Part shown: positions 1-39,825 of the stretch, one piece after another
Layout of the letters: every line of letters starts with the position of its first letter
How positions within the stretch are numbered: position 1 is the first letter of the stretch
Virus record (IMG/VR): IMGVR_UViG_3300035698_002897
Span: 1-39,825 of that record
Length of the DNA: 39,825 bases
Strand: one strand, 5' to 3'
Origin: a virus
The notes under the pieces: model-generated
Seen by the model: the letters and a program-made list of their open reading frames with translations, nothing else
Told to the model about the DNA's origin: nothing
The model's database searches: none
Translations under genes and position numbers: made by a program

Positions 1-43
1 CCCCACTCATATATATAACCCCCTAGAAATATTTCAGCCCCTC

Positions 44-72
44 TTGCATTTTTCCGCCCCTTCCGGTATACT
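44..72 (+). promoter_or_regulatory. sigma70-type promoter upstream of the tRNA-like element
   Basis: A -35 TTGCAT (44-49) and a -10 TATACT (67-72) are separated by 17 bases. The predicted start falls at about 79-80, which is the 5' end of the acceptor stem of the tRNA-like element. The agreement in position is the main support. Host RNA polymerase use is inferred. Confidence 0.6.
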
Positions 73-79
73 TGGTAAT

Positions 80-191
80 ACGGGGAAAGTGTAATGGCTG
101 CATAGGAGTGAAGGTAGCAGTTTGAGATCGCAACTTATTCTGCACGCCGAAGTAGCTGCTGGTTCAGGTTCGACTCCTGGTCCCCGTTCCA
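80..191 (+). tRNA. tRNA-like element, 112 nt, encoded CCA, anticodon unresolved
   Basis: A 7-bp acceptor stem pairs acgggga (80-86) with tccccgt (181-187), followed by discriminator t188 and an encoded CCA (189-191). The T arm is canonical: stem 164-168/176-180 and loop TTCGACT (169-175). A D arm fits at 89-92/100-103 with loop aatggct containing GG. The region between, 104-163, is about 36 nt longer than in an ordinary tRNA, and no clean 5-bp anticodon stem with a 7-nt loop is visible. The best local helix is 117-126/134-143 with loop ATCGCAA (127-133), which would give anticodon CGC, but it is irregular. gcagt (117-121) can also pair with gctgc (155-159). It may be a tRNA with an insertion, a decayed tRNA, or a tRNA mimic. 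The ends are well supported; the identity is not. Confidence 0.55.
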
Positions 192-225
192 TAAACCTCC
201 GTATCCAACTATTTTACTTTTTAAT

Positions 226-254
226 TTGCCACATCTCGTGATATAAGGTATACT
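226..254 (+). promoter_or_regulatory. sigma70-type promoter ahead of the terminase region
   Basis: TTGCCA (226-231) and TATACT (249-254) are separated by exactly 17 bases, giving a predicted start near 261. The -10 is followed by TCATG, as in the promoter at 33137-33165, so the two share an 11-base TATACTTCATG core. It lies just before the hairpin at 267-308 and is the only recognisable promoter upstream of the long structural gene block. Confidence 0.6.
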
Positions 255-266
255 TCATGTATCTGA

Positions 267-308
267 ATAGCAGATCTGTCTATAAAGGCGGGTCTGCTAT
301 TTTTTTTT
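267..308 (+). terminator. Intrinsic terminator immediately after a promoter
   Basis: A 10-bp stem (267-276 with 291-300, one T-G wobble) encloses a 14-nt loop and is followed by nine T residues (300-308). The hairpin begins only about 6 nt downstream of the predicted start of the promoter at 226-254. It would either stop transcription after about 45-50 nt, making a tiny structured RNA, or act as a gate on the downstream terminase operon. The upstream side also carries an A-run-free 5' flank, so termination in the + direction is favoured. Confidence 0.65.
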
Positions 309-310
309 CG

Positions 311-975
311 ATGGATAAAGCAAAGAAGCTTTCACATAAATTAAGAGAGATAGTACACGAAGGGGATCTCGGACAGATCGATTGGCTGTATGTTGCTCGC
401 CGACTTCAGGAGGATGGTTGGGTAATCCAGGAGGGCTTAAGCCCAAGCACTATAAAGCATTAGAGTTATGGGAAGAGGGACTTCTTTCCATCAAAGAGAT
501 CGCGAAGGCCGTTGGGTTAGCTAAGGACACGATGTATGATATGTTCGAAGGTAACGCAGTCAAAGCGGGCCCCATAGCGCATCTCTTCAAATCCGAGCTG
601 GACAAAGTTACTCTCCGTTCTTCCTCAAAAGTTCGTCACCTCGTAAAAGATAATAAGAAACTTTCACTATATATGCTGAACGAACGTCTTAAAGTAATTC
701 GGGCCAAGAAGGAAAGGTCCGTCGTGGATACCACAGAGATTGTCAGTATTATGAATACCCTTAATAAGGCTACACCTGGCATAGAGATAGGGTCTCTACA
801 CGCCATGACGATACACAAGGGTATGACACCGGAGGAGTTAGTGTATGAGTTCCAACGTCTCAAAGCGCTTGCAGACAACTCATTTAACCCAAGAGGAGTT
901 CGCGAGTCTAAAGAGAGAGGATCAAATGGACTACCTAGGTTTACTGAACCAGGAAGTCCAGATACGGAAGAGTAG
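311..975 (+). pseudogene. terS: Terminase small subunit, split by a -1 frameshift
   Basis: The first part (ATG 311, reading MDKAKKLSHKLREIV) is open to a stop at 461-463. The rest of the protein is in the next frame back, from about 433 to 975. Joining them at 431-436 by restoring one G to the GGG run gives a continuous protein of about 221 aa. It contains a helix-turn-helix stretch (IKEIAKAVGLAKDTMYDMF), expected for the DNA-recognition domain of small terminase subunits. The position directly upstream of the large terminase fits. The ATG at 311 has no clear ribosome site because it follows the T-tract; an in-frame ATG at 257 would add residues encoded by the hairpin. An ATG at 382 in the second frame produces an implausible N-terminus. 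The assignment to TerS rests on position plus the HTH, not on catalytic motifs. Confidence 0.7.
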
Positions 976-2389
976 GAAGCTTCTGCTGTACGAACCGAAT
1001 GAAAAGCAGTTGGCCTTCCATACTTCCCTATGCTATACCCGCGCCCTTTTCGGAGGTAACCGGTCAGGAAAGACAACAGCCGGTATCATCGAATTCCTCT
1101 TCCACCTCACCGGGATTTACCCAGGCTGGTACCCCAAAGAAAAACGACACTCCGGTCCAGTCAAGGGCCGTATCTGCGCTAAGGATTTCCAGAAAGGTGT
1201 GGGTGAGGTTATAATTCCAGCTCTCGAAGAGTGGCTGGATGATTCGCTTGTTCAAAAGAAATTTAGAAACCCCCTCGGGATTCCAGTAAAATGGATACTT
1301 AAGAACGGTTCTGTGTTTGACATTTTGTCCTATGAGCAGAATACCGAACAGTACGAGGGCTGGAAGGGTCATATGGCCTGGTTCGATGAGCCACCACCAC
1401 GAGACAAATACATTGCAACCCTTAGGGGATTAGTAGACTTCGGCGGTAGGAATTGGCTCACGTTAACCCCATTGACCCAACCCTAGATATACGATGAGAT
1501 ATATGCTAAGTCCGGTAGTGTTCATCCTATTACTGGCAAAGCTACATCCATCTTAGCCGTAACAACGGATATAAGGGACAATATTCACCTCTCAGAGAAG
1601 GATATAGCTGAGTTTGAGAGTAAATTGTCCGAAGAAGAGAAAGAGGCACGTATCCACGGTAGGTTCATGCATCTATCTGGATTGATCTACAAAGAGTTTG
1701 ATGCGAACATCCATATCTGTGAGCCACCTAGAGTGACTAAGGACTGGACTGTTTACTTTTGCATCGACCCTCATCCACGTACCCCCGTGGCCTGTCTCTG
1801 GTTGGGCGTTGATCCTCAAGGACATCATTGGCTGTTTGACGAATTGTGGCTCAAGGACATGGATATCGAGCAAATCTCCCACATGATTCATGCCCAAGAG
1901 GGCTCTAATGTACCAAGGATTCGGTTCATTGACCCCGCAATGGACAAGGACAACGCTCTCCAGGGCGGATTTAACGTCCGCAAGGAACTGGCTAAGTACG
2001 GTATCTTCTGTCAAAGGGCGAACAATGACCCTGATTTGGGGAAAAGTCGCATCAGACAGGCGCTGAAGCCTAAATACAACGCTATTTTGAAGACTGAGGT
2101 ACCGCTATTACGCATATCACGGGCTTGTCCGCAGACTATCTATGAATTTCAGCACTATATCTGGGGTGAGCGTAAGAATAATGACGGGATGACACAGAAG
2201 AACGACCCGAAGAAAGCGAATGACCATTTTATGGACTGCTTGAGGTACGTATACAACGCGGATCCACGGAGAATAGAGCCAGATGTGGAAGAAGAGATCG
2301 TTTATGAGGGAAAATACACGAAATACCCTACCACCCAGACAGTAAGTACGGCAGTTGGCGGGTATGATAGCTTAGTGGAGAGAGGATAA
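845..2389 (+). pseudogene. terL: Terminase large subunit, interrupted by an in-frame TAG
   Basis: This is the ATP-driven DNA-packaging motor with a headful or cos nuclease. The adenine-binding region PNEKQLAFH (51-59), Walker A GGNRSGKT (70-77) and Walker B ending in D181-E182 (AWFDE) mark the ATPase. D308 (CIDPHP), D363 (FIDPAMD) and D460/H461/D464 (NDHFMD) mark the RNase H-fold nuclease. Both halves are in one frame, but codon 214 (1484-1486) is TAG, between TPLTQP and IYDEIY; a Trp (TGG) is expected at this place in relatives. The ATG at 845 has a GGAGGAG site at 831-837 and overlaps the small subunit by 131 nt. With the amber read through, the length is 514 aa, normal for the family. If it stops, the nuclease is lost, although it could restart near 1625. 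Confidence 0.9.
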
Positions 2390-2399
2390 GGAGGAGATT

Positions 2400-2534
2400 A
2401 TGGCATTACGTGATAGAGATGGCAAGCTCGGCACCCCTTACAAGGAAGATAAGAAGGGTGGAAGGATATATGGTACTAAGTCTGCCAAAGCTTCTGACGG
2501 AAGCTACACATATAAATTTAAGAAGAGGAAATAA
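2400..2534 (+). CDS. Small basic protein, 44 aa, unknown function
   Basis: An ATG at 2400 follows an AAGGAGGAG ribosome site, and the stop TAA at 2532-2534 overlaps the next ATG (TAATG). The product is rich in Lys, Gly and Asp and ends in KFKKRK. No known family is recognised. The strong ribosome site and tight coupling to both neighbours in the terminase-portal gap are the evidence that it is real. Small basic proteins between terminase and portal are common in podovirus-like genomes, but no role is assigned. Confidence 0.65.
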   Translation: MALRDRDGKLGTPYKEDKKGGRIYGTKSAKASDGSYTYKFKKRK

Positions 2535-2710
2535 TGGCCTCACCAGTACAGACTATGTATGACGAGTTCGTAAAGAAAGGTTACAGTCAGAAGGAAGCAG
2601 CCAAGGAAGCGCAGAAGCGAACCGGAACATCATTGCGCTCTGGTAGGCGTATAAAGGCTAAAGGAGAATACGATGGCAAGAAACGAGAAGGTCCAGGTGC
2701 CCTCGTCTAA
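2534..2710 (+). CDS. Small protein, 58 aa, unknown function
   Basis: This ORF starts at an ATG sharing its A with the preceding stop codon and ends inside the portal gene, 38 nt past the portal start. The sequence looks helical and charged (DEFVKKGYSQKEAAKEAQKR), like a short sterile-alpha or arginine-repressor-type helix pair, but no family is recognised. The AAGAAGAGGAAA tract upstream can serve as the ribosome site. Its C-terminal 12 codons are shared out of frame with the portal. Confidence 0.6.
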   Translation: MASPVQTMYDEFVKKGYSQKEAAKEAQKRTGTSLRSGRRIKAKGEYDGKKREGPGALV

Positions 2711-4505
2711 AAACGAGAAAGACCCTTATGTCACCCATGTCGTAGCCGAGTTTGAGCGTTACGCGAAGTTTCATAAAGACCGATTCGAAGTTGACCGCGA
2801 GATACAGGACTTGTGGGAGAACAAAGAGCTTCCCAGGGGACAGTCCTGGATGAACGCTGTGGCTGTACCGGTCATGCTTGAAGCTGAGCAGACGGTGACT
2901 CCGCGTCTATTCACGGCGCTGTTCCCTACAGATGCACCCCTGGAAGTACACGTTGAAGGGGACAAACCAGAAGCACAGGGGATCTCAATTAAAGGGTTGC
3001 TCAAGCACTACTTCCGTACTACTGACGTGCAAGGTGAGGCCTTACCCATGCTAACGCAGACCACTTTATTCGGAACGGGCTACATGGAAGCCGGTAGCTG
3101 GAAGGTTAAGAAGGGCTGGATAGAGCAACAGGCGCCTCAAGCTATGCCCGGGGATGAACCCCAAAAGCCTGATATGAAGTATGTGACCTTAGAAGCGGGG
3201 CCGACATGTGGCGCTATTGACTACTTCGAGATGTTCCCTCACCCTGCTAAGCGTAAAATGGATGACTGTTTAGCCATTATACGTCAATATAAGATCGATG
3301 GAGAGGCCTTGAAGAGCTTGTCCGCAGACACAAACTGGCCTGGGAAGAACGTATTGAAGGCTTTGGAGACGGATGCTCCCGTAGTAGGGGACGAATATAA
3401 CCAGAAGAAAGAACGCGAATACGAAGTTCTGGAGTATTGGGGACCGTGGGATGAGACTATCCACAAGGATGAGAAGGTTATCACCCGTAAGGCTGTGCCC
3501 TATTGGATAATCGTTATCAACCGTAAGGTATGTATCCGGTTTATCCAGAACCCTTATAACCATCAGTCGCCTCCGTATGTGAAAACGAAGCTGTACGAGA
3601 ACCCAACGCCTTCCTGGTTTGGTGTTGGCGTTGGACGCGCCGGGAAGCCAACGGCAGATCGTATCAATAAGATTGTGAACCAACGGCTGGACAACGTTGA
3701 CCTGGTTCTGAATAAGCAGGGGTTCTATAACGGCAACGACCCTCTCATAAACACTATGAAATTACAGGTATCTAAGCCCGGTAAGTGGCATAAGGTATCT
3801 GATACAGTCACATCCATACGCTGGATGGACACTCCGGACGTTACTACGTCATCATACAAGGAGGAAGAGTTAGCGAAACAGGACTTCAGGGAGGCGACAG
3901 GAGCCAATCAGGCCCTCATGCCTGGGCCTAAAGAAGATACCCACAGAACAGCGATGGGTATACAGTTACTGCAAGGTACTGCGGGAGCTAGGTTTAGACC
4001 TGTACTCCGCAAAATGGAGATTGATTTCATCCAGCGTCTAGCGATGTTGTACTTTAGCAACCTTAAGCAGTTCATGTCGGAACGTCAATGGGTGGAGATT
4101 ACCGGGAAGAATGGTAAGAGTCAGCCTATACAGATTTCTCCGGAGCAGATACAGGCCAAGGTGTTCTTCATACCCACCGGAGTATCTGAAACAGTTAACA
4201 AAGAGGTACAGGTGGGTCAGCTTCTCAGGTTCAAGGAGATCACCATGAATGACCCAACGGTAAACCGGACTGAAATCAACAAGAGAGTCGCGGAGCTTAT
4301 GGGCTTTAAGGATATAGAGAAACTTCTCGTACCTCAGCAGACACAGCAAGTCGGTGGTCTGGGAGTAGAAGAGCAGATGAGAATACAGCAGAGAGTAGCT
4401 GAAGGCGCAGATCCTAAGCAGATTGCTCAGGAGATGGCCGGCGGAATGCCTCAACCTCCCGCACAGGTCAATATGGCCGGCATGCAAGGAGGCGGTCAGC
4501 AATGA
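2673..4505 (+). CDS. Portal protein (head-to-tail connector)
   Basis: A 610-aa product in the canonical place between terminase and scaffold. Portals form the dodecameric ring at one capsid vertex through which DNA enters and leaves. Typical features are the acidic and basic N-terminal region, the stretch LLKHYFRTTDVQGEALPML followed by TTLFGTGYMEAG, the mid-protein segment IVNQRLDNVDLVLNK, and a Gln/Gly/Pro-rich C-terminus (from about residue 560). The ATG at 2673 follows AAAGGAGAATACG. The length matches podovirus-type portals of about 600-700 aa. The assignment is by overall pattern and gene order; there are no catalytic residues to check. Confidence 0.85.
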   Translation: MARNEKVQVPSSKNEKDPYVTHVVAEFERYAKFHKDRFEVDREIQDLWENKELPRGQSWMNAVAVPVMLEAEQTVTPRLFTALFPTDAPLEVHVEGDKPEAQGISIKGLLKHYFRTTDVQGEALPMLTQTTLFGTGYMEAGSWKVKKGWIEQQAPQAMPGDEPQKPDMKYVTLEAGPTCGAIDYFEMFPHPAKRKMDDCLAIIRQYKIDGEALKSLSADTNWPGKNVLKALETDAPVVGDEYNQKKEREYEVLEYWGPWDETIHKDEKVITRKAVPYWIIVINRKVCIRFIQNPYNHQSPPYVKTKLYENPTPSWFGVGVGRAGKPTADRINKIVNQRLDNVDLVLNKQGFYNGNDPLINTMKLQVSKPGKWHKVSDTVTSIRWMDTPDVTTSSYKEEELAKQDFREATGANQALMPGPKEDTHRTAMGIQLLQGTAGARFRPVLRKMEIDFIQRLAMLYFSNLKQFMSERQWVEITGKNGKSQPIQISPEQIQAKVFFIPTGVSETVNKEVQVGQLLRFKEITMNDPTVNRTEINKRVAELMGFKDIEKLLVPQQTQQVGGLGVEEQMRIQQRVAEGADPKQIAQEMAGGMPQPPAQVNMAGMQGGGQQ

Positions 4506-4723
4506 AACTGACAGAAAACAAAGGTATGGAGATACGCGAATCCCGGTTATGGGAGTGGGTTCAAGAAGAACTGGACTATCGTATCTCTATAGCGTTGGTT
4601 CGAATACGTACCTGCACGAAAGAAGAGCTGGGCGTATTGCAGGATAAGATAGCAGTATACGAAGAAATAAAGCGTCTACCTGATGACGTAGTCGACAGGG
4701 AAGCGCATTCGGCCTCGGACTAG
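4502..4723 (+). CDS. Small helical protein, 73 aa, unknown function
   Basis: The start overlaps the portal stop (ATGA), so translation is probably coupled. The product is charged and predicted to be helical (ESRLWEWVQEELDYRI, then ELGVLQDKIAVYEEIKRL). No family is recognised. Small helical proteins directly after the portal are frequent in phage head modules, and a role in head assembly is a positional guess only. It ends at TAG (4721-4723), which matters because it shows TAG used as a true stop here. Confidence 0.7.
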   Translation: MKLTENKGMEIRESRLWEWVQEELDYRISIALVRIRTCTKEELGVLQDKIAVYEEIKRLPDDVVDREAHSASD

Positions 4724-4755
4724 CCGTAAAATAGCCCGTTAACCAAGGAGGCATA

Positions 4756-5526
4756 ATGCCTGATCCAATTATACCGGTAGTACCTGGAGCACCCGCAGTT
4801 GCTCCTGCAACGCCACCAGCAGGCGTAGTTCCAGCTGGAACCCCAGCACCGGGGACAGGTGCGCCGGCTACTCCCCCCGATGGGGAGAAGATGGTACCTT
4901 TAGCCGCGCTACATGAGGCGAGAGATACTGTCAAAGAGATGAAAATGGAACTGGACTCCCTGAAGGAACTGCAGAACGTTGCGTTCCAACAGCCCTTCCA
5001 GGGTCAGCCGCAAGGTTTTAACGCGGACTTCTCTCAGAACCAAGCACCACCGCCACAGCAGCAACAGGGAGCACAACGACTGGATGAGCTGTGGCAGAGA
5101 GATCCAAGACAGGCAATGCAACAGGAGATGACAATGGCTTTCCAATGGTATGACCAGGCGGCAGGAGCTATGGATCAGAACATTGATGCGTTGGCAGTGA
5201 AGAACCCTGATGTCCTCAAGTACAGAGGGGACATGCAGAAGTATCTTCGTAGGATGCCTCCGCAGCAACGTGCTGACCCCAAGGTCGTAACGGCTGCGTA
5301 CTACTATGTGAAAGGCCAGAATGCTGACACCCTCGTTTCCCTATCGAAGGAAGAGCTTATAGCTAAGATTCGTTCCGGAGAAGAGATTCAGGGATTGACG
5401 GCAGCTGGCGGTGGATTGCCACCTACACCTCCTCCCGTGAATGCTGGCCCAACACCAGAAATGGTTACGGCGGCAGGAGCTATGGGCTTGACTATCGAGG
5501 ATTATATGAAGGGGGTAAAAGTATAA
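4756..5526 (+). CDS. Capsid scaffolding protein
   Basis: This 256-aa protein lies between portal and major capsid, as scaffolds do. It has a Pro/Ala-rich low-complexity N-terminus (about 1-45), a central helical Gln-rich region (about 50-135: MKMELDSLKELQN, then PPPQQQQGAQRLDELW), a helical core, another Pro-rich spacer (about 220-235) and a short basic tail ending KGVKV. That arrangement, with a flexible region, helices and a short charged C-terminus that can touch the coat, is typical of scaffolds. An AAGGAGG site precedes ATG 4756. No protease motif is visible. Confidence 0.75.
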   Translation: MPDPIIPVVPGAPAVAPATPPAGVVPAGTPAPGTGAPATPPDGEKMVPLAALHEARDTVKEMKMELDSLKELQNVAFQQPFQGQPQGFNADFSQNQAPPPQQQQGAQRLDELWQRDPRQAMQQEMTMAFQWYDQAAGAMDQNIDALAVKNPDVLKYRGDMQKYLRRMPPQQRADPKVVTAAYYYVKGQNADTLVSLSKEELIAKIRSGEEIQGLTAAGGGLPPTPPPVNAGPTPEMVTAAGAMGLTIEDYMKGVKV

Positions 5527-5834
5527 TGGCCTTAATTTTACCCAATGGTATGATTCCAAAAAAGGCTAACCGAGGTGCGTTCAGTGGCAAGCTAACTTGC
5601 CCCAAGCACAGCTGTGGTTCAAACTCTATTAGATTGGTAGAGAAACTGACTGAGTTCCGGTACAGGTACCGCTGTCGTAAATGCGGTTTCCCGTTCCAGT
5701 ACGATATTTCAGGTGCTCCTCCAGGGTTTGAAGGCGGTGCTCATCCATATGCGCCTTTTAAGAAAGGTAAGTTCCAGCGGATAGTCGAGAACTGGAAGCG
5801 GAACAAGGGAGCCAAAAAAGTAACATTACGTTAG
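5526..5834 (+). CDS. Zinc-ribbon protein, 102 aa
   Basis: Two cysteine pairs, C25/C30 and C50/C53 (CRKC), separated by about 20 residues with basic and aromatic content (FRYRYR) indicate a zinc ribbon. The C-terminal third is basic (FKKGKFQRIVENWKRNK). The start overlaps the scaffold stop (TAATGG). Its place between scaffold and capsid genes suggests a structural or assembly role, possibly nucleic-acid binding, but this is inferred. It is the first of several Zn-ribbon genes scattered among the structural genes. Confidence 0.75.
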   Translation: MALILPNGMIPKKANRGAFSGKLTCPKHSCGSNSIRLVEKLTEFRYRYRCRKCGFPFQYDISGAPPGFEGGAHPYAPFKKGKFQRIVENWKRNKGAKKVTLR

Positions 5835-5844
5835 GAGGATAGTT

Positions 5845-6678
5845 ATGGAATTTAGTTATGATTTAGGTCACGCAGAGATGATAATTCACGATTACGTTAC
5901 AGGTGACCAGGCCGATATAGAGAAAGGCGCTGCTTTAGGTAAAGAGGGCGTGATAACCACAGCGGAAGATCAGTGGGGTATCGGACTTGTGAACCCGGCA
6001 ACGTGTGACAACTTCATTGGCGTGTCTACTGAGACGTATGATTTCTCAGATGCTGGTAGTGGTGCGGATAGTCAAGGCTCGAACAGTGCTACCCTTGCGT
6101 TAACGGGTATCGCTAACTATATCAAATGTACCATCAACCCGTTAGCTGTGTACAGAGCTGAATACTCCCAGCTGGCTGCCGATGATACTGCGATAACGAC
6201 TACCAACCCGATAGTCATAGGTTCTACGTTCACAACTGATCGTGAAGGTGATTGGGCTTATATCACCAGAGTTGGAAGCACGACAGGTGGACATGGTAAC
6301 CTGTTCATGAACGGTATATCGGGAACGACTGCTACAGTTACAGCGTGTACAGATCCAGGTACGGCAGGTAATCGTAGTCTGAATGCCACCGTAAACGGTG
6401 ACACGATGGTTATGATTACGAACCCCTGGTCAGCTATTGTGGCCGCGGGTGGGTTAGATCTATCTACCGACTGTACTAAGCTTAGCGGTGTTGCCGTTGT
6501 TGGTTCAGCTGCAGTAACGGTGCTTGAGAGTTACATCACAGATAAAGCTACACCCTTGGAACCATTGAAGGTTGAAAGGAACTCTGGAGTGAACTACGAT
6601 TCTGCTACATGTAAGTTCTACTCTGATATATCGTTCCCTGAACACCTTTGCTTAGGTGCACCGAGGATAATTACGTAA
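5845..6678 (+). CDS. Probable capsid decoration or head structural protein
   Basis: This 277-aa product is Thr-, Gly- and Ala-rich with alternating hydrophobic residues, as in beta-rich virion proteins. An N-terminal segment (DIEKGAALGKEGVITTAEDQ) resembles small decoration folds, and the rest includes a Gly/Thr-rich central domain. It sits between scaffold and major capsid. AGGAGG precedes the ATG by 7 nt. No enzymatic motif is seen. A head decoration protein is the best guess; an auxiliary coat protein is the alternative. Confidence 0.6.
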   Translation: MEFSYDLGHAEMIIHDYVTGDQADIEKGAALGKEGVITTAEDQWGIGLVNPATCDNFIGVSTETYDFSDAGSGADSQGSNSATLALTGIANYIKCTINPLAVYRAEYSQLAADDTAITTTNPIVIGSTFTTDREGDWAYITRVGSTTGGHGNLFMNGISGTTATVTACTDPGTAGNRSLNATVNGDTMVMITNPWSAIVAAGGLDLSTDCTKLSGVAVVGSAAVTVLESYITDKATPLEPLKVERNSGVNYDSATCKFYSDISFPEHLCLGAPRIIT

Positions 6679-6694
6679 AGGAAGGTGATTCAAG

Positions 6695-7593
6695 ATGGGC
6701 GTTATAGTTAGCGAAAATTTTGGGTATCTATTAGACCCAGGTCTTCGAAAGATCTTCATGGACGAGTATATGCTCCCGGACACAGTCGCGGATAAACTCT
6801 TCTCCTTTGAGAAATCAGGGAAAGCTGTTGAATACGACTATGCTCTTGGTGGGGCAGGCGACCTTGAAGAGTTCACTGGCACCATACCTTACTCAGAGAT
6901 CGATGGGCAGTACAGAATATCGTACACTCACCGTGAATGGGTCCAGGGTATGAAGGTTGAGAGGAAACTTGTAGATGATGACCAGTACAACGTTATCAAC
7001 ACAAGACCGCTAGGCCTTGCCATTGGCGCGAAGAGGACGAGAGAAAAGCACGGAGCATCTGTGTTTAACAGTGCGTTTAATACGTCTGTTTTCACGGGTG
7101 GAGATGGATATGCGTTGTGTGCGGGTGCACACACTAGGTAGGGACCGGGACAACCCAGAGTAACTCAGGTACGTCAGCTCTTTCTGTTGCCGCTCTAGCC
7201 ACAGCTCGTTTGGCTATGAGAGACTTCACGGATGAGACGGACAACCTGCTCACTGCTCGTGGTTCGTTGCTCTTGGTACCACCGGAATTGGAACAGAAAG
7301 CTTATGAAATTTGCATGACAGATCGGCAGCCTGGTTCTGCTAACAATGATTTGAACTTCATTAAGTCCTTGAACTATAAGGTCGTAGTGTGGGATTATCT
7401 CACTGATAGCAATAACTGGTTCTTGATCGATGAGAAGTTCATGAAGTTGTTCCTGAAGTGGTTCGACCGTATCCCGACTGAGTTCAATAAGGATAAGGAT
7501 TTCGATACTTATATCTCCAAATGGTCTGTATACACTCGTTATAGCTACGGCTTTAGCGATTGGACATGGCTCTATGGACAGAACGTATCGTAA
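6695..7593 (+). pseudogene. Major capsid protein, split by a -1 frameshift
   Basis: The N-terminal 148 codons run in one frame to a TAG at 7139-7141. The remainder (GTGTTQSNSGTSALSVAAL onward) is in the next frame back from 7141 to 7593, so one base appears to be missing at about 7138-7141, where RSGTGT would be expected. The joined protein would be about 299 aa. It has the look of an HK97-fold coat: an N-terminal helix (PGLRKIFMDEYMLP), the E-loop-like region (EFTGTIPYSEIDG), KHGASVFNSAFN, LLVPPELEQKAYEI, and the ending DWTWLYGQNVS. Order (portal, scaffold, coat) agrees. The start is ATG 6695 with a GGAAGGTGA site. No classical slippery heptamer is present at the break. Confidence 0.85.
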
Positions 7594-7623
7594 ACACGGG
7601 TAAGTTCGGGTGAGATTCCCTTA

Positions 7624-7662
7624 GGCACCCTGTAAAACGGCTTCGGCACGCTACAGGGTGTC
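7624..7662 (+). other. Strong stem-loop after the capsid gene
   Basis: An 11-bp stem (7624-7634 with 7652-7662) encloses a 17-nt loop that contains a small gc-TTCG-gc hairpin. There is no T-run after it, so it is a poor intrinsic terminator. It sits in the 91-nt gap between the coat gene and the next gene. mRNA stabilisation, processing or a weak pause is possible. Confidence 0.5.
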
Positions 7663-7684
7663 CCTAAAACTTAAGGAGGGCATT

Positions 7685-8629
7685 ATGCCTTTAACAAATT
7701 TTCCAAATGGTGTATCGAGCTTTGGCGTACCTATGTTAGGTACTGCTGGTGATATCCCTACTACCACAGGTAGCATTTTCTTTGTGAGCTCAGGTACAGG
7801 TAACGTTGGTAACAGTGGTACTGACCCTGATAATGCATTGACTACGATAGCACAAGCGTTGGCTAAATGTACTGCGAGCAAGATGGATGTTATTGTATGT
7901 ATGCCTGGTCATGCTGAGACTGTTTCAGCAGTTAGTGGCATAACAATAGACAAGGCTGGTGTGCAAGTCATAGGATTGGGTGTAGGAACATTGAGACCTA
8001 CTCTTACGATGTCAGCATCAACGTCAACAGTCGCATTAAGTGCAGCTAGTGTTAAGTTGGATAACTTCATCTTTTCATCTACTGCCGCTGATGTAGCTGT
8101 AGCTATCATATGCACAGGTAAGGATATTACAGTTAGTAACTGTCGTTTTGAAGAGTCAGCTGCTGGTCTTAACTTCTTATCTTGCATACAGACAAGTGCA
8201 GGAACTAATACTGAAGACGGTTTAACTATCGTTGGATGTAATAGAAATGAGATAGATGCTGCAGTTTTAGCTATGATTTCAGTGTTGGGTGACATTACTG
8301 ACTTGACTATCACAGATAATAGATGTTGTGTCGCAGGTACGACAACTGATATAGGATACTTCTTAATCCAAGGTGCATTCACAGTATTGAATCTCCAGTG
8401 CTTAAGAAATGTTCTTAACATTACATCAGCAAACACTGACTATACTGTTGGCCTGTTGATTACAGGTAGTGCTACAGACTGTTCTGGTACAGTAGCTTAT
8501 AATTTAGTAGGCTCATTAGATGCTACTACTGAGTTGCTTGATACTGCAACCTTAGATTATCAGCATTTTGAAAACTATTATGCTGATGCTTTAGCTAAGA
8601 GTGGGTATCTTCTGCCAGCAATAGCGTAA
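7685..8629 (+). CDS. Right-handed beta-helix-like virion protein
   Basis: A 314-aa protein with regularly spaced short beta strands: repeated patterns such as VIVCMPGHAET, GVQVIGLGVG, VKLDNFIFSS and ITVSNCRFEES, in which a residue ladder of I/V/L with a C or N turn recurs about every 20-25 residues. This is the signature of pectate-lyase-type parallel beta helices found in phage fibres, spikes and decoration proteins. No catalytic residues can be placed. The ATG at 7685 with AAGGAGG nearby is preferred over an in-frame GTG at 7658. DNA here is more AT-rich than in the head genes. A capsid-surface or fibre role is inferred. Confidence 0.65.
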   Translation: MPLTNFPNGVSSFGVPMLGTAGDIPTTTGSIFFVSSGTGNVGNSGTDPDNALTTIAQALAKCTASKMDVIVCMPGHAETVSAVSGITIDKAGVQVIGLGVGTLRPTLTMSASTSTVALSAASVKLDNFIFSSTAADVAVAIICTGKDITVSNCRFEESAAGLNFLSCIQTSAGTNTEDGLTIVGCNRNEIDAAVLAMISVLGDITDLTITDNRCCVAGTTTDIGYFLIQGAFTVLNLQCLRNVLNITSANTDYTVGLLITGSATDCSGTVAYNLVGSLDATTELLDTATLDYQHFENYYADALAKSGYLLPAIA

Positions 8630-8644
8630 CCTAAGGAGGTTATT

Positions 8645-8812
8645 ATGGGTTGTGATGCTAAGATAGCAAGAGCGATACAGAAAGCTAAACAGCCGGTTGT
8701 AGTGGCGCCGGTTGTCGTGAAGAAGCCGGTTGTTGTAAAACCGAAGCTGGACGCTCCGAAGCCGAAGGAAGAAGCTCCTTTGGACAAGAAAGATAAAAAG
8801 AAAGATAAATAA
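8645..8812 (+). CDS. Small Lys/Pro/Val-rich protein, 55 aa
   Basis: ATG 8645 follows AAGGAGGTTATT, and the frame closes at TAA 8810-8812. After MGCDAKIARAIQKAKQ the sequence consists of VVV-PVVVKK-type blocks, then a Lys/Pro/Asp tail (DKKDKKKDK). It is low complexity and probably unfolded or extended. It has no signal peptide despite the MGC start. Its role is unknown; it lies just before a GC-rich hairpin. Confidence 0.65.
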   Translation: MGCDAKIARAIQKAKQPVVVAPVVVKKPVVVKPKLDAPKPKEEAPLDKKDKKKDK

Positions 8813-8821
8813 CGTATGCTT

Positions 8822-8845
8822 GGGGGGTGTAAAAAGCCCCCCTTT
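8822..8845 (+). terminator. GC-rich hairpin, possible weak terminator
   Basis: Six G residues (8822-8827) pair with six C residues (8837-8842) across a 9-nt A-rich loop, followed by only three T residues. The stem is strong but the T-tract is short, so partial termination or mRNA end protection is likelier than a full stop. Confidence 0.45.
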
Positions 8846-8861
8846 GCTTGGGAGGGCAAAT

Positions 8862-9290
8862 ATGAAACAGACTTACGTAATGTCGCCGTCAGAGTTAAGG
8901 GCTCTTAGAGAAGAGAGAAGGTTCACAGAGAGCATGTTGAATGAGTCGGACAGAGAGAAGACTGGAGCGGGCACCAGAGGCTCTCAGATGGATCGTAACG
9001 CACTTAAGCGCCAGGCTAATGAGTTCGCCAAGAAGGAAGATAGATTCGCTCCAAAGGAGCTCAGGGGGTCTAACAAGGATAAGGTAGCGAAGGAAGCCAA
9101 AGCGCTTGAAGCAGAGTTCACACAGGGGATGCCTACACACAACGATATGGATAAAGCTTCCACGGGGTTGAAGAATTTGAATTGGGAAAGAAGGAATAGT
9201 GCTAAGGTTCTCGCTTGGAAACAGTTGCAGAGACGATTGAATCCCGGTGATCCTGACGCATCAGACGTTAATCGCTTAAGGAGGAAATGA
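8862..9290 (+). CDS. Charged helical protein, 142 aa
   Basis: A strongly charged, helical product (LRALREERRFTESML, ALKRQANEFAKKEDR, DKVAKEAKALEAEF) with no hydrophobic core pattern of an enzyme. ATG 8862 with a GGGAGGG site is preferred over upstream in-frame starts that would read through the hairpin. Its stop overlaps the ATG region of the next gene. Assembly or internal head protein is possible, but no family is recognised. Confidence 0.65.
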   Translation: MKQTYVMSPSELRALREERRFTESMLNESDREKTGAGTRGSQMDRNALKRQANEFAKKEDRFAPKELRGSNKDKVAKEAKALEAEFTQGMPTHNDMDKASTGLKNLNWERRNSAKVLAWKQLQRRLNPGDPDASDVNRLRRK

Positions 9291-9658
9291 TGGGAAGAAG
9301 AAGATTAGGAAGAGCCATACTAGCAAGCGGCGCCGCAAGTGCAGGGTCTGACACGACCTATACAGGCAGTATGCCGTTTGAAACGTGTACTGGTGACCTC
9401 GCATTGCAGGTTGATTTGCTCGGCGCAAAGACATGGACGGTAACACAGCAGTGTTCTGATAATGACAAGGACTGGTATGACCCTACTGATGGTAATGAAG
9501 GGGAAATTGGTGCTGTTGCGTCTACCACCACTACAGCTGTTAACGCATGGATAGTACCTGTGTTGGCACCTGCTCAGTATATAAGGTTTAAAGTCGTTAA
9601 TGGTACAGCTGGAGCTACCACTTACAGCATTATCGTACACTTTCAAGAAGAAGTCTAA
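9290..9658 (+). CDS. Small beta-sandwich-like virion protein
   Basis: About 122 aa. A basic N-terminus (MGRRRLGRAI) is followed by a beta-rich body (ALQVDLLGAKTWTVTQQCSDNDKDW, AWIVPVLAPAQYIRFKVVNG). The pattern W-x-V-x-QQ-S-D followed by YIRF-V-NG is common in small phage structural proteins that decorate heads or fibres. Two adjacent ATGs exist (9287 and 9290). The second is chosen because AGGAGG (9279-9284) is then 5 nt away rather than 2. Confidence 0.65.
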   Translation: MGRRRLGRAILASGAASAGSDTTYTGSMPFETCTGDLALQVDLLGAKTWTVTQQCSDNDKDWYDPTDGNEGEIGAVASTTTTAVNAWIVPVLAPAQYIRFKVVNGTAGATTYSIIVHFQEEV

Positions 9659-9667
9659 GGAGGAGCT

Positions 9668-10165
9668 ATGAGTTTTGATAAGAAACAGGCCTCCGTTGAC
9701 AAGACCACGAAGGTTATCAAGCGCGAGGTACAAGTTCCCGTATACGTTGACGTAAAAATAGAGAGACCTAATTTTGTTAATAAAGAGGTTATCATTGAGA
9801 AGCCTGTGTACAAAGAGGTGATTTATGAAAGACCTAAGTTTGTTGATAAGAAGGTTGAGGTATGTGATGTACAGATACGAGAAGTGGAGAAGGTGGTTGA
9901 AGTGCCTATTTATAAGGAAATCATTGTTGAAGTACCAAAGTATGTGGAGAAGATCATTGAGGTGCCGAAGTTTATCGAGAAGGAAGTAGTCATAGAAAGA
10001 GTCCGGATAGTTCCCAGGATTGTGGAAAAGGTTTTAGAGCAGGAGAGAGTTAAGTGGGTAGATGTCGATAGAGACCGGGTCATTGAAAGACCGGTGTTCA
10101 AAGATGTTCATGTCGATGTCATCAAGCCACACTATAAATGCCAGAATTGTGACCACGAAATATAA
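9668..10165 (+). CDS. Alveolin/articulin-like charged repeat protein with a Cys knuckle
   Basis: Residues 17-150 are built from repeating Val/Ile-Glu-Lys-Pro/Tyr units such as EKVVEVPIYKEIIVEVP, PKYVEKIIEVPKFIEKEVV and RPNFVNKEVIIEKPVYKEV, at a spacing of about 10-12 residues. Alveolins and articulins of eukaryotic membrane skeletons have the same EKIVEVP-like composition. Here the likeness is of repeat type and does not imply descent. The C-terminus has C158-x2-C161 (KCQNCDHEI), probably a metal knuckle. AGGAGG precedes ATG 9668. An extended fibrous or filament-forming virion component is inferred. Each unit changes within its repeat, so the gene is not a recent duplication. Confidence 0.7.
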   Translation: MSFDKKQASVDKTTKVIKREVQVPVYVDVKIERPNFVNKEVIIEKPVYKEVIYERPKFVDKKVEVCDVQIREVEKVVEVPIYKEIIVEVPKYVEKIIEVPKFIEKEVVIERVRIVPRIVEKVLEQERVKWVDVDRDRVIERPVFKDVHVDVIKPHYKCQNCDHEI

Positions 10166-10174
10166 AGGAGCGCT

Positions 10175-10468
10175 ATGGGTTTCGAGAAAACTAATAAGGT
10201 ACAAGTGGTCGGTGGGCCGATTACCTTCTATGTTGAACAGGAGCTCACTAATCTTTACGTAGAGAAGCCTTTCTCTGCTCGTATCAATACTATAACCGTA
10301 ACTAACGATTCAAAGACAGATGTCTGTCAGGTGTCCTGGAATGGAGCTACGCTTGAAGGGGATATCAAGGCAGGAGAGAGTATAACCTTTGGTGTCATAC
10401 CCAACAAGGTCAGTGTCTATGTGAAGGCCACGGCTGGTGGGGAAAACATAAGAATTTGGGGATGGTAA
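10175..10468 (+). CDS. Small beta-rich virion protein, 97 aa
   Basis: Alternating hydrophobic strands (NTITVTNDSKTDVCQVSWNG, GESITFGVIPNKVSVYVKA) and a Trp end (IRIWGW) indicate a compact beta sandwich. The pattern of N-T-D followed by strand, W-N-G and K-A-G-E-S-I is frequent in small phage structural proteins that bind fibres or the capsid. AAAGGAG precedes ATG 10175. No enzymatic function is visible. Confidence 0.6.
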   Translation: MGFEKTNKVQVVGGPITFYVEQELTNLYVEKPFSARINTITVTNDSKTDVCQVSWNGATLEGDIKAGESITFGVIPNKVSVYVKATAGGENIRIWGW

Positions 10469-10469
10469 A

Positions 10470-10673
10470 ATGCCTAGTCTACATAAGTCGCATGTTGTTG
10501 TCACAAACGGATTGATCCCGGATACCTATGATTACGTTGACTTGGAGTACACGGGTGACAACCTTACGACTGTTACATATAAAGTGGGCGGTTCAGGCGG
10601 CACGACTGTCGGACAGCTGGAGTTGGGTTATGACGGGTTCACTCTTGTATCTATAACAAGGGTGGCGATATGA
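10470..10673 (+). CDS. Small beta-rich protein, 67 aa
   Basis: The start lies one base after the preceding stop, and the stop overlaps the next ATG. The sequence (DYVDLEYTGDNLTTVTYKVGG, QLELGYDGFTLVSITRV) is the compact two-hairpin pattern seen in many short phage virion proteins, in which L-Y-T-G-D-N-L-T-V-Y recurs. No family name can be assigned with confidence. Confidence 0.6.
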   Translation: MPSLHKSHVVVTNGLIPDTYDYVDLEYTGDNLTTVTYKVGGSGGTTVGQLELGYDGFTLVSITRVAI

Positions 10674-10882
10674 AGCTGAAGTGGGTATATAACCCGTTCT
10701 CAGGTAACCTGGGTAGCTTTGATGCTGTCTTAGCTGTGAACTTCGAGGAGACTTCTCCTGTTGAGCACGACGTATGGCAGTTCGATGGGGTCAAGTGGGT
10801 CAACCAGCAGGACGTAAAGCTGTTGGGTACTGGCGAAGTGATACTTAAAGAGGGTAACAGAATAATATTTGACGGAGGTTGA
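10670..10882 (+). CDS. Small phage virion protein, 70 aa
   Basis: This ORF has ATGA overlap at its start. The protein reads KLKWVYNPFSGNLGSFDAV near the N-terminus and ends in a LGTGEVILKEGNRIIFDGG strand pair. Short proteins with the same opening (W-YN-F-G-LD) occur in many tail-fibre regions, and it probably belongs to the fibre/decoration run. It has no catalytic motif. Confidence 0.6.
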   Translation: MKLKWVYNPFSGNLGSFDAVLAVNFEETSPVEHDVWQFDGVKWVNQQDVKLLGTGEVILKEGNRIIFDGG

Positions 10883-10883
10883 T

Positions 10884-11327
10884 ATGGGTGCAGCGACTTA
10901 TACATTTTACAATGATTTCAGGGAAGCGTTGGGTGATGGGCGGATAGATATGGATGACGATACGTTCAAGGTCGTTCTTTTATCCTCCAGCTATACACCT
11001 GATGCAGAAGCTCATACTACCTATGCTGACCTTACCAACGAGCTTGCTACTGCTAATGGATACACTCAGGGCGGGGCCACGCTACAAAATACAACATGGG
11101 TGCAATCAGGAAGCACGGTCACGTTTAATGCGACTGACGTTGACTGGACAGCAACAGGTGGAGCAATCTCAGCTCGGTATGCTGTCTTGTACGACAGTAC
11201 AGCGAGCGATGCCTTGGTAGCATATATATTATTAGATTCAGACCCAGTAGATGTGACTGCCTTTAATGGCGGTGTCTTTACTTTGATATGGAACGTAAGC
11301 GGTATTTTTACGCATTACACAGCATAG
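10884..11327 (+). CDS. Fibre-associated structural protein, 147 aa
   Basis: ATG 10884 has GGAGGTTGAT ahead of it and is preferred to the in-frame ATG at 10869. The body contains the repeatedly seen phage pattern DDTFKVVLLSSSYTPD, then a TTYADLTNEL segment, WTATGGAISARYAVLYD and a final FTLIWNVSGIFTHYTA. Proteins of this sort are widespread in tail and fibre regions and look like beta sandwiches. The stop is TAG (11325-11327), another genuine TAG terminator. Exact location in the virion cannot be stated. Confidence 0.65.
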   Translation: MGAATYTFYNDFREALGDGRIDMDDDTFKVVLLSSSYTPDAEAHTTYADLTNELATANGYTQGGATLQNTTWVQSGSTVTFNATDVDWTATGGAISARYAVLYDSTASDALVAYILLDSDPVDVTAFNGGVFTLIWNVSGIFTHYTA

Positions 11328-11333
11328 GAAAGA

Positions 11334-11933
11334 ATGGCAGACTATAATCCAAAATTAGATGTTCTTACAGAAGGTCAGGCTTTCGGAGAGTATGTGACCG
11401 AGAGGGCTGTTAGTGCGTTTGAAAATGCGTTTGATGGCACTACCAACGCCTTTGGCAGAGGGGCACAAGAAGGAAGTCCTTACGGGACTATCTTCGCTTG
11501 GGTAGATTTCGGGGCAGGTAACGAAAAGACGATAGCCAAGATACGGTATTACCTCTCTAAGGGTGCTGAGTTCGGTAGCTGGTTGTGGTGGGGTTCTAAT
11601 AATACAACAGATGGTCTTGACGGTGACTGGGTTCAGTTAGATAGCGGCAATTCAAGGAACGTAGGCTGGTATGAGTATGAGTACGTAAACATAACAGCGT
11701 ACAGATGGTACAGGTGGAACCCAACGAGTTCGTACTGGAGGGATTCTCATGTAATGCGGCATCTGGAGCTTTACGAACCCTTCGGTGGTGCTGACATTGA
11801 TGTACCACTAGCACAGATATCGCTTACTGGACAGGTACCTGTAGCCAAAGAGACACAGACCACGTACATGAAGTGCGAGGATAATAAGCTGAAGATGTAC
11901 GTTAAGAGAGAGCTGATATGGGAGTTTGATTAA
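11334..11933 (+). CDS. Discoidin (F5/8 type C)-like fibre protein
   Basis: A 199-aa protein with a carbohydrate-binding jelly-roll look: an AFENAFDGTTNAFGRG opening, then WVDFGAGNEKTIAKIRYYL, DWVQLDSGNSRNVGWY and YRWYRWNPTSSYWRDS. The DG-T-N followed by W-D-F-G and aromatic RWYRW strands match the F5/8C arrangement. Its C-terminus (PLAQISLTGQVPVAK, then MKCEDNKLKMYVKRELIWEFD) is separate and may link to the virion. Host surface glycan binding is inferred from the fold type. AGGAAAG precedes ATG 11334. Confidence 0.6.
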   Translation: MADYNPKLDVLTEGQAFGEYVTERAVSAFENAFDGTTNAFGRGAQEGSPYGTIFAWVDFGAGNEKTIAKIRYYLSKGAEFGSWLWWGSNNTTDGLDGDWVQLDSGNSRNVGWYEYEYVNITAYRWYRWNPTSSYWRDSHVMRHLELYEPFGGADIDVPLAQISLTGQVPVAKETQTTYMKCEDNKLKMYVKRELIWEFD

Positions 11934-12211
11934 TGTCTACTACACATAAAGATATATTACCGAATCCTGACAGTACCCTGAACTTGGGTAGTACTGCATT
12001 GAAATGGTTGGCTGCTTATATAGTCAAGCTGGCTAACCTAACATCCAACGGGTACGTACAGACATCAGGTAGCGATGGTACGCTATCAGTCAAGACTTCT
12101 ATAGACCATGGCGATGATGTGGGTGGGCTAGATGGAGATGACCATACACAATATGTTTTGGTAGACGGAACAAGACCAGATGAAACAGCCATCAGATACT
12201 GTTGGCTATAA
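11933..12211 (+). CDS. Short tail-fibre protein with DHTQY motif
   Basis: A 92-aa protein whose parts are standard fibre modules: TLNLGSTALKWLAAYIVKLA, then GYVQTSGSDGTLSV, then DHGDDVGGLDGDDHTQYVLVDG. The LGSxxxKW and DDHTQY motifs recur in long fibres; here they form a very short gene, perhaps a cut-down fibre or a trimerising foot. The start overlaps the previous stop (TAATG). The ending AIRYCWL is unusual for the family. The LGS-type motif is shared with the genes at 19894 and 20466. Confidence 0.6.
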   Translation: MSTTHKDILPNPDSTLNLGSTALKWLAAYIVKLANLTSNGYVQTSGSDGTLSVKTSIDHGDDVGGLDGDDHTQYVLVDGTRPDETAIRYCWL

Positions 12212-12220
12212 GGAGAAGAT

Positions 12221-12544
12221 ATGGCTATAGCTGAGAAAATATTAGGACAGTCCACAGTGCTAAGTGCAAGCAACTCTACAATCTACACGGTACCAGCTAG
12301 CACGACTACGGTGGTGAAGACCATCTGGATAACCAACACGACTACTTCTGATGCTACGGTTGAGCTTTGGTTAGGTGCTGCTGCTGGTGATGCTAATAAG
12401 TTAATGGACGGGGTTACAATTCCTGCTAGTGATTTTAAACAGGTCAGTACCTACATAGGTCTTGCCGCAACAGAAACAATACAGGCTAAGGGTAGTGTGA
12501 ATCTTGCATTATCTATAACAGCTTCAGGAGCTGAGATTACATAA
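12221..12544 (+). CDS. Small beta-sandwich virion protein, 107 aa
   Basis: The sequence has the recurrent phage form IYTVPASTTTVVKTIWITNT, then SDATVELWLGAAAGDAN, then a final SVNLALSITASGAEIT. These proteins are common beside fibres and decoration genes and contain no enzyme motif. ATG 12221 has AAGGAGAAG ahead. The stop TAA shares its final A with the next ATG (TAATG). Confidence 0.6.
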   Translation: MAIAEKILGQSTVLSASNSTIYTVPASTTTVVKTIWITNTTTSDATVELWLGAAAGDANKLMDGVTIPASDFKQVSTYIGLAATETIQAKGSVNLALSITASGAEIT

Positions 12545-12702
12545 TGGGTAAGGCAGAAAAAATAAAGAAGATTAAGAAAGAAATAAAAGCTATTGATGAT
12601 TTTATTAAAGGCACAAGGATTAAGTGTAAAGACGGAAAGAAAAGAACTATCGACGAATATACAAAACACAAGAAACACAAGAAACACAAGAAGGAAAAGT
12701 AA
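12544..12702 (+). CDS. Small Lys-rich protein, 52 aa, with KHK repeats
   Basis: Starts in a TAATG overlap and ends in a TAATG overlap with the next gene. The C-terminus contains a CACAAGAAA 9-bp tandem repeat (12666-12692 area) encoding KHK-KHK-KHK. The first half is helical and basic (KAEKIKKIKKEIKAIDDF). DNA is AT-rich and differs from that of the head genes. No function is known; it opens an AT-rich island that continues to 14434. Confidence 0.6.
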   Translation: MGKAEKIKKIKKEIKAIDDFIKGTRIKCKDGKKRTIDEYTKHKKHKKHKKEK

Positions 12703-12827
12703 TGGAATACACAGAAGAAGAATTTGAAGAAAAGTTAGCTAGTTTAGGAATAGATATAAATAACAATATGTCTTCTGGGTACATAGGTTTTCTATATGCA
12801 GAACTTTACAAATTGGAACACGAATAA
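12702..12827 (+). CDS. Small acidic protein, 41 aa
   Basis: Linked to both neighbours by TAATG overlaps. The sequence is acidic and helical (MEYTEEEFEEKLASLG, then SGYIGFLYAELYKLEHE). It forms an opposite-charge pair with the Lys-rich gene just upstream, so the two products could bind each other; this is speculative. No family is recognised. Confidence 0.55.
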   Translation: MEYTEEEFEEKLASLGIDINNNMSSGYIGFLYAELYKLEHE

Positions 12828-14434
12828 TGGCTTTAACTATAACCAAAAAAAATGCTTATCAAAGATGGAGAGTAACTTCTCCAGTAGAGCCTATTCCTTA
12901 TGGTGATGCACTTGTAAATGGCTCAAGGACAGGAACGGGAGTACTTTGCTCTTACAGTAGAGCGAGTTTTGGATTAGGTATAGTAGAGCAAGTTAAGTTT
13001 TTAGTTTATTCTGGCACATTTGTTTCTGGAGATTCTATAACATCTGGGTCTGGTGGTTCGTTTACATTAAATACTAATGTTGCTAATACCACAGAGGAAA
13101 CCATAATTGTTAAAGGTACAATGGCAGACAACAGCGATTCAGCTTTATCTTCTGCTGTTGATGACAGCACAATCACAATTCCAGTAACGACAGCAACAGC
13201 TAGTAATTATGGGAGAATTATGCGAGTTGACAGCGAGTATATGCAGATACTCTTTGTTGGCACAGGACAGTATATCGTTAAGAGAGGTATGCTTGGCTCA
13301 ACTCCCGCATCTCATTCGTCGAGTGCAGTAAACTATATTGTAGACGACGACCTTTACCAAAGCATATATAATGCTGATGTTTCTAACGGATGGGGTTTAG
13401 TAACTGATGTTAACGGAGAGTTCGATTTAGATTGCCATTTGATGAGAGGAGAGTGTGACCAAACAGCAGTTTCTATTTTACTTTCAGCTAGTGAAAAACA
13501 TACACTTCAAACATCTACTACAAACCATTGCTTTGGATTAGCCAACAGTTCCTACGCAACCCATTATATGGAAGGCTTAGGACACATAGACGAAGGAACA
13601 AGAGTCTTTACGGGATTTAACACTAAGGGATGTGTTGCAAAATATAATGCTGAGGATGCGGGTACCTTTCACACAGGTGGGGCAGGGGGATATTATAATA
13701 TTCCTAACCATATTCATTATGCTTTTGATACAAATATGGAAGGTGTACCAGAAACTTTCGGAGCTGTTTTTTGGAAGAACATAAATATATATGGTGGATG
13801 GTATATCTCTCAAGCCTCTGGAGAGTCTAGCAAGGCGAAGAATATAACTATTAGTGGAAAGCCTGTAAACTTTATTTCTGGAGAAGTTGAGATATCTAAG
13901 CTTACTTCTAATTATACAAACCCCGCTATCTATTGGGTACAATCAGGGGCTGATGCTGAGGTTTGGGAGCTAACAGCGACGGACGGATATCAAGACGAAG
14001 GTGGATTTATTTCTAGTGGAAAAAAGACGCTTATTAATTGTGGATTCTTAATAGGTTCTAGTATTTTTTGGGGAGAACCAACAGAGTTTTCTAATTGTAA
14101 AACTGTTGATGCTTGTGTTGTGGATGAAACGGGAAATGCTCTTGAGGATGTTCAAGTTAAGTGCGAATATGTCGTTGAAAATCCTAGTGTTTTATTTACA
14201 GAGAACACAGATTCCAACGGAGATATTACGCAACAAATAGCACAGTTTGCGTATGTAAAGTCTGAAAACTTTCCTAGTTGGATTTATACCAGATACTTAA
14301 AGTTCACTTTCACTAAGTCTGGGTACAAGGTAAAACATATAAGGGCATATATAGATGGCGATTCAGAGCCAATAGATTTTAATAATGTAGTTATGAAATC
14401 GAGAAGATTTATAGAACAAAGAAGCATAGGATAA
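12827..14434 (+). CDS. Multidomain fibre/tail-spike-like protein, 535 aa
   Basis: The N-terminal part includes a common phage tail module: DDSTITIPVTTATASNYGR, MRVDSEYMQI, then VKRGMLGSTPASH (about residues 105-165). The centre (about 200-420) has Gly, Asn and short beta strands consistent with a parallel beta helix, and the C-terminal section has an Ig-like or carboxypeptidase-regulatory-like domain (VVDETGNALEDVQVKC, about 425-520). Host-surface recognition is the likely role. The gene is AT-rich with A/T-ended codons, unlike the genes around it, and it probably arrived by exchange together with the two small genes upstream. Confidence 0.65.
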   Translation: MALTITKKNAYQRWRVTSPVEPIPYGDALVNGSRTGTGVLCSYSRASFGLGIVEQVKFLVYSGTFVSGDSITSGSGGSFTLNTNVANTTEETIIVKGTMADNSDSALSSAVDDSTITIPVTTATASNYGRIMRVDSEYMQILFVGTGQYIVKRGMLGSTPASHSSSAVNYIVDDDLYQSIYNADVSNGWGLVTDVNGEFDLDCHLMRGECDQTAVSILLSASEKHTLQTSTTNHCFGLANSSYATHYMEGLGHIDEGTRVFTGFNTKGCVAKYNAEDAGTFHTGGAGGYYNIPNHIHYAFDTNMEGVPETFGAVFWKNINIYGGWYISQASGESSKAKNITISGKPVNFISGEVEISKLTSNYTNPAIYWVQSGADAEVWELTATDGYQDEGGFISSGKKTLINCGFLIGSSIFWGEPTEFSNCKTVDACVVDETGNALEDVQVKCEYVVENPSVLFTENTDSNGDITQQIAQFAYVKSENFPSWIYTRYLKFTFTKSGYKVKHIRAYIDGDSEPIDFNNVVMKSRRFIEQRSIG

Positions 14435-14490
14435 CCGATGAGCGATGGCACAAGCAGATGGAGCGGTATAAGGATAACCGAAGGAGCAAC

Positions 14491-14814
14491 ATGAGCGAGT
14501 ATAATGGAGAGTTAAAAGCATTGTATACAGACATAGACAAGAGGCTAACTACCCTTGAAGCTGTGAACTCTGAGAAACATCGGGTACATACGCAACGGGC
14601 TGAGAGCCTAGAGGTTTATATCCACGAGTCGTTCCATGATGTGACCACCTCGCTGAATAACCTCAACGGCAAGATGGATGCTATGCCGTGCAGGGAACGG
14701 AGAGAGCATGCAAGGGGTATAGATAATAACATCAAAGCGTTATGGGGAGCTATAGTATTGATTGTCGGTGGTGCGATAACAGCGGCATATAGCGTGTTGA
14801 CTGGAGGTAAATGA
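14491..14814 (+). CDS. Coiled-coil protein with a C-terminal membrane segment
   Basis: About 107 aa. A coiled-coil body (ELKALYTDIDKRLTTLEAV, ESLEVYIHESFHDVTTSL) precedes one transmembrane helix near the end (ALWGAIVLIVGGAITAAYSVL). This layout recalls XhlA-like lysis accessory proteins of phages, and a holin-associated role is possible, though gene order puts it between fibre and Zn-ribbon genes. ATG 14491 with GAAGGAG is chosen over an in-frame ATG at 14458. Its stop overlaps the next start. Confidence 0.65.
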   Translation: MSEYNGELKALYTDIDKRLTTLEAVNSEKHRVHTQRAESLEVYIHESFHDVTTSLNNLNGKMDAMPCRERREHARGIDNNIKALWGAIVLIVGGAITAAYSVLTGGK

Positions 14815-15047
14815 TGGCAAGACGCATACCAAGCAAGAGGGTTGGACATGGTAGGCATGCTGAGCATACAGCTTATCGCGATGATCACTACGTGCGGTGC
14901 TGGAACTGTAACCACCCGACTAACACAGATAGGCATATGAAGACCAAGGATGGGTCAAGGCTCGGTGACGGTATCAACGTGGTAGATGGTGACCCAATAG
15001 TAAGTGCAGGCTGTCCCTTTTGTGGCTGTCTGCTCTATAACAAGTAG
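14814..15047 (+). CDS. Zinc-ribbon protein, 77 aa
   Basis: C29-x2-C32 (CWNC) and C67-x2-C70 with C72 (CPFCGC) form a zinc-ribbon pair separated by 34 residues. The N-terminus is basic and His-rich (SKRVGHGRHAEH). ATGs occur at 14811 and 14814; the second keeps a better 6-nt spacing from GGAGG. Binding of nucleic acid or another virion protein is possible. No specific family is recognised. Confidence 0.65.
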   Translation: MARRIPSKRVGHGRHAEHTAYRDDHYVRCWNCNHPTNTDRHMKTKDGSRLGDGINVVDGDPIVSAGCPFCGCLLYNK

Positions 15048-15055
15048 GAGGAGAG

Positions 15056-15718
15056 ATGACAAGGACACGAATAAGAGATCTGATACGTAAGAGGTTGGGC
15101 GAGACTACTTCTTCTTTCTGGACTAATACAGAGCTGAATGATTGGATCAACGATGCCATGAGAGATGTGGCTTTCAGGACAAAGTGCATCCGCGCCAACG
15201 GTAAGATAACCACGACGGCCTCTCAGGAGTATACTGTCTCCTCTACCTTCCCGAACTACATAGCTGTTCTCGAAGTGTATATGTATCAAACCGGCATTAC
15301 TTGGGTCAAGCTCGACAAGACCACAAGGGAACGCTTGAGCCGAGACCAGACAGGCTGGAAAAGTGCTGATGCTTCTACACCCTATAACTATTACTGGGAC
15401 AGGGAAGAAGATGTCTTAGGACTGTACCCGAAATGTGATTCTTATAACCAGGGTACTGACTATCTGGAGGTGTACTACGCTAACGACTCGACTGATATGT
15501 CAGCAGACACAGAAGAGCCGACAAGTATGAACCATGCCCTCCAGCTGACAATGATAGATTTTGTGGTAGCCACAGGGTACGAAACCAGAGGATACGGAGA
15601 TAAGGCCAACGATGCGTGGCAGAAATATGTCAAACGCATAGATCGATATTTTCAGATTAAGGGTATAGAGGAAGAGGTAGATGAAGAAGATGTAATGAAA
15701 AATTACCGCAATATATGA
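15056..15718 (+). CDS. Head-tail adaptor protein
   Basis: A 220-aa protein beginning RTRIRDLIRKRLGETTSSFWTN, then a helix NDWINDAMRDVAFRTKC, followed by a beta section and a helical end (DKANDAWQKYVKRID). The opening (R-x-x-I-R-x-x-L-G, then ELNDWINDA) is the form taken by adaptor proteins that add to the portal and by T7 gp11-type gatekeepers. Its place before the tail hub agrees. AGGAGG lies before ATG 15056. Confidence 0.7.
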   Translation: MTRTRIRDLIRKRLGETTSSFWTNTELNDWINDAMRDVAFRTKCIRANGKITTTASQEYTVSSTFPNYIAVLEVYMYQTGITWVKLDKTTRERLSRDQTGWKSADASTPYNYYWDREEDVLGLYPKCDSYNQGTDYLEVYYANDSTDMSADTEEPTSMNHALQLTMIDFVVATGYETRGYGDKANDAWQKYVKRIDRYFQIKGIEEEVDEEDVMKNYRNI

Positions 15719-15726
15719 GGTGAAGA

Positions 15727-18700
15727 ATGAGCTTAACATGTGGACTGAAAGAATGGTATATCAAAATGCTTCCCGGCATGAACAACAAGACCGAGGATCT
15801 GGAAGCCAAGACGAAGTGGGTAGGGCTTGCTCAGAACTGTAGGTTTGAGGTCGAGCCGGGGTCAGTCAACAAGCGCGGGGTTGTGAGTTTCTACAACTCT
15901 ACCGCCACCGGTACGGACACGCCGGTCTTAGCTTTGCACAGGTTCTATACTAAGGGCGCGGCTGCGGGTAAGTCCGTTAAGGTCTGCAACGACAGAGCAT
16001 ACGTTGGCACCGACTCCACAGGAGCGTGGACAGAGATTAGGTCTTTGACCCAGGGTTCCAAGAGGACAAGCTTCGTTGTATATAAAGACATCTTGATAGC
16101 CAGCGATGGTTACAATCAGCCGTGGTGCTATGACGGTGCGGCCACCAATACGACTTGGGAGCTGGGAGGATGCAAGGCAGCCTTATCCGCTGCGGGTGAC
16201 GGGAGCAACCTTGACGAGAGCGCTATATATTACTACGTCATTACATACCATAACGGAACGACTGAGTCAGGTATCACTTTCGCTGAGTCTAACAAGGTAA
16301 CCACAGAGTCTGCCGGGAACAACCGTAAGATAGATCTCTCGAATATTCCTTTCGGGCCAACCGGTACAACATTCAGACGGATATGGAGAACAGACGGTGG
16401 CGGGTCTTCATTCAAGCTGAGGCATGAACTGGCAGGGAACACAACCGCTACGTGGACAGATGACGTCGCAGACACGGCTACAGACCCTCTGACCATCGGA
16501 ACTCAAGGGGACGCTTACCCAGCCTCGGTTGGGGACGAAATACCCTTAGGGAGCATCCTGAAGCTTCACAGAGAGAGATTATTCATGTCAGGCGACCCGA
16601 ACAACCCGAACAAAATATACTATTCGGCTGTCTATCTACCCTGGCTTATACGGCAGACAACCCAGCTCAGCTTCATGGAAGTAGATGCTGACGATGGCGA
16701 CCAGATAATGGGCATACCTATCCAGCTTGGAACTATGGTATGTATCAAGAAGAACAATGTCCGTAAGCTACACATAACCACAGCTCAGGCTGGTGCTGAC
16801 CCTAAAAGCTGGTACGCGGAAGATCCGATATCCTTCGTGGGTACACCTGCTCAATGGAGCATACAACAGACTCCGTATGGCGTTATCTATCTGGGATGGG
16901 ACCATTGGTACCGTTTTGACGGGGTGAATGTCTCGCCAATCATAGATGAGTTCGATGCAAACGAGATATTAACAGCCTCGCTCAGCTCTGTGGTAGCTCA
17001 TTGGACACAGTTTGGGGTGTTCTTATGGACGTACACCGATGCTATAGTAGCGAACATATACCACGATAAGGTGGGACGATACAACTTTAAGCGCAAGGCT
17101 TTGAGCTTAGACGTGATAGCTGACGATAGTAATGCCAACCCCCACGGGGTCAACTGCTTCTCTTCCAACGTTGGCGACGATGAGAACGGTGAGCTGTATT
17201 ACGGATCAAGTACGAAAGGCTGGGTATATAAGGCTGACGTGGGTGAGTTGCAGTATGCACTTACTGTGAAAGACCAATGTAATGCCGGGGCTAAGAATAA
17301 TATTTTTGTGGGCGGGACAGCAGTCTCCCCATATCTTGAGATAGGTTCTTCGAGTAATGCGGATGCTATACCGGATGACATCTGTATCTTCTGGGATGGC
17401 AGCACTACTCCAGGTTCGACATGGGACGAGGTGACTTCGGAAGATGACAAGTTTGTGAAGATCGATGAAGGCAACGCTGCCGGTACAGATGGATTGGTTG
17501 GGACTTCTGACGGAAGCAGGTCGACAGCCACCTTTGTGAACTACCGGATGTTCAAGTCCAACACCGTCACAGAGTCTGAGTTCCCTGAGGGAGCTATCGT
17601 TATGTACAATCAGCCTTCTGACCCTGCGGGATGGCAGGGGCAAGGTAGCGACTATTACGTTAAGATTAACTCTGATATATCCACACCCTCAGGTACGGTT
17701 ACTGTGTACCCTGAAGAAGGTACGGGCGCGGCTGATACTGTAGAGAATGAAGCACGGTTCAGGTTCATCAAGAAGATAGGTGAGTCCAGCACATGGGATG
17801 GTGACTCGGGCAAGAGATTATTCTGCCCCTATTACGGAGCAACGTTCACCTTCAATGCAATAGAGGATGGAGGAGAGGGCGCTGGCGCCGTGTATGATGA
17901 CGGTTCTGGAAACCTTGAGGTTCAAGACACCGGTCACAATATGAGCAACGGGGATGAAGTGACATTCAAGGCAACGACGCTACCTACCGGGATAACGTTG
18001 GGTACTGTATATTACGTGGTCAGCCAGGCTGCCAATACATTCCAGATAGCTACTGCCCCGAATGATACGCCTGTGGCTTACACCGATACGGGCGATACTG
18101 TAACCTACGCGACTACTATTAACGGGTTCCTGGAAGTAACCTCGGCCTTTGATGGGAAATATCTTAGGGCAGATGGGGATGACAGCACGCTCGACGGTGG
18201 TGCTACCTCTAAAGGTTTCGATATGGTTGCTCAGCCAGACGTCTCTCACGAAGGATCTACTGACGGTACCAGAGATTCCGGTGCTGTCTCCGGGCTAGAG
18301 TCATCCGTCCGAGATGGGAATGATGGGACGGCGTGGAGGGGCACTTGCGGAAGCAACGGAGGTGGAGGGTACTCTTACGCCAAGATGGTGTCAACCAGTA
18401 CGTGGGGTGAAGCCAAGACTATAGACTCCGTTAAGTTTAAGGCAGAGATAGGCTGGTCTTGTAGCGCAGGTGCTTCACAGAACTCTGGCTGGTCTATAGC
18501 TAAGTTAGAATACTACGATGATTCCGAGACATGGCAAGTAGTCCCGGGCTCCTCGATAGGCGCCGAGGCTGGGACGTCCAGTTCAGGTAGCGGGGAGATA
18601 GATACTGTTCTTACAGGGCTTAACCTTACCAACGTAACAGCTATGAGAGCGTATGGCAGGTGCCGTACATATAGAGATTGTAATGATGCTTGCGGTGGTA

Positions 18701-19782
18701 GTGAATCTTCTTGGGTGTATATCTACGATATGGAAACCAGGGCGGATCTGGACAGCACGGCAGTCAAATTATGTACCGCTATCCTGGGTAAGATGAAAGA
18801 TTATAACGCTGCGCTTATCACAGCCAGCACGGAAGGCGTATGGGAATCTCCACAGCTCAACCTGGAGGCCAGCGGACTGAATAGATTATACTGGAACCAG
18901 AGTAAAGGTATCAGCGACACTATACAGGTGTTCATAAGAACTGCCAGTACGGAGGCGGGACTTGATGCGCTTGCTCTTACTTGCGCTGACGTAGGAGGCG
19001 AGGCTGAGTTCACAGATACAGCTGGAGCCCACGGCCTAGTCGCAGGTGACAGGGTAAGCTTAAGCCCCTCTACTGCACCTCCCGCGAATTTTGACGATAA
19101 TCATATGTATTATATAGAGTCTGCCAGCGCAGCCGATAAGTTCACGCTGTCGCTCACTTCAGGTGGCGCGGCAATAGCATATAATGCGGACGCGGGGACG
19201 GCTGTTATGTATAAGGCTTGGAGCGAAGATACTACTCTCCACACGTATATTGATCCCAACGGTGGGCTGATAAAGAATACAGCTGGTGCGTGGTTGGAGT
19301 ATGCGATAGCTTTTGTAGCTGCGGATACCACAGACAGTAACCCACAGGTATACTCTGCAGACGGCTTTGTTCTGAAGATAAAATACGATAAGGAACTTGC
19401 AAGAGTCGAGCCAGCCGTAGCATATAAGTACGAGATAGGGTTCAGGAACTTTGACTCTCCGTTCTTGGATAAGATATTTAAGAAGCTGGCGCTATGGTAC
19501 GAGGCTCAGCAGGATGCTACTGGATCTATGATTGTCTACTGGAAGTTGGACATCCCCGGTGTAGATTCTGACGGGATAAGATACGACGAGTATGATGCGG
19601 ATACTACTGGACAGAAGTCTTTCGCTGTATCGTTGGCGTCATTCCCAACGAGATGGGAGACGTTCTTTCCTTCTATCGCTACTGGCAGGAGCATGAGCAT
19701 AATGGTATATAAGAATGATCTCGAAGAGTTTACGCTAAAGGAAATCAAAGGACTATACACGGCGGAGCCCGCGATGGTATGA
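15727..19782 (+). CDS. Tail hub/stopper beta-propeller protein with inserted domains
   Basis: The N-terminal part (NCRFEVEPGSVNKRGVVSF, about residues 37-55, and WYIKMLPGMNNKTEDLEA) matches the opening of tail tubular/hub proteins, which often form a propeller or nozzle. At 1351 aa it is about twice the usual size. The surplus appears as inserted modules: a collar-like PEGAIVMYNQPSDPAGW (about 616-634), two copies of an ~80-aa module in which a HNMSNGDEVTF or HGLVAGDRVSL opening is followed by YYVVSQAANTFQIA or MYYIESASAADKFTL (about 713-798 and 1083-1163), and a Cys/Gly-rich lectin-like section (about 838-1000). It ends in a beta region. It probably forms part of the short tail and touches the host surface. 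Confidence 0.7.
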   Translation: MSLTCGLKEWYIKMLPGMNNKTEDLEAKTKWVGLAQNCRFEVEPGSVNKRGVVSFYNSTATGTDTPVLALHRFYTKGAAAGKSVKVCNDRAYVGTDSTGAWTEIRSLTQGSKRTSFVVYKDILIASDGYNQPWCYDGAATNTTWELGGCKAALSAAGDGSNLDESAIYYYVITYHNGTTESGITFAESNKVTTESAGNNRKIDLSNIPFGPTGTTFRRIWRTDGGGSSFKLRHELAGNTTATWTDDVADTATDPLTIGTQGDAYPASVGDEIPLGSILKLHRERLFMSGDPNNPNKIYYSAVYLPWLIRQTTQLSFMEVDADDGDQIMGIPIQLGTMVCIKKNNVRKLHITTAQAGADPKSWYAEDPISFVGTPAQWSIQQTPYGVIYLGWDHWYRFDGVNVSPIIDEFDANEILTASLSSVVAHWTQFGVFLWTYTDAIVANIYHDKVGRYNFKRKALSLDVIADDSNANPHGVNCFSSNVGDDENGELYYGSSTKGWVYKADVGELQYALTVKDQCNAGAKNNIFVGGTAVSPYLEIGSSSNADAIPDDICIFWDGSTTPGSTWDEVTSEDDKFVKIDEGNAAGTDGLVGTSDGSRSTATFVNYRMFKSNTVTESEFPEGAIVMYNQPSDPAGWQGQGSDYYVKINSDISTPSGTVTVYPEEGTGAADTVENEARFRFIKKIGESSTWDGDSGKRLFCPYYGATFTFNAIEDGGEGAGAVYDDGSGNLEVQDTGHNMSNGDEVTFKATTLPTGITLGTVYYVVSQAANTFQIATAPNDTPVAYTDTGDTVTYATTINGFLEVTSAFDGKYLRADGDDSTLDGGATSKGFDMVAQPDVSHEGSTDGTRDSGAVSGLESSVRDGNDGTAWRGTCGSNGGGGYSYAKMVSTSTWGEAKTIDSVKFKAEIGWSCSAGASQNSGWSIAKLEYYDDSETWQVVPGSSIGAEAGTSSSGSGEIDTVLTGLNLTNVTAMRAYGRCRTYRDCNDACGGSESSWVYIYDMETRADLDSTAVKLCTAILGKMKDYNAALITASTEGVWESPQLNLEASGLNRLYWNQSKGISDTIQVFIRTASTEAGLDALALTCADVGGEAEFTDTAGAHGLVAGDRVSLSPSTAPPANFDDNHMYYIESASAADKFTLSLTSGGAAIAYNADAGTAVMYKAWSEDTTLHTYIDPNGGLIKNTAGAWLEYAIAFVAADTTDSNPQVYSADGFVLKIKYDKELARVEPAVAYKYEIGFRNFDSPFLDKIFKKLALWYEAQQDATGSMIVYWKLDIPGVDSDGIRYDEYDADTTGQKSFAVSLASFPTRWETFFPSIATGRSMSIMVYKNDLEEFTLKEIKGLYTAEPAMV

Positions 19783-19907
19783 AGATATGTTTTTCATGTA
19801 TGGCTAAAAAGGTACTGGAATACTTCGGCATAGAAAGTGAGGATGTATACGAACAGCTGACTAATATTATAAGAGACGAGTATAGGAGGCAGAATGTCAC
19901 TCGATAA
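19779..19907 (+). CDS. Small protein, 42 aa, with CxxC
   Basis: Its ATG overlaps the hub stop codon (ATGA) and the reading frame ends 13 nt inside the next gene. It fills what would otherwise be a 111-nt gap. The sequence is MKICFSCMAKKVLEYFGIE then a helical charged tail, with C4 and C7 as a possible metal or redox pair. The tight packing supports a real gene; the function is unknown. Confidence 0.5.
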   Translation: MKICFSCMAKKVLEYFGIESEDVYEQLTNIIRDEYRRQNVTR

Positions 19908-20466
19908 GATAGACACACTTGATGACCCCAAATTAGAGAGGGTATCCAGACATATACACGAGAACGCTTTGAGTAACGTGCTTACAGAGACGGAACCTGT
20001 CGCTTCTACCGTGCCTTATGGCAGGCTGGTAGTGTTTGATGACGGTACCACTCAAGCGCTGTATATCAAGACCGGTCAGAACAGGTTGCTCAGAGTAGGA
20101 CTCGGTACTGACCCTGGAGACGGCGGGACTGTTATCACTTATTCAAATGTATTAATCGATGAAGACCAGGACACAAAGATACAGGTTGAAGAGGGTACAG
20201 ATGACGATACCATACGGTTCGATTGTGCTGGGACGGAGCAGTTTATCATACAGGACGGAGCTGTGTTACCGACTGTGACCAATGATGTTGGATTAGGTTC
20301 GTCAGGGAAGGTTTGGAAGACAGCTTACGCAACAGACGTACATGCAACAGACGTACACGTAGCAGGACAGATAGAGTTCACGAGTGCGGAGAACTATGTG
20401 AAATACAATGCGGCCAGCGGGTATATGGAACACTATGTAGGCGGAAACCTAAGGATTGAATACTAA
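19894..20466 (+). CDS. Fibre-like virion protein, 190 aa
   Basis: The N-terminal part (PYGRLVVFDDGTTQALYIKTG) followed by short beta strands, and then TNDVGLGSSGKVWKTAYAT near the C-terminus, are tail-fibre modules; the last is the same LGSxxxxWKxxY type found at 11933 and 20466. A 15-bp direct repeat (20329-20358) gives ATDVHATDVHV. AGGAGGCAGA precedes ATG 19894. The stop overlaps the next ATG. It is probably a fibre partner or anchor. Confidence 0.6.
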   Translation: MSLDKIDTLDDPKLERVSRHIHENALSNVLTETEPVASTVPYGRLVVFDDGTTQALYIKTGQNRLLRVGLGTDPGDGGTVITYSNVLIDEDQDTKIQVEEGTDDDTIRFDCAGTEQFIIQDGAVLPTVTNDVGLGSSGKVWKTAYATDVHATDVHVAGQIEFTSAENYVKYNAASGYMEHYVGGNLRIEY

Positions 20467-22313
20467 TGTCAACGCAAATATTACAAACTAAAGTCTTTGA
20501 CCCTACCCACTTGGAATGGGTGGGCATCCAGGGCGGAACCGAAAGGGGCATAGGTAGCGGGAGTCTCGGCATGCAGTGCTGTTTCCCTACTTCTGGTACT
20601 TTGGATAACTTCCGTGTCTGGGTCAACCAGGAGATAGATACAGCCCCGTATGATGGTGTTGTTGCTCTCCCGATATTTGTAGGGCCCGTAAATCAATCAC
20701 CCGTCTTTAAAGCAGGTGCCGCAATAACAGGTCAGAACTTATCTGCGGTGGACAGTGTCCGTCCGTTTGCAGTATCTGCTAACGATATAGTTTCTTATAG
20801 GATTTCTGTCGTGGATTGTAGCAATACGACAGGGTTACAGATATATGCTACCTGTGAGTTCACACCAGATATAGATGATGAGAATATTCTGATGGGGGCA
20901 CAAGCTGTCAGTAATCTTTTAGTGGGGAACGGGACGCAGGCGACAGGCACTGGACTCTGTCTCCCCATTGTGGACCCACTGGGATGGAGGAGCGGAATCG
21001 GCTCTTCTCCCTCCACTGATTATGGGGACCCCAACAGGACTTCGTTAATAATGCCTTGCTCGGGGACACTTAAAAAGTATTATATGGTTGGTGACCTGGA
21101 CGGGGCGATAAGGAGTGGTGCTGGTCCTGGTGATACAGTTGTATGGTCGGTGTACAAGAACGACGTTGCTACGTCTCTTGCGTGTACCTGGGATATAAAT
21201 GCCGACACCCGTGAAACCAACAGCGGGGCGACCACGGTAGCTATCGCTGAAGGTGACATCCTAAGCCAGAAGTTCTGGACTGACCAGGGCAGAAATAATG
21301 ATATAGCATTTCATGGAGTCTGGCACGGGGGAGAATCATATGGTTCCGTGAATTGGGGTATGGTATTTGTTCCAGATGATGCCAATACTTTTGTTATGGG
21401 TAGCTCAAAAAGAGCGACCACGTTCAATGACCCTGACTATATGGGGATATCTTTAGGTGATGGACTCCTGGCTACTCACGGGCCTGGAGAGGAGATAATG
21501 CAGCTCAAGGCTATAGCTGTAAGGTTGGGCGAGAACGCTGGGACCCGTCCTTCTGACCTTGGAGCTACGTTTGTATACACCATGTCTGTAGTCGAGGTAG
21601 ACACCTCAGATAATTCAGAGGGAGCCACCATCGCTGGCACGACATTCACTATAGACCAAGATACGGATGCTGATAACGCTGGTGCTGGTTATGCCAGAGT
21701 ATTCCCGTGCGAGGCTCTCTTGGAGAGGAACAAAGCGTACTGTTTGAAGGTGGCCAGAACGTCTGGTGATTATGTGCAATACTTAGAGATAAACTATTCG
21801 TTTCAGTATGAGGATACCTCAGGTGATAATCACCCGATAGTGTTCCGTACTCCAGCGGGTGTAGCTTTTTTAAATTTCTACAACAAATACATAGCTCCTG
21901 AGACTGATGAGGATGTCAGCCTAGGCACAGCCGCCAAGCAGTTTAAAGACCTGTTCCTGAGTGGGAAGATAGACCTGGGGACCAACACTATCACTGATGG
22001 TGCCCTGACAGGGAACTGGGACTTCACTGGGACTATAACCTCAGACGGCAGGATATGTAACGTGGAGCGGTTCACAGGTGCAGATACGCTTGATGCTGAT
22101 AACCATACAGCTCTCTGTAACGGGACGTTCCCGCTGAGCTTACCTGCGGGTATAGAAGGAACAGAGTACAGGATTATAAATAGCGGTACTGGAGTTATAA
22201 CCATAGACGGAGATGGTGCTGAAACTATCAACGGAGATTTAACACAAGACCTTAACGAGGGTGAGTCTGTAATAATAGTTTATAACGCTACAGACAAATG
22301 GAGGATATACTGA
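20466..22313 (+). CDS. Tail fibre protein, 615 aa
   Basis: A long Gly/Thr/Asp-rich beta protein. The first 450 residues carry repeated lectin-like jelly-roll sections (GTLDNFRVWVNQEIDTAPYD, then SGTLKKYYMVGDLDGA). Near residue 480 a shaft motif (DEDVSLGTAAKQFKDLFLSG, then KIDLGTNTITDG) is followed by a C-terminal foot with TEYRIINSGTGVITIDGDG, then DLNEGESVIIVYNATDKWRIY. It is linked by overlaps to both neighbours. A receptor-binding role is inferred from its architecture and location. Confidence 0.7.
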   Translation: MSTQILQTKVFDPTHLEWVGIQGGTERGIGSGSLGMQCCFPTSGTLDNFRVWVNQEIDTAPYDGVVALPIFVGPVNQSPVFKAGAAITGQNLSAVDSVRPFAVSANDIVSYRISVVDCSNTTGLQIYATCEFTPDIDDENILMGAQAVSNLLVGNGTQATGTGLCLPIVDPLGWRSGIGSSPSTDYGDPNRTSLIMPCSGTLKKYYMVGDLDGAIRSGAGPGDTVVWSVYKNDVATSLACTWDINADTRETNSGATTVAIAEGDILSQKFWTDQGRNNDIAFHGVWHGGESYGSVNWGMVFVPDDANTFVMGSSKRATTFNDPDYMGISLGDGLLATHGPGEEIMQLKAIAVRLGENAGTRPSDLGATFVYTMSVVEVDTSDNSEGATIAGTTFTIDQDTDADNAGAGYARVFPCEALLERNKAYCLKVARTSGDYVQYLEINYSFQYEDTSGDNHPIVFRTPAGVAFLNFYNKYIAPETDEDVSLGTAAKQFKDLFLSGKIDLGTNTITDGALTGNWDFTGTITSDGRICNVERFTGADTLDADNHTALCNGTFPLSLPAGIEGTEYRIINSGTGVITIDGDGAETINGDLTQDLNEGESVIIVYNATDKWRIY

Positions 22314-23107
22314 TGGCTAATTGGAAAAATATAGTAGGTAGATGGGGTAGCGGTTCTGGTGAAGTAGATGATGTTAGGATAGATGCTTCTACTAACTCAC
22401 TTCAAACAATAGACTATTCTCATCACGAAATACACGCAGGTAGCCATTATTATATACAAGGCTTTACTTCCTTAGATGACACAGATGTTTTAAGAGTTAT
22501 GCTTGTAACACCAGCTGGTACTAAGTGGACACATTTTACATTCACTATATACTCTACTGGTATAATGACAACCTTCTTAGATGAAGGTGCAACTGGTGGT
22601 ATGGCAGGTGGGTTAAGGGTTCCCGTACATGCAAACAACAGAGCTAAATCTTATGCAGGTATACATACAGGTGGTGACGGTGAAGCTACGGTAATGACAG
22701 ATTCTACAGGAGCGTATACTGTTGATGCTCTTATAGGTAAAACCATATATAATACAACCGATGGCTCAAGTGCTATTATAACCGATAACGATGCTACAAC
22801 AATAACAGTTGCTGCTCTTCTTGGGGGTACTGACAATGATTGGGACACAGATGATAAATATGAGGTTAATGATTCTGCACTTATACTAACTTCTGGGGTG
22901 GCTGCGGCTACTACTTATGACCAAAGAATAGAGAGTGATAGTTGGGGTTCAGAAGGGTTCAAAACAGATATAGGCGGTGGTAGTGGTAGGGAAGCTGAGT
23001 TAGTGTTAAGACCAGCTACTACATATTTAAGAACATTTACGTCAGGAGTAGATAGTAATTTAGTACAGTTTCGTGCTAGTTGGTACGAACATACGGATAA
23101 ACATTAG
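22313..23107 (+). CDS. Virion protein with an inserted TDGS-type module, 264 aa
   Basis: The outer part (SHHEIHAGSHYYIQGF, then WTHFTFTIYSTG, and near the end LVLRPATTYLRTFTSGVD then QFRASWYEH) is a recurrent phage structural domain. Between about 118 and 190 sits a widespread module (STGAYTVDALIGKTIYNTTD, then IITDNDATTITV, then GTDNDWDTDDKYEV). ATG 22313 overlaps the fibre stop; GGAGGA lies 5-10 nt upstream, so the in-frame ATG at 22298 is rejected. DNA is AT-richer with A/T-ended codons. Likely a fibre or decoration. Confidence 0.6.
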   Translation: MANWKNIVGRWGSGSGEVDDVRIDASTNSLQTIDYSHHEIHAGSHYYIQGFTSLDDTDVLRVMLVTPAGTKWTHFTFTIYSTGIMTTFLDEGATGGMAGGLRVPVHANNRAKSYAGIHTGGDGEATVMTDSTGAYTVDALIGKTIYNTTDGSSAIITDNDATTITVAALLGGTDNDWDTDDKYEVNDSALILTSGVAAATTYDQRIESDSWGSEGFKTDIGGGSGREAELVLRPATTYLRTFTSGVDSNLVQFRASWYEHTDKH

Positions 23108-23115
23108 GAGGAACG

Positions 23116-23790
23116 ATGGGCTTCTGGGACACAGATTTCAGTAAGGCAGGCTTCGGTGGCAAGGAAGCATATAAGGACAATAAGCCTTTTGACCATTGGT
23201 ATGAGTTCCTTATAGGCCCGACATGGAGTGACACCAAGTCCGGTACCTCCGGTGGATCTATGAACCCTGTAGCTTCCGTTCTTGAAGGTGGCTGGGACGT
23301 TGGTAAGACCTGGTCGGGTGCCGTTACGGGCACCCAGATAGGCACCAATGTCAACCCAGGCTGGGGTTCTGCTATCGGAGGAGTAATCGGAGCCGGTGCA
23401 GGAGGGACATGGGTCGGTGGACAGGATAAGAACGATGGTCTTGCCGCGGCCTTCCGGGGAAACGTTGATGGATCCGGACAGTACGGAACCGATATGAACT
23501 GGTTGGAGATGATAACCACAGCTTCAGACATCTATGGCGGTGCCAACGGTAACAGCAAGAACGTCCCGTGGAACTACCTACAGCCCGATACGTGGAGTGA
23601 TGAGTATAAGGCTCCATACGGAGAACGCAACAGAGACGCGGACTACTGGAACAATATGCTGGGTCAGGCAGGTAGTATGTACAACTCCAGCCAAGGTCAG
23701 GGATCTACGGATTACAGGGGGATAGGTAACGGGTTAGGTAACATGTATCAATCGTCAGCCAATTATTGGGGGTCTGATGGTTCAGTTTAA
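23116..23790 (+). CDS. Putative internal/ejection protein with a glycine-zipper segment
   Basis: 224 aa. A Gly-rich hydrophobic stretch (WGSAIGGVIGAGAGGTWVGG, about residues 90-110) could insert in membranes. The rest is polar and Tyr/Asn/Gly-rich, ending SSANYWGSDGSV. This fits podovirus internal proteins ejected with the DNA (T7 gp14 or P22 gp7/gp20 type in role, not in sequence). ATG 23116 follows AGGAGG. Role inferred from position before the other ejection-like genes. Confidence 0.55.
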   Translation: MGFWDTDFSKAGFGGKEAYKDNKPFDHWYEFLIGPTWSDTKSGTSGGSMNPVASVLEGGWDVGKTWSGAVTGTQIGTNVNPGWGSAIGGVIGAGAGGTWVGGQDKNDGLAAAFRGNVDGSGQYGTDMNWLEMITTASDIYGGANGNSKNVPWNYLQPDTWSDEYKAPYGERNRDADYWNNMLGQAGSMYNSSQGQGSTDYRGIGNGLGNMYQSSANYWGSDGSV

Positions 23791-24037
23791 ATGCGAGAAG
23801 TGTGGTGCTTGCTGTAGGGCTCACGGTTGTAGTGACATAACGAGTGACAATTTATGCGGTATTTATGAGGACAGACCCGCGAGATGCAGGCCAGATGCTA
23901 TGTATAGCGCGTTGGGTTGTGACAAAAGGATGGACAAATTGCGATATTTTAAGCTGAGTAAGAAGTTCTGTAGGTACTTACGCGCGAAAGAAGAGATGGA
24001 GATTGCTGCTAAAATATTATTTGAGGAGGAGAAATGA
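23777..24037 (+). CDS. YkgJ-like cysteine-cluster protein, 86 aa
   Basis: The N-terminus has C6-x2-C9-G-x-C12-C13 and further cysteines C18, C27 and C37, with the GIYEDRPARCR signature following. This is the pattern of the YkgJ/UPF0153 family of Fe-S or Zn cysteine-cluster proteins. Its start overlaps the upstream gene by 14 nt, and its stop overlaps the next ATG (ATGA). It sits inside the ejection-protein operon, so it may act in virion assembly or modify a partner. Its function is not known. Confidence 0.75.
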   Translation: MVQFKCEKCGACCRAHGCSDITSDNLCGIYEDRPARCRPDAMYSALGCDKRMDKLRYFKLSKKFCRYLRAKEEMEIAAKILFEEEK

Positions 24038-25011
24038 GAAAGATACTAGGGTTTTTAGGATTGTTCATGCTCATCGGAGCCGCCAAAGCGATGGCTGAAC
24101 CCATCACTGGCACCCTGCTCGGAATGGGTCTGACTGGTAGTGGCATGGCGACACTTGGTGCTGGAGCGCTGTCGGCGCTTGGAGGGTTCATGGGAGGCAA
24201 GAGTAAGGGCAAGACAGGTACAACTGCCCCTCAATGGCTTCAGAACCCACAATGGGACTGGTACGCAGGCTCTCAGAAGCAGGCCTCAGAGTTCATTTCT
24301 CAGAATATACAATCTATGTCAGAGGGTAAGTTCCCTTCATACTTCGAGAAGGCTTCACCATACATCAAAGAGAATATGATGAGGGGCGTTAATGAGTCCT
24401 TCTACGGTAGCGAAATGGGTGGGCCAGGTATCTATGATACCGTTAGAGAAGCTGGTGCGGCTGCCGGTATCGGCCCATCCGCTATGATGGCGAACACACT
24501 TAAGGCTGGTAAGGAATACTCCAATAAATACCAAGAGGTTACGGAGTACATACAGAAGCTTGGTGTGGGCATCATGCAGAATGACGCTCAGGGCTTCACA
24601 AGGCTGGCACAGACACAGACATCAGGCCCCCCGGGACAGTGGCAGGCCGGTCAGAGCTACAACATACCGCCTGACAATACTATGGGCGACGCTATGGGTA
24701 ACTTCATGGGTGCTTTACCGATGCTTCAGAGGATGATGAGCCCAGATGACCAGACAGGCTCTCAGCCTTTTATGGGCGTACCGGGTGAAGGGTATGAATT
24801 ATTTAGCCAGGCAGATGGCGGGTATGGTCCTAACGTTGGTAGCGACTGGAGCCCTCCGTCGTATGACTCGTCTTATGAGCAGTCGCGTGGCTATGATCCA
24901 TCGTATGACGCACCTCAAGGCAATAGGTTTAGTTCGTGGCTCGACAACGCCAGACAATGGAGTTCTAATCAGGCCGATCTTGCTAATCAGGACACGGCAA
25001 ACTGGTTTTAA
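24034..25011 (+). CDS. Putative ejection protein with hydrophobic N-terminus
   Basis: 325 aa. The start (MRKILGFLGLFMLIGAAKA) looks like a signal peptide, and a Gly/Ala-rich second hydrophobic run (GMGLTGSGMATLGAGALSAL) follows. The middle is helical (about 70-190), and the C-terminus is low complexity and Ser/Tyr/Asp-rich (SPPSYDSSYEQSRGYDPSYD). Membrane-seeking internal proteins that form a DNA channel have this look. The adjacent gene order is consistent. No catalytic motif is seen. Confidence 0.55.
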   Translation: MRKILGFLGLFMLIGAAKAMAEPITGTLLGMGLTGSGMATLGAGALSALGGFMGGKSKGKTGTTAPQWLQNPQWDWYAGSQKQASEFISQNIQSMSEGKFPSYFEKASPYIKENMMRGVNESFYGSEMGGPGIYDTVREAGAAAGIGPSAMMANTLKAGKEYSNKYQEVTEYIQKLGVGIMQNDAQGFTRLAQTQTSGPPGQWQAGQSYNIPPDNTMGDAMGNFMGALPMLQRMMSPDDQTGSQPFMGVPGEGYELFSQADGGYGPNVGSDWSPPSYDSSYEQSRGYDPSYDAPQGNRFSSWLDNARQWSSNQADLANQDTANWF

Positions 25012-25023
25012 AAGGAGGATATA

Positions 25024-25710
25024 ATGACTACTCAACCATCAGCAACACCAATAGGAAAAGGAACCGAAATAGAATACGGGCCAGACCAGGTGGCTACTGC
25101 CCTGAACATAATCTCGCAGTACCCTAAGGCTCTCAAGTCTGACTACGACCAGACAAGAAAAGAGATGGCGGCAGTTGCTCCAACGCTTATAGCCAATAAC
25201 CAGATGGCTCCGTGGACTAAGGACTCCGAGGGTGAGAAGGTAAGCTTTGGGGGCATGGACTGGTCTATGGATGGGAGCGCTGTAGGTGACTACGCTACGC
25301 TCCTGACCAAAGAGAAGTACATGAAGATGCGACAAGAGAGGCTTCAGGGCGGTAAGGGATTGAGCAAGGGAGATTTCACTAAGCTTATAATTGATGTACA
25401 GAAAGAGATGATGAAGCAGGGCGAGCTTGAGATGATGGGTATGGACGATGAGGAGAAGCAGGTGTATGCTCAAGAGCTTCTTGTGAACTCTGCTCATCTC
25501 GTTATGCAAGCTGACGCGCTGTTCGGTGGCACTAACTCCTCCCAGATCGGTGGAGCCGGTGCAACAGACGTACAGTACGCTAGTAGCCAGAGCGGTGAGG
25601 ATACCATTACAGTTATAGATAATACCACCGGTCAACGTGGTCGGATACCAAACACGCCCGAAGCAAGAGAGCTGTTAAAAAAAGATAAGAAATATACCCA
25701 AGTCCTATAA
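25024..25710 (+). CDS. Putative internal virion protein, 228 aa
   Basis: Mainly helical and charged, with many Met residues (MKMRQERLQGG, KEMMKQGELEMMGMDDEEKQ), and a Gly/Ser/Ala-rich segment at about 167-190. The end (DNTTGQRGRIPNTPEARELLKKD) resembles peptidoglycan or channel proteins only superficially. The location between two larger ejection-like genes is the main argument. A 14-base stretch (25561-25574) is also found twice in the gene at 19894. AAAGGAGG precedes ATG 25024. Confidence 0.5.
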   Translation: MTTQPSATPIGKGTEIEYGPDQVATALNIISQYPKALKSDYDQTRKEMAAVAPTLIANNQMAPWTKDSEGEKVSFGGMDWSMDGSAVGDYATLLTKEKYMKMRQERLQGGKGLSKGDFTKLIIDVQKEMMKQGELEMMGMDDEEKQVYAQELLVNSAHLVMQADALFGGTNSSQIGGAGATDVQYASSQSGEDTITVIDNTTGQRGRIPNTPEARELLKKDKKYTQVL

Positions 25711-25718
25711 GGAGAAAT

Positions 25719-28700
25719 ATGGCAACCTTAGATGATATGTTTGTACCTGAAAAGAAAGCCAAGGCCAAGGGAGTTGTAGCGACGCCTCCCTCCTTAGATG
25801 ACATGTTCACGCCTGAACCGACTGCCCCTGCTGGCAAGCCTGCGACAATGTCATCGCCATTAGACTCTATGGTAAAGACAATACCAAGCGCACCCAGCAT
25901 GGAGAACCTATCCCTCTTAGACAAGATACAAGATAAAGGTAGGCAGGCTGCCAACGTCCTCCACGCTACAGACATATGGTCTGACTCCTCTAAATACGAG
26001 GCTGAAGCTACCGGACATGAGGTCACTGGGCCGGCATACTGGGTAGGAAGGCTTGGGGAGAGGGTGGCATCTGACGTTGAAGGCTTAGCAGAACTACCGG
26101 CTGAGCTGGTCAGTATGTCCAAAGACCCAGAAATGAAAGCTTTCGCTGATTCCAAGATGCGCTTCGATATATACGAAAACAAATGGACAGAAAAGGTCAT
26201 GCGGACTAAAGCGTGGCGCTCTATGGAGGCTGAGAAAGAAGGTTCGGGAGCTGTATTGCTTAACAATCTAAAGGAAACGACTTTTGATACAGCGTATTTC
26301 CTACTTCTGTGGGCTAAGGCGGCTACCATGATACTGCCCAAAGGGGCGAAAGCTGTCAAGGCGGCCAAGATCGCCAAGCTTGGTGGAACAAGCGGTGCGT
26401 TTGCTGCCAAAGCTGTTAAGGGCGCCAAGCTGGGAAAGGGAGCGTTCACTCTCAAGTCTCTTGCGAAGGCGCGCGCTATGCAGAGGTCTTCTAATATCCT
26501 CAAGAGAGCTGGTATGATGGGTGGGCTGAGAGCTATGGTGACACGCGGTGACATAATGGAAAGGGGTACAGCTGGTCTGACTACAGCCTTATATATGGGG
26601 ACACCTGCTATATCCGGGCTGATGCCCTTGACACAGGGAACCAAGGTACTTGCCAAGGTACCGTGGGTGAGAGGTATCGCCAAGCTACAACCACATTTGT
26701 TTACGAGAACCATAACGAGCGGTAAGCTCGCGGCTGTTGCTATAGATACCCTTCTGAACACCGGTATCACAGCCAACACTATGTACAAACAGCTGTGGGA
26801 ACAGTATAAAAGCACCCCAGGGATGTTTCTGGCACACGCTATACCTGGTCTTCTAACGGACATCTATTTCTCACTAGGGACAAGAGCGCTTCAGCACCAC
26901 ACATACTCTCCTGTCATAATGAGAGCCCGTAACAACCAAATGTATGCCAAGCTGGTCGAGGACGGGAAAGTTCCTGAGGTTAATAACGCTGGTGCTAAAG
27001 CCTTAACGCTTGACGACAGAGAGTTCACTATCCAGGACACGGAGGTCAGGGACGGGACTACCTACGTCAGGGTGGATCCAAAAGAGGTTGGCGGGGAGAA
27101 AGGTCTTGTGTCTTTAGATGGTAAGCAAGGGAAGTGGATGGACGATTCCCTTATAAAAGAAACCAGGGGTCCCGGGAAGACGAGGCCTTTGACAGAGGAC
27201 GAGTTCCATAAGGAACAGAAGATGTGGATTGCTGACCTTATGCACGAAGCCATAGAGTTTTCTGAGGAGAAGGCAGGTCTATCAGAGAGGAACGTTGCTG
27301 ATGAAGCCAAGATTACGGGTTCAAGACTGGGAGCAGAAGGGGAGTCAATCCCTACCGCTGGGCTCAAGCCACATCTCGTATCTGACGAGACACGTCAGGC
27401 GGGTGAGGGCAACTTCAAAGATATAAATGAGACCGGTATCACCGATGCCAACGATCTACCTGTGGCATTCAACAGCATGAAGGACATCCCGGCAGCGATG
27501 CAACCCCGCATAGCAGAGATAATGTCTACCAAGAACGTTGATGAACGTAATGCTTTGATGAGAGAATACTGGGATGAGACAAAGAACCAAGTATTCTGGG
27601 TAGGTGGGAAGAAGAAGAACACTCAGCTATGGTGGAGAGGAACCCAGACTGGCATGAAAGAGTTGTTGAACCTGATGGAGAGAGCAGACGTTGGGTTAAA
27701 TGACATCGTTGTCCAGCGGGCTGATATGCAAGGCGCGGAGGCCAAGGGTAAATTCTCCTCAGACGAGCTTGTAAAGAAGATATACAGCGAGTTCAAGCAA
27801 AAGAACGCGAAGGTGATAAAGAGACACTACCCCAATCTGTACCGACGCTTTAGTGAATACGGGCTGGAGTTGAATAAGAACGATACAGACAGGCTGCACG
27901 GTAAGGAAATCCCGTGGGGCACGCCAGTCCATAGAGGAAGCGATGAGGGGGGTTACTTTAAAGATTTTAAAATTTCAGACCTCAACGACATGAGACAAAT
28001 TATCAGTAGCATAAAGATGAAAGTCAAGCTGGGCGTCAAGAAAGCGGAGGAGCTATTTGACATATATGAATCAACCGATGACCCGGGAGCTTTCTACCTT
28101 GACTATCACAATAGAGACGGTGACTTCACTCCCGCTGGGGTAGATAGGAACACCAATCAGATCGTAATACATCTTGGTCTTGTCCGCAAATCATATGCTC
28201 AATACCTGGAGACAGGGCAGTTGAGCCATTTCTCTGGAGGCAAACCGGAAGGAACCAAGGTGCTTTCCTTTGACCAGTACAAGAGGATGATAGCTACCCA
28301 TGAACGGCTTCACTTAATGCTGGGACTCGATACGGGTGCGAAGGAAGGCAGGATTGATGAGAAAGTGATATCTATTCTCGCCCTTGAAATGATAGGCAGG
28401 AAGGATTTAGCTAATCATTATGAGTCAAAGCTTAGACATAAGGACGATACAGCTGTCTCTAAACCGTTAAACCGTACCGGTAAGAGTTCTCTTTCAACCG
28501 GTATCAAGGGGCTGGATGAACTTACTGAGGTCTATTCGAAGGAAGATCCGTTTGGTATGGGCAATAGAGAGGTCAAGATACAGGAGCAGAGAGAAGCTAT
28601 GGAACGCGGCATGGACGAGGAAGGCCGTTACTATGAAGACGAGGTGAGTGAGAAGGACTGGGATGAATACTATGACCTCGAGAGTCTGTTTGAAGGGCGC

Positions 28701-31700
28701 GGCGAAACAGGGCGATGGACTTCTAGAGGGTGGGAGTCTGGTACGTGGGATGAAAAAGGTGACTTTCATCCTAAGAAGAAAGAGACGGGCACGCCTAGGG
28801 ACACAGCTAAGGAGTTCCTGGAAGAGAACAAGAGAATAGTGGAAGAGTCAGACCGTGATGAGATAGACATAGACCAACGGTTCTCCACGGAAGACAGTAA
28901 GACGGACCAGCTACGTGATGCGTTGATGCGTATGAACATAGAGGAAAGCGCAAGCGGTGTCCGGACAGAAGATTTGAGCATGGAAGATATCAGGTATATG
29001 ATAGAGACCAATGAGCTTAGTGGAGGTCAGGCGATGGAGCTGGGCAAGCTTATTATGGCCGCCAAAGCTATCATCGTCCCGGGCGGAGACAAAGAGGCAG
29101 ACACGGAGGAGCAATTTGAGCGTGAGTTTGAGGAGCTGAGAGAGAAGAGTCAGCCAGGCGTGGCTTCTAGGGACGATGGCATCACTATATCAAAGAAGGT
29201 TAAGAACGCTAGTATGTATGTGGCTGACCTCGACAGTAAGGCTGATGGGTGGAAGGCAGCCCTGGTTAACGGTGCCAACGAGTCCGTGAATAGGGCATAC
29301 TTCATGGAACTGTACAGCGTGATCACCGGAGCAGAAACCCAACGGGGAGGTGGCGTGGACAAAGCCACGGTCATTGACCCGGTCACAGGCCGAGAGGTGA
29401 CAGCGTACCGACCACTTAAAGAATGGATGAACCGATGGTGGAAACATTACATGGTTCCATTCCGTAAGAAGATAGGCGAGGAACAATTCGACAGGCTTAA
29501 ACAGGAAGTAGCGGCTGTCCAGCATGGTAAACTGATACAGGTAGCCTCCAAATGGAGAGGATTAGCTAAAGACATTAAGAAATCATGGGCCTTAGAAGGG
29601 AAGGGGCAGGGCCAGGAGGACAGGGAAGCAGTGGACCGGGCGATGATGGCTGAGTTCCAGCAGGTGTTGGACACAGCTCCGGATGCTATGCGACCTGACC
29701 TTAAGAACCTTACCAGAACTGTCTGGGACGTATTGGATAAACGCGGACGCGAGAGAGCTGATGAATGGTTGGCTAATAACTTCTCGTCACTCGGCGGAGC
29801 CATAGATGGAGGAGTGAGAGATGCTCCTGAAGTCGGAGATGACGGTAAGGGTGCCCAGAAAGCAAGCGTTGGGTTCCGGCACACATTGAAGGCGCTAATG
29901 GCGTTGGGTTGGACTGACGGATTCAGGATGTGGTGGGACGGATCCCAGAAGGGGGATCCATCTCTCCGATCTGACTTACGTGAAGCTGTCGTTGGGAAGA
30001 TGATGTTCGAGCGTGACGGTGAGAGGATGGCAGCTACCGTTGGCGGACGTGTCCAGGACATCATTGGCCTGGCTATGTACGACCAGGCTATTCGTGATGA
30101 AGGTGTTGACCCCAAGGAACTTGAGACACAAGGTAGACGGAAGGGCATGCCTAAGAACACACAGATTACACCTGAGAGGCAGAAGAAAGCTGCCTTATGG
30201 GAAGAAGTAGCACAGCGAGCACAGGAAGAGATACTCCATTTCTTGGGTGACCGTCTCGACCAGTACGGGCTTACAGATATAGGTCATGGCCCTCAATGGA
30301 GGGACAAGGATGAGAGGAACGCAGTCATAGGGCAGTACGCTAAGCTACGGGCTGAGCTCGGTAAGCCGGTAACTCTATCCGAATTGAAGACTATCGTTAA
30401 ACGCAGGGCGCCTCAGATGTACTTCAAGCTATTACCTCCTGCTTTACAGAACCTGGTCATATGGTACAAGGCCGACATCGAGCGACCTGGATTAGATGCT
30501 ATGGTTGACTCCGGTGCTATGGATAACTCTAACATATACACCAACTGGAAGCGTGGGTTCGGTCACAGAGCCTGGTCAAAACCAGAGAAGGGGAGCGGTG
30601 GCTGGGGAAGCAAAGTAACCACCAGCCAGGGTCCTCAGGGTCAGGAGAAAAGAATGTTCGATGAGTTCGTTGCCAACGCTGAGAAGGAAAGCAACCTCGT
30701 GGTATCCAAGAAGCTGAGCCTCTCCGGAGGGAACTATGCTCACGAAAGCATAAACAGATCCCGGCGGCAGACCATCCTGAATGAATTGAAAGCGTTGGGT
30801 AACCCAAACATGAGGAAAGACGGGGGGAAGCAAGCCGGTCTCGTAGCCTATGAGAACCAATTCCGTAAGTTGGCTGCTGAATACGGCAAGAACAACGGCA
30901 TTAAGAACTTCAAGGCAGCTGGCTACTTACAGAAGATGGGATATGTTAAGGTTCAAGATATGGATGGCCTGTCTAAATGGCAGGGTAATAGCTTCCAAGT
31001 ACCATGGGTTCACCAGACTGTAGCAGAGGTGATGAGATATATTACTGACGCTCCGAGTAAGGGTGAGGCCAGGATGGGTTGGAACAGGCTCAACGGTATG
31101 GTTAAGAGGCTTGTTATGTGGTCGTCAAACCAGTGGGCAACGCAGATTGTATCTACTCCGTTCGTCCATATACCCATATCCAAGTCTATTAAGCATGGTA
31201 TTATGCCTCTGTTACGGCAGGATACTGTCTTCAAGGGCATACAGTTAGGCATAGAGAAGAAGAACTACGCTACCAGCGAGTACGAACATCTACTTAAGCA
31301 GGGGTTTGACTCGGAGGTTGTGAACGCTATGTTCAAATACGGTGTTCGTGGCCCCGATGCCAAGCACACGATGGACGTATTGTTTGATCGGCTGAACACA
31401 GATAGGATGCCGAGGTACGTACAGGACGAAGCAGGTAGGCTGAAGGAGTTTCTTGGGGACAGAATGGGCATGGATGACTATGTATTTGGTCACTTCGTTA
31501 ACCGGATGATGTATGAATACTACGATGCTACGACTAAGAAGCTTATGAAGCAGGGTCTCAGCAAGGAGAGAGCTTACAAGCTGGCATCAGACAAGGTCAA
31601 CGATACCACAGGTATGCTTAAATCCTCCATATATGGGCATGAAGCGCCTATCTTACAGGGGGTGATGTTCGCTCGTGACTTTACTATGTCGTTCCTTAGG

Positions 31701-32630
31701 ATGGGAACAGGAGCCTTAGGATACCGACAGGAGCATCAGGCTGCTGGGTTCAAGAAATACTTTAACTCCCTTCTTCACGCTGAGAAATCGAAGGCAGACT
31801 TCGAGACGCTCATCCCCCATTACAGGGGACAGCTGGCTAAGGTTCTTATGATAAAGTTTCTTACTACTAATCTAGCTCAGTTCCTATTCTCTGGGCTTGA
31901 GGATGAGGACGATTTGAAGTGGAAGTGGGCTGTTGAGAACGAACCCGGTAAGAAATTCTCCATCAGATTACCCTGGCGGGACGAAGATGGCAGGCATATG
32001 TATATGGATCCGTTGTTCTGGAGGGAGGCAACCAACTTGTTCGGGATGTTGGGTTCAGTTCCGGGCCTTAAGAACGTGGCGGGCCGTAGTTCGATGAGCT
32101 GGCTGAAGGCCAAGGCCAACTATGGCGTTGGGTTGACCGTATCCATGATGTCCTCTGTGGATTACATGGGCAGACCGTTGTCCAGCACCTCAGAATCGGT
32201 ACACATCTTAGAGAAGGCAAGAGATTATGCTCGTCACGCAGGGTTCGCGGGCTTACCAAGCATCATAACAGACCAACATCAGCCTGGAGGCAGAGCTGTA
32301 AACACCCTTACCCAGGGCGCTGGTCTACCGTTGAAGAGAGGTTACTATCCCTACCAACAGGGGTATCCGTGGCAGGCGCAAAAGCAACAGCATGATATTG
32401 TGTCCCGGGAATCGTATGACAGGGCAAGAGAGCAGGCAGCGCAGAAGAATCTGACCCTTGAGCAGTCGTTGGCTTACCTAAAAGATAACGGTAAGGGAAT
32501 GGACAGGGTGAAGAGGAAGCTCGCGGCTCAGGCAGGTGTGCCATACAGCTACTGGCTCAAATCTAACAAGGGCACATTGAAGGCTGCGGCTAAGAGAAGG
32601 ATACGTAAACAAAGGCAGGGTATGTTATGA
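25719..32630 (+). CDS. Giant ejected/polyvalent protein, 2303 aa, with HExxH
   Basis: This is the largest gene. Short linear repeats at the N-terminus (TLDDMF, SLDDMF, PLDSMV: residues 3-8, 25-30, 47-52) precede a hydrophobic then K/A-rich helical part (about 186-255). At 861-865 is HERLH, within MIATHERLHLMLGLD, an HExxH zinc-metalloprotease-type motif with an acidic GRIDEK segment after it. The middle is charged and helical, and the last quarter contains hydrophobic segments near 2040 (AQFLFSGLEDED). Such giants in podovirus-like phages are usually internal proteins ejected into the host, sometimes with protease or lytic domains. The length and place fit, but the cleavage target is unknown. 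AAGGAG precedes ATG 25719. Confidence 0.7.
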   Translation: MATLDDMFVPEKKAKAKGVVATPPSLDDMFTPEPTAPAGKPATMSSPLDSMVKTIPSAPSMENLSLLDKIQDKGRQAANVLHATDIWSDSSKYEAEATGHEVTGPAYWVGRLGERVASDVEGLAELPAELVSMSKDPEMKAFADSKMRFDIYENKWTEKVMRTKAWRSMEAEKEGSGAVLLNNLKETTFDTAYFLLLWAKAATMILPKGAKAVKAAKIAKLGGTSGAFAAKAVKGAKLGKGAFTLKSLAKARAMQRSSNILKRAGMMGGLRAMVTRGDIMERGTAGLTTALYMGTPAISGLMPLTQGTKVLAKVPWVRGIAKLQPHLFTRTITSGKLAAVAIDTLLNTGITANTMYKQLWEQYKSTPGMFLAHAIPGLLTDIYFSLGTRALQHHTYSPVIMRARNNQMYAKLVEDGKVPEVNNAGAKALTLDDREFTIQDTEVRDGTTYVRVDPKEVGGEKGLVSLDGKQGKWMDDSLIKETRGPGKTRPLTEDEFHKEQKMWIADLMHEAIEFSEEKAGLSERNVADEAKITGSRLGAEGESIPTAGLKPHLVSDETRQAGEGNFKDINETGITDANDLPVAFNSMKDIPAAMQPRIAEIMSTKNVDERNALMREYWDETKNQVFWVGGKKKNTQLWWRGTQTGMKELLNLMERADVGLNDIVVQRADMQGAEAKGKFSSDELVKKIYSEFKQKNAKVIKRHYPNLYRRFSEYGLELNKNDTDRLHGKEIPWGTPVHRGSDEGGYFKDFKISDLNDMRQIISSIKMKVKLGVKKAEELFDIYESTDDPGAFYLDYHNRDGDFTPAGVDRNTNQIVIHLGLVRKSYAQYLETGQLSHFSGGKPEGTKVLSFDQYKRMIATHERLHLMLGLDTGAKEGRIDEKVISILALEMIGRKDLANHYESKLRHKDDTAVSKPLNRTGKSSLSTGIKGLDELTEVYSKEDPFGMGNREVKIQEQREAMERGMDEEGRYYEDEVSEKDWDEYYDLESLFEGRGETGRWTSRGWESGTWDEKGDFHPKKKETGTPRDTAKEFLEENKRIVEESDRDEIDIDQRFSTEDSKTDQLRDALMRMNIEESASGVRTEDLSMEDIRYMIETNELSGGQAMELGKLIMAAKAIIVPGGDKEADTEEQFEREFEELREKSQPGVASRDDGITISKKVKNASMYVADLDSKADGWKAALVNGANESVNRAYFMELYSVITGAETQRGGGVDKATVIDPVTGREVTAYRPLKEWMNRWWKHYMVPFRKKIGEEQFDRLKQEVAAVQHGKLIQVASKWRGLAKDIKKSWALEGKGQGQEDREAVDRAMMAEFQQVLDTAPDAMRPDLKNLTRTVWDVLDKRGRERADEWLANNFSSLGGAIDGGVRDAPEVGDDGKGAQKASVGFRHTLKALMALGWTDGFRMWWDGSQKGDPSLRSDLREAVVGKMMFERDGERMAATVGGRVQDIIGLAMYDQAIRDEGVDPKELETQGRRKGMPKNTQITPERQKKAALWEEVAQRAQEEILHFLGDRLDQYGLTDIGHGPQWRDKDERNAVIGQYAKLRAELGKPVTLSELKTIVKRRAPQMYFKLLPPALQNLVIWYKADIERPGLDAMVDSGAMDNSNIYTNWKRGFGHRAWSKPEKGSGGWGSKVTTSQGPQGQEKRMFDEFVANAEKESNLVVSKKLSLSGGNYAHESINRSRRQTILNELKALGNPNMRKDGGKQAGLVAYENQFRKLAAEYGKNNGIKNFKAAGYLQKMGYVKVQDMDGLSKWQGNSFQVPWVHQTVAEVMRYITDAPSKGEARMGWNRLNGMVKRLVMWSSNQWATQIVSTPFVHIPISKSIKHGIMPLLRQDTVFKGIQLGIEKKNYATSEYEHLLKQGFDSEVVNAMFKYGVRGPDAKHTMDVLFDRLNTDRMPRYVQDEAGRLKEFLGDRMGMDDYVFGHFVNRMMYEYYDATTKKLMKQGLSKERAYKLASDKVNDTTGMLKSSIYGHEAPILQGVMFARDFTMSFLRMGTGALGYRQEHQAAGFKKYFNSLLHAEKSKADFETLIPHYRGQLAKVLMIKFLTTNLAQFLFSGLEDEDDLKWKWAVENEPGKKFSIRLPWRDEDGRHMYMDPLFWREATNLFGMLGSVPGLKNVAGRSSMSWLKAKANYGVGLTVSMMSSVDYMGRPLSSTSESVHILEKARDYARHAGFAGLPSIITDQHQPGGRAVNTLTQGAGLPLKRGYYPYQQGYPWQAQKQQHDIVSRESYDRAREQAAQKNLTLEQSLAYLKDNGKGMDRVKRKLAAQAGVPYSYWLKSNKGTLKAAAKRRIRKQRQGML

Positions 32631-32815
32631 TAACTAACAACATCCTACATGATTTCAAGAAGATAGTTGAAGCACAGAAGAAGTTAACTGAAGCGTTGGA
32701 CAAGCTCTACAATGACCTGGCTGGGTTGTCAGGTAGCGAGGGCATTCCACTTGCACGCTTCTTAAAAGAGGAGAAGTTAAATGGACTTACAGGTAATAGT
32801 GGACTTGGTTGTTAA
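32627..32815 (+). CDS. Small helical protein, 62 aa
   Basis: Starts in an ATGA overlap with the giant gene. The first half is a coiled-coil-like helix (HDFKKIVEAQKKLTEALDKLYND), the second Gly/Leu-rich. It lies at the head of the putative lysis block. No family is recognised; an assembly or lysis accessory role is a positional guess. Confidence 0.55.
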   Translation: MITNNILHDFKKIVEAQKKLTEALDKLYNDLAGLSGSEGIPLARFLKEEKLNGLTGNSGLGC

Positions 32816-32963
32816 AATTCTGATGGCCAGTGGTGCTTGCTCATGGGTAGCAGCCATACTGACAAACAAACGGGGAGCTAATAAAGCCCTGGATATTATC
32901 ATGGATGCCGTTGAACTGGTAGCAGGTAATATATTCAGAGCAAAGAATGACCCTAATGCTTAA
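32781..32963 (+). CDS. Small membrane protein, holin candidate
   Basis: 60 aa, with one hydrophobic stretch (VDLVVKILMASGACSWVAAIL, residues 6-26), then a charged turn (TNKRGANK) and a second amphipathic helix (LDIIMDAVELVAGNIF). AAGAGGAGAAG precedes ATG 32781. Small membrane proteins at this place, after the last virion gene, are typical holins, but no family signature is present. It overlaps the previous gene by 35 nt. Confidence 0.5.
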   Translation: MDLQVIVDLVVKILMASGACSWVAAILTNKRGANKALDIIMDAVELVAGNIFRAKNDPNA

Positions 32964-33129
32964 GGCTATCTTAGACATCTTGGCGATGGTGGGGAAGTTC
33001 CTTACGGGGCACTTCTCTGCCAAAGCTAAGCAACGAAAGAAGGCGAAGAATGACTTGTTCAAAGCTATTGACGATGATGACCCTGCTCGGATTACTGCGG
33101 CATATGACAGGTTAAGGAGAAATAAATAG
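32947..33129 (+). CDS. Small membrane-associated protein, 60 aa
   Basis: The N-terminal hydrophobic helix (LKAILDILAMVGKFLTGHF) is followed by a highly basic region (KAKQRKKAKND) and an acidic turn (DDDDPARI). It overlaps the preceding gene by 17 nt. A second holin, anti-holin or accessory is possible. The charge pattern, with one hydrophobic helix and a basic tail, also fits pinholin-like proteins, but nothing decides this. Confidence 0.5.
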   Translation: MTLMLKAILDILAMVGKFLTGHFSAKAKQRKKAKNDLFKAIDDDDPARITAAYDRLRRNK

Positions 33130-33136
33130 CTCTCGC

Positions 33137-33165
33137 TTTACTTCTCGCATTACTTATGATATACT
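33137..33165 (+). promoter_or_regulatory. Extended -10 promoter before the HNH-like gene
   Basis: TTTACT (33137-33142), 17 bases, then TATACT (33160-33165), with TG at 33157-33158 forming an extended -10 (TGATATACT). The following TCATG matches the promoter at 226-254. The expected start is near 33172. It would transcribe the HNH-like and lipoprotein genes. Confidence 0.5.
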
Positions 33166-33184
33166 TCATGGAAAGGAGGTACTC

Positions 33185-33568
33185 ATGAGTATCGAAACAG
33201 TAAGGGCGAGCCGTAAGAAGTACTACGAAACCAACAAGGAAAAATGTCAAGCAGCTAACATGGCATGGCGGGGGGCGAACAAGGATAAGATAGCAGGGTA
33301 CAATAAAAAGTGGAGCCAAGAAAACAGAGGCATCAGGTATGAGATACAACAGAAGATGCGACATGCTCCAGATGGCAGGTGGAAGTACAATCAAAGGCAA
33401 AAAGCAAATAGGGCGGTTAAAAATGGTAAGATTATTAAAGTTGATGAGTGTCGATGTGGTAGTTCTCCCACTGAAATGCACCATAAAGACTATAGTAAGC
33501 CACTTGAAGTTACTTGGCTGTGCCGTTCTTGTCACAATGACGCTGACCGCTTGCGGAGGAATAGGTAG
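33185..33568 (+). CDS. HNH-like endonuclease, 127 aa
   Basis: A basic N-terminal half (about 1-85, probably DNA binding) leads to C89/C91, then H99-H100 with D102 (EMHHKDYSKPLEV), and C113/C116 with H117 (LCRSCHND). This is the compact HNH type that is very common in phages. A catalytic His pair is present, but the last catalytic His or Asn of classical HNH is only partly conserved, so activity is uncertain. AAAGGAGG precedes ATG 33185. The 3' end overlaps the lipoprotein frame by 65 nt. Confidence 0.75.
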   Translation: MSIETVRASRKKYYETNKEKCQAANMAWRGANKDKIAGYNKKWSQENRGIRYEIQQKMRHAPDGRWKYNQRQKANRAVKNGKIIKVDECRCGSSPTEMHHKDYSKPLEVTWLCRSCHNDADRLRRNR

Positions 33569-33704
33569 GACTGTAGTTATACATCCTATTGAGGGTTCAC
33601 ACATACAGAACATGAACGCTGACGAACCGTACACACCTGTCCGTGACGGGTGGTTTGTTTCAGACTTTTACATGGGTCAGGTCATGGACGCAAGTGTGGA
33701 ATAA
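33504..33704 (+). CDS. Small lipoprotein, 66 aa (o-spanin-like or virion-export candidate)
   Basis: From TTG 33504 the product reads MKLLGCAVLVTMTLTACGG, a type II lipoprotein signal peptide with lipobox LTAC and acylation at C17. The mature part ends YTPVRDGWFVSDFYMGQVMDA, a pattern seen in short phage lipoproteins. It is read in a different frame over the last 65 nt of the HNH-like gene, then extends 136 nt past it. There is no strong ribosome site near TTG, so coupled translation is likely. It could be an outer-membrane spanin subunit or an exclusion protein. The signal is clear; the role is inferred. Confidence 0.6.
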   Translation: MKLLGCAVLVTMTLTACGGIGRTVVIHPIEGSHIQNMNADEPYTPVRDGWFVSDFYMGQVMDASVE

Positions 33705-33716
33705 TTTAAAACTTTC

Positions 33717-33745
33717 TTGACAAACTCTTGGGTGTAGTGTAGACT
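33717..33745 (+). promoter_or_regulatory. Strong sigma70 promoter of the early operon
   Basis: A perfect -35 TTGACA (33717-33722), 17 bases, and -10 TAGACT (33740-33745). The expected start is near 33752. It is the best promoter in the window and lies 13 bases past the lipoprotein stop codon. Transcription would run into the leader and the terminator at 33829-33863 before reaching the nuclease gene. Confidence 0.75.
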
Positions 33746-33769
33746 TTTCTCATCTAAACAGGAGGTCAA

Positions 33770-33820
33770 GTGAAAAAAGTTTTTTACCCAAGCGCCACAG
33801 CACCCTCTATGTGCGGATGA
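33770..33820 (+). CDS. Candidate leader peptide, 16 aa
   Basis: AGGAGGTC (33760-33767) sits 4-5 nt before GTG 33770; the frame reads MKKVFYPSATAPSMCG and stops at TGA 33818-33820, 8 nt before the terminator stem. The arrangement of promoter, ribosome site, short ORF and terminator is what transcription attenuators look like. A short gcac/gtgc hairpin (33800-33803 with 33811-33814) could be a pause site. No run of one amino acid points to an inducer, so the sensed signal is unknown. The ORF could be coincidental. Confidence 0.4.
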   Translation: MKKVFYPSATAPSMCG

Positions 33821-33828
33821 TACGTTCT

Positions 33829-33863
33829 AGCCAAGCTGATATTCAGTTTGGCTTTTTTTATTT
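33829..33863 (+). terminator. Intrinsic terminator/attenuator before the early operon
   Basis: An 11-bp stem (33829-33839 with 33843-33853, one G-T wobble) with a 3-nt loop is followed by seven T residues (33853-33859), A, then TTT. It lies about 77 nt past the promoter start and just before the nuclease ribosome site. It must be bypassed for early gene expression, so antitermination or attenuation is expected. Confidence 0.8.
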
Positions 33864-33888
33864 CCCACAAACCCAGAAAGGGGGGGTC

Positions 33889-34782
33889 ATGTTAGAAATA
33901 AGCCATTCGTCAACAAGTATCGCTCGGGGGTGTTGGCAGAAATACTACTGGCACTACATCGAGAAACTCAAACCAAAAAGAACTTCCAGCGCCATGCAAT
34001 TAGGCTCCACAATTCACGAAGCTTTCGAGGAGTTTTACTCCGGTAATTCTGATGCCATTGTCCTCGAACACATCAAACAAAAGTACGGTAATCTTATCGG
34101 AGAGACTCAAGATATGGGTGATCAGGAGTTACTTGCGCTAGATTCCTATACTGCACAGGGCATGTGGGCATCGTACCCGTACAAAGACCGCTCCATGTTC
34201 GAAGAGATTGAGTGTGAGAAGGAGTTTTCTGTTACATTACCTGGCTTACGAGGGGTAAGGTTTGTCGGCAGGGTAGATTGGCTCGTTAAAATCGATGGTA
34301 GGTGGTGGGTAAGAGAGATGAAGACCACCGGTCTTGCCCCGAGACAGTTCGAAGGCAGGTGCCACACCTCAATGCAGGCCTCAGGCTATGTCTATGCCAT
34401 GCGAAAGCTTGGCTATGATGTGCAAGGTGTCCTCTATGATGTGGTCAAAAGACCCCTGCTCAGAAAGCGTCAGACAGAGCGTGTAAGCGACTTCGGCAAA
34501 CGAATAGTCCTCGACTACCAAGAGGACGCTAAGAAGCCTGAGAAGGAACGTAAGGCCTACATACAGCATACTGAGTACCGACCTCAGTACCAAGTAGACC
34601 AGTGGGTGGATTCACAGGTCAAGTTAACCAGAGAGATACGCTATCGTCGGAGAAAGAACGACTGGTTTCGTAACGCAGACCAGTGTTGGAACTTCAATTC
34701 ATTGTGTCCGTACGCTAAGCTCTGTCATGTTGAGAGAGCCGATCAGCTAACCAAGGACGCATTTTACGAGGAGGTAAAGTAA
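33889..34782 (+). CDS. PD-(D/E)XK nuclease with Fe-S-type cysteines (Cas4/RecB-like)
   Basis: 297 aa from ATG 33889, with a G-rich ribosome site. SHSSTS starts the protein, H43 lies in GSTIHEAFEEF, D130 in VGRVDWLV, and E143-x-K145 in WVREMKTTG complete the nuclease motif set. C15 and C266/C273/C279 form a C...C-x6-C-x5-C group like the 4Fe-4S clusters of AddB and Cas4-type nucleases. It would resect DNA ends for recombination. It heads the early operon together with the ATPase and SSB genes. The in-frame GTG at 33811 is rejected because it lies upstream of the terminator stem. Confidence 0.85.
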   Translation: MLEISHSSTSIARGCWQKYYWHYIEKLKPKRTSSAMQLGSTIHEAFEEFYSGNSDAIVLEHIKQKYGNLIGETQDMGDQELLALDSYTAQGMWASYPYKDRSMFEEIECEKEFSVTLPGLRGVRFVGRVDWLVKIDGRWWVREMKTTGLAPRQFEGRCHTSMQASGYVYAMRKLGYDVQGVLYDVVKRPLLRKRQTERVSDFGKRIVLDYQEDAKKPEKERKAYIQHTEYRPQYQVDQWVDSQVKLTREIRYRRRKNDWFRNADQCWNFNSLCPYAKLCHVERADQLTKDAFYEEVK

Positions 34783-35036
34783 TGCCAGCTAAACCAAAGA
34801 CAGCACAACGACCAGAACCAACAACGCCAGAGACAGCTAAGAACCCAACGCCACCTGTGGTTGCTCCGCCGGTGGTGGAACAGTCAACCTGCACCAACAC
34901 CTGTAACCCAACACCTGTAACGTTGGAAGATAAGATAGACGCGGTCATGGATGCACAGAAAGAAATCATCCGTTTGCTTGGGACGTTCCCAACAGCAGAC
35001 AGTCTAGCACGGCTCGCAAGAGCGGGTAAAATGTAA
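34782..35036 (+). CDS. Pro/Thr-rich protein, 84 aa
   Basis: The ATG overlaps the nuclease stop codon. The first 45 residues are Pro/Thr/Val-rich and probably disordered (PEPTTPETAKNPTPPVV), with CTNTC near 37-41. The last part is helical (DKIDAVMDAQKEIIRLL). No domain is recognised. Its place next to the recombination genes suggests an adaptor, but this is a guess. Confidence 0.6.
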   Translation: MPAKPKTAQRPEPTTPETAKNPTPPVVAPPVVEQSTCTNTCNPTPVTLEDKIDAVMDAQKEIIRLLGTFPTADSLARLARAGKM

Positions 35037-35052
35037 GTAAGGGGGAGGTACC

Positions 35053-35490
35053 ATGGGGTTATTAGGATTGTTCGTGAAGAAGAATGAAGTAGACGCATTG
35101 GTCAAAGAGATTGATGGGTTGAAGGAAGAACGTAAAGAGGCAAACGAAAAGCTCGAAGAGCTGGGCTTGAAGAAACGTATCGAAGAAGAAGAGATCGCTC
35201 ACATGCATAGGATTGAAGAGGAGCGGTTGAAGATGGATCTGGACAGAAAGAAGTTGGGACTTGAACAGCAGTACGCTGACAGGATATCTGACTTCAAAGA
35301 GATTCAGACCAACCAGTTAGTAGCGCTTCACAAAGAACTGCATGAGAAAATGGAAGGCAGGTTCCAGTCAGAGCTCGGTAATCTCAAAGAGGTATACCAG
35401 GCTATCATGACTAAGATGCCTAACGTTAACATGGTGCTATCTAAAGACCTGAACGGGGGTCCTGCTCCAAAGGAGATTACTAATGGCTAG
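35053..35490 (+). CDS. Coiled-coil protein, 145 aa
   Basis: After a short hydrophobic start (MGLLGLFVKK) the sequence is strongly coiled coil (EIDGLKEERKEANEKLEELG, RIEEEEIAHMHRIEEERLKM), then a less charged C-terminal segment (MTKMPNVNMVLSKDL). GGAGGT precedes ATG 35053. It overlaps the next gene by 8 nt. A scaffold or partner for the adjacent proteins is possible; no family is recognised. Confidence 0.6.
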   Translation: MGLLGLFVKKNEVDALVKEIDGLKEERKEANEKLEELGLKKRIEEEEIAHMHRIEEERLKMDLDRKKLGLEQQYADRISDFKEIQTNQLVALHKELHEKMEGRFQSELGNLKEVYQAIMTKMPNVNMVLSKDLNGGPAPKEITNG

Positions 35491-35827
35491 TGTCCAAGGG
35501 ATACAACAGAGGTTGCAACAAGGTGCACGGGCAGGGCAGGCTATACCGGTGTCAGGTCTCAGTCAGCTCGGGGCTTGGGCTGTCGACCCTTACAACGCAG
35601 GGAGGTTGGTCAAGCAGCCTGACCCTTACAACGCAGACGCAGGGAGGTTGGTCAAGCAGCCTCAAGGCTACGGAGGCTACGGAGAAAACTACAGAGTAGC
35701 CTTCCCTGCGGGTTCAGGTGGTGTAAGCTACCCTAAGAGCGCCTGTGAGGATGGTAAGCTCAAGGGTCTCGATGCTCTGAGATACCGTAACGCTAAGTGG
35801 TTACGTACCACAAGGAGGGAAGCGTAG
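35483..35827 (+). CDS. Repeat-containing protein, 114 aa
   Basis: Contains a duplicated unit, DPYNAGRLVKQP then DPYNADAGRLVKQP, encoded by the DNA repeat at 35585-35662. The N-terminus is Gln-rich, and the second half has Gly/Tyr-rich QGYGGYGENYR and a basic tail. AAAGGAG lies upstream. The stop is TAG overlapping the next GTG. It has no recognisable domain. Confidence 0.55.
   Translation: MASVQGIQQRLQQGARAGQAIPVSGLSQLGAWAVDPYNAGRLVKQPDPYNADAGRLVKQPQGYGGYGENYRVAFPAGSGGVSYPKSACEDGKLKGLDALRYRNAKWLRTTRREA
35585..35662 (+). repeat. Tandem duplication of 36/42 bp inside a gene
   Basis: 35585-35620 (36 nt) and 35621-35662 (42 nt) are identical apart from a 6-nt insertion (acgcag or gacgca) in the second unit. 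Both units keep the frame. This is a recent in-frame duplication. Confidence 0.85.
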
Positions 35828-36138
35828 TGGGGGAGATGGATTCGGCCTTTGCGAAGGAGGATAAGGAGATGATAGAGAAGGTGAAGGGGATGATGAGTAA
35901 CTACGAGCCCACACCTCTCCTACCTCTGATTGTCCCCCCTGCCCTTGAAGAGCAAGCCAAGAGAGTCATGGCCTGGGGTAGTAGCGGAGCGGGCAAATCT
36001 TCTATGACTGCGCAGGAGACATCTGCCGCCTTAGCATTTGGCGAAGCTTTTGGCGCCGAAGCAGTCGTGCGCGAGGAACCTAAGACTGACCTACAGAAAA
36101 CGATAGACGAAGAAGTAAGGAGGATGAATGGACTTTAA
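35827..36138 (+). CDS. Short P-loop-like protein, 103 aa
   Basis: GTG 35827 with AAGGAGG 8 nt upstream. A Walker A-like WGSSGAGKSSM (about residues 50-60) is followed by an Ala-rich section and an acidic, charged end (DLQKTIDEEVRRM). It is too short for a complete P-loop ATPase, and no Walker B is visible. It lies directly before, and overlaps, the Sak4-like ATPase gene, so it may be an accessory or remnant of an NTPase. No family is recognised. Confidence 0.55.
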   Translation: MGEMDSAFAKEDKEMIEKVKGMMSNYEPTPLLPLIVPPALEEQAKRVMAWGSSGAGKSSMTAQETSAALAFGEAFGAEAVVREEPKTDLQKTIDEEVRRMNGL

Positions 36139-36907
36139 ACAGATTGGAGACAAGATAGATAGGGGTATCTGTGTACTGGTTTACGCTGAGCCTGGGATAG
36201 GTAAAACTACCCTGGCGTCAACGTTACCGGTAGGCAATACGCTTATCTTGAACACGGAAGCAGGTATCGGACCCCTGTTGGGTACAGGGCATTACGTTAT
36301 GGACATCAACGAAGCCAACGTTGCCGACTTACCTGAGCTGTACAAAACCATCAAGACGGGAGGCGCTTTCGATTACGTGGTAATGGATAACGTCAGCCAG
36401 CTTGAACAATGGGTACTGCTTCATTGCACTCACTCAAGGGGAAAGAGTTTCCCTGAACTGAGAGAGTATGGAGATACTGCGGTAAGAATGCGTCAGACTT
36501 TCACAGAGTGGAGAGACCTAACCTGCGACGGTATCACCGTCATATTCATCGCTTGGGAGATGTCGATGGATGAGAAGCAGGACGTTGGGTTCGTGAAGAC
36601 GCGTAAGTATCCGAAGATGGGGAAGAAGTTAGCACCAGATCTGTGTGGACTGGTGGACGTAGTGGCAAGGCTTGAGGTGAGTGCTAAGACGGGGTCGCGC
36701 GGTCTACATATAGGGCCCGCTGACGACTACATCACCAAGACGCAGTTCAAAGGGCTTGATGCCTACGAACCTGCAGACCTGCCTATGCTACTAAATAAGA
36801 TAAGGGACTATGACTACAGTCCTAAATCGGTTCCAAATAATGTCAGAAAAGAAGTCAAAAAACAGGGGGGTAAGGATGAAAATGTCGTGGAAAAACGAAC
36901 AAAGTAA
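36128..36907 (+). CDS. Sak4/AAA_24-like recombinase ATPase
   Basis: 259 aa. Walker A is AEPGIGKTT (residues 20-28), Walker B is FDYVVMDNVSQLE (about 78-90), with the RecA-like strand VIFIAWEM further on. The fold pattern matches AAA_24/Sak4-type phage recombinases, which anneal or pair single strands in concert with SSB. It sits between the nuclease and SSB genes, a typical recombination set. AAGGAGG precedes ATG 36128. The C-terminus is basic and probably flexible (SVPNNVRKEVKKQGG). Confidence 0.8.
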   Translation: MDFKQIGDKIDRGICVLVYAEPGIGKTTLASTLPVGNTLILNTEAGIGPLLGTGHYVMDINEANVADLPELYKTIKTGGAFDYVVMDNVSQLEQWVLLHCTHSRGKSFPELREYGDTAVRMRQTFTEWRDLTCDGITVIFIAWEMSMDEKQDVGFVKTRKYPKMGKKLAPDLCGLVDVVARLEVSAKTGSRGLHIGPADDYITKTQFKGLDAYEPADLPMLLNKIRDYDYSPKSVPNNVRKEVKKQGGKDENVVEKRTK

Positions 36908-37361
36908 TAATGGGGAACGTGTAGTGGTACCTACAAGCACTTACTTGGTGAAGATATCGGGGTGGCAAGAGTGCGAATCCAGTAAGGGCAACCCGCAGGT
37001 AAGGTGGTTCTCTGACATCGTTAAACCGGAGACAGCTGAGATAATACTGCCTGACGGTACTAAAGAGGAGCAGAGCATCGTTGGTAAGTCGTTATGTGAG
37101 CACACCATGTTGATGTCTAACTGTCTGTTCCGTGTAGCTAACCTCGTAGGTGCGTGCGGTGTCGACCTTGAGAACGCTCCGGACATGGAGGTAGGCACGG
37201 AAGCATTTAAGAAGATGCTTGATGCCTGCTGCGGTAAGACCACGTACTGGCACGTTAAGTACGATGAGGAGTACAAGAACAATAAGATTGAGGGTTATGC
37301 TAATGACCCAGACCAGGACATAACTACTGTAGAATTCGAGAAGGACGAAATACCATTCTAA
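36876..37361 (+). CDS. Single-stranded DNA-binding protein (DUF669-like)
   Basis: 161 aa from ATG 36876, with AGGGGGGTAAGG upstream; it overlaps the ATPase gene by 32 nt. An OB-like body (TYLVKISGWQECESSKGNPQ) is followed by an acidic end, VEFEKDEIPF. The DE-x-PF tip is the same device bacterial SSB uses to recruit partners. It protects ssDNA and probably recruits the adjacent Sak4-like ATPase. The in-frame ATG at 36810 is rejected since it lies deep in the ATPase. Confidence 0.75.
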   Translation: MKMSWKNEQSNNGERVVVPTSTYLVKISGWQECESSKGNPQVRWFSDIVKPETAEIILPDGTKEEQSIVGKSLCEHTMLMSNCLFRVANLVGACGVDLENAPDMEVGTEAFKKMLDACCGKTTYWHVKYDEEYKNNKIEGYANDPDQDITTVEFEKDEIPF

Positions 37362-37372
37362 ATATTGTGGTT

Positions 37373-37410
37373 GGGGGGAGTTTAAAGCCAGTCGTAGACG
37401 GCCTCCCCCT
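37373..37410 (+). other. GC-rich stem-loop in an intergenic gap
   Basis: An 8-bp stem (37373-37380 with 37403-37410, G-T at the base) with a small inner stem (37387-37389/37400-37402). There is no T-run. It lies in the 67-nt gap between SSB and HNH genes. It may slow transcription or protect the mRNA. Confidence 0.45.
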
Positions 37411-37428
37411 GCTGCTAGAGGAGTAAAG

Positions 37429-37713
37429 ATGCCTAAAGATATCGCAAGACTTAAAGCCCGGTTGTTGGAGCGGTGGGGTTCTTGTTGTTTTTACTGCAAA
37501 GAGAAATTTGATGAGCTAGAATTGGAGCATCTATTACCTCGCAGTAAGGGCGGTAAGGTAAGCTTTACTAATTGCGTGTTGGTCTGCCGTTCTTGTAATA
37601 GAAGAAGGTCTAACCGCACTCATAAAGATTGGCTGACCAAGCTCAAAGAGGAAAGTAACAAAGACAAGGCAATCATTGATACATTGGAGTTTATAGAAGA
37701 GTGGGGGTACTAA
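37429..37713 (+). CDS. HNH endonuclease, 94 aa
   Basis: C20-x2-C23 (CFYC), E33-H34 (LEHLLPRSKGG), N48 and C53-x2-C56-N57 (CRSCN) give the classical HNH layout with zinc ligands. This is a full HNH domain of the McrA type. It is likely a nicking or cutting enzyme; in phages, such enzymes can act in packaging or as selfish elements. AGAGGAG precedes ATG 37429. The stop overlaps the next start. Confidence 0.85.
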   Translation: MPKDIARLKARLLERWGSCCFYCKEKFDELELEHLLPRSKGGKVSFTNCVLVCRSCNRRRSNRTHKDWLTKLKEESNKDKAIIDTLEFIEEWGY

Positions 37714-38390
37714 TGGCAAAACGATTTACAGACACCGAGAAATGGGAAGACCCTTGGTTTTTTGATCTGTCCCCTAAGTACAGATGGATATGGCTTTATC
37801 TTCTTGACAGATGTAACCACGCCGGTATATGGAAGGTTAATTTACGTATGGCAAGCATGATTATAGGCGAAAAATATTCAGAAGGTGAGGTCTTGGATAC
37901 TATGAACCCACGTATAGTCAAGGTCAACGGCGGTACAAGATGGTTCTTGCCCAAGTTTCTCCTTTTTCAATATGGAGGACTTAACCCATCCGTTGCTATG
38001 CACAGAACTGTGATAAAAACATTGGAAGGGATAGAAGAAGGATTGTCTAAGGGTTACGTAAGGGTTCCCGAAGGGGACAAGAACAAGAACAAGAACAAAG
38101 AAAAGATAAAGAAAGAGAGTAGTATGGTAACTAGGATAGTAGATGACTTAAATACTGTACTTGGTACTAAGTATCTATCTACTGCACAGGGTACTATTAA
38201 GCTCATAACTGCAAGACTTGATGAGGGGTGGTCTGTTGATGACTTCTGTAAAGCTCACCGTAATATGCAACTGAAGTGGTCTAAAGACCCTAAGATGTGC
38301 ACGTATCTTAGACCGGACACCTTATACACCAATAAGTTCGGTGGTTATGTCAACCTTATAGCCAAGAAGGAGTTTAATTATGCAGATTGA
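37713..38390 (+). CDS. Replication-initiator-like protein with phage C-terminal domain
   Basis: 225 aa. The N-terminus has a winged-helix type opening (LSPKYRWIWLYLLDRCNHAG), then a linker of KNKNKNK; the C-terminal part (VTRIVDDLNTVLGTKYL, then DEGWSVDDFCKAHRNM, then MCTYLRPDTLYTNKFGGY) matches the conserved phage C-terminal domain known as Phg_2220_C, which is usually joined to replication organiser proteins. It probably binds the origin. ATG 37713 shares the A of the HNH stop codon (TAATG); an upstream GTG at 37701 is possible. Confidence 0.75.
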   Translation: MAKRFTDTEKWEDPWFFDLSPKYRWIWLYLLDRCNHAGIWKVNLRMASMIIGEKYSEGEVLDTMNPRIVKVNGGTRWFLPKFLLFQYGGLNPSVAMHRTVIKTLEGIEEGLSKGYVRVPEGDKNKNKNKEKIKKESSMVTRIVDDLNTVLGTKYLSTAQGTIKLITARLDEGWSVDDFCKAHRNMQLKWSKDPKMCTYLRPDTLYTNKFGGYVNLIAKKEFNYAD

Positions 38391-38895
38391 TTGGAAGAAA
38401 GGGTTCCAGGGGTCAGATGACCCTACCTACCAGCAATGTATGGCTGCTTCCACCGAGATACACAACGGTGAAGAGCTTGAGGTTGCTATGGCAGAGGTCA
38501 TACACACCCTTAAAGACCATTATAAATACCAGAAAGAACCTGCTGAGCCAACGGTGCTGATGAATTACCGGTACGATAAAAAGGATCCCGCGTTTAGGGC
38601 TATGCCTGGTAACGAGAGGCACACTAAGGTTGGCAGGTTGTTTGCTCGTGATGATGTTAAGTCTTATATGGACAAGTGTGGGACGATACTCTCCGAAAAC
38701 TATGCCAACGTTAGGATGCTCGAAGAACAAATGGCGATCTGGTTCAAGTGGGAGGAGACTGAGAAGGCAACGGATATGCACGAAATCTACCAGACCTATC
38801 CAGACACTCTCAAGATGGGAGTGTCTGAGGTTTGGAAAAAGAAAAGGAAAGACTATGGCAAATGTTCGAGGATTCGAGGAGGAGGTAAGACGTGA
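38380..38895 (+). CDS. Unknown protein next to the replication gene, 171 aa
   Basis: Overlaps the initiator gene by 11 nt (stop and start interleaved), so the two are probably coupled. The product is acidic-helical in the first half, ends in a basic KKKRKDYGKCSRIR, and contains KVGRLFARDDVKSYM. No domain is recognised. A helicase loader is a possible role by position, but no P-loop is seen. Confidence 0.6.
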   Translation: MQIDWKKGFQGSDDPTYQQCMAASTEIHNGEELEVAMAEVIHTLKDHYKYQKEPAEPTVLMNYRYDKKDPAFRAMPGNERHTKVGRLFARDDVKSYMDKCGTILSENYANVRMLEEQMAIWFKWEETEKATDMHEIYQTYPDTLKMGVSEVWKKKRKDYGKCSRIRGGGKT

Positions 38896-39124
38896 CATTA
38901 TTGATTCTCAAAACTGGCGCTGTGATAATTGCAATGAGCCTGTGGATAGCGTCCATCACAGGGTGCATAATACAGCTACGAACAGGAAACTTTATCCACT
39001 TTTCATTCACTCTGTTTTTAATGGGGTTGGCCTCTGCCATGCTTGCCATGACTCTGAGTGTATTGCGAAGTACAAAATCACCTACAAGCAAGCGGAAATG
39101 TACGAGCGATGGCTACAGAGATGA
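38855..39124 (+). CDS. HNH-like protein, 89 aa
   Basis: ATG 38855 with AAAGGAAAG. C23-x2-C26 (CDNC), H34-H35 (DSVHHRVH) and later GLCHACHDSEC form an HNH-type zinc fold, with a C-terminal helix YKQAEMYERWLQR. It shares 41 nt with the previous gene and is overlapped in another frame by the ORF at 38892. It is the third HNH-like gene here. Confidence 0.65.
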   Translation: MANVRGFEEEVRRDIIDSQNWRCDNCNEPVDSVHHRVHNTATNRKLYPLFIHSVFNGVGLCHACHDSECIAKYKITYKQAEMYERWLQR

Positions 39125-39197
39125 CACGGCTGCTATCAGTATAAAGTTTAAGAACGGTAGCACGATAGAGATGAAAGAATATGATGGGGCAAAATAA
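38892..39197 (+). CDS. Candidate overlapping gene, two hydrophobic helices, 101 aa
   Basis: A GTG at 38892 has AGGAGG just upstream and overlaps the previous stop codon (GTGA). In the +1 frame to the HNH-like gene it encodes two hydrophobic segments (ILKTGAVIIAMSLWIASITG and FSFTLFLMGLASAMLAMTL), then a polar tail ending 73 nt past the HNH stop. Hydrophobic shadow frames of HNH genes are common, so chance is a real alternative. The good ribosome site and the tail in an otherwise empty stretch favour a real gene. Confidence 0.35.
   Translation: MTLLILKTGAVIIAMSLWIASITGCIIQLRTGNFIHFSFTLFLMGLASAMLAMTLSVLRSTKSPTSKRKCTSDGYRDDTAAISIKFKNGSTIEMKEYDGAK
39088..39110 (+). repeat. 23-bp direct repeat, copy 1 (copy 2 at 39373-39395)
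   Basis: The two copies share 22 of 23 bases (gcaagcggaaatgtacgagc versus gcaagccgaaatgtacgagc, then gat). In copy 1 the HNH frame reads QAEMYER; in copy 2 the same out-of-frame words appear in the Cys-rich gene, followed there by KCTSD. Local recombination or shared ancestry may explain it. Confidence 0.7.
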
Positions 39198-39209
39198 AGG
39201 AGGATTTGA

Positions 39210-39488
39210 ATGTCGGTTAACTATGAAAAAGTATGCAACGGTGAATACTGTAATTATAAACACTGCGGTGGTTCAAATCCAACATGTTTATACCAGGGAT
39301 ATTGTGACCATCAAACACCAAAAGACAGCAGATTTATTCCCGAACCTGAAGACGATGCTGACAAGCTGCACGGCAAGCCGAAATGTACGAGCGATACCTT
39401 GTCGGGTTGTTGCGGTAAGCCAGTATGGATATCACGGCTAGGTAAACGGATATGTACGGGATGTAAGAGAGCAGAGGCAACTTTGTAA
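39210..39488 (+). CDS. Cys-rich zinc-binding protein, 92 aa
   Basis: AAAGGAGG precedes ATG 39210. Ten or more cysteines occur in clusters (VCNGEYCNYKHCGG, PTCLYQGYCDH, GCCGKPV, RICTGCKR). The final CCGKPV-x7-GKRICTGC form is a short zinc ribbon found in many phage proteins. It contains copy 2 of the 23-bp repeat. Function is unknown. Confidence 0.65.
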   Translation: MSVNYEKVCNGEYCNYKHCGGSNPTCLYQGYCDHQTPKDSRFIPEPEDDADKLHGKPKCTSDTLSGCCGKPVWISRLGKRICTGCKRAEATL

Positions 39489-39493
39489 GCCCA

Positions 39494-39522
39494 TCCTGCC
39501 ACTCAGCTGTTGTGGTGCGGGA
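39494..39522 (+). other. Hairpin in the gap before the last genes
   Basis: tcctgc (39494-39499) pairs with gcggga (39517-39522), and cac with gtg inside, around a 9-nt loop with a 2-nt bulge. There is no T-run. The rest of the 65-nt gap holds only a ribosome site. Role unknown. Confidence 0.3.
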
Positions 39523-39553
39523 CTATTAAAATAAGTGAAGAAGGAGGAGGAAG

Positions 39554-39751
39554 ATGAGTAAATGGGTAGATATGCATAAGATAATGATAGAGAAAGGGCA
39601 GTGGTATGTTACTGTTGAGGATGCTGAGAAGTTACTAGATGAGTGTAACAAAGAGATAGAGCGTATCAGGGGTAGGTTAACAAGGGAACAACGCAAACAT
39701 ACAACATACAGAGAAATGGTTAGGCAGGGCAAAAAATCGGAGAGGAAATGA
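39554..39751 (+). CDS. Small helical protein, 65 aa
   Basis: AAGGAGGAGG precedes ATG 39554. The product is mostly coiled coil (EDAEKLLDECNKEIERIRGRL) with a basic end. It overlaps the next start (ATGA). No family is recognised. Confidence 0.6.
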   Translation: MSKWVDMHKIMIEKGQWYVTVEDAEKLLDECNKEIERIRGRLTREQRKHTTYREMVRQGKKSERK

Positions 39752-39825
39752 GCAATGTCATGGGCAATAAAGAGGGATTTATAATAGTAAAACCACCTAA
39801 GAGGTGGGTACGTCATTGTAACAAC
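39748..39825 (+). CDS. Partial gene running off the right edge
   Basis: ATG 39748 overlaps the previous stop. The 26 codons (MSNVMGNKEGFII, then KPPKRWVRHCNN) are open to the last base. Read on into the left edge of the window, the same frame gives PHSYIY and a TAA at 16-18, so a 32-aa product if the molecule is circular. No function can be seen. Confidence 0.5.
   Translation, partial: MSNVMGNKEGFIIVKPPKRWVRHCNN

Follow-up and report, generated by a model that had tools for sequence, protein, structure and literature searches.

The window analysed here comprises positions 1–39,825 of IMG/VR virus record IMGVR_UViG_3300035698_002897. At 33717–34782 it carries the head of an early operon, with a promoter, a short leader containing a 16-codon open reading frame (ORF), a predicted intrinsic terminator and the gene for a PD-(D/E)XK Cas4-like exonuclease, which begins at the ATG at 33889. 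The same block includes, further downstream, genes for a Sak4-like annealing ATPase and a replication protein. The promoter, the AGGAGG ribosome site, the leader ORF, the 11-bp terminator and the nuclease operon had been picked out in an initial annotation of this DNA, and all are present. A second module, at 226–308, has a promoter directly upstream of the other strong terminator of the window and stands at the head of the terminase operon. The features of the two modules are collected in Table 1.

Table 1. Coordinates of the early and late promoter–terminator modules and of the first genes behind them
Feature	Position	Strand	Basis or remarks
Late promoter, TTGCCA-N17-TATACT	226–254	+	10/12 consensus positions; position conserved in relatives
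Start-of-transcript element, ATCTGAATAG	261–270	+	Shared with the early promoter
Putative late-gate intrinsic terminator, 17-bp stem (265–302) and T-tract; overlaps the start element	265–308	+	Fold; gate in 30/41 segments
Presumed small terminase, judged by position; first well-supported late gene, with AGGAGG at 408 and a TTG start	418–975	+	Large terminase follows (PHROGs)
Early promoter, TTGACA-N17-TAGACT	33717–33745	+	10/12 consensus positions; one of two TTGNCA-N17-TANANT sites in the window
Start-of-transcript element, ATCTAAACAG, common to the late promoter	33752–33761	+	Same spacing from the −10 as ATCTGAATAG at 261; family pattern ATCKARRCAR
Ribosome site of the leader ORF, AGGAGG	33760–33765	+	4-nt spacing, common among the genes of this phage
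Leader ORF, 16 codons, VKKVFYPSATAPSMCG; probably translated, not conserved	33770–33820	+	Ribosome site; leaders of relatives
Putative early-gate intrinsic terminator, 11-bp stem (33829–33853) and T-rich tail	33829–33863	+	Fold compared with shuffles
Cas4-like PD-(D/E)XK exonuclease, first gene behind the early gate	33889–34782	+	PF12705, 5e-22; phrog_1218, 6.5e-25

Two promoter–terminator modules

The rules used to recognize promoters and terminators were taken from E. coli and applied to phages whose host is not identified; by these rules each of the two promoters matches the consensus at ten of 12 positions. Promoter matches at 9/12 positions are, as a class, at the level of chance in the window (13 found, 12.5 expected). 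Only two sites on either strand have the form TTGNCA-N17-TANANT, and the only two terminators of the whole window with a stem of at least 9 bp and six T in eight positions lie directly behind them. Shuffled windows, scanned at a looser setting than this, yield zero or one terminator per strand. The early hairpin closes on a 3-nt loop and is followed by TTTTTTATTT; its folding energy is −15.6 kcal/mol (z = −6.3), compared with −24.1 kcal/mol (z = −7.8) for the late hairpin, and none of 200 shuffles was as good in either case.

No good promoter was found between 33854 and the exonuclease ATG, nor at 303–420, where the best candidate matches at 8/12 positions with a 19-nt spacer. For this reason the genes behind both terminators would be reached only by polymerase that reads through. 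We use the term gate, in a broad sense, for the layout seen here: a promoter whose transcript meets an intrinsic terminator ahead of the first gene, and no second promoter downstream of that terminator. The late default transcript would be only about 48 nt long and its hairpin begins at about +5, so that no ORF fits into the late leader and a leader peptide cannot be what opens the late gate.

Several observations concern the surroundings of the modules. The large terminase is encoded as two ORFs, 845–1486 (ATPase part) and 1625–2389 (nuclease part), and the gap of about 140 nt between them may be a frameshift, an insertion or a real split. A tRNA-like stretch at 80–191, behind a promoter-like site of its own (44–72), has a 7-bp acceptor (ACGGGGA/TCCCCGT), a perfect T-arm, a TTCCA end and an abnormal middle of about 57 nt; neither ARAGORN nor Rfam reports a tRNA there, and ARAGORN found none in 33 relatives. 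The first 30 nt of the window resemble the starts of many relatives' contigs (L196, L197, L199, L202, L203, L205, L207, L211 and others), all of which begin at this place, the common sequence being CACC or CCCC ... CATATATA ... CCCC. This shared start looks like a physical genome end, and the window may be a complete linear genome. Ahead of the early promoter, a small ORF from the TTG at 33504 to 33704 overlaps the HNH gene (33185–33568) and carries a lipobox-like LTAC; it is possibly a spanin-like lipoprotein, and no family match was found for it.

The leader open reading frame

The GTG start codon of the leader ORF stands 4 nt behind its AGGAGG. This motif occurs 30 times on the same strand and three times on the other, and most copies precede genes. 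Since AGGAGG a few nucleotides before a start codon is the normal ribosome site of this phage, the ORF is probably translated. Its codon score is as low as that of 8% of true 16-codon gene pieces, and 20% of off-frame pieces score as high. The stop codon ends 8 nt before the terminator stem and the start codon is 59 nt from it. A further frame, from the ATG at 33817 that overlaps the leader stop (ATGA), is open through the terminator into the exonuclease, as it is in a fraction of 0.61 of shuffles, which is chance.

The initial annotation interpreted this arrangement as attenuation by a leader peptide. As a conserved mechanism that interpretation is not sustained. The ORF has no run of regulatory codons. 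Upstream of the terminator, only a small local hairpin competes for pairing with its 5' arm, no antiterminator structure was found, and the fold of the 5' leader domain is no better than that of shuffled sequences (p = 0.21). None of the relatives' early leaders has an ORF that both stops short of the stem and carries a ribosome site like that of the window, and the sister module ahead of the terminase leaves no room for one. The trp and his attenuators share the order of leader ORF, terminator and operon; they differ in having regulatory codons and an alternative antiterminator, and in the spacing of ORF and terminator, which is more than 20 bp in amino-acid attenuators and 8 nt here (PMC4824070).

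A scan of IMG/VR with a peptide pattern gave 29 matches and no matching leader ORF in the contexts read. A small conserved Cys-rich protein (CPxFxxCSAxVCPL) is encoded in the early operons of relatives G002 and G005 (L249/L255 and L254), and the motif was not found in the window; kinship of the leader peptide with these proteins (as CPxxxCSAxVCPL) was rejected, the alignments being no better than shuffles (p = 0.35 and 0.51). We also discarded the idea that a leader frame reading through the terminator is a signal: such a frame is open in all four early leaders, and equally in 0.55–0.62 of shuffles.

Gates and start elements in related phages

The query that worked in the search for relatives was the C-terminal terminase ORF, which gave 52 loci, nearly all 52–88% identical, the nearest being L196 at 88%. 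With the exonuclease, Sak4, the portal or a 535-aa protein as queries only distant matches or none were obtained, and no relative came to light in two scans of bacterial and archaeal genomes. For the late gate we examined up to 700 nt upstream of the terminase in 41 non-redundant segments, the window included, some of which carry an identical hairpin (e.g. L200–L202 and L219/L220). A promoter followed by a hairpin and T-tract, mostly 6–19 nt after the −10, is present in 30 of the 41, compared with nine of 855 control segments of the same contigs and three of 340 shuffled left ends. Among the 11 segments without the gate are some that do not cover the site. A count of left ends gives 17/17, for contigs picked after the previous result, and 30/41 is the fairer figure. 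The sequence of the stems varies widely among the relatives; their position and the T-tract are kept. Several of the relatives have no space for a further promoter, since their T-tract passes directly into the ribosome site of the first late gene. In 1.36 Mb of unrelated contigs our first, strict promoter–terminator detector registered nothing, a zero that is not a base rate because the same detector also misses lambda pR'-tR'.

The exonuclease is encoded, at 41–52% identity, in six of the 40 relatives' records searched. In three of these (L255, L256 and L257) the nearest strong promoter is 0.7–1.7 kb upstream of the exonuclease and a terminator lies 58–69 nt behind it. The corresponding distance in the window is 83 nt, so an early terminator stands 58–83 nt behind the promoter in four of seven exonuclease genomes. 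The remaining three relatives (L254, L258 and L259) have no clear early terminator, L254 and L259 having none at all. The idea that the terminator gates the early operon, also put forward in the initial annotation, thus gains support from the module heading that operon in three of six relatives, as well as from the empty stretch before the exonuclease. Of the peptide and stem that were to be looked for in relatives, the terminator recurs to this extent and the peptide does not. The 54 more distant exonuclease homologues checked (about 25% identity) are without the leader, and two have weaker hairpins upstream. In L258 (G010) the promoter stands directly before the exonuclease, and the leader behind it contains, at 12333–12431, two long inverted repeats of 11 and 12 bp, interleaved as A B A' B'; a large RNA pseudoknot could result from their pairing.

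The two modules of the window have a further feature in common. Each promoter is followed, 6 nt after the −10, by ATCTRAAYAGSAG; 12 of 16 in-register positions are identical, a level reached in none of 5000 shuffles, and the early and late transcripts would begin with similar ATCTRAAYAG sequences at the same spacing. The family pattern ATCKARRCAR occurs near +1, at 8/10 positions or better, in 16 of 29 late promoters and in four of 290 control windows, a count that is descriptive rather than an independent test because the pattern was derived from the same sequences. The window, G002 and G005 also have it, at this level, in their early promoters. The early and late copies are alike within one genome: G002 has ATCGAAACAA in both promoters, and in G005 ATCGAGACAG is paired with ATCGAGATAG. 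A pattern scan of IMG/VR for promoter plus start element gave two matches, near the estimated chance level, neither followed by a terminator in the stretch read. One group of relatives (L215, 69–130; L221, 86–145; L222, 69–130; L218, 87–165) has AAGCGAAT as the first transcribed bases; pairing of these with ATTCGCTT, which lies 40–70 nt further on, could close a long 5' stem, and in L218 that stem encloses the terminator.

Proposed opening of the gates

Our analysis favours the idea, which we hold to be probably correct, that antitermination, much as at lambda pR'-tR', opens two promoter-proximal intrinsic-terminator gates in the window. RNA polymerase would start at about 33752 and by default stop near 33860, giving a transcript of about 110 nt, and the exonuclease, Sak4 and replication genes would be made only when polymerase reads through. 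The same logic would apply at about 261–308 ahead of the terminase operon. The presence of a stop before the terminase in dozens of relatives, and before the nuclease in some, points to an antitermination switch and not to a leader peptide. Opening would most likely involve antitermination acting on the elongation complex, and the shared ATCKARRCAR element, at about +1 to +10, is the best candidate for the loading signal at which a factor or RNA might act. That the terminators work in the host and that read-through is regulated we infer from the sequence; it is possible that the terminators leak and the gate is weak, or that they also end the upstream operon.

There is precedent for phage operons gated by terminators (PMC9378689; PMC6606751). 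In lambda and phage 21 the promoter pR' fires into the intrinsic terminator tR' before the operon, and the downstream genes need Q-dependent read-through (PMC6606751). The present gates differ in that no −10-like pause element is seen at the start of either transcript (best match 3/6), no relative of Q is recognized and the late hairpin begins as early as about +5; in addition, the early operon has a gate of its own with this layout. Among the early ORFs searched against PHROGs and Pfam, no antiterminator was recognized and none matched Q; Q proteins are diverse, and several of these ORFs match nothing. The early recombination and replication genes of HK022 and lambda likewise lie behind terminators, opened through put and N-nut, respectively (PMC9378689). 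The put element, however, needs about 70 nt with two stem-loops, for which the late leader is too short and which the unremarkable fold of the early 5' domain does not suggest, and neither leader has a put-like domain or a boxA match above 7/12. Overall, the layout appears to be a variant of known promoter-proximal terminator gating, with two gates of like layout in one phage. Because N4-like phages use hairpin promoters, a virion RNA polymerase within the 2303-aa protein was considered; it was set aside, no family or structure match having been found.

Translation could instead open the early gate, and that gate only, as in the E. coli pyrBI attenuator, where a leader ORF lies near an intrinsic terminator and translation could block the hairpin (PMC4824070). 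A ribosome on the 16-codon ORF would then prevent the hairpin from forming, and read-through would report how closely translation follows the polymerase. The standard ribosome site and the 8-nt distance from stop codon to stem fit this idea, and in E. coli a terminator a few base pairs behind a stop codon is strongly repressed by the ribosome, tR2 almost fully (PMC4824070). Three of the four early leaders have a stop codon 0–8 nt ahead of the stem (expected 0.16, 0.08, 0.21 and 0.11 each), which is only a weak hint since two of these ORFs, in L256 and L257, have no ribosome sites. Against it, terminators within the first 100 bp of a coding region retain most of their efficiency unless the polymerase pauses (PMC4824070); with the stem 59 nt from the start codon and 8 nt behind the stop, translation could tune the early leader only if there is such a pause. 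No sign of a pause or of UTP sensing was seen; the ORF already ends before the stem is reached, open frames across the terminator occur at chance frequency, and the late gate has no ORF. We regard this explanation as unlikely; the leader ORF may adjust how much polymerase passes the early gate, but it is not what the two gates have in common.

The terminators might also be ordinary operon ends, the stem at 33829 closing the late operon and that at 265 the early operon after circularization, with the upstream promoters incidental. Each does stand at a junction between gene blocks. Both junctions, however, have the order promoter then terminator, which is repeated with tight spacing in 30 of the 41 segments, and the genes behind would be left without a good promoter, so we consider this reading improbable. 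Less probable still, in our judgement, is that the product of the early promoter is a free-standing small RNA, an alternative raised in the initial annotation, or the 16-residue peptide, acting in trans. The unit would yield a discrete 110-nt RNA, and there is a weak Qrr-like match (Rfam RF00378). That match, at 26.2 bits, is far below the gathering threshold of 50, which nothing in the Rfam search reached, and rests mainly on the terminator stem; moreover, relatives conserve neither the sequence of the RNA nor the peptide, and no other promoter for the exonuclease was found.

Beyond antitermination at the two gates, we tentatively suggest, as a possibility that we hold to be somewhat less likely than not, that a single system unrelated to N, Q or put governs the early recombination and packaging operons across this phage family. 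It would be loaded at a new element, ATCKARRCAR, in the first ten transcribed bases, and the late hairpin would begin at about +5, so that the default transcript is hardly longer than the terminator itself.

Most known examples of terminator gating in phage operons come from lambdoid phages. That a gate keeps its position across dozens of diverged uncultured phages, with stems of varying sequence, suggests that it is an old and general hold on phage operons. The start-of-transcript element and the early ORFs provide concrete candidates in the hunt for a new antitermination factor.
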